This document shows, one piece after another, positions 1-64,000 of a stretch of DNA of 64,000 bases (positions are counted from its first letter, which is position 1; each line of letters opens with the position of its first letter). Location of the stretch: contig WYBC01000017.1 of NCBI GenBank assembly GCA_011526085.1, positions 186,001-250,000 on the forward strand, in the 5' to 3' direction. A program made the position numbers and the translations under genes. Source of the DNA: Lysobacter sp. Its GTDB lineage: Bacteria > Pseudomonadota > Gammaproteobacteria > Xanthomonadales > Xanthomonadaceae. Below the pieces are notes generated by a model, which was not told the origin of the DNA, did no database searches, and worked only from the letters and a program-made list of their open reading frames with translations.

Positions 1-467
1 TCGACCTGGCGCGCTTCGATCTCGATGGTCTCGCCGCGGCGGGCCTTGGCGTACAGCGGTTCGCCGCCGCGCTTGAGCGCCGAATAGATCGGCGGCACCT
101 GCTGGATGCGACCGGTCAAACGGCGCAGTGCGGCATCGAGCGTGGCGATGTCGTAATGGCCGACCGGGCGCTCGCGCAGCGGCTGGCCTTCGGCATCATC
201 GGTATCGGTGACGATCCCCAGCCGCGCGACGGTGTCGTAGGCCTTGCGCGAGCCGAGCAGATTGCCGGCGATCTTGGTCGCCTCGCCGAAACAGATCGGC
301 AGCAGACCGGTGGCGAGCGGATCGAGACTGCCGGTGTGTCCCGCCTTGTCGGCGCGGAACAGATGGCGCGCGCGCTGCAGCGCCTGGTTCGAGCTCAGCC
401 CCTGTGGCTTGTCGAGCAGCAGGATGCCGTCGAGTTTGCGGAAGGTTTTCTTGGGGGCCTGGGCCAT
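1..467 (-). CDS. truB: tRNA pseudouridine(55) synthase TruB, C-terminus off the window
   Basis: TruB isomerises U55 in the T-loop of tRNAs. The first 155 codons are visible, starting at the ATG at 467; the reading frame is open to base 1, so the C-terminal half lies outside. The N-terminus carries the family signature [12 protein letters not shown] with the catalytic aspartate at residue 49, and the later segment [13 protein letters not shown] is typical of the family. It is the last visible gene of the rimP-nusA-infB-rbfA-truB series on this strand, 144 bp beyond rbfA. Product call is secure; total length cannot be given. Confidence 0.96.
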
Positions 468-611
468 CGGGGGATCATATGCCTTATGCGGCCGGTGTAC
501 AGGGTGCGCCCCGGGCCTTCCACGGGGACCGTCGCGGCGCACGGGCTCTCCGGTGCAGCCGCGCGCGTCGGCGCATCGGCGCGTCCGGATATCGGTGCGC
601 CTGCGCGCACG

Positions 612-965
612 CTATGCGTCGAGATCGAGATCGCGCAGCAGGTGGTCGATGCGCTCGCCGCGATCCACCGAATCGTCGTACTGGAAATGCAGTTCCGGCG
701 TGTGCCGCATCTTCACCGCGCGCGACAGTTCGTGGCGGATCTCCGGCGCGAGTTCCTTCAGCCCCTTCAGGGCTTCCTTCGCGCGCTCGCCCTGCAGCGC
801 GGTGAAAAACACCTTGGCGTGCGCCATGTCGCGGGTGACTTCGACGTCGGACACGCTGACCGACGGCAGGCCGTGTTCGCGCACGATCGCATGCACGATC
901 GTGCCCAGCTCCCTGCGGAGCTGGGCGGACACGCGGTCGGTGCGGTGGAAGGATTTCTTCGGCAT
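612..965 (-). CDS. rbfA: 30S ribosome-binding factor A
   Basis: RbfA binds the 30S subunit during late 16S rRNA maturation and is needed for growth in the cold. The 117-residue product has the usual family length and the expected N-terminus (MPKKSFHRTDRVSAQLRREL). I chose the ATG at 965 because homologues begin at this MPxKSFHRTDRV motif; a GTG at 989 in frame would add eight residues with no family match. It starts 27 bp after the infB stop and belongs to the same operon. No strong Shine-Dalgarno is visible, so translation may be coupled to infB. Confidence 0.96.
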   Translation of the reverse strand: MPKKSFHRTDRVSAQLRRELGTIVHAIVREHGLPSVSVSDVEVTRDMAHAKVFFTALQGERAKEALKGLKELAPEIRHELSRAVKMRHTPELHFQYDDSVDRGERIDHLLRDLDLDA

Positions 966-992
966 CGTGGGATTCGCGTCGCGGCGCACGCC

Positions 993-3602
993 TCAGAGCG
1001 TGCGCTGGACCTCGATGCGCTCGAAGCATTCGATCTGATCGCCCGGCTTCACGTCGTTGTAGGCCTTCACGCCGATACCGCATTCGGTGCCGTTGCGGAC
1101 CTCGTCGACGTTCTCCTTGAAGCGGCGCAGGGATTCCAGCTCGCCTTCGAAGATGACGGTGTTGTCGCGCAGCACGCGGATCGGCTTGTTGCGCTTGACC
1201 ACGCCCTCGACGACCATCGAACCGGCGATCGCGCCGAACTTCGAGCTGCGGAACACGTCGCGGACCTCGGCGATGCCGATGATCTCTTCGCGGATCTCCT
1301 TGCCCAGCAGACCGGAAGCAACCTGCTTCACCTGGTCGATCACGTCGTAAATGATCGAGAAATAGCGCAGATCGAGACCGTTGGCGTCGATCACCTTGCG
1401 CGCCGAAGCGTCGGCACGGACGTTGAAGCCGATGATGGTGGCCTTCGCCGCCAGCGCCGAGTTCGCGTCCGATTCGGTGATGCCGCCCACGCCGGAGACG
1501 ATCATGTTGATGCGGATCTGATCGTTGGACAGACCGACCAGCGCCTGGCGCAGCGCTTCCGCCGAACCCTGCACGTCCGCCTTCACCACCAGGTTCAGGC
1601 TGAGCTGGCTGCCACCCTGGCCCATCTGGGCCATGATGTCTTCCATGCGGTTGCCGGCCTGGGCGACCAGGCGCGATTCGCGGCGCTTGGTGTCGCGCTG
1701 CTGCGCGACTTCCTTCGCCAGCCGCTCGTCGGCCACGACCACGAAGTCGTCGCCCGCGTCCGGCACGCCGGAGAGACCGAGCACCTGCACAGGAATCGAC
1801 GGGCCCGCGCTCTGCACCTGGGTGCCGGTTTCGTCGAACAGGGCGCGCACGCGGCCGTACTGCACGCCGCAGACCAGGTAATCGCCCTTCTGCAGCAGAC
1901 CTTCCTGCACCAGCACGGTGGCGACCGGGCCACGGCCCTTGTCGAGCGCGGATTCGATGACCACGCCGGTGGCGCGACCTTCGGACACCGCCTTCAGTTC
2001 GAGCACTTCGGCCTGCAGCAGGATCGCGTCGAGCAGGTCGTCCACGCCCTGGCCGGTCTTGGCCGACACTTCGATGAACTGGGTCTCGCCGCCGAATTCC
2101 TCCGCGACGATCCCGTGCGCGAGCAGATCGTTCTTGACCCGCAGCGGGTCGGCGCCGGACTTGTCGATCTTGTTGATCGCCACCACCAGCTGCACGCCCG
2201 CGGATTTCGCGTGCTGCACCGCTTCCACCGTCTGCGGCATGACGCCGTCGTCGGCCGCGACCACCAGGATCACGATGTCGGTGAGCTTGGCGCCACGGGC
2301 GCGCATCGCGGTGAACGCGGCGTGGCCCGGGGTATCGAGGAAGCTGATCACGCCCTTCGGCGTGTCGACGTGGTACGCGCCGATGTGCTGGGTGATGCCG
2401 CCCGCTTCGCCGGAGGCGACCTTGGTACGGCGGATGTAGTCGAGCAGCGAGGTCTTGCCGTGGTCGACATGGCCCATGATCGTGACCACGGGCGGACGCG
2501 GGGCCTTCTCGCCCTGCTTGTCCTCGATGTGCGCCAGCAGTTCGGTCTCGGCGTCGTCGCTCTCGGCGCGCATCGCCTTGTGGCCGAGCTCCTCGACCAC
2601 CAGCACCGCGGTGTCGTGGTCGATGGTCTGGGTGATGGTGGCCATCACGCCCATCTTGAACAGCGCCTTCACCACGTCGCCGCCCTTCAGCGCGAGCTTC
2701 TGCGCGAGATCGGACACGGTGATGGCGTCGCCGATGGCGACCTCGCGCACGACCTTCTCGGTCGGGCGGGTGAAGCCGTGCTGGCCGCCGCCGCTGCGGC
2801 TCTGCTCGATCTGGCGCCGCTGTTTCGGCTTGGCGCGGGCGCTGGAACGGCGCTCGCGATCGGCCGGGGCCAGATGCAGCTGACCGGCGAAACGCGCGGT
2901 GGCATCGTCGTCCTCGACATCGGCGACCATCGCGTGCGAGCCGCGGTTCGGCTTGTGCTTGTGCGCGTTGCGATCGTCCACGCGGGCCGGTTCCGGACGC
3001 GCGGGCTTGGGATGACCATGGCCGGGGGTCTTCGGACGGGCCGCGGCATCGCCTTCGCCCGCAGTCGCGCCTTCGCCGGAAGCCGCCGCCGCAGCGGCCG
3101 CCTCGGCGGCGGCGCGGGCCGCGATCTCATCGGCCTCGCGCTTGCGCGCGGCGAGCTCTTCCGCACGCTTGCGGTCTTCCTCGGCCAGACGCTGCTGTTC
3201 TTCGAGATTGCGCTGGCGGGATTCCTCCAGCTTGCGCAGGATTTCGGAGCGCTCGTCGTCGCCGCCGGCATCGCCGGAGCCGTCCTGCTGCTTGACCAGC
3301 GTCACCTTCTTGCGCACCACCACATCGACGGTGGTCCTGTTCTTGCCGCCGCCGACGGTGATTTCCTGCTTGCGGTTCCGGTTCAGCGTGATCTTCTTCG
3401 GCGCGGTCGTTTCCTCGGAAACGGTGTCGCTCTTGCCGTGGGAACGCTTCAGGAATCCGAGCAGCTTCAGCTTCTCGGCGCTGGTCACGGTCTGGTCGGG
3501 GCCGCTGAAGTTCATGCCGGCCTCGGCCAGCTGCTCCAGCAACTTCTCGACCGGCGTGTTCACCAGTTCGGCCAGCTTGCGGATGGTGGTTTGCTGCGAC
3601 AT
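993..3602 (-). CDS. infB: Translation initiation factor IF-2
   Basis: GTPase that brings initiator fMet-tRNA to the 30S subunit and promotes subunit joining. The 869-residue protein has an N-terminal IF2_N module (1-50), a charged, Ala-rich coiled linker (about 115-175), a second IF2_N-like module (about 290-340) and the GTPase domain with G1 GHVDHGKT at 377-384, G3 DTPGH at 423-427 and G4 NKID at 477-480, followed by the beta-barrel and C1/C2 domains. The start at 3602 ([14 protein letters not shown]) is preceded by an AGGAA ribosome-binding site; the longer in-frame reading to 3644 is unsupported. It follows nusA by 90 bp. Confidence 0.98.
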
Positions 3603-3692
3603 TCGGTATCCGTTTCCTGAATTGCGGGCCGGCAAGACCGGCACCGCTCGGGAGAAATGCTTGCGATGGCGGGAATTCTAATCCCGCCGGGG

Positions 3693-5204
3693 TCAGGCTT
3701 CGCGCTCCAGGCGCGCGATCTCTTCGGCGCGGGCGGCCAGGATGAGCGCGGCGGCGCGCGCCTCGTCCAGCCCGTCGATGCCGAATTCCGCCACTTCGTC
3801 CGCGGCCAGTTCGCCGAGGTCCTCGACGGTCTGCACGCCGTGGGCGGCCAGCGCGTAAGCGGTCTCGCTGTCCATGCCCTCGAGGTTCAGCAGGTCGTCG
3901 GCCGGCTGGTGCTCGTCCAGCTCTTCCTCGACCGCCAGCGCCTCGTTCAGCAGGGCGTCGCGGGCGCGCGAGCGGAGTTCCTCGACGATGTCCTCGTCGA
4001 ACCCTTCCACCGCGAGCAGTTCGCCGACCGGCACGTAGGCGATTTCCTCGACCGTGTTGAAGCCTTCGGCCACGAGGATGCCGGCGATTTCCTCGTCGAC
4101 TTCCAGCTTGTCCATGAACAGCTGGCGGGCGGCGATCTGCTCGGACTCGGTCTTGGCGCGAACCTGGTCGGCGGTCATCACGTTCAGCTGCCAACCGGTC
4201 AGGCGGCTGGCGAGACGCACGTTCTGGCCGCCCTTGCCGATGGCCTGGGCCAGGCGGTCCTCGGCGACGGCGATGTCCATCGAATGCTTGTCTTCATCGA
4301 CGATGATCGACTGCACTTCGGCGGGCGCCATCGCGTTGATCACGAACTGCGCCGGCTCGTCCGACCACAGCACGATGTCGACGCGTTCGCCGTTGAGTTC
4401 GTTCGACACCGCCTGGACGCGCGAACCGCGCATGCCGATGCAGGCGCCGATCGGATCGGTGCGCTTGTCGTAGGCCAGCACCGCGATCTTGGCGCGGTCG
4501 CCCGGGTCGCGGGCGCAGGCCTTGATCTCGACCAGGCCCTGGCCGACTTCCGGCACTTCGAGCTTGAACAGCTCCATCATGAATTCGGGGGCGGCGCGGC
4601 TGATGAACAGCTGCGGGCCGCGGGGCTCGCTGCGCACGTCGAACAGGAAACCGCGGACGCGGTCGCCGGCGCGCACGACGTCGCGCGGAATGGCCTTGTC
4701 CTTCGGGATGAAAGCTTCGGCGTTGCCGCCGAGATCGACGTAGACGTTGCCGCGCTCGACGCGCTTGACGACGCCTGTCACCAGTTCGCCGACGCGATCC
4801 TTCCACGCATCGACCACCTGGTTGCGCTCGGCCTCGCGCACGCGCTGCACGATGACCTGCTTCGCGGCCTGCGCGCCGATGCGGCCGAATTCGGGATTCT
4901 CGATCTGCTCTTCGATGTAGTCGCCGATCTCGACGCCTTCGACTTCGTCGACCGCGTCCATCATGCGGATCTGGCGATCCGGCGATTCCATCACCACGTC
5001 GTCGGCCACCACTTCCCAGCGGCGGAACGTCTCGTAGCTGCCGTCCTTAGGGTTGATGGACACGCGGGTCAGCACATCCTGGTCCTGGTAACGCTTCTTG
5101 GCCGCCGTGGCCAGCGCCGCTTCGAGAGCTTCGATGATGACCGACTCCGGCACGCCTTTTTCGTTGGCGACTGCGTCGACGACCAGCAGGAGTTCCTTAC
5201 TCAT
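3693..5204 (-). CDS. nusA: Transcription termination/antitermination factor NusA
   Basis: RNA-polymerase-binding factor that controls pausing, termination and antitermination. The 503-residue product has the N-terminal RNAP-binding domain (MSKELLLVVDAVANEKG), an S1 domain (about 130-200), KH domains (the IGACIGMRGSRVQ and IGKGGQNVRLA loops) and two acidic C-terminal helix-hairpin repeats (GILVAEGFNTVEEIA and ALAAHGVQTVEDLG). That is the full enterobacterial-type architecture with both C-terminal repeats. The ATG at 5204 has AGAGG about 10 bases upstream and matches the family N-terminus; the frame extends to 5267 but without family similarity. Lies between rimP and infB. Confidence 0.98.
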   Translation of the reverse strand: MSKELLLVVDAVANEKGVPESVIIEALEAALATAAKKRYQDQDVLTRVSINPKDGSYETFRRWEVVADDVVMESPDRQIRMMDAVDEVEGVEIGDYIEEQIENPEFGRIGAQAAKQVIVQRVREAERNQVVDAWKDRVGELVTGVVKRVERGNVYVDLGGNAEAFIPKDKAIPRDVVRAGDRVRGFLFDVRSEPRGPQLFISRAAPEFMMELFKLEVPEVGQGLVEIKACARDPGDRAKIAVLAYDKRTDPIGACIGMRGSRVQAVSNELNGERVDIVLWSDEPAQFVINAMAPAEVQSIIVDEDKHSMDIAVAEDRLAQAIGKGGQNVRLASRLTGWQLNVMTADQVRAKTESEQIAARQLFMDKLEVDEEIAGILVAEGFNTVEEIAYVPVGELLAVEGFDEDIVEELRSRARDALLNEALAVEEELDEHQPADDLLNLEGMDSETAYALAAHGVQTVEDLGELAADEVAEFGIDGLDEARAAALILAARAEEIARLEREA

Positions 5205-5291
5205 TTCTTGCGCCTCTGAAACTTTGAGTTCGAATGTTCGTGTGTGACCGGCAGACGGATACCGCATGTCGGGTGGGCCCGTGGCCCGGTA

Positions 5292-5888
5292 TCAGTGCTT
5301 CGCCGGTCGCTTGCCCGCAGGCCTGGCGCCCGGCTTTTTCGTCGCGTTGCCGCCCGGTTTCTTGCCGGGCTTCTCCGGCGCGAAACCCAGCGCCGCCCAG
5401 TCCGGAACCAACCGCGCCTTCTCGATGTTGTCGAACGCGACCTCGACCCGCTGCGGTTCGGGTTTCGCATCGACGTCGAGGCCGATGCGGTCGCCCTCGA
5501 CCGCGGCGATCCGCCCCTGCAGCCTGCGCCGGCCGTCCTGCGGCAACTGCAGGACGATCTTGACCTGCTCGCCGAGAAAGCGCGCGAACTGCTCCGGCGC
5601 GAACAGCGGGCGATCCACGCCCGGCGACGAGACTTCCAGCGTGTAATGACCGCTGATCGGGTCTTCGACGTCGAGCAGCGCGGACACTTCGCGGCTGACC
5701 GATTCGCAGTCCTCGATGCCGACCATCCGCGGCGGTTCCGCAGCCGCGTCCTCGGCGGTCACGTCGATGTACAGCCGCAACAGCGCGCCGCCCGGCGAGG
5801 GCAGATACTCGATGCCGAGCAGTTCGAGGCCGAGGGCCCGCACGGTCGGCGAGAGCAGATTCGCGATGTCGGTGGCTTTGTCCGTCAT
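5292..5888 (-). CDS. rimP: Ribosome maturation factor RimP
   Basis: RimP assists 30S assembly, acting before uS12 joins. The 198-residue product contains the two RimP domains, with the family motifs [12 protein letters not shown] near the start and [10 protein letters not shown] in the middle, and a basic Lys/Pro/Ala-rich tail ([19 protein letters not shown]) common in this lineage. I chose the ATG at 5888 ([16 protein letters not shown]) from the family N-terminus; the frame continues upstream to 6035 but crosses the terminator-like hairpin at 5953-5974. It heads the protein-coding part of the operon and lies 193 bp after the initiator tRNA gene. Confidence 0.96.
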
Positions 5889-5952
5889 GGTGGACTCGAC
5901 GATCATTCCGGCGAAGAACGCTCCAGCGAAGAAACGTTCCGGCAAAAAGGAA

Positions 5953-5974
5953 AAGGGGCCCTCGGGGGCCCCTT
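5953..5974 (-). terminator. Terminator-like hairpin between the initiator tRNA and rimP
   Basis: Perfect inverted repeat AAGGGGCCC / GGGCCCCTT with a 4-base loop. Read on the minus strand it is followed by TTCCTTTTTG, which resembles an intrinsic terminator tract. It sits 108 bases past the 3' end of the tRNA gene and 65 bases before the rimP start, so it could end the tRNA transcript or attenuate read-through into rimP-nusA-infB. Function is inferred from structure only. Confidence 0.65.
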
Positions 5975-6081
5975 GTCCGATACCGCTGGATTTCGGCGTC
6001 GAAGCGGAAGCAATCGCTTCGACATGCCCCGTCATCTCATTCGCGGCGGCCTTGGGGCCGTATCGCGAATGCAGACAATCG

Positions 6082-6158
6082 TGGTAGCGGGGGCAGGATT
6101 TGAACCTGCGACCTTCGGGTTATGAGCCCGACGAGCTGCCAGACTGCTCCACCCCGCA
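6082..6158 (-). tRNA. metY: Initiator tRNA-fMet (CAT)
   Basis: A 77-base cloverleaf including an encoded CCA. The anticodon stem is CGGG-CTCATAA-CCCG, giving the three consecutive G:C pairs that mark initiator tRNAs; the D-stem has the initiator A11:T24 pair; and positions 1 and 72 (T and T) do not pair, another initiator trait, though E. coli has C1/A72. It lies directly upstream of rimP on the same strand, which is the metY-rimP-nusA-infB arrangement known from E. coli, so the symbol metY follows that synteny. Confidence 0.95.
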
Positions 6159-6255
6159 TCAGAAGCGGAATTATGGTGATTCGGCTTTGGAATTGCAAGC
6201 CGGAATCGACAACGAATCGAATCTTGCAGGTCCCGCCGATCAATCCTGCAGATCC

Positions 6256-6281
6256 TGCGGGGCACGCCGCGCGGCCCCGCA
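6256..6281 (-). terminator. Hairpin just downstream of nuoN
   Basis: An 8-bp perfect inverted repeat TGCGGGGC / GCCCCGCA with a 10-base loop begins nine bases beyond the nuoN stop. There is no T-run after it on the minus strand, so it may stabilise the 3' end of the nuo message or assist Rho-dependent termination rather than act as a classical intrinsic terminator. Confidence 0.4.
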
Positions 6282-6289
6282 CGAACGAA

Positions 6290-7777
6290 TCAGGCGAACG
6301 CCTGCTGGCACCAGGCCATGATCGGGTTCCAAGCGAGACCCAGCACCAGCAGCGCCAGCGCGTTCACCGCGAAGACCACGCGCAGGGGCAGGTCTTCGCG
6401 CTGCCCCATCGGCTCGCGGCCGGCGGTGGATTCGGGTTCGTCGAAATACATCGCACGGATCACGCGCAGATAGTAGAACGCGCCGATCACCGCGAACACG
6501 ATGCCCACGATCGTCAGCCAGATCTGGCCGCCTTCCCAGGCCGCGCGCAGCACGGCGAGCTTGGACCAGAACCCGAGGAACGGCGGCACGCCGGCGAGCG
6601 ATGCCATCACGCACAGCACCAGACCGGCCATCCACGGGCTGCGCGCGTTCAGGCCCTTGTAGTCGTCGATGCGATCGGCCTCGAAGCCGCGGCGCGACAG
6701 CACCACGATCGCACCGAAGGCCGCGGCCGACATCACCGCGTAGCTGATCGCGTAGAACATCGCCGAGGCGTAACCGACCGCGCCGCCGCCGGCCATGCCC
6801 ATCAGCAGGAAGCCGACGTGCGAGACCGTGGAGTAGGCCAGCATGCGCTTGAGATTGCTCTGCGCCAACGCGATCAGGTTGCCGACCACCAGCGACAGTG
6901 CGGCGAGGCCGGACAACAGCGTCCGCCACTGTTCGTCGAGCGGGCCGACGCCGGCTTCGAGCAGGCGGTAGGTCATCGCGAACGCGGCCAGCTTGGGCGC
7001 GGCGCCGATGAACAGGGTGATCGGCGTCGGGGCACCGTGATAGACGTCCGGCAACCACATGTGGAACGGCGCGGCGCCGAACTTGAAGGCGATGCCCGCG
7101 ACCAGGAACACCATGCCGGTGAGCAGCAGCGTGGACGCGGCCGCGCCGGGATTCGCGACGGCCTGATCCGCGACCCCATGGATCGCGGCGAGGTCGAGGC
7201 TGCCGGTCGCGCCGTAGACCAGCGACATGCCGAACAGCAGCATGCCGGAGGCCAGCGAACCGAGCACGAAGTACTTCATGGCCGCTTCCGAAGCCAGCGG
7301 GCTTTCGCGGTCGATCGCCACCAGCGCGTAGGAACACAGCGCCAGCAGTTCGAGGCCGAGATAGACCATGACCAGATTGCCGGCCGAGATCAGCAGCATC
7401 ATGCCGGCGACCGAGAACAGCATCAGCACCGCGATCTCGCCCTTGTACAGGCCGCGCTCGCGCAGGAAGGACCAGGCGTAGACCAGCGCGGCGGCGCTGA
7501 CGATGCAGACCACCCACTTCAGCACGTCGGCCATGTCGTCGCGGACGAACATGCCGTTCAGATAACTGCCGTTGAGCGAAGCGCCCTGCCCGCCCACGTC
7601 CAGCGCGAGCAGGCCGGCGACCGCGATCAGGCTGGCGATGGCGAGCGCGTGGACGATGCCGCGCTGGCGCTCGGAGACGAACAGGTCGAGCAGCAGCAGC
7701 GCGAACGCGGCGCCCACGAGCACCAGCTCCGGCAGGAGCGGCAACAGGTCGGCGGCGGTGACGTTGGTCTGGATCAT
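6290..7777 (-). CDS. nuoN: NADH-quinone oxidoreductase subunit N
   Basis: Antiporter-like membrane subunit of respiratory complex I, forming one of the proton channels. The 495-residue protein is hydrophobic throughout with about 14 predicted membrane helices and the conserved proton-translocation core (FKFGAAPFHMWLPDVYHGAPTP, with the Lys and His-Pro in the channel). The ATG at 7777 has AGGAA about six bases upstream. It is the last gene of the nuoA-N operon, 25 bp after nuoM. Length and composition are normal. Confidence 0.97.
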   Translation of the reverse strand: MIQTNVTAADLLPLLPELVLVGAAFALLLLDLFVSERQRGIVHALAIASLIAVAGLLALDVGGQGASLNGSYLNGMFVRDDMADVLKWVVCIVSAAALVYAWSFLRERGLYKGEIAVLMLFSVAGMMLLISAGNLVMVYLGLELLALCSYALVAIDRESPLASEAAMKYFVLGSLASGMLLFGMSLVYGATGSLDLAAIHGVADQAVANPGAAASTLLLTGMVFLVAGIAFKFGAAPFHMWLPDVYHGAPTPITLFIGAAPKLAAFAMTYRLLEAGVGPLDEQWRTLLSGLAALSLVVGNLIALAQSNLKRMLAYSTVSHVGFLLMGMAGGGAVGYASAMFYAISYAVMSAAAFGAIVVLSRRGFEADRIDDYKGLNARSPWMAGLVLCVMASLAGVPPFLGFWSKLAVLRAAWEGGQIWLTIVGIVFAVIGAFYYLRVIRAMYFDEPESTAGREPMGQREDLPLRVVFAVNALALLVLGLAWNPIMAWCQQAFA

Positions 7778-7802
7778 GATGTTCCTGGGGCCTGTGTCGT
7801 TC

Positions 7803-9314
7803 TCAGAGCTTGCTGATCGCCAGTTGGCTGGCGAGTTGGGCGATGGCCGGTTCCATCAGGTCGGTCAGGAACTTCGGATACACGCCGATGAACAGCGTGC
7901 CGGCGGCGAACACCGACAACACGATCCATTCGCGCGGATTGATGTCCTCGAGCTCGGCCACGTGGGCGTTGCCGATCTCGCCGAACAGCACGCGCTTGAC
8001 CAGCCAGAGCGTGTAGGCGGCGCCGACGATCAGGGTGATGGCGGCGAAGAAGGCCAGCATCGGGTGGGCGCGGAACGCGGCCAGGATCACCATGAACTCG
8101 CCGACGAAGCCCGAGGTGCCGGGCAGGCCCGAATTGGCCATGCCGAACAGCACGAAGAACATCGCGAACCAGGGCATGACGTTGGCCACGCCGCCGTAAT
8201 CCCTGATCATGCGGCTGTGCATGCGGTCGTAGAGCACGCCGACGCAGGAGAACATCGCGCCGGAGATGAAGCCGTGCGAGACCATCTGCACCATCGCGCC
8301 CTGCAGGCCGAGGCGCGCGGCGTCGGGCTCGCCCTGGTCGCGCACCAGCATGAAGGCGATGAACGTGCCGAGGGTGACGAAACCCATGTGCGAGATCGAC
8401 GAATACGCGATCAGCTTCTTCATGTCCTCCTGCACCAACGCGACGAGGCCGATGTAGACCACCGCGATCAGGCTGAGGACGATGACCAGCATGCCGAACT
8501 CGTGGCTGGCGTCGGGCACGATCGGCAGGTTGAAGCGCAGGAAGCCGTAACCGCCGATCTTCAGCATGATGGCGGCCAGGATCACCGAACCGCCGGTCGG
8601 CGCCTCGACGTGGGCGTCGGGCAGCCAGGTGTGCACCGGGAACATCGGCACCTTGACCGCGAACGCGACCAGGAAGGCGAAGAACAGCCACATCTGTTCG
8701 CTGGCGTTCAAGGGCACCGCGTAGAGGTCCGGCAACTGCCAGCTGCCAGCCTTGAGGTACAGGTAGATCAGCCCGACCAGCATGAACACCGAGCCGAGAA
8801 AGGTGTAGAGGAAGAACTTCACCGACGCGTAGACGCGACGCGGACCGCCCCAGACGCCGATGATGATGAACATCGGAATCAGCATGCCTTCGAAGAACAC
8901 GTAGAAGAGCATGGCGTCGACGGCGGCGAACACGCCGATCATCAGCCCTTCCAGGAACAGGAAGGCGGCGACGTACTGGTTCACGCGCTTGTCGATCGAG
9001 CCCCAGGCGCCGATGAGCACCAGGGCGGTGGTCAGCGTGGTCAGCACGATCAGCGCCACCGAGATGCCGTCGGCGCCGAGGTGGTACTGGATGTCGTAGG
9101 CGGGGATCCACTCGCGCTGTTCGACGAACTGCATCCCGGAGGTGAAGTAGTCGAAGCCGGTGAGCAGGGGAAGGCTGAGCGCGAAGGTGGCGACCGCCAC
9201 CGTGAGCGCGAGCCAGCGCGCGGCCTGCGCGCGCTGGTTGCCGAGCATCAGCGCCAGCGCACCGCCGACGATGGGCAGCCAGACCAGGATGCTGAGAAGG
9301 GGCCAGTGTTGCAT
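7803..9314 (-). CDS. nuoM: NADH-quinone oxidoreductase subunit M
   Basis: Second antiporter-like proton-pumping subunit of complex I in the inner membrane. The 503-residue protein carries the family signature VPMFPVHTWLPDAHVEAPT and the helix with AYSSISHMGF, which hold the channel lysine and histidine residues, plus about 14 hydrophobic helices. Starts MQHWPLLSILVWLPIVGG at 9314. Sits between nuoL (30 bp upstream) and nuoN (25 bp downstream). Confidence 0.98.
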   Translation of the reverse strand: MQHWPLLSILVWLPIVGGALALMLGNQRAQAARWLALTVAVATFALSLPLLTGFDYFTSGMQFVEQREWIPAYDIQYHLGADGISVALIVLTTLTTALVLIGAWGSIDKRVNQYVAAFLFLEGLMIGVFAAVDAMLFYVFFEGMLIPMFIIIGVWGGPRRVYASVKFFLYTFLGSVFMLVGLIYLYLKAGSWQLPDLYAVPLNASEQMWLFFAFLVAFAVKVPMFPVHTWLPDAHVEAPTGGSVILAAIMLKIGGYGFLRFNLPIVPDASHEFGMLVIVLSLIAVVYIGLVALVQEDMKKLIAYSSISHMGFVTLGTFIAFMLVRDQGEPDAARLGLQGAMVQMVSHGFISGAMFSCVGVLYDRMHSRMIRDYGGVANVMPWFAMFFVLFGMANSGLPGTSGFVGEFMVILAAFRAHPMLAFFAAITLIVGAAYTLWLVKRVLFGEIGNAHVAELEDINPREWIVLSVFAAGTLFIGVYPKFLTDLMEPAIAQLASQLAISKL

Positions 9315-9344
9315 CGCGATTCGGTATCCGTCGGTTCGTGTCGG

Positions 9345-11471
<2,127 letters not shown>

Positions 11472-11480
11472 GCCTGCGGA

Positions 11481-11795
11481 TCAGCCCTTCAAGGAGTCGA
11501 TTTCGGTCACGTTGATCGTGCGCCGGTTGCGGAACAGGGTGACCAGGATCGCCAGGCCGATGGCGGCCTCGGCGGCGGCCACGGTCAGGATGAAGAACAC
11601 GAAGATCTGGCCCGACGCATCGCCGAGATGGCGCGAGAACGCGACGAAGTTGATGTTGACGCTGAGCAGCATCAGCTCGATCGACATCAGCAGGATGATC
11701 ACGTTCTTCCGGTTCAGGAAGATGCCGGCCAGGCTGATGCAGAACAGCGCGGCGCCGAGCGCCAAGTAGTGCCCGAGGGCGAGCGGACCGATCAC
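11481..11795 (-). CDS. nuoK: NADH-quinone oxidoreductase subunit K
   Basis: Small complex I membrane subunit (104 residues, three helices) with the two membrane glutamates of the family, in the segments [13 protein letters not shown] and [12 protein letters not shown]. The start is a GTG at 11795 that overlaps the nuoJ stop (GTGA) and is preceded by a near-perfect GAGGAGGT ribosome-binding site; the same frame extends far upstream as an antisense-like reading and is not real there. Translation is probably coupled to nuoJ. Confidence 0.97.
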
Positions 11796-12433
11796 GATTT
11801 GACCTCCTCGGCGGCATCGCCGGCGGCGGGCGCGCGGCCCTCCGCGGGCATGCTGATCATGCGGATGCGGTCCTGGGCGCGGACGCGGGACTGCGCGGCC
11901 GGATCCTGCTGCTTCACGCCGGAACGGCGGCGCAGGGTCAGCATCACCGCCGCGACCACGGCGATGGTGAGGATCACCGCGGCGACCTCGAACGGCAGCA
12001 TGAACTCGGTGAACAGCGCGCGCGCGATCCATTCGGTGTTGGACAGACCCTGCGCGGCGGCGGGATCTTCGCCGAACGCGGTCGCGAGTTCGGCCTTCAC
12101 GCCGATCAGGGTCAGCATTTCGACCAGCATGACCACCGCGACCAGCAGGCCCAGCGGCAGGTAGCGGACGAAACCTTCGCGCAACGGGGCGACGTCGATG
12201 TCGAGCATCATCACCACGAACAGGAACAGCACCATCACCGCGCCGACGTAGACGAGGATCAGGGCCACGCCCAGGAACTCGGCGCCGGCGAGGATCCAGG
12301 TGCAGGCGACGGTGAAGAACGTGAGCACGAGGCACAGCGCGGCGTGCACCGGATTGCGCACGGTGATCACGCCGCCCGCCGAGATCACGGCGGTCGCGGC
12401 GAAGACCAGGAATGCGAGAGTGGCGAAGTCCAC
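11792..12433 (-). CDS. nuoJ: NADH-quinone oxidoreductase subunit J
   Basis: Complex I membrane subunit with five predicted helices (213 residues) and the family motif [20 protein letters not shown] near the N-terminus. I place the start at the GTG at 12433 ([11 protein letters not shown]) because GAGGA lies eight bases upstream and homologues begin at this point; a TTG at 12445 would add four residues. The C-terminus has a cytoplasmic tail rich in Arg/Ala/Glu after the last helix. Overlaps nuoK by four bases. Confidence 0.95.
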
Positions 12434-12448
12434 GGCTGTCCTCAACGT

Positions 12449-12936
12449 TTATCGATAGGCCGCGTCGGCGGCGCGACGTTCGGCGATTTCCTTCTCGAGG
12501 CGGTCGCCGATGGCCAGCAGCTGCGGCTTGGTGACGACGTTCTCGCCCCGCTTCTCGAAGTGGTACTCGTGGAGATGGGTCTCCACGATCGAGTCGACCG
12601 GGCAGGATTCCTCGCAGAATCCGCAGAAGATGCACTTGAACAGATCGATGTCGTAGCGCGTGGTGCGGCGGGTGCCGTCTGCGCGCTGTTCGGAATCGAT
12701 GGTGATCGCCAGCGCCGGACACACCGCTTCGCACAACTTGCAGGCGATGCAGCGCTCTTCGCCGTTGGGATAGCGGCGCAGCGCATGCAGACCGCGGAAG
12801 CGCGGCGACTGCGGCGTCTTCTCCATCGGGTACATCAGCGTGTACTTCGGACGGAAGAGATACTTGAACGTCAGCGCCATGCCCTGGAACAGCTCCAGCA
12901 GCAACAGGCTCTTCAGGTAGGAAACGATCTTGCCCA

Positions 12937-12937
<1 letters not shown>
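12449..12937 (-). CDS. nuoI: NADH-quinone oxidoreductase subunit I
   Basis: Peripheral-arm subunit of complex I carrying clusters N6a and N6b. The 162-residue protein has two 4Fe-4S ferredoxin motifs, [12 protein letters not shown] and [12 protein letters not shown], in the right order and spacing. The ATG at 12937 overlaps the nuoH stop by one base (TGATG), implying coupled translation. Its TAA lies within the ribosome-binding region of nuoJ. Confidence 0.98.
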
Positions 12938-14015
<1,078 letters not shown>

Positions 14016-14016
<1 letters not shown>

Positions 14017-16258
14017 TACTGCACCCCCGTCACGCGCACGCGGCCGGCGCCGAGCGCGGCGGTCGGACCGTAGCCGGATTCGACCCAGGCCGCGCCGCGG
14101 GCGACGCGACCGTCGATCGCGACCTGCAGCGTGGCGGTGCCGAGGCCGTTGTCGACCTTGGCCATCGCGCCCTCGGCGAGCGATGCGGCGGCGGCATCGT
14201 CCGGATGCAGCACCAGGCGCGGGCCGGCGTTGAGCGGATGCGACTGCAGCGCGGCGGCGCGGCGGGTGACGCCGTCGATGCGATAGATCGCCTGCGAAAC
14301 CGCGAGCTCGAGCCCCTCGCCCGTTGTGGCCTGGGCCGGCGACGCGGCGACCGCGACATCGCGCGGCGCGAGACCGGCGCGCAGACCCGCGAGATCGGTG
14401 AAGTCGAAACCATCGGCGGACAGCGCCGCACCGAGCGCGCGCAGCACGCGCCAGCCCGGACGGGCCTCGCCCGGCAGCTTGCCGCCGGCGATCGTGCGCT
14501 GGTCGCGACCTTCGAGATTGGTCAGGGTGGCGTCAACTTCGGGCAGCGCGCCGATCGGCAGGATCACGTCGGCGACGGCGCGGGTCGAGCGGCAGGCGAA
14601 CTGGCTGAAGGCCACGACCTTCGCATCGCCGAGCGCCTTGAGCGCGCGCGCCTGGTCCGCGAAATCGAGACCGGGCTCGATGCCGTAGATCGCATACGCC
14701 TTGCGCGGCACGGCGAGCATCGCCTGCGCGTCACGACCGGTCGGCAGCACGCCCATGCGCGACAGGCCCAGCGCGTTCGCGCCCTGCGGGATGCGGCACA
14801 GCGCGGCGTTGTTGGCGGCGGCGAACGCGGCGGCGGCCTTGCGGATCGCGGCGGCGTGGATCGAGTTCTCGGCGACCGCACCGACGATCACGACCGTGCG
14901 CGAAGCCTGGCCGAGCGCGACTTCACCGATCGTGGTGGCCAGCAGCGAGGGCTGAACGATCAGGGTCGACGCGGCCTTGAAGGTGAAATCGAAATCGACC
15001 GGATTGACGACATGGATCTTCGCGCCGCGCTTCGCTGCCTTGTGCAGGCGCTGATGCAGCAGCGGAACTTCGTGGCGCAGGTTCGAACCGACGAGGACGA
15101 TGGCGTCGGCGGTCTCGATCTCGGCGACCGCGATGCCGAACGCTTCGGCGGCCGCGCCGTCGGAGAGATCGTGCTGGGCGATGCGGTGATCGAGATGCCC
15201 GGTGCCGAGCGCGCCGGCGAGACGGGCCAGCAGCGCGCCCTCCTCGTTCGAGGTCGCGGGATGCACGAGCAGGCCGAGATCGTCGCCGCGGTGCGCACCC
15301 AGGATTTCGGCGGCCCTGGCGATGGCTTCTTCCCAGGACGCCTCGCGGAAGTCGTCGCCATCCTTGATGAGGGGCTTCGTCGCGCGATCTTCGGCGTACA
15401 GGCCCTGATGCGCATAGCGGTCGCGATCGGACAGCCAGCACTCGTTGACCGCTTCGTTGTCGCGCGGCACGGTGCGCAGCACGTCGCCGCGACGCACGTG
15501 CAGGAACAGATTGCTGCCGAGGGCATCGTGATAGCCCAGCGATTCGCGGGCGACGAGTTCCCACGGGCGGGCGCGGAAGCGGAAGACCTTGTTGGTGAGC
15601 GCGCCGACCGGGCAGACGTCGATGACGTTGCCGGACAGTTCGGTGGTCAGCGGCTTGCCGTCGTAGGTGCCGATCTGCAGATTCTCGCCGCGCTGCATGC
15701 CGCCCAGTTCGTAGGTGCCGGCGATGTCCGCGGTGAAGCGCACGCAGCGCGTGCACTGGATGCAGCGGGTCATCTCGGTGGCGACCAGCGGCCCCATGTC
15801 TTCGTCGGCGACGACGCGCTTGCGTTCGGCGAAGCGGCTGACCGAGCGCCCATAACCCAGCGACAGATCCTGCAGCTCGCACTCGCCGCCCTGATCGCAG
15901 ATCGGGCAGTCGAGCGGATGGTTGATCAGCAGGAACTCCATCACGTTGCGCTGCGCCTTCAGCGCCTTGTCGTTGCGCGTGAAGACCTTCATGCCGTCGG
16001 CGACCGGCGTGGCGCAGGCCGGCTGCGGCTTGGGCATCGGACGGCCGCCCATTTCGGCGTCGACCAGGCACATGCGGCAGTTCGCGGCGATCGGCAGCTT
16101 CTCGTGATAGCAGAAGCGCGGGATCGGAATGCCGGCCTTGTCGGCGGCATGGATGATCATCGAGCCCTTCGGCGCGAACAGCGCCTGGCCGTCGATCTCG
16201 ATGGCGACATGGCCCTCGGGCACGACCGGTGCAGCGGGAGTGGTCACGGTTTCGGCGC

Positions 16259-16262
<4 letters not shown>
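14016..16262 (-). CDS. nuoG: NADH-quinone oxidoreductase subunit G
   Basis: Largest peripheral subunit of complex I (748 residues), carrying several Fe-S clusters. The N-terminus has the 2Fe-2S signature [15 protein letters not shown], followed by the His/Cys cluster around [14 protein letters not shown] and a 4Fe-4S group [10 protein letters not shown]...CPVGAL. The C-terminal half is a degenerate molybdopterin-oxidoreductase fold. Starts at the ATG at 16262, overlapping the nuoF stop by four bases (ATGA). Confidence 0.97.
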
Positions 16263-17629
<1,367 letters not shown>

Positions 17630-17643
17630 CTCGTCGTCCAGCC

Positions 17644-18171
17644 TCACTTCAGACCGTCGAGCAGTTCATCCACCTTCTGGGTGGTGAGATGCTCGTGGTA
17701 ATGACCGTTGATCACCATCATCGGCGCGCCGCAGCACGCGGCCAGGCATTCTTCCTCGCGCTTGAGGAACACGCGGCCGTCGGCCGAGGATTCGCCGAGC
17801 TTGCAGCCCAGCTTCTTCTCGGCATGCGCCACCAGGTCCTCGGCGCCGTTGAGCCAGCAGCTGATGTTGGTGCAGAACGCGACGTTGTTGCGACCGACCT
17901 GTTCGGTCTCGAACATCGAATAGAAGGTCGCGACTTCGTACGCCCACACCGGCGGCAGGTCGAGATATTTCGCGACCGCGGCGATCAGTTCGTCGCTCAG
18001 CCAGCCGCCGTTCTGCTCCTGCGCGGCATGCAGGCCCTGCAGCACCGCCGAACGCTTGCGATCCGGCGGGAACTTGGCCAGCCAGTGCTCGATGTGCGCC
18101 CGCGTCTTGTCGCTCAACGCGACCATCGGGTCGACGTTGCGGCAGGCTTCGAAATTTCCAGTCGCTTTCAT
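17644..18171 (-). CDS. nuoE: NADH-quinone oxidoreductase subunit E
   Basis: Thioredoxin-like 2Fe-2S subunit (cluster N1a) of the NADH-dehydrogenase module. The 175-residue protein has the four cysteine ligands in two groups, CTNISC and CLAACC, and the family phrase [14 protein letters not shown]. The ATG at 18171 lies 13 bp after nuoD. Normal length for the family. Confidence 0.97.
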
Positions 18172-18184
18172 TCTTGTCTGCGCC

Positions 18185-19492
18185 TCAGCGATCGATTTCG
18201 CCGAACACGATGTCGTAGGTGCCGATCATCGCGACCACGTCGGCCAGCATGTGGCCCTTGACGATCGCGTCCATCGACGACAGATGCGCGAAGCCCGGCG
18301 CGCGCAGATGCACGCGGAACGGTTTGTTCGCGCCGTCGGAAACCAGATAGCAGCCGAACTCGCCCTTCGGCGCTTCGACCGCGCTGTAGGTCTCGCCGGC
18401 CGGCACGCAGTAGCCTTCGCTGAACAGCTTGAAGTGGTGGATCAGCGCTTCCATGTCGTCCTTCATGGACTCGCGGCTGGGCGGCGCGACCTTGTAGTTG
18501 TCGATCATCACCGGGCCGGGATTCGCCTTCAGCCACTTCACGCACTGCTGGATGATGCGGGTGGACTGGCGCATCTCGGCGATGCGGACCAGGTAACGAT
18601 CGTAGCAGTCGCCCTGCACGCCCACCGGGATGTCGAAATCGACTTCGGCGTACTTCGCGTAGGGCTGCTTCTTGCGCAGATCCCAGGCGATGCCGGAACC
18701 GCGGATCATCGGGCCGGTCATGCCCCAGGCCAGGGCCTGCTCCGGCGGAATCACGCCGATGCCGACCGTGCGCTGCTTCCAGATGCGGTTGTCGGTGAGC
18801 AGGGTCTCGTACTCGTCGACGCGGCTCGGGAAATCGTTGGCGAACGCTTCGAGATAGTCGAGCATCGAGCCTTCGCGCCATTCGTTGAAGCGCTTGAGCT
18901 TGCCGCCCTTGCGCCACGGCGATTCGCGGTACTGCGGCATCCGGTCGGGCAGATCGCGGTAGACGCCGCCGGGACGGTAGTAGGTCGCGTGCATGCGCGC
19001 ACCGGACACCGCCTCGTAGACGTCCATCAGCTCTTCGCGCTCGCGGAAGGCATACAGGAACACCGCCATCGCGCCGAGGTCGAGCGCGTTCGAACCGACC
19101 CACATCAGGTGGTTCAGGATGCGCGTGATCTCGTCGAACATCGTGCGGATCCACTGCGCGCGCTCCGGCGCCTCGATCCCCATCAGGGTCTCGATCGCGC
19201 GCACGTAGGCGTGCTCGTTGCACATCATCGACACGTAGTCGAGGCGGTCCATGTAACCGATCGACTGGTTGAACGGCTTGGATTCGGCCAGTTTCTCGGT
19301 GCCGCGATGCAGCAGGCCCACGTGCGGATCGGCGCGCTGGACGATTTCGCCGTCCATTTCGAGAATCAGGCGCAACACGCCGTGCGCGGCCGGATGCTGC
19401 GGGCCGAAGTTGAGCGTGTAGTTGCGGATTTCCTGCCGGGCTTCGGCGGGATTGCTGGCGAAGGCTTCGCTGGCGGGCTGCACGGTGCTCAC
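18185..19492 (-). CDS. nuoD: NADH-quinone oxidoreductase subunit D
   Basis: 49-kDa subunit of complex I that forms the quinone site with NuoB. The 435-residue product has the family phrases [15 protein letters not shown] and [13 protein letters not shown] near the N-terminus and ends with VFGEIDR. The start is the GTG at 19492: it overlaps the nuoC stop (GTGA) and has GGAGG eight bases upstream. Translation is likely coupled to nuoC. Confidence 0.97.
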
Positions 19493-20265
19493 TTGGACGC
19501 CTCCGCCTTGCGCGCCATCTGCTCGGCCGAAGCCGTCGCGAAACGGGCATCGTCGCGGATCACGCGCGGCACGCCCACGCGCGGTTCGACCGAAGTCACG
19601 GGTTCGTAGATCACGCGCTTCTTCTCTTCGTCGTAGCGGACTTCGACGTTGCCGATCAGCGGGAAATCCTTGCGGAACGGATGGCCGACGAAACCGTAGT
19701 CGGTCAGGATCCGGCGCAGGTCCGGATGGCCTTCGAAGACGATGCCGAACAGATCGAACGCCTCGCGCTCGAACCAGTTGGCGATCGGCCAGATGCCGGT
19801 CAGCGACGCGACGATCGGCAGATCGTCGTTCTGCGCGAACGCCTTCACGCGCACGCGGCGGTTGTGCTGGACGGACAGCAGCTGCGCGACCGCGGCATAG
19901 CGGCGATGCGCGATCGACGCGATCGCCTGGTCTTCGAACGCATCGGCCTCGCGACTGGTCGTTTCGCCGTACTTGAAACGGCCGACGCCACGGCCCTCGA
20001 CACCGCGGCTGAAACCTTCGGAGGAGACGTCGGTGTCCCACTCGTCGCTGCCGTAGCCGAGGTAATCGACGCCGCAGAGGTCGACCAGCGATTCGAAACC
20101 GAATTCGTCCCGCAGCGCGAGGCAACCGGCGTGCCAGTCGCCGTCGGGAAACTCGATGCCCACTTCGCCGCGCGGTTCGCTCACGACGACGGTGGCCGCG
20201 GGAAAGCGTGCGCGCAGGCGATCGGCGAAAGCGTTTGCGGGGGATGGCATGTCGGAGCCGCTCAT
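19489..20265 (-). CDS. nuoC: NADH-quinone oxidoreductase subunit C
   Basis: 30-kDa peripheral subunit that bridges NuoB and NuoD. The 258-residue product ends in the conserved [20 protein letters not shown] block and the RKDFPL segment. I placed the start at the ATG at 20265, one base after the nuoB stop; an in-frame ATG at 20250 is an alternative and neither has a strong ribosome-binding site. The separate C and D genes contrast with the fused nuoCD of E. coli. Confidence 0.94.
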
Positions 20266-20266
20266 G

Positions 20267-20863
20267 TCAGACCACACCCTGCGGGTTGTCGCCGAAGTTG
20301 GTGCCGCGACGGATCTTCTTCTGCAATTGCAGGATGCCGTAGACCAGCGCCTCGGCGGTCGGCGGACAACCCGGGACGTAGACGTCCACCGGCACAACGC
20401 GATCGCAGCCGCGGACCACCGCGTAGGAATAGTGGTAGTAACCGCCGCCGTTGGCGCAGCTGCCCATCGAGATCACCCACTTGGGATTGGGCATCTGGTC
20501 GTAGACCTTGCGCAGCGCCGGCGCCATCTTGTTGACCAGGGTGCCGGCGACGATCATCACGTCCGACTGGCGCGGCGACGGGCGAAACACCACGCCGTAG
20601 CGGTCGAGGTCGAGGCGCGCGGCGCCCGCATGCATCATCTCCACCGCGCAGCAGGCCAAGCCGAACGTCATCGGCCACATCGAACCGGTGCGCGCCCAGT
20701 TCCACAGCACGTCGAAACTGGTGGTGACGAAGCCCTGCTCCAGCAGCGGGTTGCCCTCGGTGGAGAGCAGACTCTCCGGCCGCAGGATGTCGTCGACCCG
20801 GCCTTCCGGGATCGGATTGTTCGCGAAATCCGCGACCTTCTGGATGGTATTGATCACTCCCAT
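20267..20863 (-). CDS. nuoB: NADH-quinone oxidoreductase subunit B
   Basis: Subunit carrying cluster N2, the last Fe-S centre before quinone. The 198-residue product has the tandem-cysteine motif [11 protein letters not shown] and the other ligands in [10 protein letters not shown] and [11 protein letters not shown]. The ATG at 20863 lies ten bases inside the end of nuoA (the nuoA TGA is at 20854-20856), an overlap that suggests translational coupling. Confidence 0.97.
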
Positions 20864-21210
20864 TCCAGCGCCCCTTTCTTCCACACGTAGATGAAACCGA
20901 TCAGCAGCAGGCCCAGGAAGATGCCCATTTCGATCAGGCCGAACACGCCGAGTTCGCGGAACACCAGCGCCCACGGATAGACGAAGGCGATTTCCAGGTC
21001 GAAGACGATGAACAGGATCGCGATCAGGTAATAGCGCACGTCGAAACGCATGCGCGCGTCCTCGAATGCGTTGAACCCGCATTCGTAGGGCGAAAGTTTC
21101 TGGGGATCGAACCGCTTCGGGCCGAGGAAATTGCCGATGACGATCAGCGCGATACCGATGCCGGTGGCAACGATCAGAAACAGCAGGGTCGGCAGATATT
21201 CGGCCAGCAC
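20854..21210 (-). CDS. nuoA: NADH-quinone oxidoreductase subunit A
   Basis: First gene of the complex I operon; a three-helix membrane subunit of 118 residues with the conserved loop [20 protein letters not shown] and the C-terminus KKGALEWE. The start is the GTG at 21210 ([14 protein letters not shown]); the frame continues upstream to 21432 through the tRNA-Leu gene and is not coding there. Upstream, 192 bp separate it from tRNA-Leu and presumably hold the operon promoter, which I cannot pinpoint in this GC-rich sequence. Confidence 0.96.
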
Positions 21211-21402
21211 TCGTGTGTTCTCTCGGCGTTGGGTTGTGTCGACGGAAGACGCGTCCCCGTGTCGCCGCGCCTCCGGTTCCCGCTCCCGGAGACGACCGCG
21301 CATGGCTGCGGGGACTCGCGGGTGCGGGCGGATGATGCGGAATCGTCGCTTTCGCCTGCTGGCGCGCGACCGATCCGGTGCCGCTGTCTCGTTGCCGTGA
21401 TC

Positions 21403-21487
21403 TGGTGCCCAAGGGGGGACTCGAACCCCCACGACTTACGTCGCTACCACCTCAAGGTAGTGCGTCTACCAATTCCGCCACCTGGGC
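21403..21487 (-). tRNA. tRNA-Leu (GAG)
   Basis: An 85-base class II tRNA with encoded CCA. The 7-bp acceptor stem is GCCCAGG paired with CTTGGGC (one G.T), the anticodon stem-loop is CTACC-TTGAGGT-GGTAG giving anticodon GAG, the long variable arm CGACGTAAGTCG is present, and the T-loop reads GGTTCGAGTCC. Lies between secG and nuoA on the same strand, a placement common in this bacterial group. Confidence 0.96.
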
Positions 21488-21605
21488 AATATCACGGCTT
21501 CGCACCGTATGTGGACGCGAAGCCCAACTATTGTAAAGGATGCTGAAGAAAAGTCGCACCCTTATTCGACGAAAATCGGAATGGCGATGCCGATGTCCAT
21601 CGTTT

Positions 21606-21663
21606 GCCGGAACGCCGATCACGCTGCGTTCCGGCGGCATCGGACGCGGGCGGGCCGCGTCCG
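21606..21663 (-). terminator. Two tandem hairpins downstream of secG
   Basis: Two perfect inverted repeats lie just past the secG stop. The nearer one, CGGACGCGG / CCGCGTCCG (21641-21663, 5-base loop), begins nine bases after the stop codon. The second, GCCGGAACGC / GCGTTCCGGC (21606-21635, 10-base loop), follows. Neither has a clear T-run, so they may be a bipartite terminator or 3'-end stabilisers of the tpiA-secG message. Confidence 0.5.
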
Positions 21664-21671
21664 GAAACCGA

Positions 21672-22124
21672 TCAGCCTCCCTGCGGCGCCGGCTGTTTTT
21701 CCGGGGTCGCCGCGGGTGCCGCCGGCGCGGCGGCCGGGGCAGTCTGCGAACCGGGCTGAGGCGCGGCCTGCGGAATGGGCTGCGCGGCCGGCGCGGTGGG
21801 CACGACCGGCGCCTTCGGCACTTCGGTCTTCTTCGGCGTGGCGGTCTGCGACATCACGCCGAGATCCTGCTCGGAAGCCGCCTTCGGCTTGCCGCCGTGG
21901 GTGGCGTACCACGCCATGAACAGACTGATGCCGAAGAAGACGATGGCGAGCCATTTCGTCGACTTGGTCAGGAAGTTGGAGGCCCCGCGGGAGCCGAACA
22001 CCGTGGCCGAAGCGCCGGCGCCGAAACCGGAGCCCGCCTGCGCACCGGCGCCGCGTTGCATCAGGATCAGCGCGATCATGGCGATCGCGACCAGCACGTA
22101 AATCACATTGAGGATCAACAGCAT
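21672..22124 (-). CDS. secG: Preprotein translocase subunit SecG
   Basis: SecG assists SecYE-SecA protein export across the inner membrane. The 150-residue product begins with the family pattern (helix 1, then LMQRGAGAQAGSGFGAGASATVFGSRG in part, and helix 2 about 57-74). A long Ala/Pro/Gln-rich tail (residues 85-150) follows and makes it longer than the roughly 110 residues of E. coli SecG; such tails vary in this group. Starts at the ATG at 22124, 76 bp after tpiA. Confidence 0.95.
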   Translation of the reverse strand: MLLILNVIYVLVAIAMIALILMQRGAGAQAGSGFGAGASATVFGSRGASNFLTKSTKWLAIVFFGISLFMAWYATHGGKPKAASEQDLGVMSQTATPKKTEVPKAPVVPTAPAAQPIPQAAPQPGSQTAPAAAPAAPAATPEKQPAPQGG

Positions 22125-22200
22125 CGTTGGCGCCCGTAAGGAAGTCAGGTCCGCCGGAGCCTCCGCCCCGGCGGTCAGGATCGTGCGGAGATCGCGGCGA

Positions 22201-22953
22201 TCAGGCCCGGGCGGCCGCGACGATCGCGAGGAAATCGGCCGCCACCAGCGAGGCGCCGCCGATCAACCCGCCATCCACGTCCGGCTGCGCGAACAGCTCG
22301 GCCGCATTGTCCGGCTTGCAACTGCCCCCGTACAGGAGGGGCAGCGAGCCGGCGATTGTAGCATCGCGCGCGGCGACTTCGCCACGAATGAAGGCGTGGA
22401 CGGCCTGGGCCTGGGCGGGGGTGGCGGTCCTGCCGGTGCCGATGGCCCAGACCGGTTCGTAGGCGATCACCGCCCCGGCGAACGCCTGCGGGCCGGCATG
22501 TTCGAAGACCGCGGCGAGCTGGGTCTCGATCCGGTATTCGGTCTGGCCGGCTTCGCGCTCGTGCAGCGACTCGCCCACGCACAGGATCGGCACCAGGCCG
22601 GCGTGCTTGGCCGCGACGAACTTGCGGGCGACGAGCGCGTCGGATTCGGCGTGGTACTGGCGGCGCTCGGAATGCCCGACCAGCCCGTAACGGGCGCCGA
22701 TGTCCACCAGCATGCCGGCCGAGACTTCGCCGGTGTAGGCGCCCTTCTCGTTGGCGCTGATGTCCTGGGCGCCGAAACCGATGCCGCGGCCGTGGAAGGC
22801 CTCGACCAGCTCGCCGAGGTACGGCAGCGGCGGGAGCACCACCACATCGGGCCCGCCGGCCCCGAGGCCCGCGGCGATGGCGCCCACCAGATCGGTGGCG
22901 AAGGCACGGGTGCCGTGCAGTTTCCAGTTACCGGCGACGATCTTGCGACGCAT
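22201..22953 (-). CDS. tpiA: Triosephosphate isomerase
   Basis: Glycolytic enzyme interconverting dihydroxyacetone phosphate and glyceraldehyde 3-phosphate. The 250-residue TIM barrel has all catalytic residues: Lys11 in AGNWKLHG, His94 in VGHSERR and Glu166 in AYEPVWAIGTG, plus the phosphate loop LLYGGSCKP and GGLIGGASL. The ATG at 22953 has GGAG seven bases upstream. Followed by secG on the same strand. Confidence 0.98.
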   Translation of the reverse strand: MRRKIVAGNWKLHGTRAFATDLVGAIAAGLGAGGPDVVVLPPLPYLGELVEAFHGRGIGFGAQDISANEKGAYTGEVSAGMLVDIGARYGLVGHSERRQYHAESDALVARKFVAAKHAGLVPILCVGESLHEREAGQTEYRIETQLAAVFEHAGPQAFAGAVIAYEPVWAIGTGRTATPAQAQAVHAFIRGEVAARDATIAGSLPLLYGGSCKPDNAAELFAQPDVDGGLIGGASLVAADFLAIVAAARA

Positions 22954-23061
22954 GACGCACTCCAGGACGAATCCGCAACAGGATAGCCGATGACGGGCCG
23001 GGCCGAACCGGGCGAAGCCGGCCTGCGGGTATGCTTGCGCCCCCAGACACGAGAGCACGGA

Positions 23062-23865
23062 ATGACTCCGAAGACATCGGGACATGCGCTGGTGACCGGC
23101 GCATCCAGCGGCATCGGTGCGGCGATCGCGCGCGAGTACGCCAACCGCGGCGTACCGCTGATCCTGACCGCGCGGCGGATCGAACGGTTGGAATCGCTGG
23201 CGCTCGAGCTCGGGACGAAGGTCGACGTGGTGGTGCTCGCGGCCGATCTGGCCGACCCCGCGGCGCCGGCGGCGCTGCACGCGGAGATCGTGGCGCGCGG
23301 GCTGCACGTGGCCCACCTGGTGAACAATGCCGGCTACGGCGTGCCGGGCCGCTACCTGTCGTCCGACTGGCGCACCCATGCCGAGTTCCTGCAGGTGATG
23401 GTCGCCGCCGTCTGCGAACTGACCCACCGTTTCCTGCCGGCGATGGAGGCCGCGGGCCACGGCCGCATCGTCAACGTGGCCTCGCTCGCCGGGCTGGTGC
23501 CGGCCTCGGCGGGACACACGCTGTACGGGGCGGCGAAGAGTTTCCTGATCCGCTTCTCGGAGTCGCTGGCGCTGGAAGTGGCGGAACGCGGCGTCCATGT
23601 CTGCGCGCTGTGTCCGGGCTTCACCTACACCGAATTCCATGACGTCAACGGCATGCGCGAACGGGTCTCGAAGCTGCCGAAGCTGCTGTGGCTGGACGCG
23701 GACCAGGTTGCCCGCATCGGCCTGGACGCGGTGGAACGCGGCCGGACGCGATGCGTCACCGGCGGCGCCAACCGTGTCATCGCCGGCCTGTCGAAATATC
23801 TTCCCGACGGATTGGCGCGGGCGCTGGTGGCCAGCCGGAGCAAGGAATTCCGCGACGCGGACTGA
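23062..23865 (+). CDS. SDR family NAD(P)-dependent oxidoreductase
   Basis: Classical short-chain dehydrogenase/reductase of 267 residues. The cofactor motif TGASSGIG is at 12-19, NNAG at 88-91, and the catalytic Ser141, Tyr155 and Lys159 (YGAAK) are all present, so it should be active. The Arg residues after beta-2 (TARRIERL) suggest NADP(H), which is an inference. Start at the ATG at 23062 matches the SDR N-terminus; the frame extends upstream to 22990 without support. Divergent from tpiA, convergent with the next gene. Substrate unknown. Confidence 0.9.
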   Translation: MTPKTSGHALVTGASSGIGAAIAREYANRGVPLILTARRIERLESLALELGTKVDVVVLAADLADPAAPAALHAEIVARGLHVAHLVNNAGYGVPGRYLSSDWRTHAEFLQVMVAAVCELTHRFLPAMEAAGHGRIVNVASLAGLVPASAGHTLYGAAKSFLIRFSESLALEVAERGVHVCALCPGFTYTEFHDVNGMRERVSKLPKLLWLDADQVARIGLDAVERGRTRCVTGGANRVIAGLSKYLPDGLARALVASRSKEFRDAD

Positions 23866-23895
23866 GCCCCGGCGACCGGGAGACCGGGCCGACGA

Positions 23896-24309
23896 TCAGG
23901 CTTTCCCGGGCGGCGCCAGCACGGCCATGACCCAGCCGACCAGCGCGCCGGACAGGGCCGCGACCACGCCGACGACGACCGCGATCCCGAGCTCGAAAGG
24001 CCAGAGATTGTGCGACGTCGGGTCGGCGGCGATGTCCCAGAGCAGCTTGCCGAGTACCGCGGCAGGCACGCCGGCGCCCGCCGCGAAGGTGGCCGCGAAG
24101 ATGCCGAGGCGCAGCCGCCAGCGCGCGATCATCGCCGCGAAACCCACGATCCACAGACCGATGCCGTAGAGCGCGCCGGGCAGTTCGTGCCCCAGATCGA
24201 TCCGTGCGGCATAGGGAATGAGCACCGCGACCGTACTGACCACCGCGATCGCGAGGACGAAGGAACGCACCGGCGCCGCGTCGCGGGTCCGGTAGACAGG
24301 TTTGTGCAT
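23896..24309 (-). CDS. Hypothetical inner-membrane protein (four helices)
   Basis: I do not recognise this 137-residue protein. After a short basic N-terminus (MHKPVYRTRDAAPVR) it has four hydrophobic segments at about residues 17-35, 45-64, 68-88 and 108-130, consistent with a small integral membrane protein. There are no obvious catalytic motifs. The ATG at 24309 was chosen over an upstream start at 24336. It lies 30 bp from the SDR gene tail to tail and is separated from the upstream oxygenase by hairpins. Confidence 0.6.
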   Translation of the reverse strand: MHKPVYRTRDAAPVRSFVLAIAVVSTVAVLIPYAARIDLGHELPGALYGIGLWIVGFAAMIARWRLRLGIFAATFAAGAGVPAAVLGKLLWDIAADPTSHNLWPFELGIAVVVGVVAALSGALVGWVMAVLAPPGKA

Positions 24310-24428
24310 GGAAACGACTCGGCGGGGGAGACCCACTGTGGCACGGTTCGCCCGATCGCGCCGGCCGGATCGATCAATGGCGCGATGGACGGTCGCGGGC
24401 CTGCCCGTTCATCCGCATCCCGACGCAC

Positions 24429-24452
24429 GAAGGCCGCCTCGCGGCGGCCTTC
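24429..24452 (-). terminator. Perfect 10-bp hairpin downstream of the oxygenase gene
   Basis: Inverted repeat GAAGGCCGCC / GGCGGCCTTC with a 4-base TCGC loop, 67 bases past the oxygenase stop and 120 bases before the next start on the same strand. A weaker imperfect dyad (around 24472-24499, GGGAGA...TCTCCC) lies between it and the stop. No T-run follows, so assignment as a terminator is tentative. Confidence 0.5.
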
Positions 24453-24518
24453 GGACAGGGCGATCGAACTCGGGAGAGATCACCGCGGGCGATCTCCCGG
24501 CGGGCTCACCCGGACAGA

Positions 24519-25460
24519 TCAGATGAGCTTGATTTCGCGCAGCCGTTCTTCGAGATAGCCGTGGGCCGTGATCGGCTCGGGGTAACGGCTCGGGTTGTCC
24601 GCGGTCACGCAGCCCGGCAGCACGTCGATCAGGAAATCCGGGTTCGGATGCAGGAAGAACGGCGTGGAATAGCGGGGCTTCCGCGCCTGGTCGCCCGGCG
24701 GGTTGACCACGCGATGGGTGGTCGACGGATACACGTGATTGGTGAGCCGCTGCAGCATGTCGCCGATGTTGACCACGATGGTGTCGGCGTGGGAGGTGAA
24801 CGGCACCCATTCGCCCTGCTTCGATTTCACTTCCAGGCCGGCGGCGCTGGCGCCGACCAGCAGCGTGATCAGGTTGATGTCTTCGTGCGCGCCGGCGCGG
24901 ACGTTCGGAATATCGTCGGCGGTGATCGGCGGATAGTGGATCGGGCGCAGGATGGAGTTGCCGTTGTCGGTCTTGTCCGCGAAATAATGCTCGGGCAGGC
25001 CGATGTGCAGCGCCAGCGCCGACAGCACGCGGGAGCCCAGCGCATCGAGCGCGTCATACAGCGCGAGCGCGCGTTCGCGGAATTCGGGCACTTCCTCCGG
25101 CCACACGTTCGGCGGCATCACATCCACGTATTTCGGATCGCGGACTTCACGACCGACGTGCCAGAACTCCTTGAGATCGAAATGCTTGGAGTCCTTCGCG
25201 GTCTCCACCCCGAACGGGGTATAGCCGCGGGCGCCGCCGCCGCCGGGGATGTGATAACGCTTCTTCACGTCATCGGGCAGCGCGAAGAAACGAACGAAGA
25301 CGTCGTACGCGCCGTCGATCAGATCCTGGGAAATGCCGTGACCGCGGATGCCGGCGAATCCCCATTCGCGGTAGGCGGCACCGAGTTCGGCGACGAAGGC
25401 GTCGCGATCCGTGTCGAAACGCTGGATGTCGAGGGTCGGGATATTGGGCTGCGTGCTCAT
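24519..25460 (-). CDS. 2-oxoglutarate/Fe(II)-dependent oxygenase, isopenicillin N synthase-like
   Basis: A 313-residue member of the 2OG-Fe(II) oxygenase superfamily, IPNS/flavonoid-type. The iron ligands are visible as His192 and Asp194 (HED) and His249 (TTHRVVN); Arg263-Tyr-Ser265 is the RxS motif that binds the co-substrate. The N-terminal non-haem dioxygenase domain (IPTLDIQRF...WGFAGIRGHGI) is also present. The family includes many oxidases of amino acids and metabolites, and the substrate cannot be predicted. Start at the ATG at 25460. It stands alone on the minus strand, 184 bp from glmM. Confidence 0.88.
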   Translation of the reverse strand: MSTQPNIPTLDIQRFDTDRDAFVAELGAAYREWGFAGIRGHGISQDLIDGAYDVFVRFFALPDDVKKRYHIPGGGGARGYTPFGVETAKDSKHFDLKEFWHVGREVRDPKYVDVMPPNVWPEEVPEFRERALALYDALDALGSRVLSALALHIGLPEHYFADKTDNGNSILRPIHYPPITADDIPNVRAGAHEDINLITLLVGASAAGLEVKSKQGEWVPFTSHADTIVVNIGDMLQRLTNHVYPSTTHRVVNPPGDQARKPRYSTPFFLHPNPDFLIDVLPGCVTADNPSRYPEPITAHGYLEERLREIKLI

Positions 25461-25644
25461 GTCGTCAGTCGTCCTGGGAGCGTTTCGTCTGGTATGGGTC
25501 GAGTGTTGGCCCGGCGATTATCGCCGAAGGGCATCCGTTGCGGGCAGCGCCCGCTGCACCGACCGCGGGTACCCCGGTCGGCGTTCGGCGACATTCTCGA
25601 GGGCCGCGTCCGGTACGGTCTTGATCGCGATCAATCGGCCCCGT

Positions 25645-27015
25645 TCAGGCCGCGGCGCGGACGGCCGCGGCGAGCCGGTCGAGGGTCGTCTGCATCAGCG
25701 CGGCGTCGTCGGCCTCCACGGTCACCCGCACCACCGGCTCGGTGCCCGAAGGCCGCAGGAACGCACGGCCCCTGCCCTGCACCGCCGCCTGCGCCTCGGC
25801 CAGCGCGGCCTTCACGCTGTCCGCTTCGGCAGGACGGCTGCCGGCGGCGACCTTCACGTTGACGGTCTTCTGCGGCACCTTGGCGAACCCGGCCAGCACC
25901 TGCTGCAGGCTCAAACCGCGCCGGCGCAGCACTTCCAGCACCTGCAGGGCGCTGATGATGCCGTCGCCGGAACTGACCCGATCCAGGCACAGCAGATGCC
26001 CCGAGGTCTCGCCGCCGAGGGTGCCACCGCGCTCCAGCAGCGCCTGATGCACGTAGCGGTCGCCGACCCTGGTCCGCAGGAATTCGATGCCGCGCTCGGC
26101 GAAGGCGCGCTCCAGTCCGTAATTGGTCATCAGCGTGCCGACCACCGGGCCGCGCAGACGGCCATCGAGCTGCCAGTCGGTGGCGAGGACGTAGAGCAGA
26201 TCGTCGCCGTCGCGCACCTGGCCATCGCTGTCGACGAACATCACCCGGTCGCCGTCGCCGTCGAAGGCGATGCCGAGGTCGGCGCCGGTCTCGCGGACAC
26301 GGGCCACCAGGGCTTCCGGATGGGTGGAGCCGACGCCGTCGTTGATGTTGACGCCGTTCGGATCGACGCCGATGGCCTCGACCCGGGCACCCAGCTCGCG
26401 CAGCACCAGCGGACCGATCTGGTAGGTCGCGCCGTGCGCGCAGTCGACCACGATGCGCATGCCGCCGAGATCGAAGCGGCGCGCGACCGATCCCTTGCAG
26501 GCTTCCACGTATCGACCGATGGCGTCGCGCGTGCGCACCGCCTTGCCCAACTGATCCGACGGCACCGTGCTGAAAGGTTTGTCGAGCGCGGCCTCGATCG
26601 CCAGCTCGGTGGCGTCGTCGAGCTTCTCGCCCTCGGCCGAGAAGAATTTGATGCCGTTGTCGTAATGCGGATTGTGCGACGCGCTGATGACGATCCCGCC
26701 GTCGGCGCCCAGCGAACGCGTGAGGTGCGACACCGCCGGCGTCGGCATCGGCCCCATCAACTGCACGTCGACGCCCGCCGCGACCAGTCCGGCTTCCAGC
26801 GCGGCTTCGAACATGTAATTCGAGATCCGGGTGTCCTTGCCGATCACCACCAGCGGCTTGCGCCATTGGCCGCCGCGCGCCGGATCCGGATGCCCGCCCG
26901 CCGCGTGCAGCGCATGGCCGTAGGCGTTGCCCAGCCGCAGCACGAAGTCCGCCGAAATCGGGCCTTCGCCCACGCGCCCCCGGATGCCGTCGGTACCGAA
27001 ATATCTGCGTGTCAT
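25645..27015 (-). CDS. glmM: Phosphoglucosamine mutase
   Basis: Converts glucosamine 6-phosphate to glucosamine 1-phosphate for peptidoglycan and lipopolysaccharide. The 456-residue protein has the phosphoserine loop [10 protein letters not shown] with the catalytic serine at residue 113, the metal loop [10 protein letters not shown], the sugar loop GGETSGH and the C-terminal phosphate loop [12 protein letters not shown] used the ATG at 27015 ([13 protein letters not shown]), the universal family start; the frame runs on to 27150 without similarity. Confidence 0.98.
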
Positions 27016-27519
27016 TCTCGTTCGTGTCCTCTTTCCGGGCCGTCGGGGGCCTTCTGTAAAAACCGGTTCGTGCATTTCGCGGTCGGGTTCGCTCCATCGC
27101 CGAAACGGAAAACATCCGTTTCCCTGGCCATGTGGAGTAGCGTCCGGCATCGCGATCCGGATGCGGTCGCGATGCGCGGAACGGCGTGCCGCGCATCATC
27201 GCGCAAGCCACTCGCACCACCGCCTTTCCGGATGTCCGGATGATCGCCCGACGCAGCGACAGCGTGCGATGCCTGGCGAAGCGCGATCGCCGGAACCGCC
27301 TCGATCGCGATCAACACGGTGTTTCCGCACATCGGCAGTTGCGTTCGTCGCGGAAGGGATCCCGTGGCGCGGGCACGGGAAAAGCCCGGCGTTTGTCCGC
27401 AATCGCGGATCTCCGCGAAAGAATGCGGGAAAGGATTCCGCGCGGCGTACCCGCGCGGAATCGGGTTCCGGCGATCCGGGCTTCGCCCGGGAAAATCAGG
27501 CAACGCGCGCCAGACTGTT
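27016..27519. other. 504-bp intergenic stretch without a gene
   Basis: No convincing coding region was found between glmM and accD, although one frame is open on the minus strand from 27539 to 27012. The region is slightly less GC-rich than its neighbours and contains several dyads, notably the 12-bp hairpin at 27434-27462 and a smaller CCGGGC / GCCCGG hairpin at 27476-27490. The glmM promoter must lie at its left end. It may also hold a small RNA, but nothing in the sequence proves that. Confidence 0.5.
27434..27462 (-). terminator. 12-bp hairpin downstream of accD
   Basis: Perfect inverted repeat GATTCCGCGCGG / CCGCGCGGAATC with a 5-base loop, 57 bases beyond the accD stop. On the minus strand it is followed by CTTTCCCGCATTCTTT, a weak T-rich tract. 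Likely the transcription terminator of the trpB-trpA-accD side, on structural grounds only. Confidence 0.55.
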
Positions 27520-28410
27520 TCAGCTTTCCACCACGGCATCGTCTTCCGGCTGCGGCTGGCGCATCAGCAGCGCGACCAGATGCGCGATGCGTTCGCGCAG
27601 TTCGCGGCGGTCGCAGATCTGGTCGATGACGCCATGTTCGAGCAGGAACTCGGGGCGCTGGAAGCCTTCCGGAAGCGTTTCGCGCACGGTCTGCTCGATC
27701 ACGCGCGGACCCGCGAAACCGATCAGCGCGCCGGGCTCGGCCATGTTGATGTCGCCGAGCATCGCGAACGAGGCGGACACGCCGCCAGTGGTCGGATGGG
27801 TCATGACCGAGATGTACGGCAGGCCGGCGGCGCGCAGGCGTCCCAGCGCGGCGGAGGTCTTGGCCATCTGCATCAGCGAGAACAGGCTCTCGTGCATGCG
27901 CGCGCCGCCGCTGGCGGAGAAGCACACGAAGGGCGCGCCGAGGTCGCGCGCGCGCTCGACGCCGCGGGCGAAGCGCTCGCCCACCACCGAACCCATCGAA
28001 CCGCCCATGAAGGCGAAATCGAAGGCGCCGGCGACGATCGGACGGGTGCGCAGCGCGCCTTCCAGGACGACCAGGGCGTCGCGCTCGCCGGTGGACTTCT
28101 GCGCGGCCTTGATGCGATCGGAGTATTTCTTCTGGTCCTTGAATTTCAGGACGTCGGTCGGCCCCAGCTCCGGCGCGATTTCGATGCCGGTGCCCTCGTC
28201 GAGAAAGGCCCGGAGACGGGCCCGGGCGCGGATCGGCCTGTGGAACGCGCATTTCGGACAGACCTCGAGGTTGTCCTCCAGTTCCTGCCGGTACAACACC
28301 CCACCACACCCGTCGCACTTCTCCCACAGACCTTCGGGAACGCTGCGTTTACGGGCGGCTCCGCTTTCCGTGCGGATGCGAACGGGCATCAGTTTTTTCA
28401 GCCAGGACAT
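27520..28410 (-). CDS. accD: Acetyl-CoA carboxylase, carboxyltransferase subunit beta
   Basis: With AccA it transfers carboxyl from carboxybiotin to acetyl-CoA, making malonyl-CoA for fatty acid synthesis. The 296-residue product has the N-terminal zinc ribbon with cysteines 32, 35, 51 and 54 and the carboxyltransferase core with [27 protein letters not shown] and the oxyanion glycine pairs. The ATG at 28410 (MSWLKKLMP) matches the family start; the frame extends to 28467 without support. Lies 111 bp downstream of trpA, the trpBA-accD neighbourhood seen in many gammaproteobacteria. Confidence 0.97.
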
Positions 28411-28521
28411 GCGTTCGGGTGTCTTCGTCGTCGTTCGGCCGGATGGCCGCAAGTACGAGTCTAGCAAGACTGCATGGCGAGGGCCGTTCAGTGGCGTATG
28501 CCGGCCCGCCCCGGGACGGGC

Positions 28522-29325
28522 TCATCCCGCGTCCAGCGCGGCCCGCAGCGGGGCCAGGAAGGCCGAGGCCCTGGCCGCGGCGTCGCTGGTGTCCGCCGCC
28601 TCGGCCAGGGCCGCGACCAGGGCGCTGCCGACCACCACGCCCTCCGCCGAGCGCGCCATCGCGGCCGCGCTGGCGGCGTCCTTGATGCCGAAACCGGCCA
28701 CCACCGGCACCCCGGCACGGGCGCGGATCGTGGCCAGATGCCCGCTGGCGTCGCCGGTATCGAGCCGATCGGCACCGGTGACCCCGGCATAGCTGACGTA
28801 GTAGAGATAGCCCTCGGCATCGGCGCAGAGGCGGTCGAGGCGCGCGTCCGGAGTGGTCGGCGAAGCCAGCAGGATCAGCGACAGCCCATGCGCCCGCATC
28901 GCGATGCGCAGGTCGTCGGCCTCTTCCGGCGGCAGGTCGACCAACAGCAGACCGTCGACGCCGGCCGCCGCCGCTTCTTCGGCGAAGCGCGCATAACCGC
29001 GGATCTCGACCGGGTTGAGATACCCCATCAGCACGACCGGCGTCTCGGCGTCGTCCACCCGGAACTCGCGCACGGCCTGCAGCACGAAGGTCAGACCGGC
29101 GCCACGGGCCAGCGCGCGCTCGGAGCTGCGCTGGATGGTCGGGCCATCGGCCATCGGATCGGAGAACGGGACGCCGAGTTCGATCACGTCGGCACCGGCG
29201 GCGACCAGCGCGTGCATCACCGGCACGGTGGCCTCCCGCGAAGGATCGCCGGCGGTGACGAAGGGCACCAGCGCCTTGCGGCCGGCGGATTTCAGTTGCG
29301 CGAAACGGGTGTCGATGCGGTTCAT
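28522..29325 (-). CDS. trpA: Tryptophan synthase alpha chain
   Basis: Cleaves indole-3-glycerol phosphate to indole and glyceraldehyde 3-phosphate; the indole is channelled to TrpB. The 267-residue TIM barrel has catalytic Glu49 and Asp60 in VIELGVPFSDPMADGP and the phosphate-binding region near VVGSALV. Start is the ATG at 29325. Unusually, a separate secreted-protein gene lies between it and trpB. A small GC-rich dyad (28504-28521) follows its stop. Confidence 0.97.
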   Translation of the reverse strand: MNRIDTRFAQLKSAGRKALVPFVTAGDPSREATVPVMHALVAAGADVIELGVPFSDPMADGPTIQRSSERALARGAGLTFVLQAVREFRVDDAETPVVLMGYLNPVEIRGYARFAEEAAAAGVDGLLLVDLPPEEADDLRIAMRAHGLSLILLASPTTPDARLDRLCADAEGYLYYVSYAGVTGADRLDTGDASGHLATIRARAGVPVVAGFGIKDAASAAAMARSAEGVVVGSALVAALAEAADTSDAAARASAFLAPLRAALDAG

Positions 29326-29381
29326 GGATTCGGTCGCGAAGAGGCGGCGGGATGGACTGCGCCGCGGGGAGGTGGGCGAGA

Positions 29382-29936
29382 TCAGTTCGCAGGGGACAGG
29401 GATGTCTTGCGCAGACGATCCCAGACCGCTTCGATGATCCTCATGGACGCGTCATCGGGGTGACAGGACTCGCCATCGCATGCGTCCCTGAGCAGCGCGT
29501 GATTGCCGCGCCACAGTCCCAATTCATTGCGTATGCCAGTACCCCAACCATGGTGATAGCGGACGAGATCATCGCGGGACTGCGATGCGATCAACTTGCG
29601 ATCCTCGTCGGACAAGCCTGCGAGGATGCCATCGACGGCGCGCTCCAGCGTGCGCGGCCAAGCCAGGCTTTCACGGGCCGTGTTCGCTCGGATATCGATC
29701 CATTCACGATCGGAATCGAGCAACAGCCGTCGGCATCTCGAATACCAGGCATCGATCGACTGCAGGTCCGTGCCCGCTTCGTCGACATTCTCGATCGCGG
29801 CGACGCGCTCGTAAGCGTTCAGCAACTCGATCGCACCACAGGGCTTGTCCGCCAGAGGATCCTGCGCGTATCGCGCGGAGGCGAACATCGGCATGCACAG
29901 CGACGCCGCTGCGAACGCCAGCGTCATGGATCGCAT
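29382..29936 (-). CDS. Secreted DUF6794-like hypothetical protein between trpB and trpA
   Basis: A 184-residue protein with a signal peptide (MRSMTLAFAAASLCMPMFASA) and a C-terminal segment, residues about 115-180, with the pattern LSDEDRKLIASQSRDDLVRYH, GIRNELGLWRG and CHPDDAS.RIIEAVW. From memory this resembles the DUF6794 fold (GLG..IRN..GLW...HPDD...I), a family without known function. Four cysteines would suit a periplasmic protein. It begins eight bases after the trpB stop, so it is probably co-transcribed and translationally coupled. There is no link to tryptophan synthesis visible in the protein itself. An ATG at 29927 (residue 4) is an alternative start. Confidence 0.75.
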   Translation of the reverse strand: MRSMTLAFAAASLCMPMFASARYAQDPLADKPCGAIELLNAYERVAAIENVDEAGTDLQSIDAWYSRCRRLLLDSDREWIDIRANTARESLAWPRTLERAVDGILAGLSDEDRKLIASQSRDDLVRYHHGWGTGIRNELGLWRGNHALLRDACDGESCHPDDASMRIIEAVWDRLRKTSLSPAN

Positions 29937-29944
29937 CGCCGTAC

Positions 29945-31171
<1,227 letters not shown>

Positions 31172-31235
31172 GGCGGCGTTGGCGTGGTCGGGCGGCGGCG
31201 ATGCCTCAGTTTATCGCAGGGCCGCAGCGGACAAC

Positions 31236-31248
31236 TGATATAAAATCA
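31236..31248. promoter_or_regulatory. Candidate LysR-type operator between trpB and its regulator
   Basis: The dyad TGAT-ATAAA-ATCA is an interrupted palindrome that also satisfies the T-N11-A rule for LysR-family binding sites. It lies in the AT-rich centre of the 106-bp divergent intergenic region, 30 bases before the regulator start. By analogy with TrpI of Pseudomonas, the regulator could bind here to control trpB-trpA and itself; that is inference. Confidence 0.5.
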
Positions 31249-31277
31249 ATCGAACCCGTTACCAAAACTCACAGGTC

Positions 31278-32174
31278 ATGAGCCGGAACCTGCCGCCGCT
31301 GAACGCCCTGCGCGCCTTCGAAGCCGTGGCCCGGCTCGAAAGCGTCAGCCGCGCCGCCGCCGAACTGCACGTCACCCATGGCGCGGTCAGCCGGCAGCTG
31401 CGGGCGCTGGAAGACGCCGTGGGCGCCGCGCTCTTCGTCCGCCAGGGCCGCGGGGTGGCGTTGACCCCGCTCGGCCACCGCCTGCACGGCGCGGCCGCGG
31501 CGGCCTTCGACCCGCTGCGCGCGGCCTGGACCGAACTGCGCCGCGTGCCGCAGCAGGCGCCGCTGGTGCTGGGCTGCCCGGGCAGCGTGCTGGCGCGCTG
31601 GATGATCCCGCGACTGGACCGGTTGGCGCGCGAGCGGCCGGAGCTGCAACTGCATCTGTCCGCCAGCGAAAGCGCGCCCGACGCGCAACTCGGCGGCCTG
31701 GACGCCGCGCTGATGATCGCGTCGCCGCCGTGGCCGCAGGACTGGCAGGTGCATGTCCTCGCCCCGGAACGGATCAGCCCGGTCGTCGGCCCGCGCTGGC
31801 CCGGAGTCGAATCGCTGCACGGCGCGCCGCCGCAGGCGCTCGCGGCCCATGCGCTGCTGCACACCGCCTCGCGGCCGCAGGCCTGGCGCGACTGGGCCGT
31901 GCGCGTCGGGCTGGATGCCGAGAGCCTGCGCATGGGCACCGGTTTCGACCATCTCTACTACCTGCTGGAAGCCGCGGTCGCGGGCCTGGGCATCGCCATC
32001 GCGCCGGAACCGCTGGTCGCGGACGACATCGCCACCGGACGGCTGCTGGCGCCGTGGGGCTTCGTCGAAACCGACGCGCAGTGGGTGTTGTGCGCGTCGA
32101 AACGCGCGTCCAATCCGCGGATCGAACCGCTGGCCGAGTGGTTGAGGCATTCCCTGCAGACCCGGGGGTCGTGA
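31278..32174 (+). CDS. LysR-family transcriptional regulator (TrpI-like)
   Basis: A 298-residue LysR-type regulator: N-terminal winged helix-turn-helix (residues about 5-65, with SVSRAAAELHVTHGAVSRQLRALE) and a C-terminal effector domain. The wording LPPLNALRAFEAVARLESVSRAA and the position divergent from trpB resemble TrpI, which in Pseudomonas activates trpBA in response to indole-3-glycerol phosphate. GcvA/AmpR-type relatives share this N-terminus, so the effector is uncertain. Start at the ATG at 31278 with AGGT close upstream. Convergent with trpF, 28 bp apart. Confidence 0.87.
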   Translation: MSRNLPPLNALRAFEAVARLESVSRAAAELHVTHGAVSRQLRALEDAVGAALFVRQGRGVALTPLGHRLHGAAAAAFDPLRAAWTELRRVPQQAPLVLGCPGSVLARWMIPRLDRLARERPELQLHLSASESAPDAQLGGLDAALMIASPPWPQDWQVHVLAPERISPVVGPRWPGVESLHGAPPQALAAHALLHTASRPQAWRDWAVRVGLDAESLRMGTGFDHLYYLLEAAVAGLGIAIAPEPLVADDIATGRLLAPWGFVETDAQWVLCASKRASNPRIEPLAEWLRHSLQTRGS

Positions 32175-32202
32175 GCGCCGGTTCGGCTTCAAGGATCTCG
32201 GG

Positions 32203-32898
32203 TCAGGTGCGCTGGGAGGATCGGGTGCCGGCGTTGTCGGCGCGCATCACTTCCTGGACGAACCGCCGCATGCGCGCGGCGTCCTTGATTCCCGGCGCGG
32301 ACTCGATCCCGCTCGACACATCCACGCCCCAGGCACCGGTGGCACGGACCGCATCGAAGACGTTGTCGGGCGTGAGCCCGCCCGCGATCAGGAACGGCCG
32401 CGCGAAATCCTGCGGCACCCGCGCCCAATCGAAGGTTCTGCCGCTGCCGCCGGCCTCGCCCGTGGCGTGACTGTCGAACAGGAACGCCCTCGCATGCGGA
32501 TAGCGTGCGACCAGCGTGCCGATGGGTTCGCCGCCCTCTCCGCCCATCGCCACCGCCTTCATGTACGGCAGGCCGAAGGCGGCGCAGAACGCGTCGTCCT
32601 CGCCACCGTGGAACTGCAGCAGGCTCGGGCGCACGGCGTCGATGGTGGCGCGCACCTCTTCGGCCGGGTTGTCCATGAAGAGTGCGACCGCGTCGACGAA
32701 GGGCGGCAGGGCGTCGCGGATCGTCGCGGCCTGTCGGGCATCGACGCGGCGCTTGCTGCGGGCCGCGAAGATCAGGCCGATGGCATCGACGCCGAGCGCG
32801 GCGGCCGTCAACGCATCCTCGATGCGGGTCATGCCGCAGCACTTGATGCGGGTACGCGGCGGATGGCGGAAACTCCCATCGCGGAAGGTGTCAGGCAT
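32203..32898 (-). CDS. trpF: Phosphoribosylanthranilate isomerase
   Basis: Third committed step of tryptophan synthesis, an Amadori rearrangement. The 231-residue TIM barrel has the family N-terminus RIKCCGMTR with the catalytic cysteine, the LQFHGGED loop, and GGLTPDNV plus [16 protein letters not shown] at the phosphate site. The start at the ATG at 32898 overlaps the truA stop by eight bases and adds a short leader before IKCCGMTR. truA-trpF adjacency is common in gammaproteobacteria. Confidence 0.96.
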
Positions 32899-33682
32899 CG
32901 AACCGCACCTCGTCCGGCAACGGCAACGTGCGCGGATAACGCGGGCCGACGAACACCAGCCCCTGCGCCGGCGCGGTCGGCCCGGCGAGCGTGCGATCGC
33001 GGCCTTCCAGCACCTCGGCGAGCCACGCTTCCGGCCGCTCGCCCGCGCCAACTTCCAGCAGCGAACCGACCATGTTGCGGACCTGGTGATGCAGGAACGC
33101 ATTGGCCTGCACGGTGAAACTCACGACGTCGCCATCGCGCGAGACATCCAGCCGCTGCAGTTCGCGGCGCGCGTGCGCGGCCTGGCAATGCACGGTGCGG
33201 AACGCGGAGAAATCGCGCTCGCCGAGCAACTGCTGCGCGGCGCGATGCATGGCGTCCACGTCCAGCGGGCGGCGCTCCCAGGCCAGCCACTGGCGACCCA
33301 GCGCCGGACGCACCTGATGATTGAGCAGGCGATAGCGATAGCGCCGCGCGCGCGCGGAAAAACGCGCGCTGAAATCGTCGGCGACGGGGGCGCACCAGCG
33401 GATGCGCATCGACGGCGGCAACCGCGACGTGGTACCGAGGACCCAGGCGCGCGGCGTGCGCGGCGCATCGCTGTCGAAATGCACGACCTGGCATTCGGCG
33501 TGGACGCCGGCATCGGTCCGGCCGGCGCAGATGGTTTCGACCGGATGCGCGGCGACGCCGCTCAGCGCCTCCTCCAGCGTCGCCTGCAGCGTGACCGGAC
33601 CGCCGTTGTCGCCGTGCGCGGTGAGGCGCTGCCAGCCGTGGAAGTCGCTGCCGTCGTATTCGACGCCAAGGGCGTAACGCAT
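32891..33682 (-). CDS. truA: tRNA pseudouridine(38-40) synthase TruA
   Basis: Modifies U38-40 in the anticodon stem-loop of many tRNAs. The 263-residue product has the catalytic aspartate at residue 57 in [10 protein letters not shown], the [11 protein letters not shown]-terminus and the [13 protein letters not shown] motif. The ATG at 33682 lies 26 bp downstream of fimV and the gene overlaps trpF by eight bases, so fimV-truA-trpF are probably one transcript. Confidence 0.97.
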
Positions 33683-33708
33683 CGCGTGGTCCCGCGCCGT
33701 CGCCGGCG

Positions 33709-35547
33709 TCAGCCGAGATCCTGCAGCAGCCGCTCCGCTTCGCGGCGCACGTCGACGCTGTCGCCGCGGGTGGCCACTTCCTGCAGCAGGCTGCGCGCGG
33801 TGTCGCGGTCGCCCATGTCGAGATAGGCCTTGGCCAGATCCAGCCGTCCCTGTCCGGGCGGCGACGCGTTCAGCGGCGCCACTTCGGCACCGCCGGCATG
33901 CCAGGTGGGCACACCGCGTGGCGGCGAGACCGGCTTCGGCGCTTCCGGTTCGACCGGCTTCGCCAGTCGGTTCCACGCCGGCTCCGCCGGTTCGACGGCG
34001 GGCACCTCGTCGGCGAAGGCGCTTTCCTCCACGTCCGCGCCGCTCGCGGTCTCCACCGATTCGAACTTCGGCACCGCTGCGGCGAGACGTTCGGTATCGC
34101 GCGCGGGCGCGACCGTCACGACGGGCGCCGCACGACGACGCAGCCACCACACCGCCAGCAGCACCAGACCGACCGCGATCCCGATCCACGGACCGAGGCC
34201 GGACACGGTCGCGGCCGGCGGCGTCGCGGCCTGGCTGGTCGCCAGCTTCTGCTGCGCCGCGGCCAGCTCGCTGTCCTTCATCGACAGCAGTTCGTTCTGC
34301 TTCTGCTGCAGTTGTTCCAGCTCGGCGACGCGCGCCTTCAGCTCCTGCACTTCGGCTTCGCGTGCGGCCAGCGTTTCTTTGCTCTGCTGGAGTTCCTGTT
34401 GTCGCAACATGTCGCCCTCACCGCCGGCGCTCACGCCGGATCGCGTGCCCGCCCGCTTCGCGTCGTTCGCGGAGGGCGGCACAATTTCGAGTCGCGCCTG
34501 CGCGGTCGCGCGGGCCTTGCGCGAACCGCCCGCGGTCGCGGCGGCAGGCGTCGCGGCGGCGTCGCCGGCCGGCGCACCGACCACCGCCGGCGGCTGCGGC
34601 AGCGCGCGGCCGGCCCCGCGCCACTGCGCGGCCTGTTCGCGCACCACCACCGCGGCTTCGTCGGGCGTATAGCTGCCGATGACGTTCGCGTCGGGAATGC
34701 GCAGCACGGCACCGGCCTTGAGCCGGTTGGCGTTGCCGCCGATGAAGGCTTCAGGATTCGCGCGCAGCAGCGCGAGGATGGTCTGGTCGAGGCTGAAACC
34801 GCGATCCAGGTCGGCGGCGATACCGCCGAGGGTCTCGCCGGGACGCACGGTCCGGGTCTCGCCGCCGGGCAGGATGTCGATCGGCGCCGCGGTCGCGGCC
34901 ACCGGCGCGGCCGGTTCAGGCACCACGGACTCCGGCGGCAGCGGGATCGGCATCGGCGCCGGCGACGACAGAGGGTCGGTCGGCGTCGATGCGGTCTGCT
35001 CGCCCGGCCGCAGCGGAACCGGTGTCGGCGCCGGGGCTTCGAGGGGATTGGCCGGCGGCGGGTCCGGCAAACGGACCACGGTGTTGCCGGGATCGACCGT
35101 CGCTTCCTGGATGGGCGGCTGCGCCGGCGCCGCGGCGGTCTGCGGCGTGTCCAGCAGGGCCGAATACTCGCGGACCAGTCGACCCTGGCCCCAGTCGACT
35201 TCCAGCAGGAAGGTGAGCAGGGGCTGCTCGACCGGCGCGGCGCTGGTGACCCGGATGACCGGTCGGCCGCGGGCGTCGAGGGCGACCGCGAACTGCAGGT
35301 TGGAGACGATGCCCTGTGGGGCCGACAGCCCCACCCGGGCGAAGGTTTCGGGCGAGGCCAGCCGTGCCTGCAGCATCTCCAGTTCGGCCGGATCGTTGGA
35401 AATGACCGGGATTTCCGCCAGCAGCGGCTGGTCGCGCTGCGACAGCACCCGGATCTGGCCCAGCCCGAGCGCCCACGCCGACAGCGGCGACAACAAGGCC
35501 ACCACTGCCAGTAACGCGCTAACTGTGATCCGCAAGTGTTTGATCAC
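33709..35547 (-). CDS. fimV: FimV/HubP-family polar hub protein with LysM domain
   Basis: FimV-type proteins mark the cell pole and support type IV pilus function. The 612-residue product has a signal peptide (about 1-27), the FimV N-terminal domain starting [20 protein letters not shown], a Pro-rich linker (140-225), a LysM peptidoglycan-binding domain (about 231-285), a coiled coil (382-438), one membrane helix (451-470) and a C-terminal TPR-like FimV domain ([21 protein letters not shown]). The start is the GTG at 35547, with GGGGA upstream. The asd-fimV-truA order matches Pseudomonas and Xanthomonas. It is shorter than Pseudomonas FimV, mainly in the cytoplasmic region. Confidence 0.92.
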
Positions 35548-35639
35548 GCTTGTCCCCAGGAACGACCCCGAGACTCTAGCCGCCTGCTCCAGGCTTCGCA
35601 ACTTCCGGGGTTCGCAACGGTTGTCCTTGTCTCCCGCCC

Positions 35640-36656
35640 TCAGCCCTCGGCCGCGACGAGCTCGGCGATCTGCACCGCATTCAGGGCGGCGCCCTTGCGG
35701 ATGTTGTCGGAGACGATCCACAGATTGATCGCCCGCGGATGCGAGAAATCGTCGCGGATGCGGCCCACGTAGACCGGATCGCGGCCCGACGCATGGCTGA
35801 CCGGGGTCGGATACCCGCCCGCCCTGCGCTCGTCCACGATCTCCACGCCCGGCGCGGTCGACAGCAGAGTGCGGACCTCGTCGGCGGTGATCTTCTCGCG
35901 GGTCTCGACGTTCACCGCCTCGGAATGGCCGTAGAACACCGGCACGCGGACCGCGGTCGGATTCACCTGGATGTTCTGGTCGCCGAGGATCTTGCGGGTC
36001 TCCCAGACCAGCTTCATTTCTTCCTTGGTGAAGCCGTTGTCGAGGAAATCGTCGATGTGCGGGATCAGGTTGAACGCGATCTGCGCCTGGAAGCGCTGCG
36101 GCTCGACATCCTGGAAATTCAGCAGCGCCGCGGTCTGCCGGCCGAGTTCTTCGAGACCGGAACGACCGGCGCCGGAGACCGACTGGTAGGTCGCGACGTT
36201 GATGCGCTCGATCCCGGCCTTGCGGTGGATCGGGCCCAGCGCGACCACCATCTGCATGGTCGAACAGTTCGGATTGGCGATGATGCCGCGCGGCCGCTGC
36301 TTCGCCGCCTCCGGGTTCACTTCGCTGACCACCAGCGGCACGTCGTCGTCGTAACGGAAGGCCGAGGAGTTGTCGATCACCACCGCGCCGGCGGCAGCGA
36401 ATTTCGGCGCGTATTCCTTCGAGATCGAACCGCCGGCCGAGAACAGCGCGATGTCCACGCCGGCCGGATCGAACGTGGCCAGATCGCGCACCATCACTTC
36501 GTCGTCGCCGAACTTCACGTACTCGCCGGCCGAACGCTCGCTCGCCAGCGCCACGATCTCGCCGACCGGGAATTTGCGCTCGGCGAGGATCGACAGCATC
36601 ACCTCGCCCACGGCGCCCGTCGCGCCGACCACCGCCACCTTGAATTGCCTGCTCAT
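35640..36656 (-). CDS. asd: Aspartate-semialdehyde dehydrogenase
   Basis: Reduces aspartyl phosphate to the semialdehyde, feeding lysine, threonine, methionine and diaminopimelate synthesis. The 338-residue product has the NADP loop GATGAVGEVM, the catalytic Cys131 in ANPNCSTMQM and the active-site histidine in the SHASGRDPVYVGRIR block. ATG at 36656. Lies 92 bp upstream of fimV and 147 bp downstream of aroC; the latter gap holds a 23-bp inverted repeat. Confidence 0.97.
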   Translation of the reverse strand: MSRQFKVAVVGATGAVGEVMLSILAERKFPVGEIVALASERSAGEYVKFGDDEVMVRDLATFDPAGVDIALFSAGGSISKEYAPKFAAAGAVVIDNSSAFRYDDDVPLVVSEVNPEAAKQRPRGIIANPNCSTMQMVVALGPIHRKAGIERINVATYQSVSGAGRSGLEELGRQTAALLNFQDVEPQRFQAQIAFNLIPHIDDFLDNGFTKEEMKLVWETRKILGDQNIQVNPTAVRVPVFYGHSEAVNVETREKITADEVRTLLSTAPGVEIVDERRAGGYPTPVSHASGRDPVYVGRIRDDFSHPRAINLWIVSDNIRKGAALNAVQIAELVAAEG

Positions 36657-36676
36657 TTCGAATGCCCTTGTCTGTT

Positions 36677-36738
36677 GTAGGAGCGCCGGAAGGCGCGACA
36701 GCCGGTCGGGATCCGGTCGCGCCTTCCGGCGCTCCTAC
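36677..36738. repeat. Intergenic 23-bp perfect inverted repeat (palindromic element)
   Basis: Left arm 36677-36699 begins GTAGGAGCGCCGGAAG and right arm 36716-36738 is its exact complement, ending GGCGCTCCTAC; the 16-base loop is AGCCGGTCGGGATCCG. It lies between aroC and asd, both on the minus strand, 20 bases from the asd start. Similar GTAGGAGCG...CGCTCCTAC palindromes are, from memory, scattered in intergenic DNA of many Xanthomonadaceae and Pseudomonas genomes (REP-like elements). It could form a strong transcript hairpin. Only this one copy is in the window. Confidence 0.85.
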
Positions 36739-36803
36739 GGGAATGATGGATGCTTTCGGTGCGGCGCGTCGCTGCCTGTGGGGGCGAAACCGGCGACGGG
36801 CCG

Positions 36804-37928
36804 CTATCGTTTCGCGTCTTTGTCGGTGGTCGCGGGAATTCGCGGCGAGACCTGGCCGACATCGCCGCACTGCGCGCGATGGCGCAGCGCCTGGTCCATC
36901 AGCACCAGCGCCATCATCGCCTCGCAGATGGGCGTGGCGCGGATGCCGACGCAGGGGTCGTGGCGGCCGGTGGTGACGACTTCGACTTCCTCGCCCAGCA
37001 CGTTCAGACCGCGCCCGGGCAGGCGCAGGCTCGAGGTCGGCTTGAACGCCACCGAGCACACCACCTGCTGGCCGCTGCTGATGCCGCCGAGGATGCCGCC
37101 GGCATGGTTCGACAGGAAGCCGTCGCGGGTCATCTCGTCGCGATGGAACGAGCCCTTCTGCGCGACCGCATCGAAGCCATCGCCGATCTCCACGCCCTTC
37201 ACCGCGTTGATCGACATCATCGCCGCGGCCAGATCGCCGTCAAGCTTGCCGTAGATCGGTTCGCCCCAGCCCGGCGGCACGCCGTCGGCGACCACGGTGA
37301 CGCGCGCGCCGACCGAATCGCCGGACTTGCGCAGCGCGTCCATGTAGGTTTCGAGCGCCGGGACCTGGGCTTCGATCGGCCAGAAGAACGGATTGCCCTC
37401 GACGGCGTTCCAGTCGAACGCGCCCAGGGCCTCGTCCGGCCGCAGTTCGCCGAGCTGCGACAGATGGCCTCGCACGGTCACGCCGTAACGCTCGGCCAGC
37501 CATTTCTTCGCGATCACCGCCGCGGCCACGCGCATCGTGGTTTCGCGCGCGCTGCTGCGCCCGCCGCCGCGCGGGTCGCGATGGCCGTACTTCTGCCAGT
37601 AGGTGTAATCGGCGTGCGCCGGGCGGAACTGCGCGGCGATGTTGTTGTAATCCTTGCTGCGCGCGTCGGTGTTGCGGATCAGCAGCGCGATCGGCGTGCC
37701 GGTGGTGCGGCCTTCGTACACGCCGCTGAGGATCTCGACCGCGTCGGTTTCGTGCCGCTGCGAGGTGTGGCGGCTGCGGCCGGTGGCGCGACGTTCGAGG
37801 TCCCGGGCGAATTCGTCTTCGGAGATCGCCAGCCCCGGCGGGCAACCGTCGATCACGCAACCGATCGCCGGCCCGTGCGATTCGCCGAACGTGGTGACGC
37901 GGAGCAGATGACCGAAACTGTTGCTCAC
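36804..37928 (-). CDS. aroC: Chorismate synthase
   Basis: Last step of the shikimate pathway, 1,4-elimination of phosphate from EPSP to chorismate using reduced FMN. The 374-residue product has the three family signatures: [18 protein letters not shown], the [10 protein letters not shown] block near 130, and the R.DPCVGIRA block near the C-terminus ([13 protein letters not shown]). Start is a GTG at 37928, with GAGG eight bases upstream and ten bases after the prmB stop. Probably one transcript with prmB. Confidence 0.97.
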
Positions 37929-37938
37929 GCGCCGGGCC

Positions 37939-38916
37939 TCAGAACAACCCGGCCGAGGCCGGTGCGGACGTGGACGCGACCTCGGCGCCACGCAGCGCGG
38001 GATCGCGGGCATCGGCGAGCTGCCGGATGCGCGCGTGGTAGGTCACCAGATCGCGGCATTCGACGACGAAGACCCCCATCTGCCCGACCTTGAACTCGAC
38101 CCAGGCCAGCGGCAGTTCCGGCAGCAGGCGGTTGAGCGCGCGCTCGGACTCGCCGACTTCGCAGATCAGCAGACCGTCCTCGGTCAGGTGCAGCGGCGCG
38201 TCGCGCAGGATGCGCAGCGCCAGATCCAGGCCGTCGTCGCCGGCGCGCAGGCCGAGTTCGGGCTCGTAGGAATATTCCTTCGGCAGCGCGTCGGTCTCGT
38301 CATTGGTGACGTAGGGCGGATTGGTGACGATCAGGTCGTAATGCTCGCCCTGCAGGCCGCCGAACAGATCCGATTTCAGGAAACGGACGTTCTCGGCGTG
38401 CAGGCGGGCCTTGTTCTCGGCCGACAGCGCCAGCGCGTCGTCGCTGATGTCGACGCCGTCGACGTGCCAGTCGGGATTGTGGTGGCCCATCGCGATCGCG
38501 ATGCAGCCCGAGCCGGTGCACAGATCCAGCGCGCGGCGGACTTCGCGGCCGCCCAGCCAGGGCTCGAAGCCGGATTCGATCAACTCGGCGATCGGCGAAC
38601 GCGGCACCAGGGCGCGGGCGTCGGTCTTGAAGCTCAGGCCGGCGAACCAGGCCTCGCCGGTGAGGTAGGCGGCGGGAATGCGTTCCTCGATGCGGCGCAG
38701 GAACAGCTTCAGCACGTCTTCCTTCTCCGCAAGCGTGACCCGCGACTGGCCGTAGACCGGCGGCAGATCGTGCGGGAGATGCAGGGCGTGAAGGACCAGT
38801 TGGGTCGCCTCGTCGAGGGCGTTGTCGTAACTGTGTCCGAAGGTCAGACCGGCGGCGTTGAAACGGCTGGCCCCGTACCGGATCAGGTCGATGATCGTCT
38901 GCAACTCGTCGGTCAT
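37939..38916 (-). CDS. prmB: 50S ribosomal protein uL3 N5-glutamine methyltransferase
   Basis: SAM-dependent methyltransferase modifying a glutamine in uL3. The 325-residue product has the SAM-binding DLCTGSGC (131-138) and the catalytic NPPY (199-202) of the HemK/PrmB family; the [16 protein letters not shown] segment and the PrmB-then-aroC gene order favour PrmB over PrmC. A C-terminal extension of about 25 residues (Ala/Arg-rich) follows the usual end. ATG at 38916. Confidence 0.93.
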
Positions 38917-39041
38917 GGCGGGGTACGGGTCCGGGTGCCGGGCCGGCCAGCGGGCCGGCGTGTGTGAGGGTGACCGCGAAGTATAGCGGCCGCACGGTTA
39001 TCATGGCCGCACTCCGAGCGATCTCCTGCGAACCGACCGCG

Positions 39042-39683
39042 ATGTTCAACCGCAACACCCTCCTGATCCTCCTGGTCGCGCTGGCGACCGGCGCCGGCCT
39101 GCTCACGGCCGAATACGTCTTCAATCGCCGCCCGCCCGCGGATCCCGAACTGCAGACGGTCCGCCGGCTCTCGACCCCGCGGGAACTGCCCGCCTTCACC
39201 CTGCAGCAGTCCGACCGCACCCCGCTGGTGCCCGGCGAGCTGCGCGGGCACTGGACCGTGGTCTTCATCGGTTTCACGTTCTGCCCGGACGTCTGCCCGA
39301 CGACCCTCTCCGAGATGGCGCAGGCCCAGAAACAGTGGGAAACGCTGCCGGAAACCACCCGCCCGCGGGTACTGTTCGTCTCGATCGATCCGGAGCGCGA
39401 CACCATCGAGAAGCTCGGCGAATACGCCCACGGCTTCCACAAGGACACCCTGGCCGCCACCGCCGACATCCCGTCGCTGGAGGCGTTCGCCAAATCGCTG
39501 TCGCTGGTCTTCGCCAAGGTGCCGCTGGGCGAAGACGCCCCGGCCGACCAGTACACCATGGACCATTCCGCCACCCTGATCGTGCTCGATCCGCAGGGTC
39601 GGATGGCGGGCATCATCCAGCCGCCGCTGAAACCCAGGGCCATCGCCGAGGACCTGATCGCCCTCACCACGGCAGGCAAGTAG
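39042..39683 (+). CDS. SCO1/SenC family copper chaperone
   Basis: Membrane-anchored thioredoxin-like protein of the Sco family, which metallates the CuA site of cytochrome oxidase or acts as a thiol-disulfide partner. The 213-residue product has an N-terminal membrane anchor (about 6-24), the copper-binding CxxxC (Cys81 and Cys85 in [12 protein letters not shown]) and the third ligand His175 (TMDHSATL), so copper binding should be intact. Start at the ATG at 39042. Its TAG overlaps the GTG start of psd (TAGTG), implying coupled translation. No oxidase genes are nearby. Confidence 0.92.
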
Positions 39684-40540
39684 TGGGATTCGTCACCACC
39701 CTCACCTACGTGCTGCCGCACCGGCTGCTGTCGTCGCTGGCCCGTCGCCTCGCCTACTCGCGCAATCGTGCGGTGAAGCAGTGGCTGATCGACACCGTGA
39801 CCCGGAAATTCGGCGTGGACCTGTCCGAGGCCGCGGAACCCGATCCGCGCGCCTACCCCACCTTCAACGCCTTCTTCACCCGCGCGCTGAAGCCGGATGC
39901 CCGCCTGCCCGATCCCGACCCGCGCAGTCTGCTGATGCCGGCCGACGGCCACATCAGCCAGTGCGGGCCGATCGAGCCGCTGGGCGATGGCGACGGCCGC
40001 ATCTTCCAGGCCAAGGGTCGGTCCTTCACCGCCGCCGAGCTGCTGGGCGACGTGGACGCCGCGGCGCCGTTCGCCGACGGCCTGTTCGCGACGGTCTATC
40101 TCTCGCCGCGCGACTACCATCGCGTGCACATGCCCTGGGCAGGCACCCTGCGCGAAACCGTGCACGTGCCCGGGCGGCTCTTCAGCGTCGGCACCGACGC
40201 CGTCGCCTCGGTGCCGGGACTGTTCGCGCGCAACGAACGCCTGGTCTGCCATTTCGACACCGACTTCGGCCCGATGTGCCTGGTGATGGTCGGCGCGCTG
40301 CTGGTGTCCGGCGTCGAAACGGTGTGGAGCGGCGTGGAGATTCCCGCCTACGGCGACCGCATCGCGCGCAAGGACTATCGCGGCAAGGGCATCGCCCTCG
40401 ATCGCTTCGCCGAGATGGCGCGCTTCAACTACGGCTCCACCGTGATCGTGCTGTTGCCGAAGCATGCGGCGGCGCTGTCGCCCGATCTGCGGCCGGAACA
40501 GCCCGTCCGCCTGGGGCAGCGACTCGCGGGCGTGAACTGA
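39683..40540 (+). CDS. psd: Phosphatidylserine decarboxylase proenzyme
   Basis: Forms phosphatidylethanolamine at the inner membrane. The 285-residue proenzyme has the [16 protein letters not shown] block (139-154) with the catalytic His and the self-cleavage site Gly251-Ser252-Thr253, where Ser252 becomes the pyruvoyl group. The N-terminal [13 protein letters not shown] is typical of the E. coli-type enzyme. Start is the GTG at 39683 overlapping the Sco stop; the upstream part of the frame is out-of-phase reading of the Sco gene. Confidence 0.96.
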
Positions 40541-40724
40541 GTCGCACATCGCGACGCCCGTGTGTGATCGTGTGCGCGGGTTGCGCACAACCCTGTCAGT
40601 TGTGACAGCCGCGGCGGCATTGATCCCGCAACGCGGCATCACGTAAGTTGATCGCAGGCATCGCCATGCGATGCCGCCAAGGACCGCGGCGCACGCCGCG
40701 AACGGCATGCTCCGGATGCGGAGC
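40541..40724 (+). promoter_or_regulatory. Hairpin-rich leader upstream of the orphan 85-residue gene
   Basis: Six short perfect inverted repeats follow one another in 184 bases: GTCGC/GCGAC (40541-40555), TGTGCGC/GCGCACA (40571-40589), CTGTCA/TGACAG (40593-40608), GGCATCGC/GCGATGCC with a 3-base loop (40657-40675), CGCGGCG/CGCCGCG (40685-40700) and GCTCCG/CGGAGC with a 4-base loop (40709-40724). The first may terminate psd transcription. The rest lie in front of the small gene and look like a structured 5' leader or a set of binding sites; which one cannot be decided by eye. Confidence 0.55.
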
Positions 40725-40744
40725 GCACAGACAGGGAGCGCAGC

Positions 40745-41002
40745 ATGAGCCGTACTGGCAAGATCGCCGTCATCGACCTCGAACAATGCGCGGTCGCGAT
40801 CCGCACCGCCGAAGGCGAGTACACCGTCGTCGAAATCGACCCGAACTGGACGGTGCAGGTCGGCGACACCATCGGCTGGGACAACGACGAAGGCCTCGGC
40901 TTCGAGACGTACCGCAACGAAAGCAAGGGCAGCGACTGCGACGTATTCGTGCAGAACCATTACGTCGGTGAAAAAGCGATGCGGCTGCAGTTCCCGGGCT
41001 GA
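40745..41002 (+). CDS. Hypothetical 85-residue protein, OB/SH3-like beta barrel predicted
   Basis: I do not recognise a named family. The sequence MSRTGKIAVIDLEQCAVAI...YTVVEIDPNWTVQVGDTIGWDN alternates short beta strands and ends VFVQNHYVGEKAMRLQFPG, suggesting a small beta-barrel (OB or SH3-like) cytoplasmic protein with no signal peptide or membrane segment. A good ribosome-binding site (AGGGAG, nine bases upstream of the ATG at 40745) supports it as a real gene, as does its codon bias. It stands alone, 204 bp after psd and convergent with the AraC-type gene. Confidence 0.75.
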   Translation: MSRTGKIAVIDLEQCAVAIRTAEGEYTVVEIDPNWTVQVGDTIGWDNDEGLGFETYRNESKGSDCDVFVQNHYVGEKAMRLQFPG

Positions 41003-41049
41003 GCCATCGGGATCCGCCGCCTGAACCCGGCGCGTTCAGCCGGGCACGT

Positions 41050-41979
41050 TCAGTCCGGCGCGCGCGCCGTGGCCGCGTCGCGTCGCGGCGGCGCGCCGAA
41101 CAGCCGGCGGTATTCGCGACTGAAATGCGACGGGCTCTCGTAGCCCACGCGATGCGCGGCGGCCGCGGCTTCGAGGCCATCCGAGAGCATCAGCCGCCGG
41201 GCCTCCTGCAGCCGCAATCGCTTCTGGAACTGCAGCGGCGACATCGCGGTGACTTCGCGGAAGCGCTCGTACAGCGACGATGCGCTCATGTGCGCGGCCT
41301 CCGCGAGCGCTTCGATCCTCAGCGGCTCGGCATAGCGTTCGCGCAACAGCGCGATCGCGCGTCCCACACGCCGCGCCTGTCCGTCGCTGCGGCACAGCGC
41401 GCGCAACTGCGGGCCCAGCGCACCGGTCAGCAGGCGGAAATGGATCTCGCGCATGGCCAGCGGCGCCAGCACCGGCGCGGCGTCGGGTTCGTCGGCCAGC
41501 CGGACCAGACGCAGGGCGGCATCCAGCAGCGCCGGCGACGCCTCGGCGACCAGCAGCGCCCGACCCGGCGCGGAGTCCGCGGGCGCATCCTCCGCGACCT
41601 GCGACGACAGCGCTTCGACGATCCGCGGATCCAGATCGATGCGCAGGCAGAGATACGGCCGCGCGGGCGAGGCTTCGATGATGCGGCCGGTGATCGGCAG
41701 ACTGGTCGACACGATCAGACAATGCAGCGGGTCGTAGACGTAGGTCGCGCCATCGAACAGCGCGTGCTTGCGCCCCTGCACGACGATGCAGACCGACGGG
41801 TGATAGACCGCGGGCAATGGTTGCGAGGGCGCGCTCGCGCGGATCACGGCCACGCCGGCGACGGGCGTGTCGTGAACCCCGTCGCCGCCGCCCATTCGGG
41901 CAAGCCTCGCCGCCAGTTCCGCGAGCGCGGGTGCGCGGTCGTCGGACCCTGGAGCGGCGGTGGAAGCGATGGATGGCAT
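41050..41979 (-). CDS. AraC-family transcriptional regulator
   Basis: A 309-residue regulator with the AraC-type N-terminal domain ([24 protein letters not shown]) and two C-terminal helix-turn-helix motifs ([29 protein letters not shown] and the [17 protein letters not shown] signature). It is divergent from an aldo/keto reductase gene across 170 bp, the classic arrangement of such regulators with an oxidoreductase target. The ATG at 41979 has GGGA upstream. The inducer is unknown. Confidence 0.9.
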
Positions 41980-42149
41980 GGCGATTCCCGGACAAAGCGC
42001 GATGGTCCGCATTATGCGCATCGCGGTTCGCGCGCGGGACAGCCGAGGTGCGGCGCGGAGGATCGGGCAAGGATCGGCGAGATTCGCGCCAACGCTGCCG
42101 CGCACCGCGCAGTAAGGTGATCGCATCCCCCGCGCACCGGAGTTTCCGC

Positions 42150-43163
<1,014 letters not shown>

Positions 43164-43212
43164 ACCCGCGGCGCTACACTCCTGCGTCGATCCCGCGACG
43201 CAGGAGCCCCGC

Positions 43213-43785
43213 ATGTCACGCATTGTCCGCAGCCTGCTGGTCGTGTCCGCCCTCGCCTTCGTGGTGTGGGCGTATTTCGCGCCGCACCTGACCATGCGCT
43301 CGATGCGGCTCGCGGCCGAACGCGGCGATGCCGGGGCGCTGGCCGCGCACGTCGACTTCCCCGCCGTGCGCGAGGATCTGAAAGCGCAGTTCTCCGCCGC
43401 GGCCTCGGACCGCATCGGCGGCGACGGCAGCGGCGGCTGGCGCGATTTCGGCGCCGCGCTGGCGACCGCGGCCGCGGCGCCGGCGATCGATGCGCTGGTC
43501 TCGGAGGAATCGCTGATGCTGCTGTTCGCGGGCCGCGACATGGCCCGCGGCAGACTCGTCGCGCAACCAGCCGCGGCGCCGGCGACAACGCCGCAAAGCG
43601 CCTCGGGAATCGACGCCGCGCGACCGCGCTGGAATCCCGCGATGGGTTACGCCGACCTGTCCACGTTCACCGTGCGCTTCGACCTCAACGACGACCCCGC
43701 TCTGCCGGCGACGCTGGTCTTCAAGCGTCACCGGTTGTTGTGGTGGAAGCTGTCGGCGGTGCGGCTGCCGCCGCTGCCGGAGTGA
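43213..43785 (+). CDS. DUF2939 domain-containing protein
   Basis: A 190-residue protein with an N-terminal hydrophobic helix (RSLLVVSALAFVVWAYFAP) that would anchor or export it. The following AAERGDAGALAAHVDFPAVREDLKAQF segment (in part) is the DUF2939 signature. The function of the family is unknown. The ATG at 43213 has CAGGAG eight bases upstream. Lies 49 bp after the aldo/keto reductase and converges on the lytic transglycosylase gene. Confidence 0.82.
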   Translation: MSRIVRSLLVVSALAFVVWAYFAPHLTMRSMRLAAERGDAGALAAHVDFPAVREDLKAQFSAAASDRIGGDGSGGWRDFGAALATAAAAPAIDALVSEESLMLLFAGRDMARGRLVAQPAAAPATTPQSASGIDAARPRWNPAMGYADLSTFTVRFDLNDDPALPATLVFKRHRLLWWKLSAVRLPPLPE

Positions 43786-43806
43786 GCGCGCGGTTCGCGG
43801 CCCCGA

Positions 43807-45408
43807 TCAGCCTTCTTCGCAGCCCTGCAGCTTGATGCGCTGTCCCGGCTTCACCGTGTAGCGCGGCGCCTTCAGCGCATTGGCCTTCGCCAGTTCGCCG
43901 AGCTGGCAGTCGTATTTCCGCGCGATCGACATCAGGGTGTCGCCGCGGGCGACCTTGTGCTGGCGCACCGGCTTCGGTTTCGGCTTGTCCTGGGGTTTGG
44001 GCGTTTCCTGCGCGGGCGACTGCGCCGGCACCGCGGTGCCGTCCTCGCCGGTGGCGGTCGCGACCACGGTCTCGATCGCGCCGATGCGGACGATCGCCGA
44101 ATTCGGATCGCTGGACACCAGCTGTTTCGCCAGTTCGGCGCGTTCGCCCTGGATGCAGTAGCGGTTGTAGAGACCGGCGATCTTCACCGTGCCGTTGAGC
44201 GTGGTGCCCGCGGGGATCCAGCCGTCGGCCTCGTAGCGCGGGTTGAGGTTGCGCAGCGCGCGCATGAAACCGTCGCGGGTGCCGCCGTTGCCGAGACAGA
44301 TCGTCAACTCGTAGATCGACGCCGGGCGCACCAGCCGGAAGGTCGCCGGCTTGGCGTCGACCTTCGGGAAGCTCAGGCCGTATTCCTTCGGATGCAGGTA
44401 CAGCCAGGCCGCGGCGATCACCATCGGCACGTAGTCCCTGGTCTCGGCGGGAAACTGGTTGTAGACGTCCTCGTCCCAGAAGCTGCGGCCGCCGGTGGCG
44501 CGGTGCACGCGCAGCGCGCGGCCTTCGCCGCCGTTGTATGCGGCCAGCCACAGTTCGATGTTGTTGCCGAACTCGGCGTAACGCTCGTTGAGATACGCCG
44601 CGGCGGCGTCCGCCGACATCCGCGGGTCGTAGCGGGTGTCGAAGCCGGTACCGTCGGGGCCGAGACCGAAGCGGCGGCCGGTGGCGGGCATGAACTGCAG
44701 CAGGCCCACCGCGCCTGCGCGCGAACCGATGTGCACGCGGCCGGTGGATTCCTTGGCCATGATCCCGAACAGCAGCGCTTCCGGCAGGCCGCTGCGCTGG
44801 AACGACGGCGACATCTGGTGGCGCAGATACTGGTAATTCTCGTGGCTCTGGATCAGCGACACGCGCATGTCGGTGAGCCAGCGGCGGATACCGGCCTGCA
44901 CCGCGGGATTCATCCGCACCATGTTGACGAAGCGCTGGCCGTCGGCGCTCAGCAGCGCGGCCGCTTCGGCGGACGCCGGCACATCGGCGGTCGCGATCTC
45001 GGTGTCGATCAGGCCCTGGATGTCCTCGCCCACCGCCGCGTCGCCCGCGGTGCGGGCGTCGACATCGGCCTTGAGCAGGCGCTTGTAGGTCGTCAGCAGC
45101 TGCGAGATCGGGCAGCCCTTCAATTTCATGCACGCGGTGATGACGTCTTCCATGTCCTCCAGCGCGGCGTTGCTTTCGGTCATGCCGGCGGGGTCGTTGT
45201 TGCCGACCTTCACCACCGCATCGCGATAGCGGGCCTCGGCGACGGTCATCCGCGCCTTCAATGCGTCCAGCTCGCGGTCGCGGCGCGACTGGGCGTGGGC
45301 CCCGGAGTGCGGGAATGCGGCGATCGCGAGCAGCGCGAGGACCGGCAGCAGGCGCGAGGTCGCGCCCGGGCGGGCGAAGCGCCCGCGAAATACAGCGAAT
45401 GGGGACAT
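43807..45408 (-). CDS. Lytic transglycosylase with C-terminal LysM domain (MltD-like)
   Basis: Exported peptidoglycan-cleaving enzyme of 533 residues. Signal peptide about 1-39 (basic start, hydrophobic LLPVLALLAIAAF, HAQ cleavage region). The transglycosylase domain lies at about 205-370, with the catalytic glutamate at residue 220 in IMAKESTGRV and the AGAVGLLQFMPATGR motif. One LysM domain (HKVARGDTLMSIARKYDCQ) sits near the end. The large helical N-terminal part is not assigned. MltD usually has two LysM repeats, so the exact family is open. ATG at 45408 preferred over a GTG at 45417. Confidence 0.87.
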   Translation of the reverse strand: MSPFAVFRGRFARPGATSRLLPVLALLAIAAFPHSGAHAQSRRDRELDALKARMTVAEARYRDAVVKVGNNDPAGMTESNAALEDMEDVITACMKLKGCPISQLLTTYKRLLKADVDARTAGDAAVGEDIQGLIDTEIATADVPASAEAAALLSADGQRFVNMVRMNPAVQAGIRRWLTDMRVSLIQSHENYQYLRHQMSPSFQRSGLPEALLFGIMAKESTGRVHIGSRAGAVGLLQFMPATGRRFGLGPDGTGFDTRYDPRMSADAAAAYLNERYAEFGNNIELWLAAYNGGEGRALRVHRATGGRSFWDEDVYNQFPAETRDYVPMVIAAAWLYLHPKEYGLSFPKVDAKPATFRLVRPASIYELTICLGNGGTRDGFMRALRNLNPRYEADGWIPAGTTLNGTVKIAGLYNRYCIQGERAELAKQLVSSDPNSAIVRIGAIETVVATATGEDGTAVPAQSPAQETPKPQDKPKPKPVRQHKVARGDTLMSIARKYDCQLGELAKANALKAPRYTVKPGQRIKLQGCEEG

Positions 45409-45610
45409 GAACAGCACGGCGAACGGCAGGGGATTGCAGGGTAGCCCCGGCGCCCGGGGCCGGCAACCGCCGAAAGGTCATGCCGCTCAGGAGGCATGCA
45501 TGTCGCGGACCGGGACCGCTCCGCGCGATGCCTGCCCCGATGCCCGTCGACACCGGCCCGCGGCCGCCCGATCCCGAATAGAATTCGACGATCACCTCCG
45601 AGGATCGTTC

Positions 45611-47122
45611 ATGGACCCCATCCTGGTCGGCAAGGCCATCACCACCGACACCAGCGGCAACGTGCATCTGCTGCCGAAATTCGGCAATCGACACGGCCTG
45701 ATCGCCGGCGCCACCGGCACCGGCAAGACCGTGACCCTGATGACCCTGACCGAAGGCTTTTCGCGGATCGGCGTTCCGGTGTTCCTGGCCGATGTGAAGG
45801 GCGACGTGGCCGGTCTGGCCGCCGCCGGCGCCATGAACGAGAAGATCCAGCAGCGCCTCGCGCTGATGGGCGATCCCGACTACCGCAACGAAGCCAATCC
45901 CACGGTGTTCTGGGACCTGTACGGCAAGCGCGGCCATCCGGTGCGGACCACGGTCAGCGAGATGGGCCCGACCCTGCTCGGCCGCATCCTCGAACTGAAC
46001 GACACCCAGAGCGGCGTGCTCGACATCGTGTTCAAGCTGGCCGACGACCGCGGCCTGCTGCTGCTCGACCTCGAAGACCTGCGCGCCCTGCTCGGCCTGG
46101 TGGCCGAAGAGCGCAAGGACATCTCGACCAGTTATGGCCTGGTCAGCACCCAATCGATCGGCGCGATCCAGCGCGCGCTGCTGCGACTGGAGCAGGAAGG
46201 CGCGGAGATGTTCTTCGGCGAACCGGCGCTGGAACTCGGCGACCTGATGCGCACCACCCCCGACGGCCGCGGCGTGGTCAACGTGCTCGCCGCCGACCAG
46301 TTGATCCTCAAGCCCAAGCTCTATTCCAGCTTCCTGCTGTGGCTGCTGTCGGAGCTGTTCGAAACCCTGCCGGAAGTCGGCGATCTCGACAAACCCAGGC
46401 TGGTGTTCGTGTTCGACGAAGCGCACCTGCTGTTCGAGGACGCGCCGCCGGCGCTGCAGCAGCGGATCGAGCAGGTCGTGCGCATCATCCGTTCCAAGGG
46501 CGTCGGCGTGTACTTCTGCTCGCAGTTCCCCGACGACGTGCCCGACGACATCCTCGGCCAGCTCGGCAACCGCTTCCAGCATGCGCTGCGCGCCTTCACG
46601 CCGCGCGACCAGAAGGCGGTGAAGACCGCGGCGCAGACCTTCGTCGCCAATCCCGCGCTGGATGTCGCCAAGGCCATCGGCGAACTCGGCACCGGCGAGG
46701 CGCTGGTGTCGACGCTGCAGGACAAGGGCATTCCGATGCCGGTCGAGCGCACCCTGATCGCGCCGCCGCGCTGCCGGATGGGCGCGATCACCGACGCCGA
46801 GCGCGCCCAGGTGCGCGCCGGCAGTCCAGTCGGCACCAAGTACGACACCCGCATCGACCGCGAATCAGCGGCGGAACTGCTGGCGAAGAAGGTCGAAGCC
46901 GCGCCGGAACAGGCCAAGGCGCCACCCGCCCGCACCCGCGCGCAGGACGACGCCGAGGAAGGCGGTTTCGGCCAATCGGTGAAGGACGCCGTGTTCGGCA
47001 CCAAACGCCGCCAGGGCATGGTCGAGACCATGGCCAAACAGACCGCGCGCACCGTCGGCAACCAGATCGGCAAGCAGATCCTGCGCGGCCTGCTCGGCGG
47101 CATCTTCGGCGGCAAACGCTGA
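45611..47122 (+). CDS. HerA-like ATPase, DUF853 (YjgR) family
   Basis: A 503-residue FtsK/HerA-superfamily ATPase. Walker A is GATGTGKT (33-40), Walker B LVFVFDEAH (264-272). The family phrase LLPKFGNRHGLIAGATG precedes it and a Gly/Lys-rich tail (GNQIGKQILRGLLGGIFGGKR) ends it. YjgR proteins are widespread but without a proven role; DNA pumping or hexameric translocase activity is inferred from superfamily membership. The ATG at 45611 follows a GAGGAT ribosome-binding site. No nuclease (NurA-like) partner is nearby. Confidence 0.9.
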   Translation: MDPILVGKAITTDTSGNVHLLPKFGNRHGLIAGATGTGKTVTLMTLTEGFSRIGVPVFLADVKGDVAGLAAAGAMNEKIQQRLALMGDPDYRNEANPTVFWDLYGKRGHPVRTTVSEMGPTLLGRILELNDTQSGVLDIVFKLADDRGLLLLDLEDLRALLGLVAEERKDISTSYGLVSTQSIGAIQRALLRLEQEGAEMFFGEPALELGDLMRTTPDGRGVVNVLAADQLILKPKLYSSFLLWLLSELFETLPEVGDLDKPRLVFVFDEAHLLFEDAPPALQQRIEQVVRIIRSKGVGVYFCSQFPDDVPDDILGQLGNRFQHALRAFTPRDQKAVKTAAQTFVANPALDVAKAIGELGTGEALVSTLQDKGIPMPVERTLIAPPRCRMGAITDAERAQVRAGSPVGTKYDTRIDRESAAELLAKKVEAAPEQAKAPPARTRAQDDAEEGGFGQSVKDAVFGTKRRQGMVETMAKQTARTVGNQIGKQILRGLLGGIFGGKR

Positions 47123-47154
47123 CGGCGCCGACGCGCACGCCAACCGATTCCCGC

Positions 47155-47179
47155 GCATCCGTTCGCCCGCATCCGTTCG
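47155..47179. repeat. Short direct repeat upstream of the lipoprotein gene
   Basis: GCATCCGTTCG occurs twice with a period of 14 bases in the 106-bp gap between the ATPase and the lipoprotein genes. It may be a simple duplication or a pair of binding sites; no further evidence. Confidence 0.4.
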
Positions 47180-47228
47180 ATCCGTCCATTCCACCCCTCC
47201 ATTTCACACGTCCACCGAGAGCATCACG

Positions 47229-47735
47229 ATGACATCACGCAAGACGACCGCTTCCCTGCTCTGCTCCGCCCTGCTGCTCGCGCTGTTCGCCAGCGGCTGC
47301 CAGCAGGACGCCGCCCGCGAAGCCGAAGAAGCGTCGGCCACCGACGCGGCGACCGACGCCGCCGAACCCGCGCCCGCCGTCGAGACCAAGGCCGTCGAGC
47401 CGCCTCCGCCGCCGACCCCGGTGCCGGGCACCGATGCCGCGATCGTCGAAGACCACTCCACACCGGTCGCCGCCGTGCCGACATTCGACGCCAAGGCCTT
47501 CGCCGGCCGCTACGCCGCCGGCGACACCGCGCTGGAAATCACCGCCGACGGCATGTTCGCCCTCACCCTCGGCGGCAACGCCATCGACGGCACCTGGACG
47601 CTGCAGCCGGACGGCAAGACCGTCACGCTGGATCCCGACAGCAAGAGCGAGACCGACCGCCAGCTCGAAGTGGTCTCCGCCGACAGCGTGAAGCTCGCCG
47701 GCACCGCCCTCAAGCGCGTCGCCGACAAGCAGTAA
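47229..47735 (+). CDS. Putative lipoprotein, 168 residues
   Basis: Begins with a lipoprotein signal ([20 protein letters not shown]) ending in the lipobox ASGC with Cys24 as the lipidated residue. A low-complexity Ala/Glu/Pro linker (25-85) is followed by a compact C-terminal domain (about 88-165) of repeated beta-hairpin character ([37 protein letters not shown]). Probably outer-membrane anchored. No named family recognised. Eleven bases upstream of greB. Confidence 0.8.
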
Positions 47736-47746
47736 GCGCCCGCAGG

Positions 47747-48250
47747 ATGTCGCGCTGGCGCCCGCCTCCCGAAAAAAGCACGGCCCTCATCACCCGCGAG
47801 GGCCATGCGCGGCTGAAGGCCGAACTCGACGATCTCTGGCGGGTGCGCCGTCCCGAAGTGGTGAAAGCCCTCGCCGCCGCGGCGGCCGAGGGCGATCGCT
47901 CGGAAAACGCCGAGTACACCTATCGCAAGAAGCAGCTCGGCGAGATCGACCGCCGCGTGCGCTATCTGACCAAACGCCTGGAATCGCTGAAGGTGGTCGA
48001 CACCGTGCCCAGCGACCCGGAGGCGGTGTTCTTCGGCGCCTCGGTCGAACTGGAACACGCGGTCAGCGGCGAAGCCAGTCGCTACCGCATCGTCGGCCCC
48101 GACGAAACCGACGCGAAGCTCGGCTGGATCAGCATCGATTCGCCGCTGGCGCGGGCGATGCTGAAGAAACGCATCGACGACGAATTCGAGGCGCTGCTGC
48201 CCGGCGGCGCGCAGCGGTTTTTCATCGTCGGGGTGGAATACGGCGGCTGA
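47747..48250 (+). CDS. greB: Transcription elongation factor GreB
   Basis: Rescues backtracked RNA polymerase by stimulating transcript cleavage. The 167-residue product has the N-terminal coiled coil with the acidic tip ([20 protein letters not shown]) and the C-terminal FKBP-like domain ([25 protein letters not shown]). The R-x-R-y pattern and the acidic tip with Asp and Glu mark it as active; the [19 protein letters not shown] wording favours GreB over GreA. ATG at 47747. Confidence 0.95.
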
Positions 48251-48259
48251 GCCCTCGCT

Positions 48260-48712
48260 TCAATCATCGAACCGGTTCCATCGGGCCTGACGGCGACGAC
48301 GGCCTTCGCCGCGCTGACGCCTGCAGGCCTGCAGGCGCGCCGTGCAATTGCCGACGGCGCGACGGTAATCGTTTTCGGCGCGGATGTGGCCCGGATCGCC
48401 GCCGCGGAAACATTCGCGATTGAGATTCGCGCGTGCCGCCTGGCAGCGCTGGTTGGACAGCAGCCTGCCGTTGACGACATGACACGACGTGTTGCGGTCG
48501 CAGTTCGTGGTCAATCCGTGCTTGCAATGACGCACCACCGATCCGCGCAATTGGAAATAGCGCGGCCAGGCGCAGTCGCCCGGACGATTGACTTCGACAT
48601 CGTCGGCAGAATCGATATCGAAATACTCGTCGATGTCGTCGAAGAAACGATCGATGGCATCGTCGATCATGTCGTCGATGTCGTCGTGACGGTCGGCATT
48701 GAAGTCGCGCAT
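48260..48712 (-). CDS. Cysteine-rich orphan resembling a small toxin domain (Ntox16-like)
   Basis: A 150-residue protein with no signal peptide. The N-terminal 40 residues are very acidic (RHDDIDDMIDDAIDRFFDDI). The C-terminal half has eight cysteines (47, 63, 71, 77, 90, 101, 123, 130) and the block NQRCQAARANLNRECFRGGD then PGH, followed by a Cys 14 residues later. From memory this C..AR...N..CF.GGD.GH......C pattern is like the predicted toxin domain (Ntox16-type) found at the C-termini of secretion-system effectors. Here it is free-standing, with a basic tail. Its codon use is less GC-rich than its neighbours, which suggests acquisition. No immunity gene is obvious. Convergent with greB, nine bases apart. 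Confidence 0.6.
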   Translation of the reverse strand: MRDFNADRHDDIDDMIDDAIDRFFDDIDEYFDIDSADDVEVNRPGDCAWPRYFQLRGSVVRHCKHGLTTNCDRNTSCHVVNGRLLSNQRCQAARANLNRECFRGGDPGHIRAENDYRRAVGNCTARLQACRRQRGEGRRRRQARWNRFDD

Positions 48713-48936
48713 GGCGATCGCTCCGGAATGACCTTCCGCCATTGTCGGGAACGATCCACGGCCGCGGTATCGCCCGGATGGGTTAGCCCACAGGGTGGGA
48801 TGAGCGCACCCTGCGAGCTTCATCGCGGCGGTGGCTTACGCGCCATCCAGTGAACGGAGACGGATCGGCCGTAACGCGCGTGAACGGGGAAGAGGCGACC
48901 GAGTTGTCGCTGCGGCGGTATGCGTACAATTCGGCC

Positions 48937-50853
48937 ATGACCGCCACGCCGCCCGCCACGCCCCAGGTTCCCGGCTACACGATCATCCGCCACCTTGCGC
49001 GCGGCGGCATGGCGGAAGTCTTCGTGGCCGAGCAGATCGCGCTGCAGCGGCCGGTCGCGCTGAAGATCCTGCGCATGGCCGAGGCCGGCGGCGCGGATGC
49101 GATCGAGCGCTTCGAGCAGGAAACCCGCCTGATCGCCGAACTCAGCCATCCGAACATCGTCGGCATCCACGACGTGGGCCACAGCAGCGACGGCGCCCTG
49201 TATTACGCGATGCCCTTCCTGCCCGGCGGCGATCTGACCGCGAGGCCCTCGCCGCGTCCCCTGGCGGAAATCCGCAAGCTGCTGGCCGCACTGCTCGATG
49301 CGCTGCGCTATGCACACGGCAAGGGCATCGTGCACCGCGACATCAAGCCCGCGAACGTGCTCTTCGACGAGCACGGCACACCGCAGCTGGCCGATTTCGG
49401 CGTCGCTCTCCGCACCGTGAACAGCGAACGCCTGACGCAGGTGGGCCTGACAGTCGGTTCGACCGGCTACATGAGCCCCGAGCAGGCGCGCGGGATGCCG
49501 GTGGATGCGCGCTCGGATCTGTACAGCGTGGGCGTGCTCGCCCATGAATTGCTGACCGGCGGTCTGCCGTTCCGCGGCAACGACGCGGTGGAGATCGCGA
49601 TCGCCCAGATGGAGCAGAAGGTCCCGCGCCTGCCGAAGGACCGCGCGCACTGGCAGGGCTTCATCGACAAGGCGCTGGCGCGCCAACCGGCGCAGCGCTT
49701 CCAGACCGCGATGGAGATGGCGACGGCGCTCGCCCGCATTCCGGAGGCACCGCCGCTGATCGCGAACCGCAGGCTGGCGGTCGCGGCGGTGGCCGGTGCG
49801 CTGGCGCTCGGACTGGCGACGTGGGCGCTGTGGCCCGGCGCCAAAAAGATGACCGCGGCCGAGATCGACCGACTGATCGCCGCCGATCGCCTGCTGCCGC
49901 CGGCACGTCCGAATGCGCTGGACGGTTTGATCGCGGCACCGGAACAGGCGGAATTCGACCGGCTTCGCACCCGGCTGAAGGACACCTTGCGGCGGCGGGC
50001 GCTCGCGGCGATCGATGCGCGTCGCTGGAGCGAGGTCGAGCGCCTCTACACCGGTTGGCACGACGCCAGCGTGCGCCTGGGCAGCGCGCCGGCGACGCGG
50101 GCCGGGGTGGCGAAGCATCTCGACGGCGCGCTCCGCGCGCAATTCGATGCGGCGATCGCGGCCTACGATCGAAGCGTCGCCGAGCCGGCGTTGCCGCTGT
50201 TGCGGCTGATCGAGCAGCCGAGCGCAGGGTTGGCCGGGCGGCGGGACCTGCTGCTGCAAATTCCCCGGCGCGCCGAGGGCATCGTCGATGCCGACGGCCC
50301 CCGGCTCGGCGTGGTCAAGGCGCCGAGCTACACCGGCAAGGGCATGGCGGTCGGCGTGGCGCCGGTCAGCGCCGCGCTGTATGCGCGTTATGCCAAGGCG
50401 ACGGGACGCAAGCCCGCCGACTGCGAAGGCGATGCCGCGACGGCCACCGTCGCGCGCTGCGTGACCCATGCCGACGCCAGGGATTTCGCGCGCTGGTTCA
50501 GCGAGCAGAGCGGCCAGCGCTATCGTCTGCCCAGCGTCGCCGAGTGGGCGGCGGCCGGCGACCAGGGACTGGCCAACGAAGGCCCCGCCATCCGGGTCTG
50601 GAGTCGGGATTGCAGGACCGTGCGCACCGTGCACCGGCCCAACGCGGTGCGCCGCGGGCTGGGCAAGGTCCGCGAGGTCTTCGGCGGACGCGGCGCGGCG
50701 GTCCAGGTCTCGCAGAACTGCGCGGGACAACTCAGCCTGAGCCCGCTCGGCACCGATGGCGCGAGTACCGCACACCCGGCCGGCCTGCGTTCGGCCGGGA
50801 TCGGCATCGGCCTGGTCCGGGACATCGCCGCGTTGCCCAGGCCGGCGGACTAG
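48937..50853 (+). CDS. Membrane Ser/Thr protein kinase with C-terminal SUMF1-like domain
   Basis: A 638-residue Hanks-type kinase: Gly-rich loop LARGGMAEVF (20-29), catalytic Lys43, HRDIKPAN (133-140), DFG (153-155) and MSPEQARG all intact. One membrane helix (about 279-300) separates it from an extracytoplasmic part: a helical region (305-445) and a degenerate formylglycine-generating-enzyme/SUMF1-like domain (about 463-638, with PVSAALYARYAKATGRKPA, RYRLPSVAEWAAA and the final GIGLVRDI). The ATG at 48937 starts just before the kinase domain; the frame extends to 48850 without support. The TAG stop is part of the terminal CTAG of the repeat at 50850. Substrate unknown; likely a sensor kinase at the membrane. 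Confidence 0.88.
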   Translation: MTATPPATPQVPGYTIIRHLARGGMAEVFVAEQIALQRPVALKILRMAEAGGADAIERFEQETRLIAELSHPNIVGIHDVGHSSDGALYYAMPFLPGGDLTARPSPRPLAEIRKLLAALLDALRYAHGKGIVHRDIKPANVLFDEHGTPQLADFGVALRTVNSERLTQVGLTVGSTGYMSPEQARGMPVDARSDLYSVGVLAHELLTGGLPFRGNDAVEIAIAQMEQKVPRLPKDRAHWQGFIDKALARQPAQRFQTAMEMATALARIPEAPPLIANRRLAVAAVAGALALGLATWALWPGAKKMTAAEIDRLIAADRLLPPARPNALDGLIAAPEQAEFDRLRTRLKDTLRRRALAAIDARRWSEVERLYTGWHDASVRLGSAPATRAGVAKHLDGALRAQFDAAIAAYDRSVAEPALPLLRLIEQPSAGLAGRRDLLLQIPRRAEGIVDADGPRLGVVKAPSYTGKGMAVGVAPVSAALYARYAKATGRKPADCEGDAATATVARCVTHADARDFARWFSEQSGQRYRLPSVAEWAAAGDQGLANEGPAIRVWSRDCRTVRTVHRPNAVRRGLGKVREVFGGRGAAVQVSQNCAGQLSLSPLGTDGASTAHPAGLRSAGIGIGLVRDIAALPRPAD

Positions 50854-51103
50854 AGCGTGTTATGCACTTTTTGATAGGCCGCGAAGGTCGTCTGCGGGCC
50901 TGAGCCAAGGCGCGCGCCGCGGCCAAGGCTGGTGGCCTTGGCAAGGTGCGCAACGCCGGATCGGGCCCGCAGACGGCCTTCCCTCCGGGTTGCGCCCCTG
51001 TGTCGCCGATCCTGCGGCCCGTGGCTTCCCTTGGCCACCAAACCTTGTCTCGGCGCCACAGGCTGCGCAACGCGACCTATCAAAAAGTGCAAACACGCTC
51101 TAG
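50850..51103 (+). repeat. Structured repeat element, copy 1 (254 bp)
   Basis: Flanked by CTAG and bounded by near-perfect terminal inverted repeats: CTAGAGCGTGTT plus TGCACTTTTTGATAGG at the left (50850-50878, with one extra A) and the exact complement at the right (51076-51103). Inside are two long hairpins: 50884-50900 with 50964-50980 (17 bp, one G.T) and 50989-51008 with 51051-51071. About 92 percent identical to copy 2 by eye. No transposase or convincing ORF. The left CTAG supplies the stop codon of the kinase gene. It fills most of a 393-bp gene-free gap; the remaining 143 bp (51104-51246) show nothing beyond the next gene's leader. MITE-like or RNA-structured element. Confidence 0.9.
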
Positions 51104-51246
51104 ACGCGCCGTTGCGCGGTTCGCCGGGGCGCGAAGGCGGCGCTCCCGCAGGCCATCGGCGATCGCCCTCAATCACCCTTTGCCGTCAATCCGCGCGCCC
51201 GCAATCGGCGTACGATCGGGCCATGGAAGCCTCCCGGAGTACCGCC

Positions 51247-51798
51247 ATGCGTCGCATCGTCCTCGCTGTCCTGCTCGTCGTCCTCGCCCTGCCGCTGTCC
51301 GCCGCCGACACCGCGACCGCACCGGCCGCGACACCGCATCTGCTCGATCGCTTCAAAGCCCTCGCCGGCGACTGGAGCGGCGAAGGCCTCGACGGCAATT
51401 CGATGCCCGACACCCACGTCAACTACACCGTCACCGCAGGCGGCAACGCGGTGGAGGAACTGCTGTTCCCGGGCACCCCGCACGAGATGCGCACGCTGTA
51501 CGTGCGCGACGGCGACGACGTGGTGCTGGTGCATTTCTGCGCCAGCGGCAATCATCCGAAAATGCGCGCCCGCGAGGAACGCGACGGCCGCATCGTCTTC
51601 GCCTTCGACGGCGCGGTGAACTTCGATCCGGCCACGGCCGGGCACATGCACGACGCCGATTTCACCCTGCTCGGCCCGGACGAGCTGCGCACGCAGTGGC
51701 GCTTCTGGCAGGACGGCAAGCCCGCCGCGCACGTCGCCAACCTGCATCTGAAGCGGGCGACGATCGAACCGGACGAACTCGTCGACCCGCCGCGCTGA
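51247..51798 (+). CDS. Hypothetical secreted protein, 183 residues
   Basis: N-terminal signal peptide (MRRIVLAVLLVVLALPLSAADT) followed by a beta-rich domain: LDRFKALAGDWSGEGLD, HVNYTVTAGGNAVEELLFPG and a final strand-rich part ending LHLKRATIEPDELVDPPR. This pattern looks like the DUF1579/lipocalin-like family of small periplasmic beta-barrels, but I am not sure. I chose the ATG at 51247, which has GGAG about seven bases upstream; an ATG at 51223 would lengthen the signal region. Lies between repeat copy 1 and the amidotransferase gene. Confidence 0.75.
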   Translation: MRRIVLAVLLVVLALPLSAADTATAPAATPHLLDRFKALAGDWSGEGLDGNSMPDTHVNYTVTAGGNAVEELLFPGTPHEMRTLYVRDGDDVVLVHFCASGNHPKMRAREERDGRIVFAFDGAVNFDPATAGHMHDADFTLLGPDELRTQWRFWQDGKPAAHVANLHLKRATIEPDELVDPPR

Positions 51799-51895
51799 AG
51801 CCCGGCGGGCCTCGCCCGTCACCTCTCCGGAAGCGGCTTGATCTTGCGGGCGCGATGCGGTGTGCTAGGGACCGGACACATCATCGTCTTCCGCC

Positions 51896-52651
51896 ATGCC
51901 CCGCATCCTCGTCTTCCAGCACGTCGCCGCCGAGCCCCTGGGCACGCTGGACCCGTTGATCCGCCGGCGCGGCCATCGCATCCGCTTCGTCAACTTCGAA
52001 CGCCATCCGGATGCGCAGCCGAAGCTCGAACGCTATCGCGGCCTGGTGGTGCTGGGCGGACCGATGAATGTCGAGGATCAGGCGCAACGGCCGCACCTGC
52101 GCACGGAACTGCGGGTCATCGAGCAGGCGCTCAAGGAAAACAAACCGGTGCTGGGCATCTGTCTCGGTGCGCAGTTGCTGGCGCACGTGCTGGGTGCGCC
52201 GGTGCGGAAGCACGATCAGGCCGAGATCGGCTGGTATCCGCTCGAACTCACCGAGGCCGGCCAGACCGACAGGGTGATGGCGCCGCTGGGCGCGTCGACC
52301 ACCGTCTTCCAGTGGCACACCCGCAGCTACGCCCTGCCCGAGGGCACCGTCCAGCTGGCGCGCACCAGTACCTGCGAACAACAGGCGTTCCGCTATGGCG
52401 AGACCGCCTACGGCGTGCAGTTCCATCCCGAAGTGAACCAACCGCTGATCGAACGCTGGCTGCGCAATCCCGACTACGGCGACGAACTGGCCACGGCCGG
52501 CGTGCCCCAGGACGACGCCAGCATCCGTGCCCTCAGCGCGTCGCTGGCCCTGCCGATGCAACGGCAGGCCGAGCCCATGTTCGAGAATTTCCTCGACCTG
52601 ATCGGCCGGCCGCAGCGGCGCATCGTCATGCCGTCGCGGGAATGGGTGTAG
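51896..52651 (+). CDS. Class I glutamine amidotransferase-like protein
   Basis: A free-standing 251-residue GATase1 domain like those in the GMP-synthase-like/YfeJ group. The catalytic triad is present: Cys89 in GICLGAQLLA, and His177 with Glu179 in GVQFHPEV; the oxyanion glycines are in VVLGGPMNV. Without a synthetase partner next to it, the acceptor of the ammonia, or a hydrolase role such as gamma-glutamyl cleavage, is unknown. Start at the ATG at 51896. Confidence 0.9.
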   Translation: MPRILVFQHVAAEPLGTLDPLIRRRGHRIRFVNFERHPDAQPKLERYRGLVVLGGPMNVEDQAQRPHLRTELRVIEQALKENKPVLGICLGAQLLAHVLGAPVRKHDQAEIGWYPLELTEAGQTDRVMAPLGASTTVFQWHTRSYALPEGTVQLARTSTCEQQAFRYGETAYGVQFHPEVNQPLIERWLRNPDYGDELATAGVPQDDASIRALSASLALPMQRQAEPMFENFLDLIGRPQRRIVMPSREWV

Positions 52652-52690
52652 GCGATCGGCGGCAGATCCCGCGAAACGCCGCGACGACGC

Positions 52691-53332
52691 TCAATCGCCC
52701 CAGTCGAGCGTCTTCGCCGGCATCGGCGCGTCTTCCATGTACAGCGGTTTCGTCGGGACCGTTTTCTTCTGCGGCGGCTGGTCGGTGTAACCGTCCTCGC
52801 CGACCACGCTGCGGGTCACGGTCTGCGCGCCGGTCAGGCGGTTGGTGCTGATCGCCGTCGAATCGTGGGCGTTGGTGCGGCTGTAGAGGGTCACGTCGTC
52901 GCCGATCAGGCGCATGCGCCGCGCCTTCGGGTCGAAGCGGTAGCGATACAGCGACTGGATCGCGGTGGTGCCGCCGGTGAGATCCTCGACCAGCAGCACG
53001 CCCTTCTTCACGCTCAGCGATGCCGAGCCGAGCGGATAGGTTTCCATCGCGGCCTCGCCGATGGGCTCGTGACCGGTGTTGAACTCGTCGACGTAGGCCA
53101 TCATCACCCTGAGCACGCGAACCTCGTCGTTGGCGGCGACGAACACCACGTCGGCCATGCCGTCGCCGGTGACGTCGGCATCCAGCCGGGTCTCGATCTT
53201 CGCGCCGTCGGGCATGTAGGCCGCCAGTTCCTCCTCGGTCGGCTTCGGCGGCTGGATGCGGTCGGCGGCGGACGCGCACATCGCTGCAGCGAGCAGCGAC
53301 GACAACAGGACTGACGACGTTCTGGAGGACAT
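52691..53332 (-). CDS. Hypothetical exported protein, 213 residues
   Basis: Signal peptide MSSRTSSVLLSSLLAAAMCASA, then an acidic region with LDADVTGDGMADVVFVA, which resembles a single FG-GAP/VCBS-type calcium-binding blade, and a beta-rich remainder (SLYRYRFDPKARRMRLIGDD). I do not recognise a named family. The ATG at 53332 is preferred; an ATG at 53356 would add eight residues in front. Convergent with the amidotransferase gene, 39 bp apart, and 88 bp downstream of the DUF3025 gene. Confidence 0.72.
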   Translation of the reverse strand: MSSRTSSVLLSSLLAAAMCASAADRIQPPKPTEEELAAYMPDGAKIETRLDADVTGDGMADVVFVAANDEVRVLRVMMAYVDEFNTGHEPIGEAAMETYPLGSASLSVKKGVLLVEDLTGGTTAIQSLYRYRFDPKARRMRLIGDDVTLYSRTNAHDSTAISTNRLTGAQTVTRSVVGEDGYTDQPPQKKTVPTKPLYMEDAPMPAKTLDWGD

Positions 53333-53420
53333 GGCGGGACGCTCGACGCGGGTCATTGGGCTCGTCCGATGGTACGTCGGATGCGCCCATCGGAGGACAG
53401 CCATGCGTCGGCGCGGTGCG

Positions 53421-54233
53421 TCACGCCTGGTCCAGCGGCGGCGGATAGATGCGCCCCGCGCGCACGGGCTGGAAGCAGCCGGCGCTTGCGTAGAAGTCCG
53501 CGTCCTGCCCGGCATGCCATCCGGGAATGCCGGCCAGCGGCAGCGGCCGCAGTTCCAGCGGATCGTCGAGGACGCGGCCCGCGGCGATGGCGTCGGCGAC
53601 GCGCGCCACGCAGTCCGCATCCCCGGCATCGCCGACCGCCACCAGGCATTTGCCGACCGGAAACAGGTCCGGTACCAGCGCCATTTCCAGCAGCGCGTGA
53701 CCGATCACCGCGACGATGGCGATGTCGCCGCGGCGCCACGCATCGGCACGATCGAAGAACAGCGCCGACCAGTCGTGCCGATCCCACAGCGCCAGCAGCG
53801 CCGCATCGCGCACCCGCACGATCGCGCCGGCCTCGTCAAACTGGGTCAGCGCGTACTGCGCGCGGTTGCGCTGCGAGGGCCCCATCGTGGCGATGTGCGC
53901 GATCTGGCGCGCGTTGAGCGCGCGCTTGATCGCCGGATGGCGGCACCACACCATCGCGTTGAACAGGTCGTGCCAGTTGTCGCCGCGGGTGGCGATCGCG
54001 CCGCGTTCCGCGATCCGCACCTCGTAATGCAGACCATCGGCGAGCAGCGCCGCATCCTGCGCCACGAAGCGCCGGTCGGCGGCAGACATGGCCGCGTTCA
54101 GCCGTTCGATGCCCGGCCAACCGGACGATGCGAACCAGTCGCGATATGCATCGAAACCGGCGAAGATCGGATGATCGAAGACGCGCGGATCGACCTCGCC
54201 GCGCGACGGAGCGATGAAGCGCCGCTTCGCCAT
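53421..54233 (-). CDS. DUF3025 domain-containing protein
   Basis: A 270-residue soluble protein with the DUF3025 hallmark GDNWHDLFNAMVWCRHPAIKRALNARQ (in part) and the later RNRAQYALTQFDEAGAI. No function is known for the family. Start at the ATG at 54233, 14 bases after the rimO stop, so it is very probably co-transcribed with rimO. No signal peptide or membrane helix. It has normal codon use. Confidence 0.85.
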   Translation of the reverse strand: MAKRRFIAPSRGEVDPRVFDHPIFAGFDAYRDWFASSGWPGIERLNAAMSAADRRFVAQDAALLADGLHYEVRIAERGAIATRGDNWHDLFNAMVWCRHPAIKRALNARQIAHIATMGPSQRNRAQYALTQFDEAGAIVRVRDAALLALWDRHDWSALFFDRADAWRRGDIAIVAVIGHALLEMALVPDLFPVGKCLVAVGDAGDADCVARVADAIAAGRVLDDPLELRPLPLAGIPGWHAGQDADFYASAGCFQPVRAGRIYPPPLDQA

Positions 54234-54246
54234 CGCCGCGGTCGGA

Positions 54247-55629
54247 TCAGTCGTCGAACGGCACTTCGCCGTAGAGGTCGTGCTCGTCGCTGCCCATGAT
54301 CTCGACATCGACGAAATCGCCCGGCTTCAGGCCGGCTTCGAACCCGTTCTGGATCTGCACCAGGCCGTCGATCTCGGGCGCGTCGGCCATCGACCGCGCG
54401 ATCGCGAGTTCGCCGTCGATCGCATCGACCAGGCAGCGCTGCACGCTGCCGACCTTGTCGGCGAGCTTGGCTTCGGAGATCTCGGCCTGACGCGCCATGA
54501 AGCGCGCGAGACGCGCCTGTTTCACGTCTTCCGGCACCGGATCGGGCAACGCGTTGGCGGCCGCGCCCTCCACCGGCGAGTAGGCGAAGGCGCCGACGCG
54601 GTCGAGCTGCGCTTCGTCGAGGAAATCCAGCAGTTCCTCGAACTCGGCATCGGTCTCGCCGGGGAAGCCGACGATGAAGGTGCTGCGGATGGTGATGTCC
54701 GGGCAGATGTCGCGCCAGCGCTGGATGCGTTCGAGGGTTTTGTCGACCGCGCCCGGACGCTTCATCAGTTTCAGCACGCGCGGACTGGCGTGCTGGAACG
54801 GAATATCGAGATACGGCAGCAGTTTCGGCAGGCCGTCGGCGTTGCGCTCGGCCATCAGCGGAATGATGTCGTCGACGTGCGGATACGGATACACGTAATG
54901 CAGGCGGGTCCAGAGGCCGAGTTCGGACAAGCCTTCGCACAGCGCCTTCATCCGCGTCTGGTAGGCCTTGCCGCGCCAAGTGCGCTCCGCGTACTTCACG
55001 TCCACACCGTAGGCACTCGTGTCCTGCGAGATCACCAGCAGTTCCTTCACGCCGCCCATCGCGAGCTTCTCGGCCTCGCGCAGCACCTCGTCGACCGGGC
55101 GCGACACCAGATCGCCGCGCATCGACGGAATGATGCAGAAACTGCAGCGGTGGTTGCAGCCTTCGGAGATCTTGAGATAGGCGTAGTGCTTGGGCGTGAG
55201 CTTGATGCCGATGTCATTCTCTTCGAAGCGGCGCGGCACCAGGTCGACGAACGGATCGTGCGTCGGCGGCAGCGCCGCGTACACCGCGTTCATCACGCTC
55301 CGGTAATCCTGCGGGCCGGTGATCGCGAGCACGTCCGGATGCGCTTCGCGGATCTGCTCCGGACGCTTGCCGAGGCAGCCGGTGACGATGACCTTGCCGT
55401 TCTCGGCCATCGCCTCGCCGATGGCATCCAGCGACTCGGTCACCGCCGAATCGATGAAGCCGCAGGTGTTGACCACCACCACGTCGGCGTCGTCGTAGGT
55501 CTGGACGATGTCGTACCCCTCGACCCTGAGCTGGGTGAGGATGCGTTCGGAATCGACCAGGGCCTTGGGGCAGCCGAGGCTGACGAAGCCGACCTTGCGG
55601 CCGGCGGACGTGGAATCGGGAAGGGGCAT
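54247..55629 (-). CDS. rimO: Ribosomal protein uS12 methylthiotransferase RimO
   Basis: Radical SAM enzyme that adds a methylthio group to an aspartate of uS12. The 460-residue product has the auxiliary-cluster cysteines 20, 56 and 85 in the N-terminal UPF0004 domain, the radical SAM CxxxCxxC at 158, 162 and 165 (GCNHRCSFC), and a C-terminal TRAM domain. The opening [16 protein letters not shown] distinguishes RimO from MiaB. ATG at 55629. The gene lies between the two repeat copies. Confidence 0.97.
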
Positions 55630-55737
55630 GGGCGCGATGGGGAGCCGCGGGTGGGCTCCGGGCAGGAAATCCGGGGCGGGCAGTATACCGTTCCGCCCCG
55701 ATCTGCCCTGAACTGCGCTGGGACACGGCCCGCGGCG

Positions 55738-56010
55738 CTAGAGCGTGTTATGCACTTTTTCATGTGCTGCGAAGGCCGTCTGCGGGCCTGGGCCAAGGCG
55801 CGCGCCGCGGCCAAGGCTGGTGGCCTTGGCAAGGTGCGCAACGCCGGACCGGGCCCGCAGACGACCTTCCCTTCGGGTTGCGCCCCTGTGGCGCCGATCC
55901 TGCGGCCCGCGGCTTGCCTTGGCCACCAGCCAAGGCTGCGCCACGGAACCTTGTCCCGGCGCCACAGGCTGCGCAACGCGGCATATGAAAAAGTGCATAA
56001 CACGCTCTAG
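55738..56010 (+). repeat. Structured repeat element, copy 2 (273 bp)
   Basis: Second copy in the same orientation as copy 1, again bounded by CTAG. The terminal arms CTAGAGCGTGTTATGCAC then TTTTTCAT(G/A)TGC pair over about 34 positions with two G.T wobbles. The same two internal hairpins are present, the second now fully paired (CCTGTGGCGCCG / CGGCGCCACAGG). About 20 extra bases lie in the apical part of hairpin 2 (around 55928-55948). With the 108 bases from the rimO start to 55737, where I see nothing else clear, it fills the 411-bp gap between rimO and the dienelactone-hydrolase gene, ending 30 bases before that ATG. Confidence 0.9.
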
Positions 56011-56040
56011 GATGACGGTCTTCGGCAAGCGAGCACGACC

Positions 56041-56703
56041 ATGGGCGAGTGGATTCCCCTGACGACCCCGGAAGGCCCGGTGCAGGCCTGGCTGGCCCGG
56101 CCGGTGACGGCCCCGCTGGGGGCGGTGGTGGTGATCCAGGAGATCTTCGGCGTGAACCCGCACATCCGCGCGGTGACCGACCGTTTCGCCGAGGCCGGTT
56201 TCACCGCGATGGCACCGGCCCTGTTCGATCCGGTCCGCCCCGGCACCGAACTGCGCTACGACGACGCCGGCGTCATCCGCGGCCGCGACTACGCCGCCGA
56301 CCTCGGCTTCGAGCGCGCGCTGAAGATCGTCAGCGCCGCCGCGCGCTGGCTGCGCGAATCGGGACACCCCGTGGGCGCGGTCGGCTTCTGCTGGGGCGGC
56401 ACCCTGGCGATGCTCGCCAACACCCGTTTGCATCTGCCTTCGGTGACCTATTACGGCGGCCGCAGCGTGCCCTTCCTCGGCGAGCCCGCGCTGGCGCCGA
56501 TGCTGTTCCATTTCGGCGAACGCGACCGGCTGATTCCGCCCGAAGACGTCGAAAAGCACCGCATCCATCATCCCGACGCGACCATCCACGTCTATCCGGC
56601 AGGTCACGGCTTCAACTGCGACGAACGCGCCGATTTCGACGCCGAAAGCGCGACGCTGGCGTGGTCGCGCACGACCGCTTTCCTCACGGAGCATCTGCGA
56701 TGA
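56041..56703 (+). CDS. Dienelactone hydrolase family protein
   Basis: A 220-residue alpha/beta hydrolase of the dienelactone hydrolase type. The triad is Cys117 (GFCWGG nucleophile elbow), Asp162 (GERDRLI) and His189 (AGHGFNC). The family hydrolyses chlorocatechol-derived lactones, but many members act on other esters. It opens an eight-gene operon for pyroglutamate metabolism and overlaps the next gene by four bases (ATGA). Its promoter must lie in or upstream of repeat copy 2, as only 30 bases separate them. Confidence 0.9.
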   Translation: MGEWIPLTTPEGPVQAWLARPVTAPLGAVVVIQEIFGVNPHIRAVTDRFAEAGFTAMAPALFDPVRPGTELRYDDAGVIRGRDYAADLGFERALKIVSAAARWLRESGHPVGAVGFCWGGTLAMLANTRLHLPSVTYYGGRSVPFLGEPALAPMLFHFGERDRLIPPEDVEKHRIHHPDATIHVYPAGHGFNCDERADFDAESATLAWSRTTAFLTEHLR

Positions 56704-57134
56704 GCCGACACGCGCATCCCGCCCCGCCCGGCTGGCATCTGCATCCGCAGCTGGCAGACGACACCCATCCGCTGGCGCACTGGCCGCTGTGCGAGGTGCG
56801 GCTGATGGACGACGCGCATCATCCGTGGCTGATCCTGGTGCCGCGGGTGGAGGATGCGGTGGACATCACCGATCTCGATGCCGCGCAGCAGGCGACGCTG
56901 ATGCGCGAGATCGATCGCGCCGCGCGCGCGCTGCAGGCCGCGGTGAAGCCGCACAAGCTCAACGTCGCCGCGCTGGGCAATGTCGTGCCGCAACTGCATG
57001 TGCACGTGATCGCGCGCTATCGCGACGACATCGCCTGGCCGCGGCCGGTGTGGGGCACCGCCACCGCGCAGCCCTACTCGCCCGAACAACTGGTCGAGCG
57101 CGTGGCGCTGCTGGACGCCGCGCTGTCGGCATGA
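56700..57134 (+). CDS. HIT family protein
   Basis: A 144-residue histidine-triad protein with the pattern NVVPQLHVHVIARYRDDIAWPRPVWG (in part). The triad is written Q-x-H-x-H, as is usual for this proteobacterial branch, with glutamine in the first position. HIT proteins hydrolyse nucleoside phosphoramidates and related compounds. It overlaps the preceding gene (ATGA at 56700) and the following pxpB (ATGA at 57131), so it is firmly inside the operon; its link to 5-oxoproline metabolism is unclear. Confidence 0.9.
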   Translation: MSRHAHPAPPGWHLHPQLADDTHPLAHWPLCEVRLMDDAHHPWLILVPRVEDAVDITDLDAAQQATLMREIDRAARALQAAVKPHKLNVAALGNVVPQLHVHVIARYRDDIAWPRPVWGTATAQPYSPEQLVERVALLDAALSA

Positions 57135-57847
57135 ATCCGGACGCATCGGAGCCGCGTTTCGAAGCGCTCGCCGACGATGCCTGGTTGATCCATCCGGCGG
57201 GCGTCGACGATGCCGCCGCGGCCGACATCAACGCAACCATCGCGGTGCACCGCTTCGCCGCGCGCCTGCGCAGCGCCGCGCCGGCGTGGTTGCGCGATCT
57301 GGTGCCCGCCTACACCAGCCTGGCGGTGTTCTTCGATCCCGAACGCATCGATGCCGACGACGCGCGCGCGTGGATCGCCGCGCAGGACGCAGGCGACGGC
57401 CCCGAAGCGCCGGGATCGCCGCCGCGCATCGTCGAGATTCCGGTGCGCTACGGCGGTGCGTTCGGCGAAGACCTCGATGCCGCCGCGGCGGAACTCGGCC
57501 TGACACCGGACACGCTGGCGGCGCGTCATCGCGCACCGCTTTACACCGTCGCGATGATCGGTTTCGCACCGGGCTTTCCGTATCTGAGCGGACTCGACCC
57601 CGGGCTGGCGCTGCCGCGGCTGACCACGCCGCGCACCCGCGTGCCCGCGGGCAGCGTCGGCATCGGCGGCGCGCAGACCGGGATTTATCCGCGCGAAAGT
57701 CCCGGCGGCTGGCGCCTGATCGGGCGCACGCCGCTGACCCTGTTCGACCCGCGGCGCGCGACGCCGTCGTTGCTCGCCCCCGGCGACCGCGTGCGCTTCG
57801 TCGCCATCGACGACGACGCCTTCGCGCGGCTGGCACGCGCGCCATGA
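57131..57847 (+). CDS. pxpB: 5-oxoprolinase subunit PxpB
   Basis: With PxpA and PxpC it forms the ATP-dependent prokaryotic 5-oxoprolinase converting 5-oxoproline to glutamate. The 238-residue protein belongs to the KipI/DUF213 family, with IPVRYGGAFGEDLD, the GFAPGFPYLSGLDP signature and RVPAGSVGIGGAQTGIYP (in part). It overlaps both neighbours by four bases. Often annotated as allophanate hydrolase subunit 1, but the pxpA neighbour supports PxpB. Confidence 0.94.
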   Translation: MNPDASEPRFEALADDAWLIHPAGVDDAAAADINATIAVHRFAARLRSAAPAWLRDLVPAYTSLAVFFDPERIDADDARAWIAAQDAGDGPEAPGSPPRIVEIPVRYGGAFGEDLDAAAAELGLTPDTLAARHRAPLYTVAMIGFAPGFPYLSGLDPGLALPRLTTPRTRVPAGSVGIGGAQTGIYPRESPGGWRLIGRTPLTLFDPRRATPSLLAPGDRVRFVAIDDDAFARLARAP

Positions 57848-58851
57848 ACGACCTGCGCTGGCGCGTCGAAAGCCCGGGTGCGCAGACCACGGTGCAGGAC
57901 CTCGGTCGCGACGGCTGGCGCCACCTCGGCGTCGCCCGCGCCGGTGCGCTCGATCCCGCGCAGGCGGCGCTGGCCAACCGTCTCGTCGGCAATCCGGACG
58001 ATGCGGCGGTGCTGGAAATCGCACTGGGCGGGCCCACGCTGTCGCTGCCCGCACCCACGCGGATCGCGCTGTGCGGCGCGGAAGCCGGCATGCGCTTCGA
58101 AGACCGCAGCGGCCGCACGCATGCGATCCCCGGCGGGCGACGAGTCGATCTGCCCGCCGGCCGCTTGCGCATCGGCACGCTGCGCAACGGCCTGCGCGCG
58201 TGGCTCGCGGTGGCGGGCGGCATCGCCACGACACCGGTGCTGGGCAGCCGCAGCACCGATCTGCGCGGCGGATTCGGCGGTCTCGACGGCCGCGCGCTGC
58301 GCGCGGGCGACGATCTGCCGATCGGCGCGCACGACATGCCCGACGTGGTCGCGCCGGGCGTGGTCGCACCGGTATTCCCCGCGCAATGGTTCGCGCTCGA
58401 CGCGCAGGACGCCCGCACCGCGCCGATCCGCTATGTGCCGTCGTCGCTCGGCATCGCCGCTGCGCTCGCCACGCATGCGTGGACGGTCGATCCGCGCAGC
58501 GATCGCCAGGGCCTGCGATGCGCGGGCGACATGCTGTCGACGGACATGCGGTCGACGGCCTTGCCCGAACAGGTGTCGGCGCCGGTCGCGCCCGGCACCA
58601 TCCAGTTGCCGCCGGACGGTCGCCCGATCGTGCTGCTGGCGGATGCGCAGACGGTCGGCGGTTACCCGCGCCTCGGTCACGTGATCGCCGCCGATCTGCC
58701 GCGCCTGGCGCAGCGGCGGCCCGGCGACGCGCTGCGTTTCCTCGCGGTCGATGCCGCCGCGGCCCGCGCCGCGATGGCGCGACGGCGCGGTGAGCTCGCG
58801 CGGCTACACTGGGCCATCGACCTGGCCCTTGGCGACCGACCGGAATCCTGA
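57844..58851 (+). CDS. pxpC: 5-oxoprolinase subunit PxpC
   Basis: Partner subunit of PxpB (KipA/biotin-dependent carboxyltransferase-like family), 335 residues. Signatures: TTVQDLGRDGWRHLGVARAGALD near the start (in part), LAVAGGI in the middle and LLADAQTVGGYPRLGHVI near the end. The pxpB-pxpC overlap (ATGA) and the immediate downstream pxpA fit the oxoprolinase complex. The product is the expected length. Confidence 0.94.
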   Translation: MNDLRWRVESPGAQTTVQDLGRDGWRHLGVARAGALDPAQAALANRLVGNPDDAAVLEIALGGPTLSLPAPTRIALCGAEAGMRFEDRSGRTHAIPGGRRVDLPAGRLRIGTLRNGLRAWLAVAGGIATTPVLGSRSTDLRGGFGGLDGRALRAGDDLPIGAHDMPDVVAPGVVAPVFPAQWFALDAQDARTAPIRYVPSSLGIAAALATHAWTVDPRSDRQGLRCAGDMLSTDMRSTALPEQVSAPVAPGTIQLPPDGRPIVLLADAQTVGGYPRLGHVIAADLPRLAQRRPGDALRFLAVDAAAARAAMARRRGELARLHWAIDLALGDRPES

Positions 58852-58857
58852 CGCCGC

Positions 58858-59616
58858 ATGGCATCGCGCATCGACTTCAACTGCGATCTCGGCGAAGGCT
58901 GCGGCGACGACGCCGCGATCATGCCGTGGATCACCTCGGCCAACATCGCCTGCGGCGCGCACGCCGGCGACGACGCCACGATCCGCGAGACCCTGCGCCT
59001 GTGCCGCGAACACGGTGTGACCGTGGGCGCGCATCCGGGCTACGCCGACCGCGCGCACTTCGGCCGCCGCGAGATGTCGCTGCCGCATCGCGAACTGATC
59101 GCGCTGGTGCGCGAACAGATCGCGCGCATGGCCGTGTTCGCGCGCGAACAGGGCCTGACGCTGGATCACGTCAAACCGCACGGCGCGCTCTACAACCAGT
59201 CCGCGCGCGATCCGGACATCGCCGCCGCCATCGCCGAGGCCGTGCGCGGCCACGATCCGTCGCTGCGGCTGGTCGGCATGTCGGGCACGCAGTCGATCCT
59301 CGCCGCGGACGCCGCCGGCCTGCGCACGGCGCACGAAGTCTTCGCCGAACGCGGCTACGGCGCCGACGGCCGCCTGCTGCCGCGCGGCGTGCCTGGCGCG
59401 GTGCTCGATGCCGAGGCCGCCATCGATCAGGCGTTGACGTTCGCCCAGCGCGGCGAAGTCGCGTACCGCGGAAGCGAGGCCGGCGGCACGCTGCGCCTGC
59501 AGGCGGACACGCTGTGCCTGCACGGCGATCGCGACGATGCCGCGGACCTCGCCCGTACCCTGCACGCCGCGCTCACCGCGGCCGGCGTGCGCATCCGATC
59601 GCTCGAATCCCGGTGA
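58858..59616 (+). CDS. pxpA: 5-oxoprolinase subunit PxpA
   Basis: LamB/YcsF-family subunit of 252 residues that is proposed to carry the 5-oxoproline site. The family phrases DFNCDLGEG, ANIACGAHAGD and GAHPGYADR (with metal-site-like His and Asp residues) and VKPHGALYN are all present. It begins seven bases after pxpC. The order B-C-A is common in proteobacteria. Confidence 0.95.
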   Translation: MASRIDFNCDLGEGCGDDAAIMPWITSANIACGAHAGDDATIRETLRLCREHGVTVGAHPGYADRAHFGRREMSLPHRELIALVREQIARMAVFAREQGLTLDHVKPHGALYNQSARDPDIAAAIAEAVRGHDPSLRLVGMSGTQSILAADAAGLRTAHEVFAERGYGADGRLLPRGVPGAVLDAEAAIDQALTFAQRGEVAYRGSEAGGTLRLQADTLCLHGDRDDAADLARTLHAALTAAGVRIRSLESR

Positions 59617-59626
59617 AGCCCAGACG

Positions 59627-60376
59627 ATGACCCCGACCCTCGCCGACGCGATCAACTACTGGCCCCTGATCGGCGTGCTCGCCGTCGTGCTCGGCTTCGC
59701 GCTGCGCCTGAATCCGGCGCTGGTGGTGGTCGGCGCCGGCTTCATCACCGGCCTCACCGCGGGCATTTCACCGCTCGACGTGCTGGATCTGATCGGCAAG
59801 GCCTTCACCGAGAAACGTTTCCTGCTGCTGTTCCTGATCACCCTGCCGGTGATCGGGCTGCTGGAGCGCCATGGCCTGAAGGAACACACGCAGGCGTGGA
59901 TCGCGCGCCTGCGCGGCGCGACCATGAGCCGCCTGCTCACGCTGTACCTGCTGCTGCGGCAGATCCTCTCGGCGCTGGGGCTGACCAGCGTCGGCGGACA
60001 TCCGCAGACCGTGCGGCCGCTGGTCGCGCCGATGGCCGAAGGCGCGGCCGAAGCGGCGCACGGCGCGCTGCCGCAGGAGGAACGCGAACGCATCCGCGCG
60101 ATGGCGGCGGGCACCGACAACGTCGGCCTGTTCTTCGGCGAGGACATCTTCATCGCCTTCGGCGCGGTGCTGCTGATCCAGGCGTTCTTCGCCGATCACG
60201 GGCGCCAGCTCGATCCGCTGCACATCGCGCTCTGGGGCATTCCGACCGCCGTCTGCGCCTTCGTCATCCACGCCTGGCGGCTGCGTCGTTTCGAACGCGC
60301 GCTCGCCGCGCGCATGCGCGAGCGAGCCGGCACGAGCGCGGACGAAGCGCCGCGCGCGGAAGGTGACGACGCATGA
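59627..60376 (+). CDS. DUF969 family membrane protein
   Basis: A 249-residue integral membrane protein of the DUF969 family with about six hydrophobic segments and the phrase LLLRQILSALGLTSVGGHPQTVRPL (in part), followed by DNVGLFFGEDIFIAFGAVLL. DUF969 and DUF979 always occur as a pair and cluster with pyroglutamyl-peptidase genes. Together they probably form a permease for 5-oxoproline or a related compound; that is inference from context. ATG at 59627; overlaps the DUF979 gene by four bases. Confidence 0.9.
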   Translation: MTPTLADAINYWPLIGVLAVVLGFALRLNPALVVVGAGFITGLTAGISPLDVLDLIGKAFTEKRFLLLFLITLPVIGLLERHGLKEHTQAWIARLRGATMSRLLTLYLLLRQILSALGLTSVGGHPQTVRPLVAPMAEGAAEAAHGALPQEERERIRAMAAGTDNVGLFFGEDIFIAFGAVLLIQAFFADHGRQLDPLHIALWGIPTAVCAFVIHAWRLRRFERALAARMRERAGTSADEAPRAEGDDA

Positions 60377-61329
60377 TCACGCTGCAGGCGGTGTACTGGC
60401 TGCTCGGGGCGTATTTCGCGATGCTGGCGTGGCGCGGCTGGCGCGACGACGGCAACCCGCGCCGCCGCACGACGGCGCTGTTCTGGGCGCTGCTCGCGCT
60501 GCTGCTGTTCGCCGCCGAACGCATGCCGGTGCGCGTGGTCGGTCTCTGCGTGGTCGCGCTGGTGCTGCTGGCCGGCTTCGGCGGCCTGCGCACGGGCCGC
60601 TATCGCGACGGCAGCGCCGAGGACAAACGCAGGGACGCCGCGCGACTGGGCCACCGTCTGTTCCTGCCGGCGCTGGCGATCCCCGCGATCACGCTGGTCG
60701 GCACGCTCACGCTCAAGCACATCGCGATCGATGGCCGGCCGCTGTTCGAGAACGCCAACACCGCCACCCTGACCTCGCTGGCCATCGCCTGCCTGATCGC
60801 GCTGGCGATGGCCTGCGCGCAGTTGCGACAGACGCCGTGGACCGCGATCGAACAATCGCGGCGGCTGGTCGACGCCATCGGCTGGGCCGCGCTGCTGCCG
60901 CTGCTGCTGGCGACGCTGGGCAGCGTGTTCGAGGCCGCGGGCGTCGGCCAGGCGGTCTCCGGCGTCGTGCGCGCCGCGATCCCGGTCGACAACGCGCTGT
61001 TCGTGGTCGTGGCGTATGCGCTGGGCATGGCCGCGTTCACGATCGTGATGGGCAACGCCTTCGCCGCGTTCCCGGTGATGACCGCGGGCATCGGCCTGCC
61101 GCTGCTGGTGGAGATGCACGGCGCCGATGCGGCGTCGATGGCCGCGATCGGCATGCTCTCCGGCTACTGCGGCACGCTGATGACGCCGATGGCCGCGAAC
61201 TTCAACCTCGTGCCCGCGGCGCTGCTGGAACTGAAGGACCCGTACGGCGTGATCCGCGCGCAGTGGCGCACCGGCGCGCTGCTGCTCGCGTGCAATATCG
61301 CGCTGATGTACGTCATCGTGTTCCGCTGA
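60373..61329 (+). CDS. DUF979 family membrane protein
   Basis: Partner of DUF969: 318 residues, nine or so membrane helices, with the conserved region MGNAFAAFPVMTAGIGLPLL and MLSGYCGTLMTPMAANFN that resembles loops of ion-coupled transporters. The ATG at 60373 overlaps the DUF969 stop (ATGA). No binding protein or ATPase is encoded nearby, so a secondary transporter is likely. Confidence 0.9.
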   Translation: MITLQAVYWLLGAYFAMLAWRGWRDDGNPRRRTTALFWALLALLLFAAERMPVRVVGLCVVALVLLAGFGGLRTGRYRDGSAEDKRRDAARLGHRLFLPALAIPAITLVGTLTLKHIAIDGRPLFENANTATLTSLAIACLIALAMACAQLRQTPWTAIEQSRRLVDAIGWAALLPLLLATLGSVFEAAGVGQAVSGVVRAAIPVDNALFVVVAYALGMAAFTIVMGNAFAAFPVMTAGIGLPLLVEMHGADAASMAAIGMLSGYCGTLMTPMAANFNLVPAALLELKDPYGVIRAQWRTGALLLACNIALMYVIVFR

Positions 61330-61352
61330 ACCCTCTGCCATTGAAGCCGCCC

Positions 61353-62018
61353 ATGCGAACGCTCAAACCGCGCACCGTCCTGCTCACCGGCTTCGACCCG
61401 TTCGGCGGCGAGACAGTGAACCCGAGCTGGCTCGCGGCCGAACGCCTGCACGATGAGATCGTCGCCGGCCACCGCATCGAAAGCGTGCAACTGCCGACCG
61501 CATTCGCGCGCGCACCGCGACTGCTGCGCGCAGCGATCCGCCGACATCGCCCGGCGCTGGTGCTGTGTGTCGGTCAGGCCGGCGGGCGATCGGCCATCTC
61601 GCTGGAGCGCGTGGCGATCAACGTGATCGACGCCCGCATTCCCGACAACGACGGCGCGCAACCGGTGGACGCGCCGGTGACGCGCGGCGGACCCGCCGCC
61701 TATTTCTCGACCCTGCCGATCAAGGCGATGTACGCCGATCTCGATGCGGCGACCATTCCCGTGGAAATCTCCCAGACCGCCGGCACCTTCGTCTGCAATC
61801 AGGTGTTCTATGCCTTGATGCGCACGTTGGCGCCGATGCCGGCGCCGCGGCCGCGCGGCGGCTTCGTGCACATCCCGTTCATCGACGAACAGGTCGAACA
61901 TCGCCCCAAACTGCCTTCGATGCCGCTCGACGTCATCGTCGCCGGCCTGCGGATCGCGATCGACACCGCCCTGCGCACCCGCCACGACCGCCGCATCTTC
62001 GGCGGCGCGACGCATTGA
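61353..62018 (+). CDS. pcp: Pyroglutamyl-peptidase I
   Basis: Cysteine peptidase (C15) that removes N-terminal pyroglutamate from peptides. The 221-residue product has the triad Glu85 (SLERVAIN), Cys148 (AGTFVCNQVFY) and His173 (GFVHIPF) and the N-terminal LTGFDPFGGETVNPSW. The product feeds the PxpABC enzyme encoded by the same operon. ATG at 61353; a TTG at 61341 is an alternative. The next 160 bases (62019-62178) are comparatively AT-rich and appear gene-free. Confidence 0.96.
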   Translation: MRTLKPRTVLLTGFDPFGGETVNPSWLAAERLHDEIVAGHRIESVQLPTAFARAPRLLRAAIRRHRPALVLCVGQAGGRSAISLERVAINVIDARIPDNDGAQPVDAPVTRGGPAAYFSTLPIKAMYADLDAATIPVEISQTAGTFVCNQVFYALMRTLAPMPAPRPRGGFVHIPFIDEQVEHRPKLPSMPLDVIVAGLRIAIDTALRTRHDRRIFGGATH

Positions 62019-62178
62019 ATGGCGGAAAAAAACGAATCTTGCACCAGCTATTGCCTTGATCCATTCGTCCAGACGCCCGTTCCGTTGACACGCCAGCGAG
62101 ACATGACTGGAGACCCGACATGTCTGCCTATCAATGCCCCCGAAGAATGCTGGAGCACATGGACCCGCTTTCGATTCG

Positions 62179-63936
62179 TCAGCTTTCGCCGAACCACGCC
62201 GGATAATTGCGCCAACGCCCGACCGAACGCGCATGCATCGGCTGACGCACCTGCCAGCGGCTGAGCGTCTGCACCGAACGGCCACTGGCGTGGAAATCCA
62301 GACAACGCGCATCCCAGGGCAGCCCGGCGAAATCGACCAGCCGGCGGATCTGCGCCTCGGTGTCGGCGACGACGCGCTCGTACTCGAATTCGAGGATCGG
62401 CAGCGGTGAGACCGCCTGCCAGTGGCGCATCAGCCGCTCCTGCTGCGCGATCACGAAGGCGATGTCGTCGCGATCGGTGGCGTAGGTGGCGGACGGCGCG
62501 AAACTCTCGCTGAAGATCGACAATGCGATGTCGCGCGGATCGCGCCGGCACCAGACGATGCGCGCATCGGCGAACAGCATCGCGATCAGGCCGACGTGCA
62601 GGAAATTGTAGGGCTGCTTGTCGACCAGCCGCCGCGCATCGACCGGTGCGCCGCGAAGCACGACGGAGAGATACGCCTGCGCGCGTTCGCGCAGCCAGGC
62701 GCCGTCGACCTGCGCCGCGTCCTGCGGCCAGCGCAGGCCGGTCTGCGCGGGAATGCCGGCGGAGATCTCATGCGCGATCCCGACGATGCCGGTGAGTTCG
62801 CCGCAGCCGTGACCCTGCGGATGCGCGGACAGGATCTGTTCGACCAGCGTGGTCCCGCTGCGCGGCATGCCGACGACGAACAGCGGGCGTTCATCGCGCA
62901 TCCCCTTCGCGTGCAGCGACCGCGACAACTCGGGCGTGAACGTCGCGATCGCGGCATCGATCTGCGCGGCGAACACCTCCCGCTCGAAACCGCCATCCTG
63001 CGCACGGCGCAGCCGATTGGCTTCGGTCCAGTGGCATGCGGCGGCAGGATGGTCGCCGAGACTGTCGCTGCGTTTGCCGAGCACGTGATGCAGATAGGCC
63101 CGCTGCGGTTCCGGCACGGCGGCGGCATCGGCCATGGCTTCGGCCTCGCGCACGAGGTCCTCCGGCGCCGCGCCGCGGGCGAGCGCGATGGCCGCACCGA
63201 TCGGGTCGCCCCAGCCGGGCCGCAGCGCGTGCGCGCGCGCATACGCCTGCTGCGCCTGCGTCGCGTCGCCGAGGTCTTCCTGCACCCAGCCGAGTTCCAG
63301 CCACAGCGGCGCGTCGTCGGGAAAACGCGCGACCGCCGCCTGCACGACAGCCAGCGCGTCCGCGGGCGCGCCCAGCCGGCGCCGGCACTGCGACAGACGC
63401 AGGCACAGCGCGGCATCGGTCGCTTCGGGCGTCGTCGCCAGCCGTTCGTACAGCGCCAGCGCTTCGGCGTGATGCTCCAGCGCATATTCGGTTTCGGCCA
63501 CCGCGCGCATCAGCTGCGGATGCGTCGGCGCCAGCGCCAGCGCGCGCTGCAGCGCCGGCAGCGCGTCGGCATCGCGGCGCGCGCCGTAGAGCGTCATGCC
63601 GAGCAGGTACCAGGCATCGACCAGGTCCGGCTTCGCCGCCGCGGCCCCGCCGAATGCGGCGATGGCCTCGTCGATCCGCCCGGCCGCACCGAGCACCTGC
63701 CCCAGTTCCAGTTGCAGCGCGGCATCGTCCGGCGCCAGCGCGACCGCCGTGCGCATGGCATCCACGGCCTGATCGATGCGACCGGCGCTCTGCGCAACCG
63801 CGGCGCGGGCGCGATGCACGGCCGGCACCTGCGGCGCATCGCGCAGCAGCACGGCCAGCGCCAGCTCCGCCTCCAGCAGGCGCGACTGCCGCAGCAGGTC
63901 GTACAGGCGCGGCAATGCGGCGGCGACGGTGTCCAT
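62179..63936 (-). CDS. TPR-repeat sulfotransferase family protein
   Basis: A 585-residue protein with about six to seven TPR repeats (residues 1-280, for example AGRIDEAIAAFGGAAAAKPD) and a C-terminal sulfotransferase domain. The PAPS-binding loop is GMPRSGTTLVEQILSAHP (PRSGTT at 358-363); the 3'-phosphate loop is near VWCRRDPRDIALSIFSE. Such fusions occur in xanthomonads; the acceptor is unknown, and the TPRs may select it. ATG at 63936. Converges on the pyroglutamate operon. Confidence 0.9.
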   Translation of the reverse strand: MDTVAAALPRLYDLLRQSRLLEAELALAVLLRDAPQVPAVHRARAAVAQSAGRIDQAVDAMRTAVALAPDDAALQLELGQVLGAAGRIDEAIAAFGGAAAAKPDLVDAWYLLGMTLYGARRDADALPALQRALALAPTHPQLMRAVAETEYALEHHAEALALYERLATTPEATDAALCLRLSQCRRRLGAPADALAVVQAAVARFPDDAPLWLELGWVQEDLGDATQAQQAYARAHALRPGWGDPIGAAIALARGAAPEDLVREAEAMADAAAVPEPQRAYLHHVLGKRSDSLGDHPAAACHWTEANRLRRAQDGGFEREVFAAQIDAAIATFTPELSRSLHAKGMRDERPLFVVGMPRSGTTLVEQILSAHPQGHGCGELTGIVGIAHEISAGIPAQTGLRWPQDAAQVDGAWLRERAQAYLSVVLRGAPVDARRLVDKQPYNFLHVGLIAMLFADARIVWCRRDPRDIALSIFSESFAPSATYATDRDDIAFVIAQQERLMRHWQAVSPLPILEFEYERVVADTEAQIRRLVDFAGLPWDARCLDFHASGRSVQTLSRWQVRQPMHARSVGRWRNYPAWFGES

Positions 63937-63956
63937 GCGCGGCGGCCTTCCGGGAC

Positions 63957-64000
63957 TCAGGTCCGCGGCAGGGTCACGCCGGTCTGGCCCTGGTACTTGC
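63957..64000 (-). CDS. C-terminal end of an unidentified gene
   Basis: Fourteen codons in an open minus-strand frame run in from the right edge and end KYQGQTGVTLPRT followed by TGA at 63957, 20 bases before the sulfotransferase start. The close spacing on the same strand suggests the two genes form an operon. The fragment is too short to identify. Confidence 0.45.
   Translation of the reverse strand, partial: KYQGQTGVTLPRT

Follow-up and report, generated by a model that had tools for sequence, protein, structure and literature searches.

The window, the whole 64,000-nucleotide stretch of Lysobacter sp. DNA analyzed here, carries two copies of a short repeat in which terminal inverted repeats enclose two hairpin halves. 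Copy 1 abuts the end of a long open frame. The features are as follows.

48850 to 50853, + strand: 667-aa open frame running into copy 1, its TAG stop being the TAG of the element's left CTAG
50850 to 51103, no strand assigned: copy 1, 254 bp long against 273 bp for the full element, with 18 nt gone from the second hairpin and 1 nt from the right arm
50851 to 50879, + strand: left terminal arm of copy 1, TAGAGCGTGTTATGCACTTTTTGATAGGC, its outer 14 nt being those of the 863-bp IS5-family elements of relatives
50880 to 50983, + strand: first hairpin half of copy 1, B type, CGCGAAGG..., covariance-model match of 88.3 bits, E 9e-18
50981 to 50989, no strand assigned: centre of copy 1, CCCTCCGGG, the element's dyad
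50987 to 51074, - strand: second hairpin half of copy 1, A type, CGCGTTGC..., shortened, covariance-model match of 28 bits, E 0.0018
51075 to 51103, - strand: right terminal arm of copy 1
55738 to 56010, no strand assigned: copy 2, full length at 273 bp, missing here in nine of the nine genus relatives that yielded both flanking anchors
55768 to 55871, + strand: first half of copy 2, B type, 81.3 bits, E 4.1e-16
55875 to 55980, - strand: second half of copy 2, A type, 49.4 bits, E 1.5e-8

The initial annotation had described a repeat at 50850-51103 with CTAG bounds and 28-bp arms that pair except for one bulged A, and this was correct, with the arms folding as 12 bp, the bulged A, and 16 bp. 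It had taken that repeat for the full unit, however, and copy 1 is really a deletion variant, 18 nt plus 1 nt shorter than the other complete copies; the A is bulged because the single nucleotide is missing from the right arm. The highly similar second copy that it reported is the one at 55738-56010, which is 87% identical across 273 aligned columns. Two long internal hairpins are indeed present, but both are longer than the 17 and about 19 bp originally given, as each consists of a roughly 20-bp outer stem followed by a conserved internal loop and an inner hairpin. The computed folding energy of copy 1 is -175.7 kcal/mol, against a shuffle mean of -107.0 (SD 5.3, n = 200; z = -12.96). The three-way junction first proposed was incomplete, as a CCC-NNN-GGG mini-hairpin at the centre makes a four-way junction possible; the minimum-energy fold includes this mini-hairpin as a weak two-pair form, and the centroid lacks it. 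The picture of a three-way junction in a single odd repeat was replaced by one of two inward-reading halves around a central CCCNNNGGG.

The CTAG at the edge of the element provides the TAG stop codon of the 667-aa frame (window 50851-50853). The translation of that frame contains HRDIKPANVLF and DFG, and we take its product to be protein-kinase-like. Coincidence of an element's start with the stop of an upstream frame can happen where CTAG is the target. Open frames that cross the copies look incidental, and the element seems to be without an evident protein of its own.

TA or CTAG is found at both element ends. In the nine relatives, the anchors that flank the copy 2 site are spaced 149-271 nt apart, where 162-169 nt is expected without the element, which indicates a missing element rather than a base-exact empty junction; no anchors for this site were found in the tenth genus relative, G006. 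A copy search in the source genome and its relatives, as the initial annotation had advised, found further copies in both. The source draft genome (4.2 Mb, 48 contigs) holds five complete copies, two one-hairpin derivatives of about 150 bp, eight copies cut at contig ends, and a degenerate remnant on contig C35. Eight contig ends (C5, C11, C12, C15, C19, C20, C24, and C34) lie in or within about 60 bases of element copies. Thus, the element probably breaks the assembly, and copy counts are lower bounds. The element is shorter than 500 bp, lacks a transposase, has terminal inverted repeats, and is present in multiple dispersed copies, as is a miniature inverted-repeat transposable element (MITE). 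Rfam 15 found only two tRNAs above the gathering score in the window, with nothing at the element, and had no match at nine divergent element loci.

Two halves around a common centre

The element consists of two hairpin halves in inverted order, both read inward to the central CCCNNNGGG near the midpoint. Each half runs from the terminal arm through CGCG, the outer stem, CAAGGCG, the inner hairpin, and CAACGC to the other side of the stem, and most of the halves printed measure 133-135 nt when the arm is included. Within one element the halves are not alike in sequence and are called A and B types. Under an A rule that was devised after the elements had been viewed, and with B meaning "not A," exactly one half fits A in 56 of 56 parsed elements (L059 and L153 form one record); seven of the 63 elements were left unparsed (L152, L164, L180, L185, L186, L191, and L045).

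R1 is a covariance model built for one half; its calibration was brief, and its E values are rough. Its 238 matches fell to 207 after the removal of overlapping opposite-strand ones; 39 halves were unpaired, and the fetched loci gave 84 paired loci, in 79 of which the halves are exactly 3 nt apart. Among 80 distinct elements, the centre is CCCNNNGGG in 71 and the core is 205-219 nt long in 74. Fifty-one of the 80 could be bounded by TA and have a median length of 270 bp, a few of these lengths beginning at an inner TA, and the other 29 were not boundable under the rule used. A divergent half in three genomes (L051 1580-1682, L052 1576-1677, and L053 1576-1677) has a frame of GCAAGGAAGA...GATGACGC where the inner part would normally be. 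Genome G186 holds full-length copies, a 154-bp one-hairpin form, and elements of 53-55 bp (L135 201-253 and L136 201-255) that resemble just two terminal repeats facing each other.

Terminal repeats, IS5-family partners, and distribution

The end CTAGAGCGTGTYATG is present in 22 of 247 family genomes, the source genome included, and in at least three of those 22, such ends are spaced 863 bp apart. Translation of an 863-bp copy gave a 277-aa IS5-family transposase (NF033580; PF13340 and PF01609). A second end type belongs to an 826-bp insertion sequence (IS) in a genus relative, the ends of which, TAGGGCCTGTTAACAC and TAGGGCGTGTTAACAC, resemble those on the cores of L063, L070, and L265 and the transposase of which is 25% identical to that of the 863-bp IS. 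We presume that these IS5-family partners are IS427-like. The initial annotation had allowed that a match to the ends of a known insertion sequence might reduce the repeat to a deletion derivative. The ends do match IS5-family elements, but the interior does not appear to be derived from one, because the best R1 match in 13 loci with IS5-type transposases had an E value of 0.08 and lay outside the IS. The source draft genome (G000) had no match to the 863-bp IS transposase at E 0.001, and no relative of an IS5-type transposase was found in G008, which also carries the element. Thus, mobilization in these two genomes may be past, may have been externally supplied, or may depend on a gene in an assembly gap. 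The 241-244 bp "elements" of G198 have a run of N between IS-like ends and were not counted as MITEs, and the 1091-bp element of G255 contains unresolved bases and a duplicated stretch.

At least a dozen different terminal repeats, several of them alike, are found on the core. They include TAGAGCGTG, TAGGGCCTG, TAGGGTCTG, TAGTGGGCC, TAGTGTCCT, TAGTGTACC, TAGGAGCCT, TAGGGGGCG, TAGGGACTC, TAGGGGCTG, and TAGTGCCATG, among others. In genome G018 (L052, L063, and two elements in L070), pairs with cores 89-92% identical have outer repeats that are 50-59% alike, where random 22-mers average 46% identity with a 95th percentile of 56%. Cores are at least 70% alike in 282 element pairs, and in 21 of these the outer repeats are no more than 60% alike. 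Near-identical cores with different ends, together with a second IS type that has such ends, indicate that the core has been joined to the ends of different transposases. Because the same core carries the terminal repeats of different transposases, it is the core and not the ends that defines the lineage. We consider both the structure and the exchange of ends to be well supported. The element is like IS5-family MITEs in having terminal inverted repeats in common with IS5-family elements, TA or CTAG at its edges, and no evident protein, and it is unlike them in that its interior is a conserved two-half structure and in that one core occurs with many terminal repeats.

The distribution of the element reaches far beyond what the window alone would suggest. 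When one genome per species was scanned for two ends 218-248 bases apart, 54 elements were found in 53 stretches, and the core is present in 49 of the 54, 48 of them parsed by the centre (one base changed in L170) and the last, L185, counted in on the strength of two model matches. The core was carried by Xanthomonas, Pseudoxanthomonas, a Lysobacteraceae isolate, Paracidovorax, Acidovorax, Delftia, Xylophilus, Vandammella, Allofranklinella, Lautropia, Herbaspirillum, other metagenome-assembled genomes (MAGs), and an uncultured Verrucomicrobium MAG for which a binning error is possible. Pseudoxanthomonas wuyuanensis is an example of a host with many copies. Five of the 54 (L152, L164, L180, L186, and L191) have other interiors under the same ends, and only L164 has a half at E ≤0.01, a single weak one at E 1e-4. 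These five come from MAGs labelled Chthoniobacterales/Chthoniobacter, Rhodobiaceae, and Anaerolineae; their length is similar, and some look palindromic.

R1 matched at E 0.001 in 100 of 299 genomes sampled from the order and at E 1e-5 in 50 of 398 genomes sampled from the phylum; per-genome copy numbers are lower bounds, with at most 13 (order) and nine (phylum) candidates scored per genome. Separate scans applied R1 to 56 sources (398 kb), to 57 sources, and to the 13 IS loci. In the 398-kb scan, one match at E ≤1e-5 lay away from known elements (L150 4219-4325, E 1.3e-6). Phages gave no match for two element queries, viral contigs gave none to the end pattern, and plasmids gave none for the window's own element. 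A Pseudomonas aeruginosa plasmid, that of PA83, carries a sequence 75.5% identical to the L275 element between two co-directional genes. Sequence matches on plasmids of Azotobacter, Halomonas, Variovorax, Pseudoalteromonas, and Photobacterium have no annotated feature beneath them, and this missing annotation says little, because three of the six records opened have three features or fewer.

Conservation of the fold and its possible causes

The initial annotation had called the interior hairpins conserved, and this is borne out by strong covariation that keeps the structure across terminal-repeat families and genera. In a structure-blind MAFFT alignment of 36 halves (A2), 92.9% of cells were paired; shuffling lowered this to 50.9% and sliding to 33-45%. 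All 18 outer-stem pairs in A2 changed on both sides, but this count alone is weak because shuffles average 16.5 and 15 of 500 reach 18; it is the paired cells that carry weight. A second structure-blind MAFFT alignment (A3, 18 of the 36 A2 sequences) had changes on both sides in 25 of 30 pairs. A further alignment, A5, was fitted to the model; its 106 distinct rows, most of which carry other terminal repeats, were 96.0% paired against 54.6%. A2 holds 36 of 43 representatives, as four were omitted for misplaced starts and three by choice, and six halves with deletions or inversions were dropped before alignment. In 103 model matches, most outer-stem letters are less than 60% conserved, and in the loop region C-A-A-G-G-C is conserved at 96-100% except for one position at 80%, and A-A-C-G at 91-99%. 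The loop figures are partly circular because the matches came from a model built on those motifs; the same positions are prominent in A3, which was made without the model, and some A2 halves deviate. Thus, the interior is conserved by shape, with stems that vary with compensation while the CAAGGC and CAACGC loop motifs and the length of about 270 bp are kept.

A strand test was made with orientation set by geometry (inward) and with arms aligned under an equal penalty for G·T and A·C. On the inward-read strand, with one half taken per cluster, the outer stems of 94 clusters had 108 G·T pairs and 18 A·C mismatches, with left and right halves separately giving 59 versus 8 and 49 versus 10. The result depends on arm alignment, and sets found by the model may favor G·T, but a set chosen by its end pattern or its resemblance to the window copy is independent of the model; its 110 halves gave 171 G·T versus 27 A·C, or 29 versus 10 when one half was taken for each of 27 clusters (pooled P = 0.0034; sign test P = 0.031). 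A further 99 halves with other ends gave 125 versus 11. Counted over whole arms, the model-free set instead had more A·C than G·T (307 versus 251; one per cluster, 73 versus 46), because A-rich internal loops enter as A·C; that count mixes internal loops with stems and was set aside for the outer-stem count. Mismatches flanked by Watson-Crick pairs were 190 G·T versus 31 A·C (one per cluster, 34 versus 12). An excess of G·T over A·C in inward-read outer stems suggests that each half has been selected as a folded single strand, and it is also compatible with C-to-T change on a transcribed strand, that is, with strand-biased mutation. The initial annotation's proposal of a role for the RNA or the cruciform gains support from this asymmetry, and RNA and single-stranded DNA are not separable on these data.

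Neighboring genes showed no excess of reading into the element. With a codon-trained caller that was itself trained on four genes, 48 sides read in versus 62 out, and 46 versus 61 and 36 versus 53 at rising margins, a bias that is not significant (P = 0.09-0.22). Gene pairs around the element at margin 0 were in-in in 6 cases, in-out in 24, and out-out in 13. An earlier caller based on GC at codon positions had put 85 sides away versus 46 in (P = 0.0008), and it was discarded because it confused sense and antisense frames in GC-rich DNA.

We think it likely that the element represents a superfamily of MITEs in which the IS5-type ends are exchangeable and the structured core is selected as a folded single strand, probably RNA. 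IS5-family transposases would recognize the ends, move the element in trans, and insert it at TA, often CTAG. Each half, from terminal repeat to central CCCNNNGGG, would be selected as a folded strand in the inward reading, and the RNA would most likely be made as transcription runs into the element from a flanking gene; with entry possible from either side, the first half met would be the correctly oriented one. The core would outlive its ends, rejoining the terminal repeats of other transposases. We lean modestly toward action of the core as RNA rather than as single-stranded DNA. As a guess, the hairpins may protect against read-through or decay, whether of the element or of the host transcript, or a host protein may bind the CAAGGC/CAACGC loop.

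A function at the level of DNA is possible, and we rate it below the reading just given. A transposase or host factor would form a complex with two-fold symmetry on the inward strand, folded as single-stranded DNA, or on extruded hairpins, and the fixed distance from end to loop would reflect that complex. The dyad symmetry and the use of the same strand at each end are consistent with such a complex, as are halves of mostly 133-135 nt and a total length that is near constant despite different ends. G·T is also better tolerated than A·C in DNA. No partner is known, however, the 13 IS loci examined were without the hairpins, and IS5-family transposases are taken to act on double-stranded DNA. 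We doubt that the element is simply an RNA 3'-end element, whether a bidirectional terminator or an mRNA stabilizer, that settles after stop codons. The inward-read hairpins are very stable, copy 1 starts at the stop codon of the upstream frame, and genes that read inward stop close by (median distance 27 nt, measured to a point lying 14 nt within the estimated edge), but no T run follows the hairpin in the sequences read, gene orientation has no 3'-end preference, and the element of the PA83 plasmid lies between co-directional genes.

How imperfect palindromes stay paired could also be explained by mutation alone, if the hairpins are inert and template switching during replication re-perfects them such that the arms change together without selection. 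Template switching does seem to occur, as the 5' inner arm of one half (L181_a, L181 7-276) is a copy of the 3' arm, and the inner part of another (L192_b, L192 7486-7757) is inverted, with a second R1 match in L192 on the unexpected strand. By eye, however, only two of 112 halves look template-switched. Moreover, such correction would erase the loop-region motifs, which are highly conserved (in part imposed by the model, yet also seen in A3), the length stays at about 270 bp, and the G·T/A·C strand asymmetry is unexpected from a process that acts alike on both strands. Upkeep by mutation alone is therefore unlikely. Least probable is a plain IS5-type MITE, a deletion derivative with an interior of no consequence; the ends match IS5-family elements and derivatives of 53-55 and about 154 bp exist, but the structure is conserved across terminal-repeat families and genera and no core was found in the IS loci examined.

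The preferred reading, of a structured core with borrowed ends, has partial parallels among known repeats. REPINs pair inverted REP units, with hairpins predicted in single-stranded DNA or mRNA, as a single mobile unit (PMC3116915), and REP units are described as 20-40 bp with GTAG or CGTC tags (PMC3733652). The element is likewise two inverted hairpin units moving as one, but its units are about 105 nt rather than 20-40 bp, and, unlike REPINs, which are probably moved by RAYT, it has long terminal inverted repeats in common with IS5-family elements. Read by eye, the halves begin with CGCG and show no GTAG or CGTC tag beside a 20-40 bp hairpin. The R families of Pseudomonas fluorescens, QMITE2, and BOX are also small, non-autonomous elements with transcripts predicted to fold stably (PMC2718517, PMC10969869), R2 being 110 bp with 43-bp repeats (PMC2718517); the portions of these sources at hand mention no covarying interior with exchanged ends for them. 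No description of the element was found in the open-licence literature searched, and an exact-letter search with the ends and one core motif returned titles on other subjects, including a Komagataeibacter paper with GGGCCTGTTAAC.

By its sequence, we consider the element a MITE with a structured core and exchangeable ends that is new as a variant, and the role of the core is a proposal. Whether it also represents an undescribed class of mobile element seems to us evenly balanced; the heritable unit would be an inward-facing folded RNA or single-stranded DNA core that swaps ends, moves between transposases, and parasitizes many insertion sequences across the Pseudomonadota and possibly the Verrucomicrobiota. 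MITEs are largely defined and searched for by their ends, and thus a lineage whose interior stays while its ends change would be easily missed. Should the core prove functional, one could test whether a working RNA or DNA structure can belong to a non-autonomous element, beyond its borrowed ends, and how such a core gains a new matched pair of ends.
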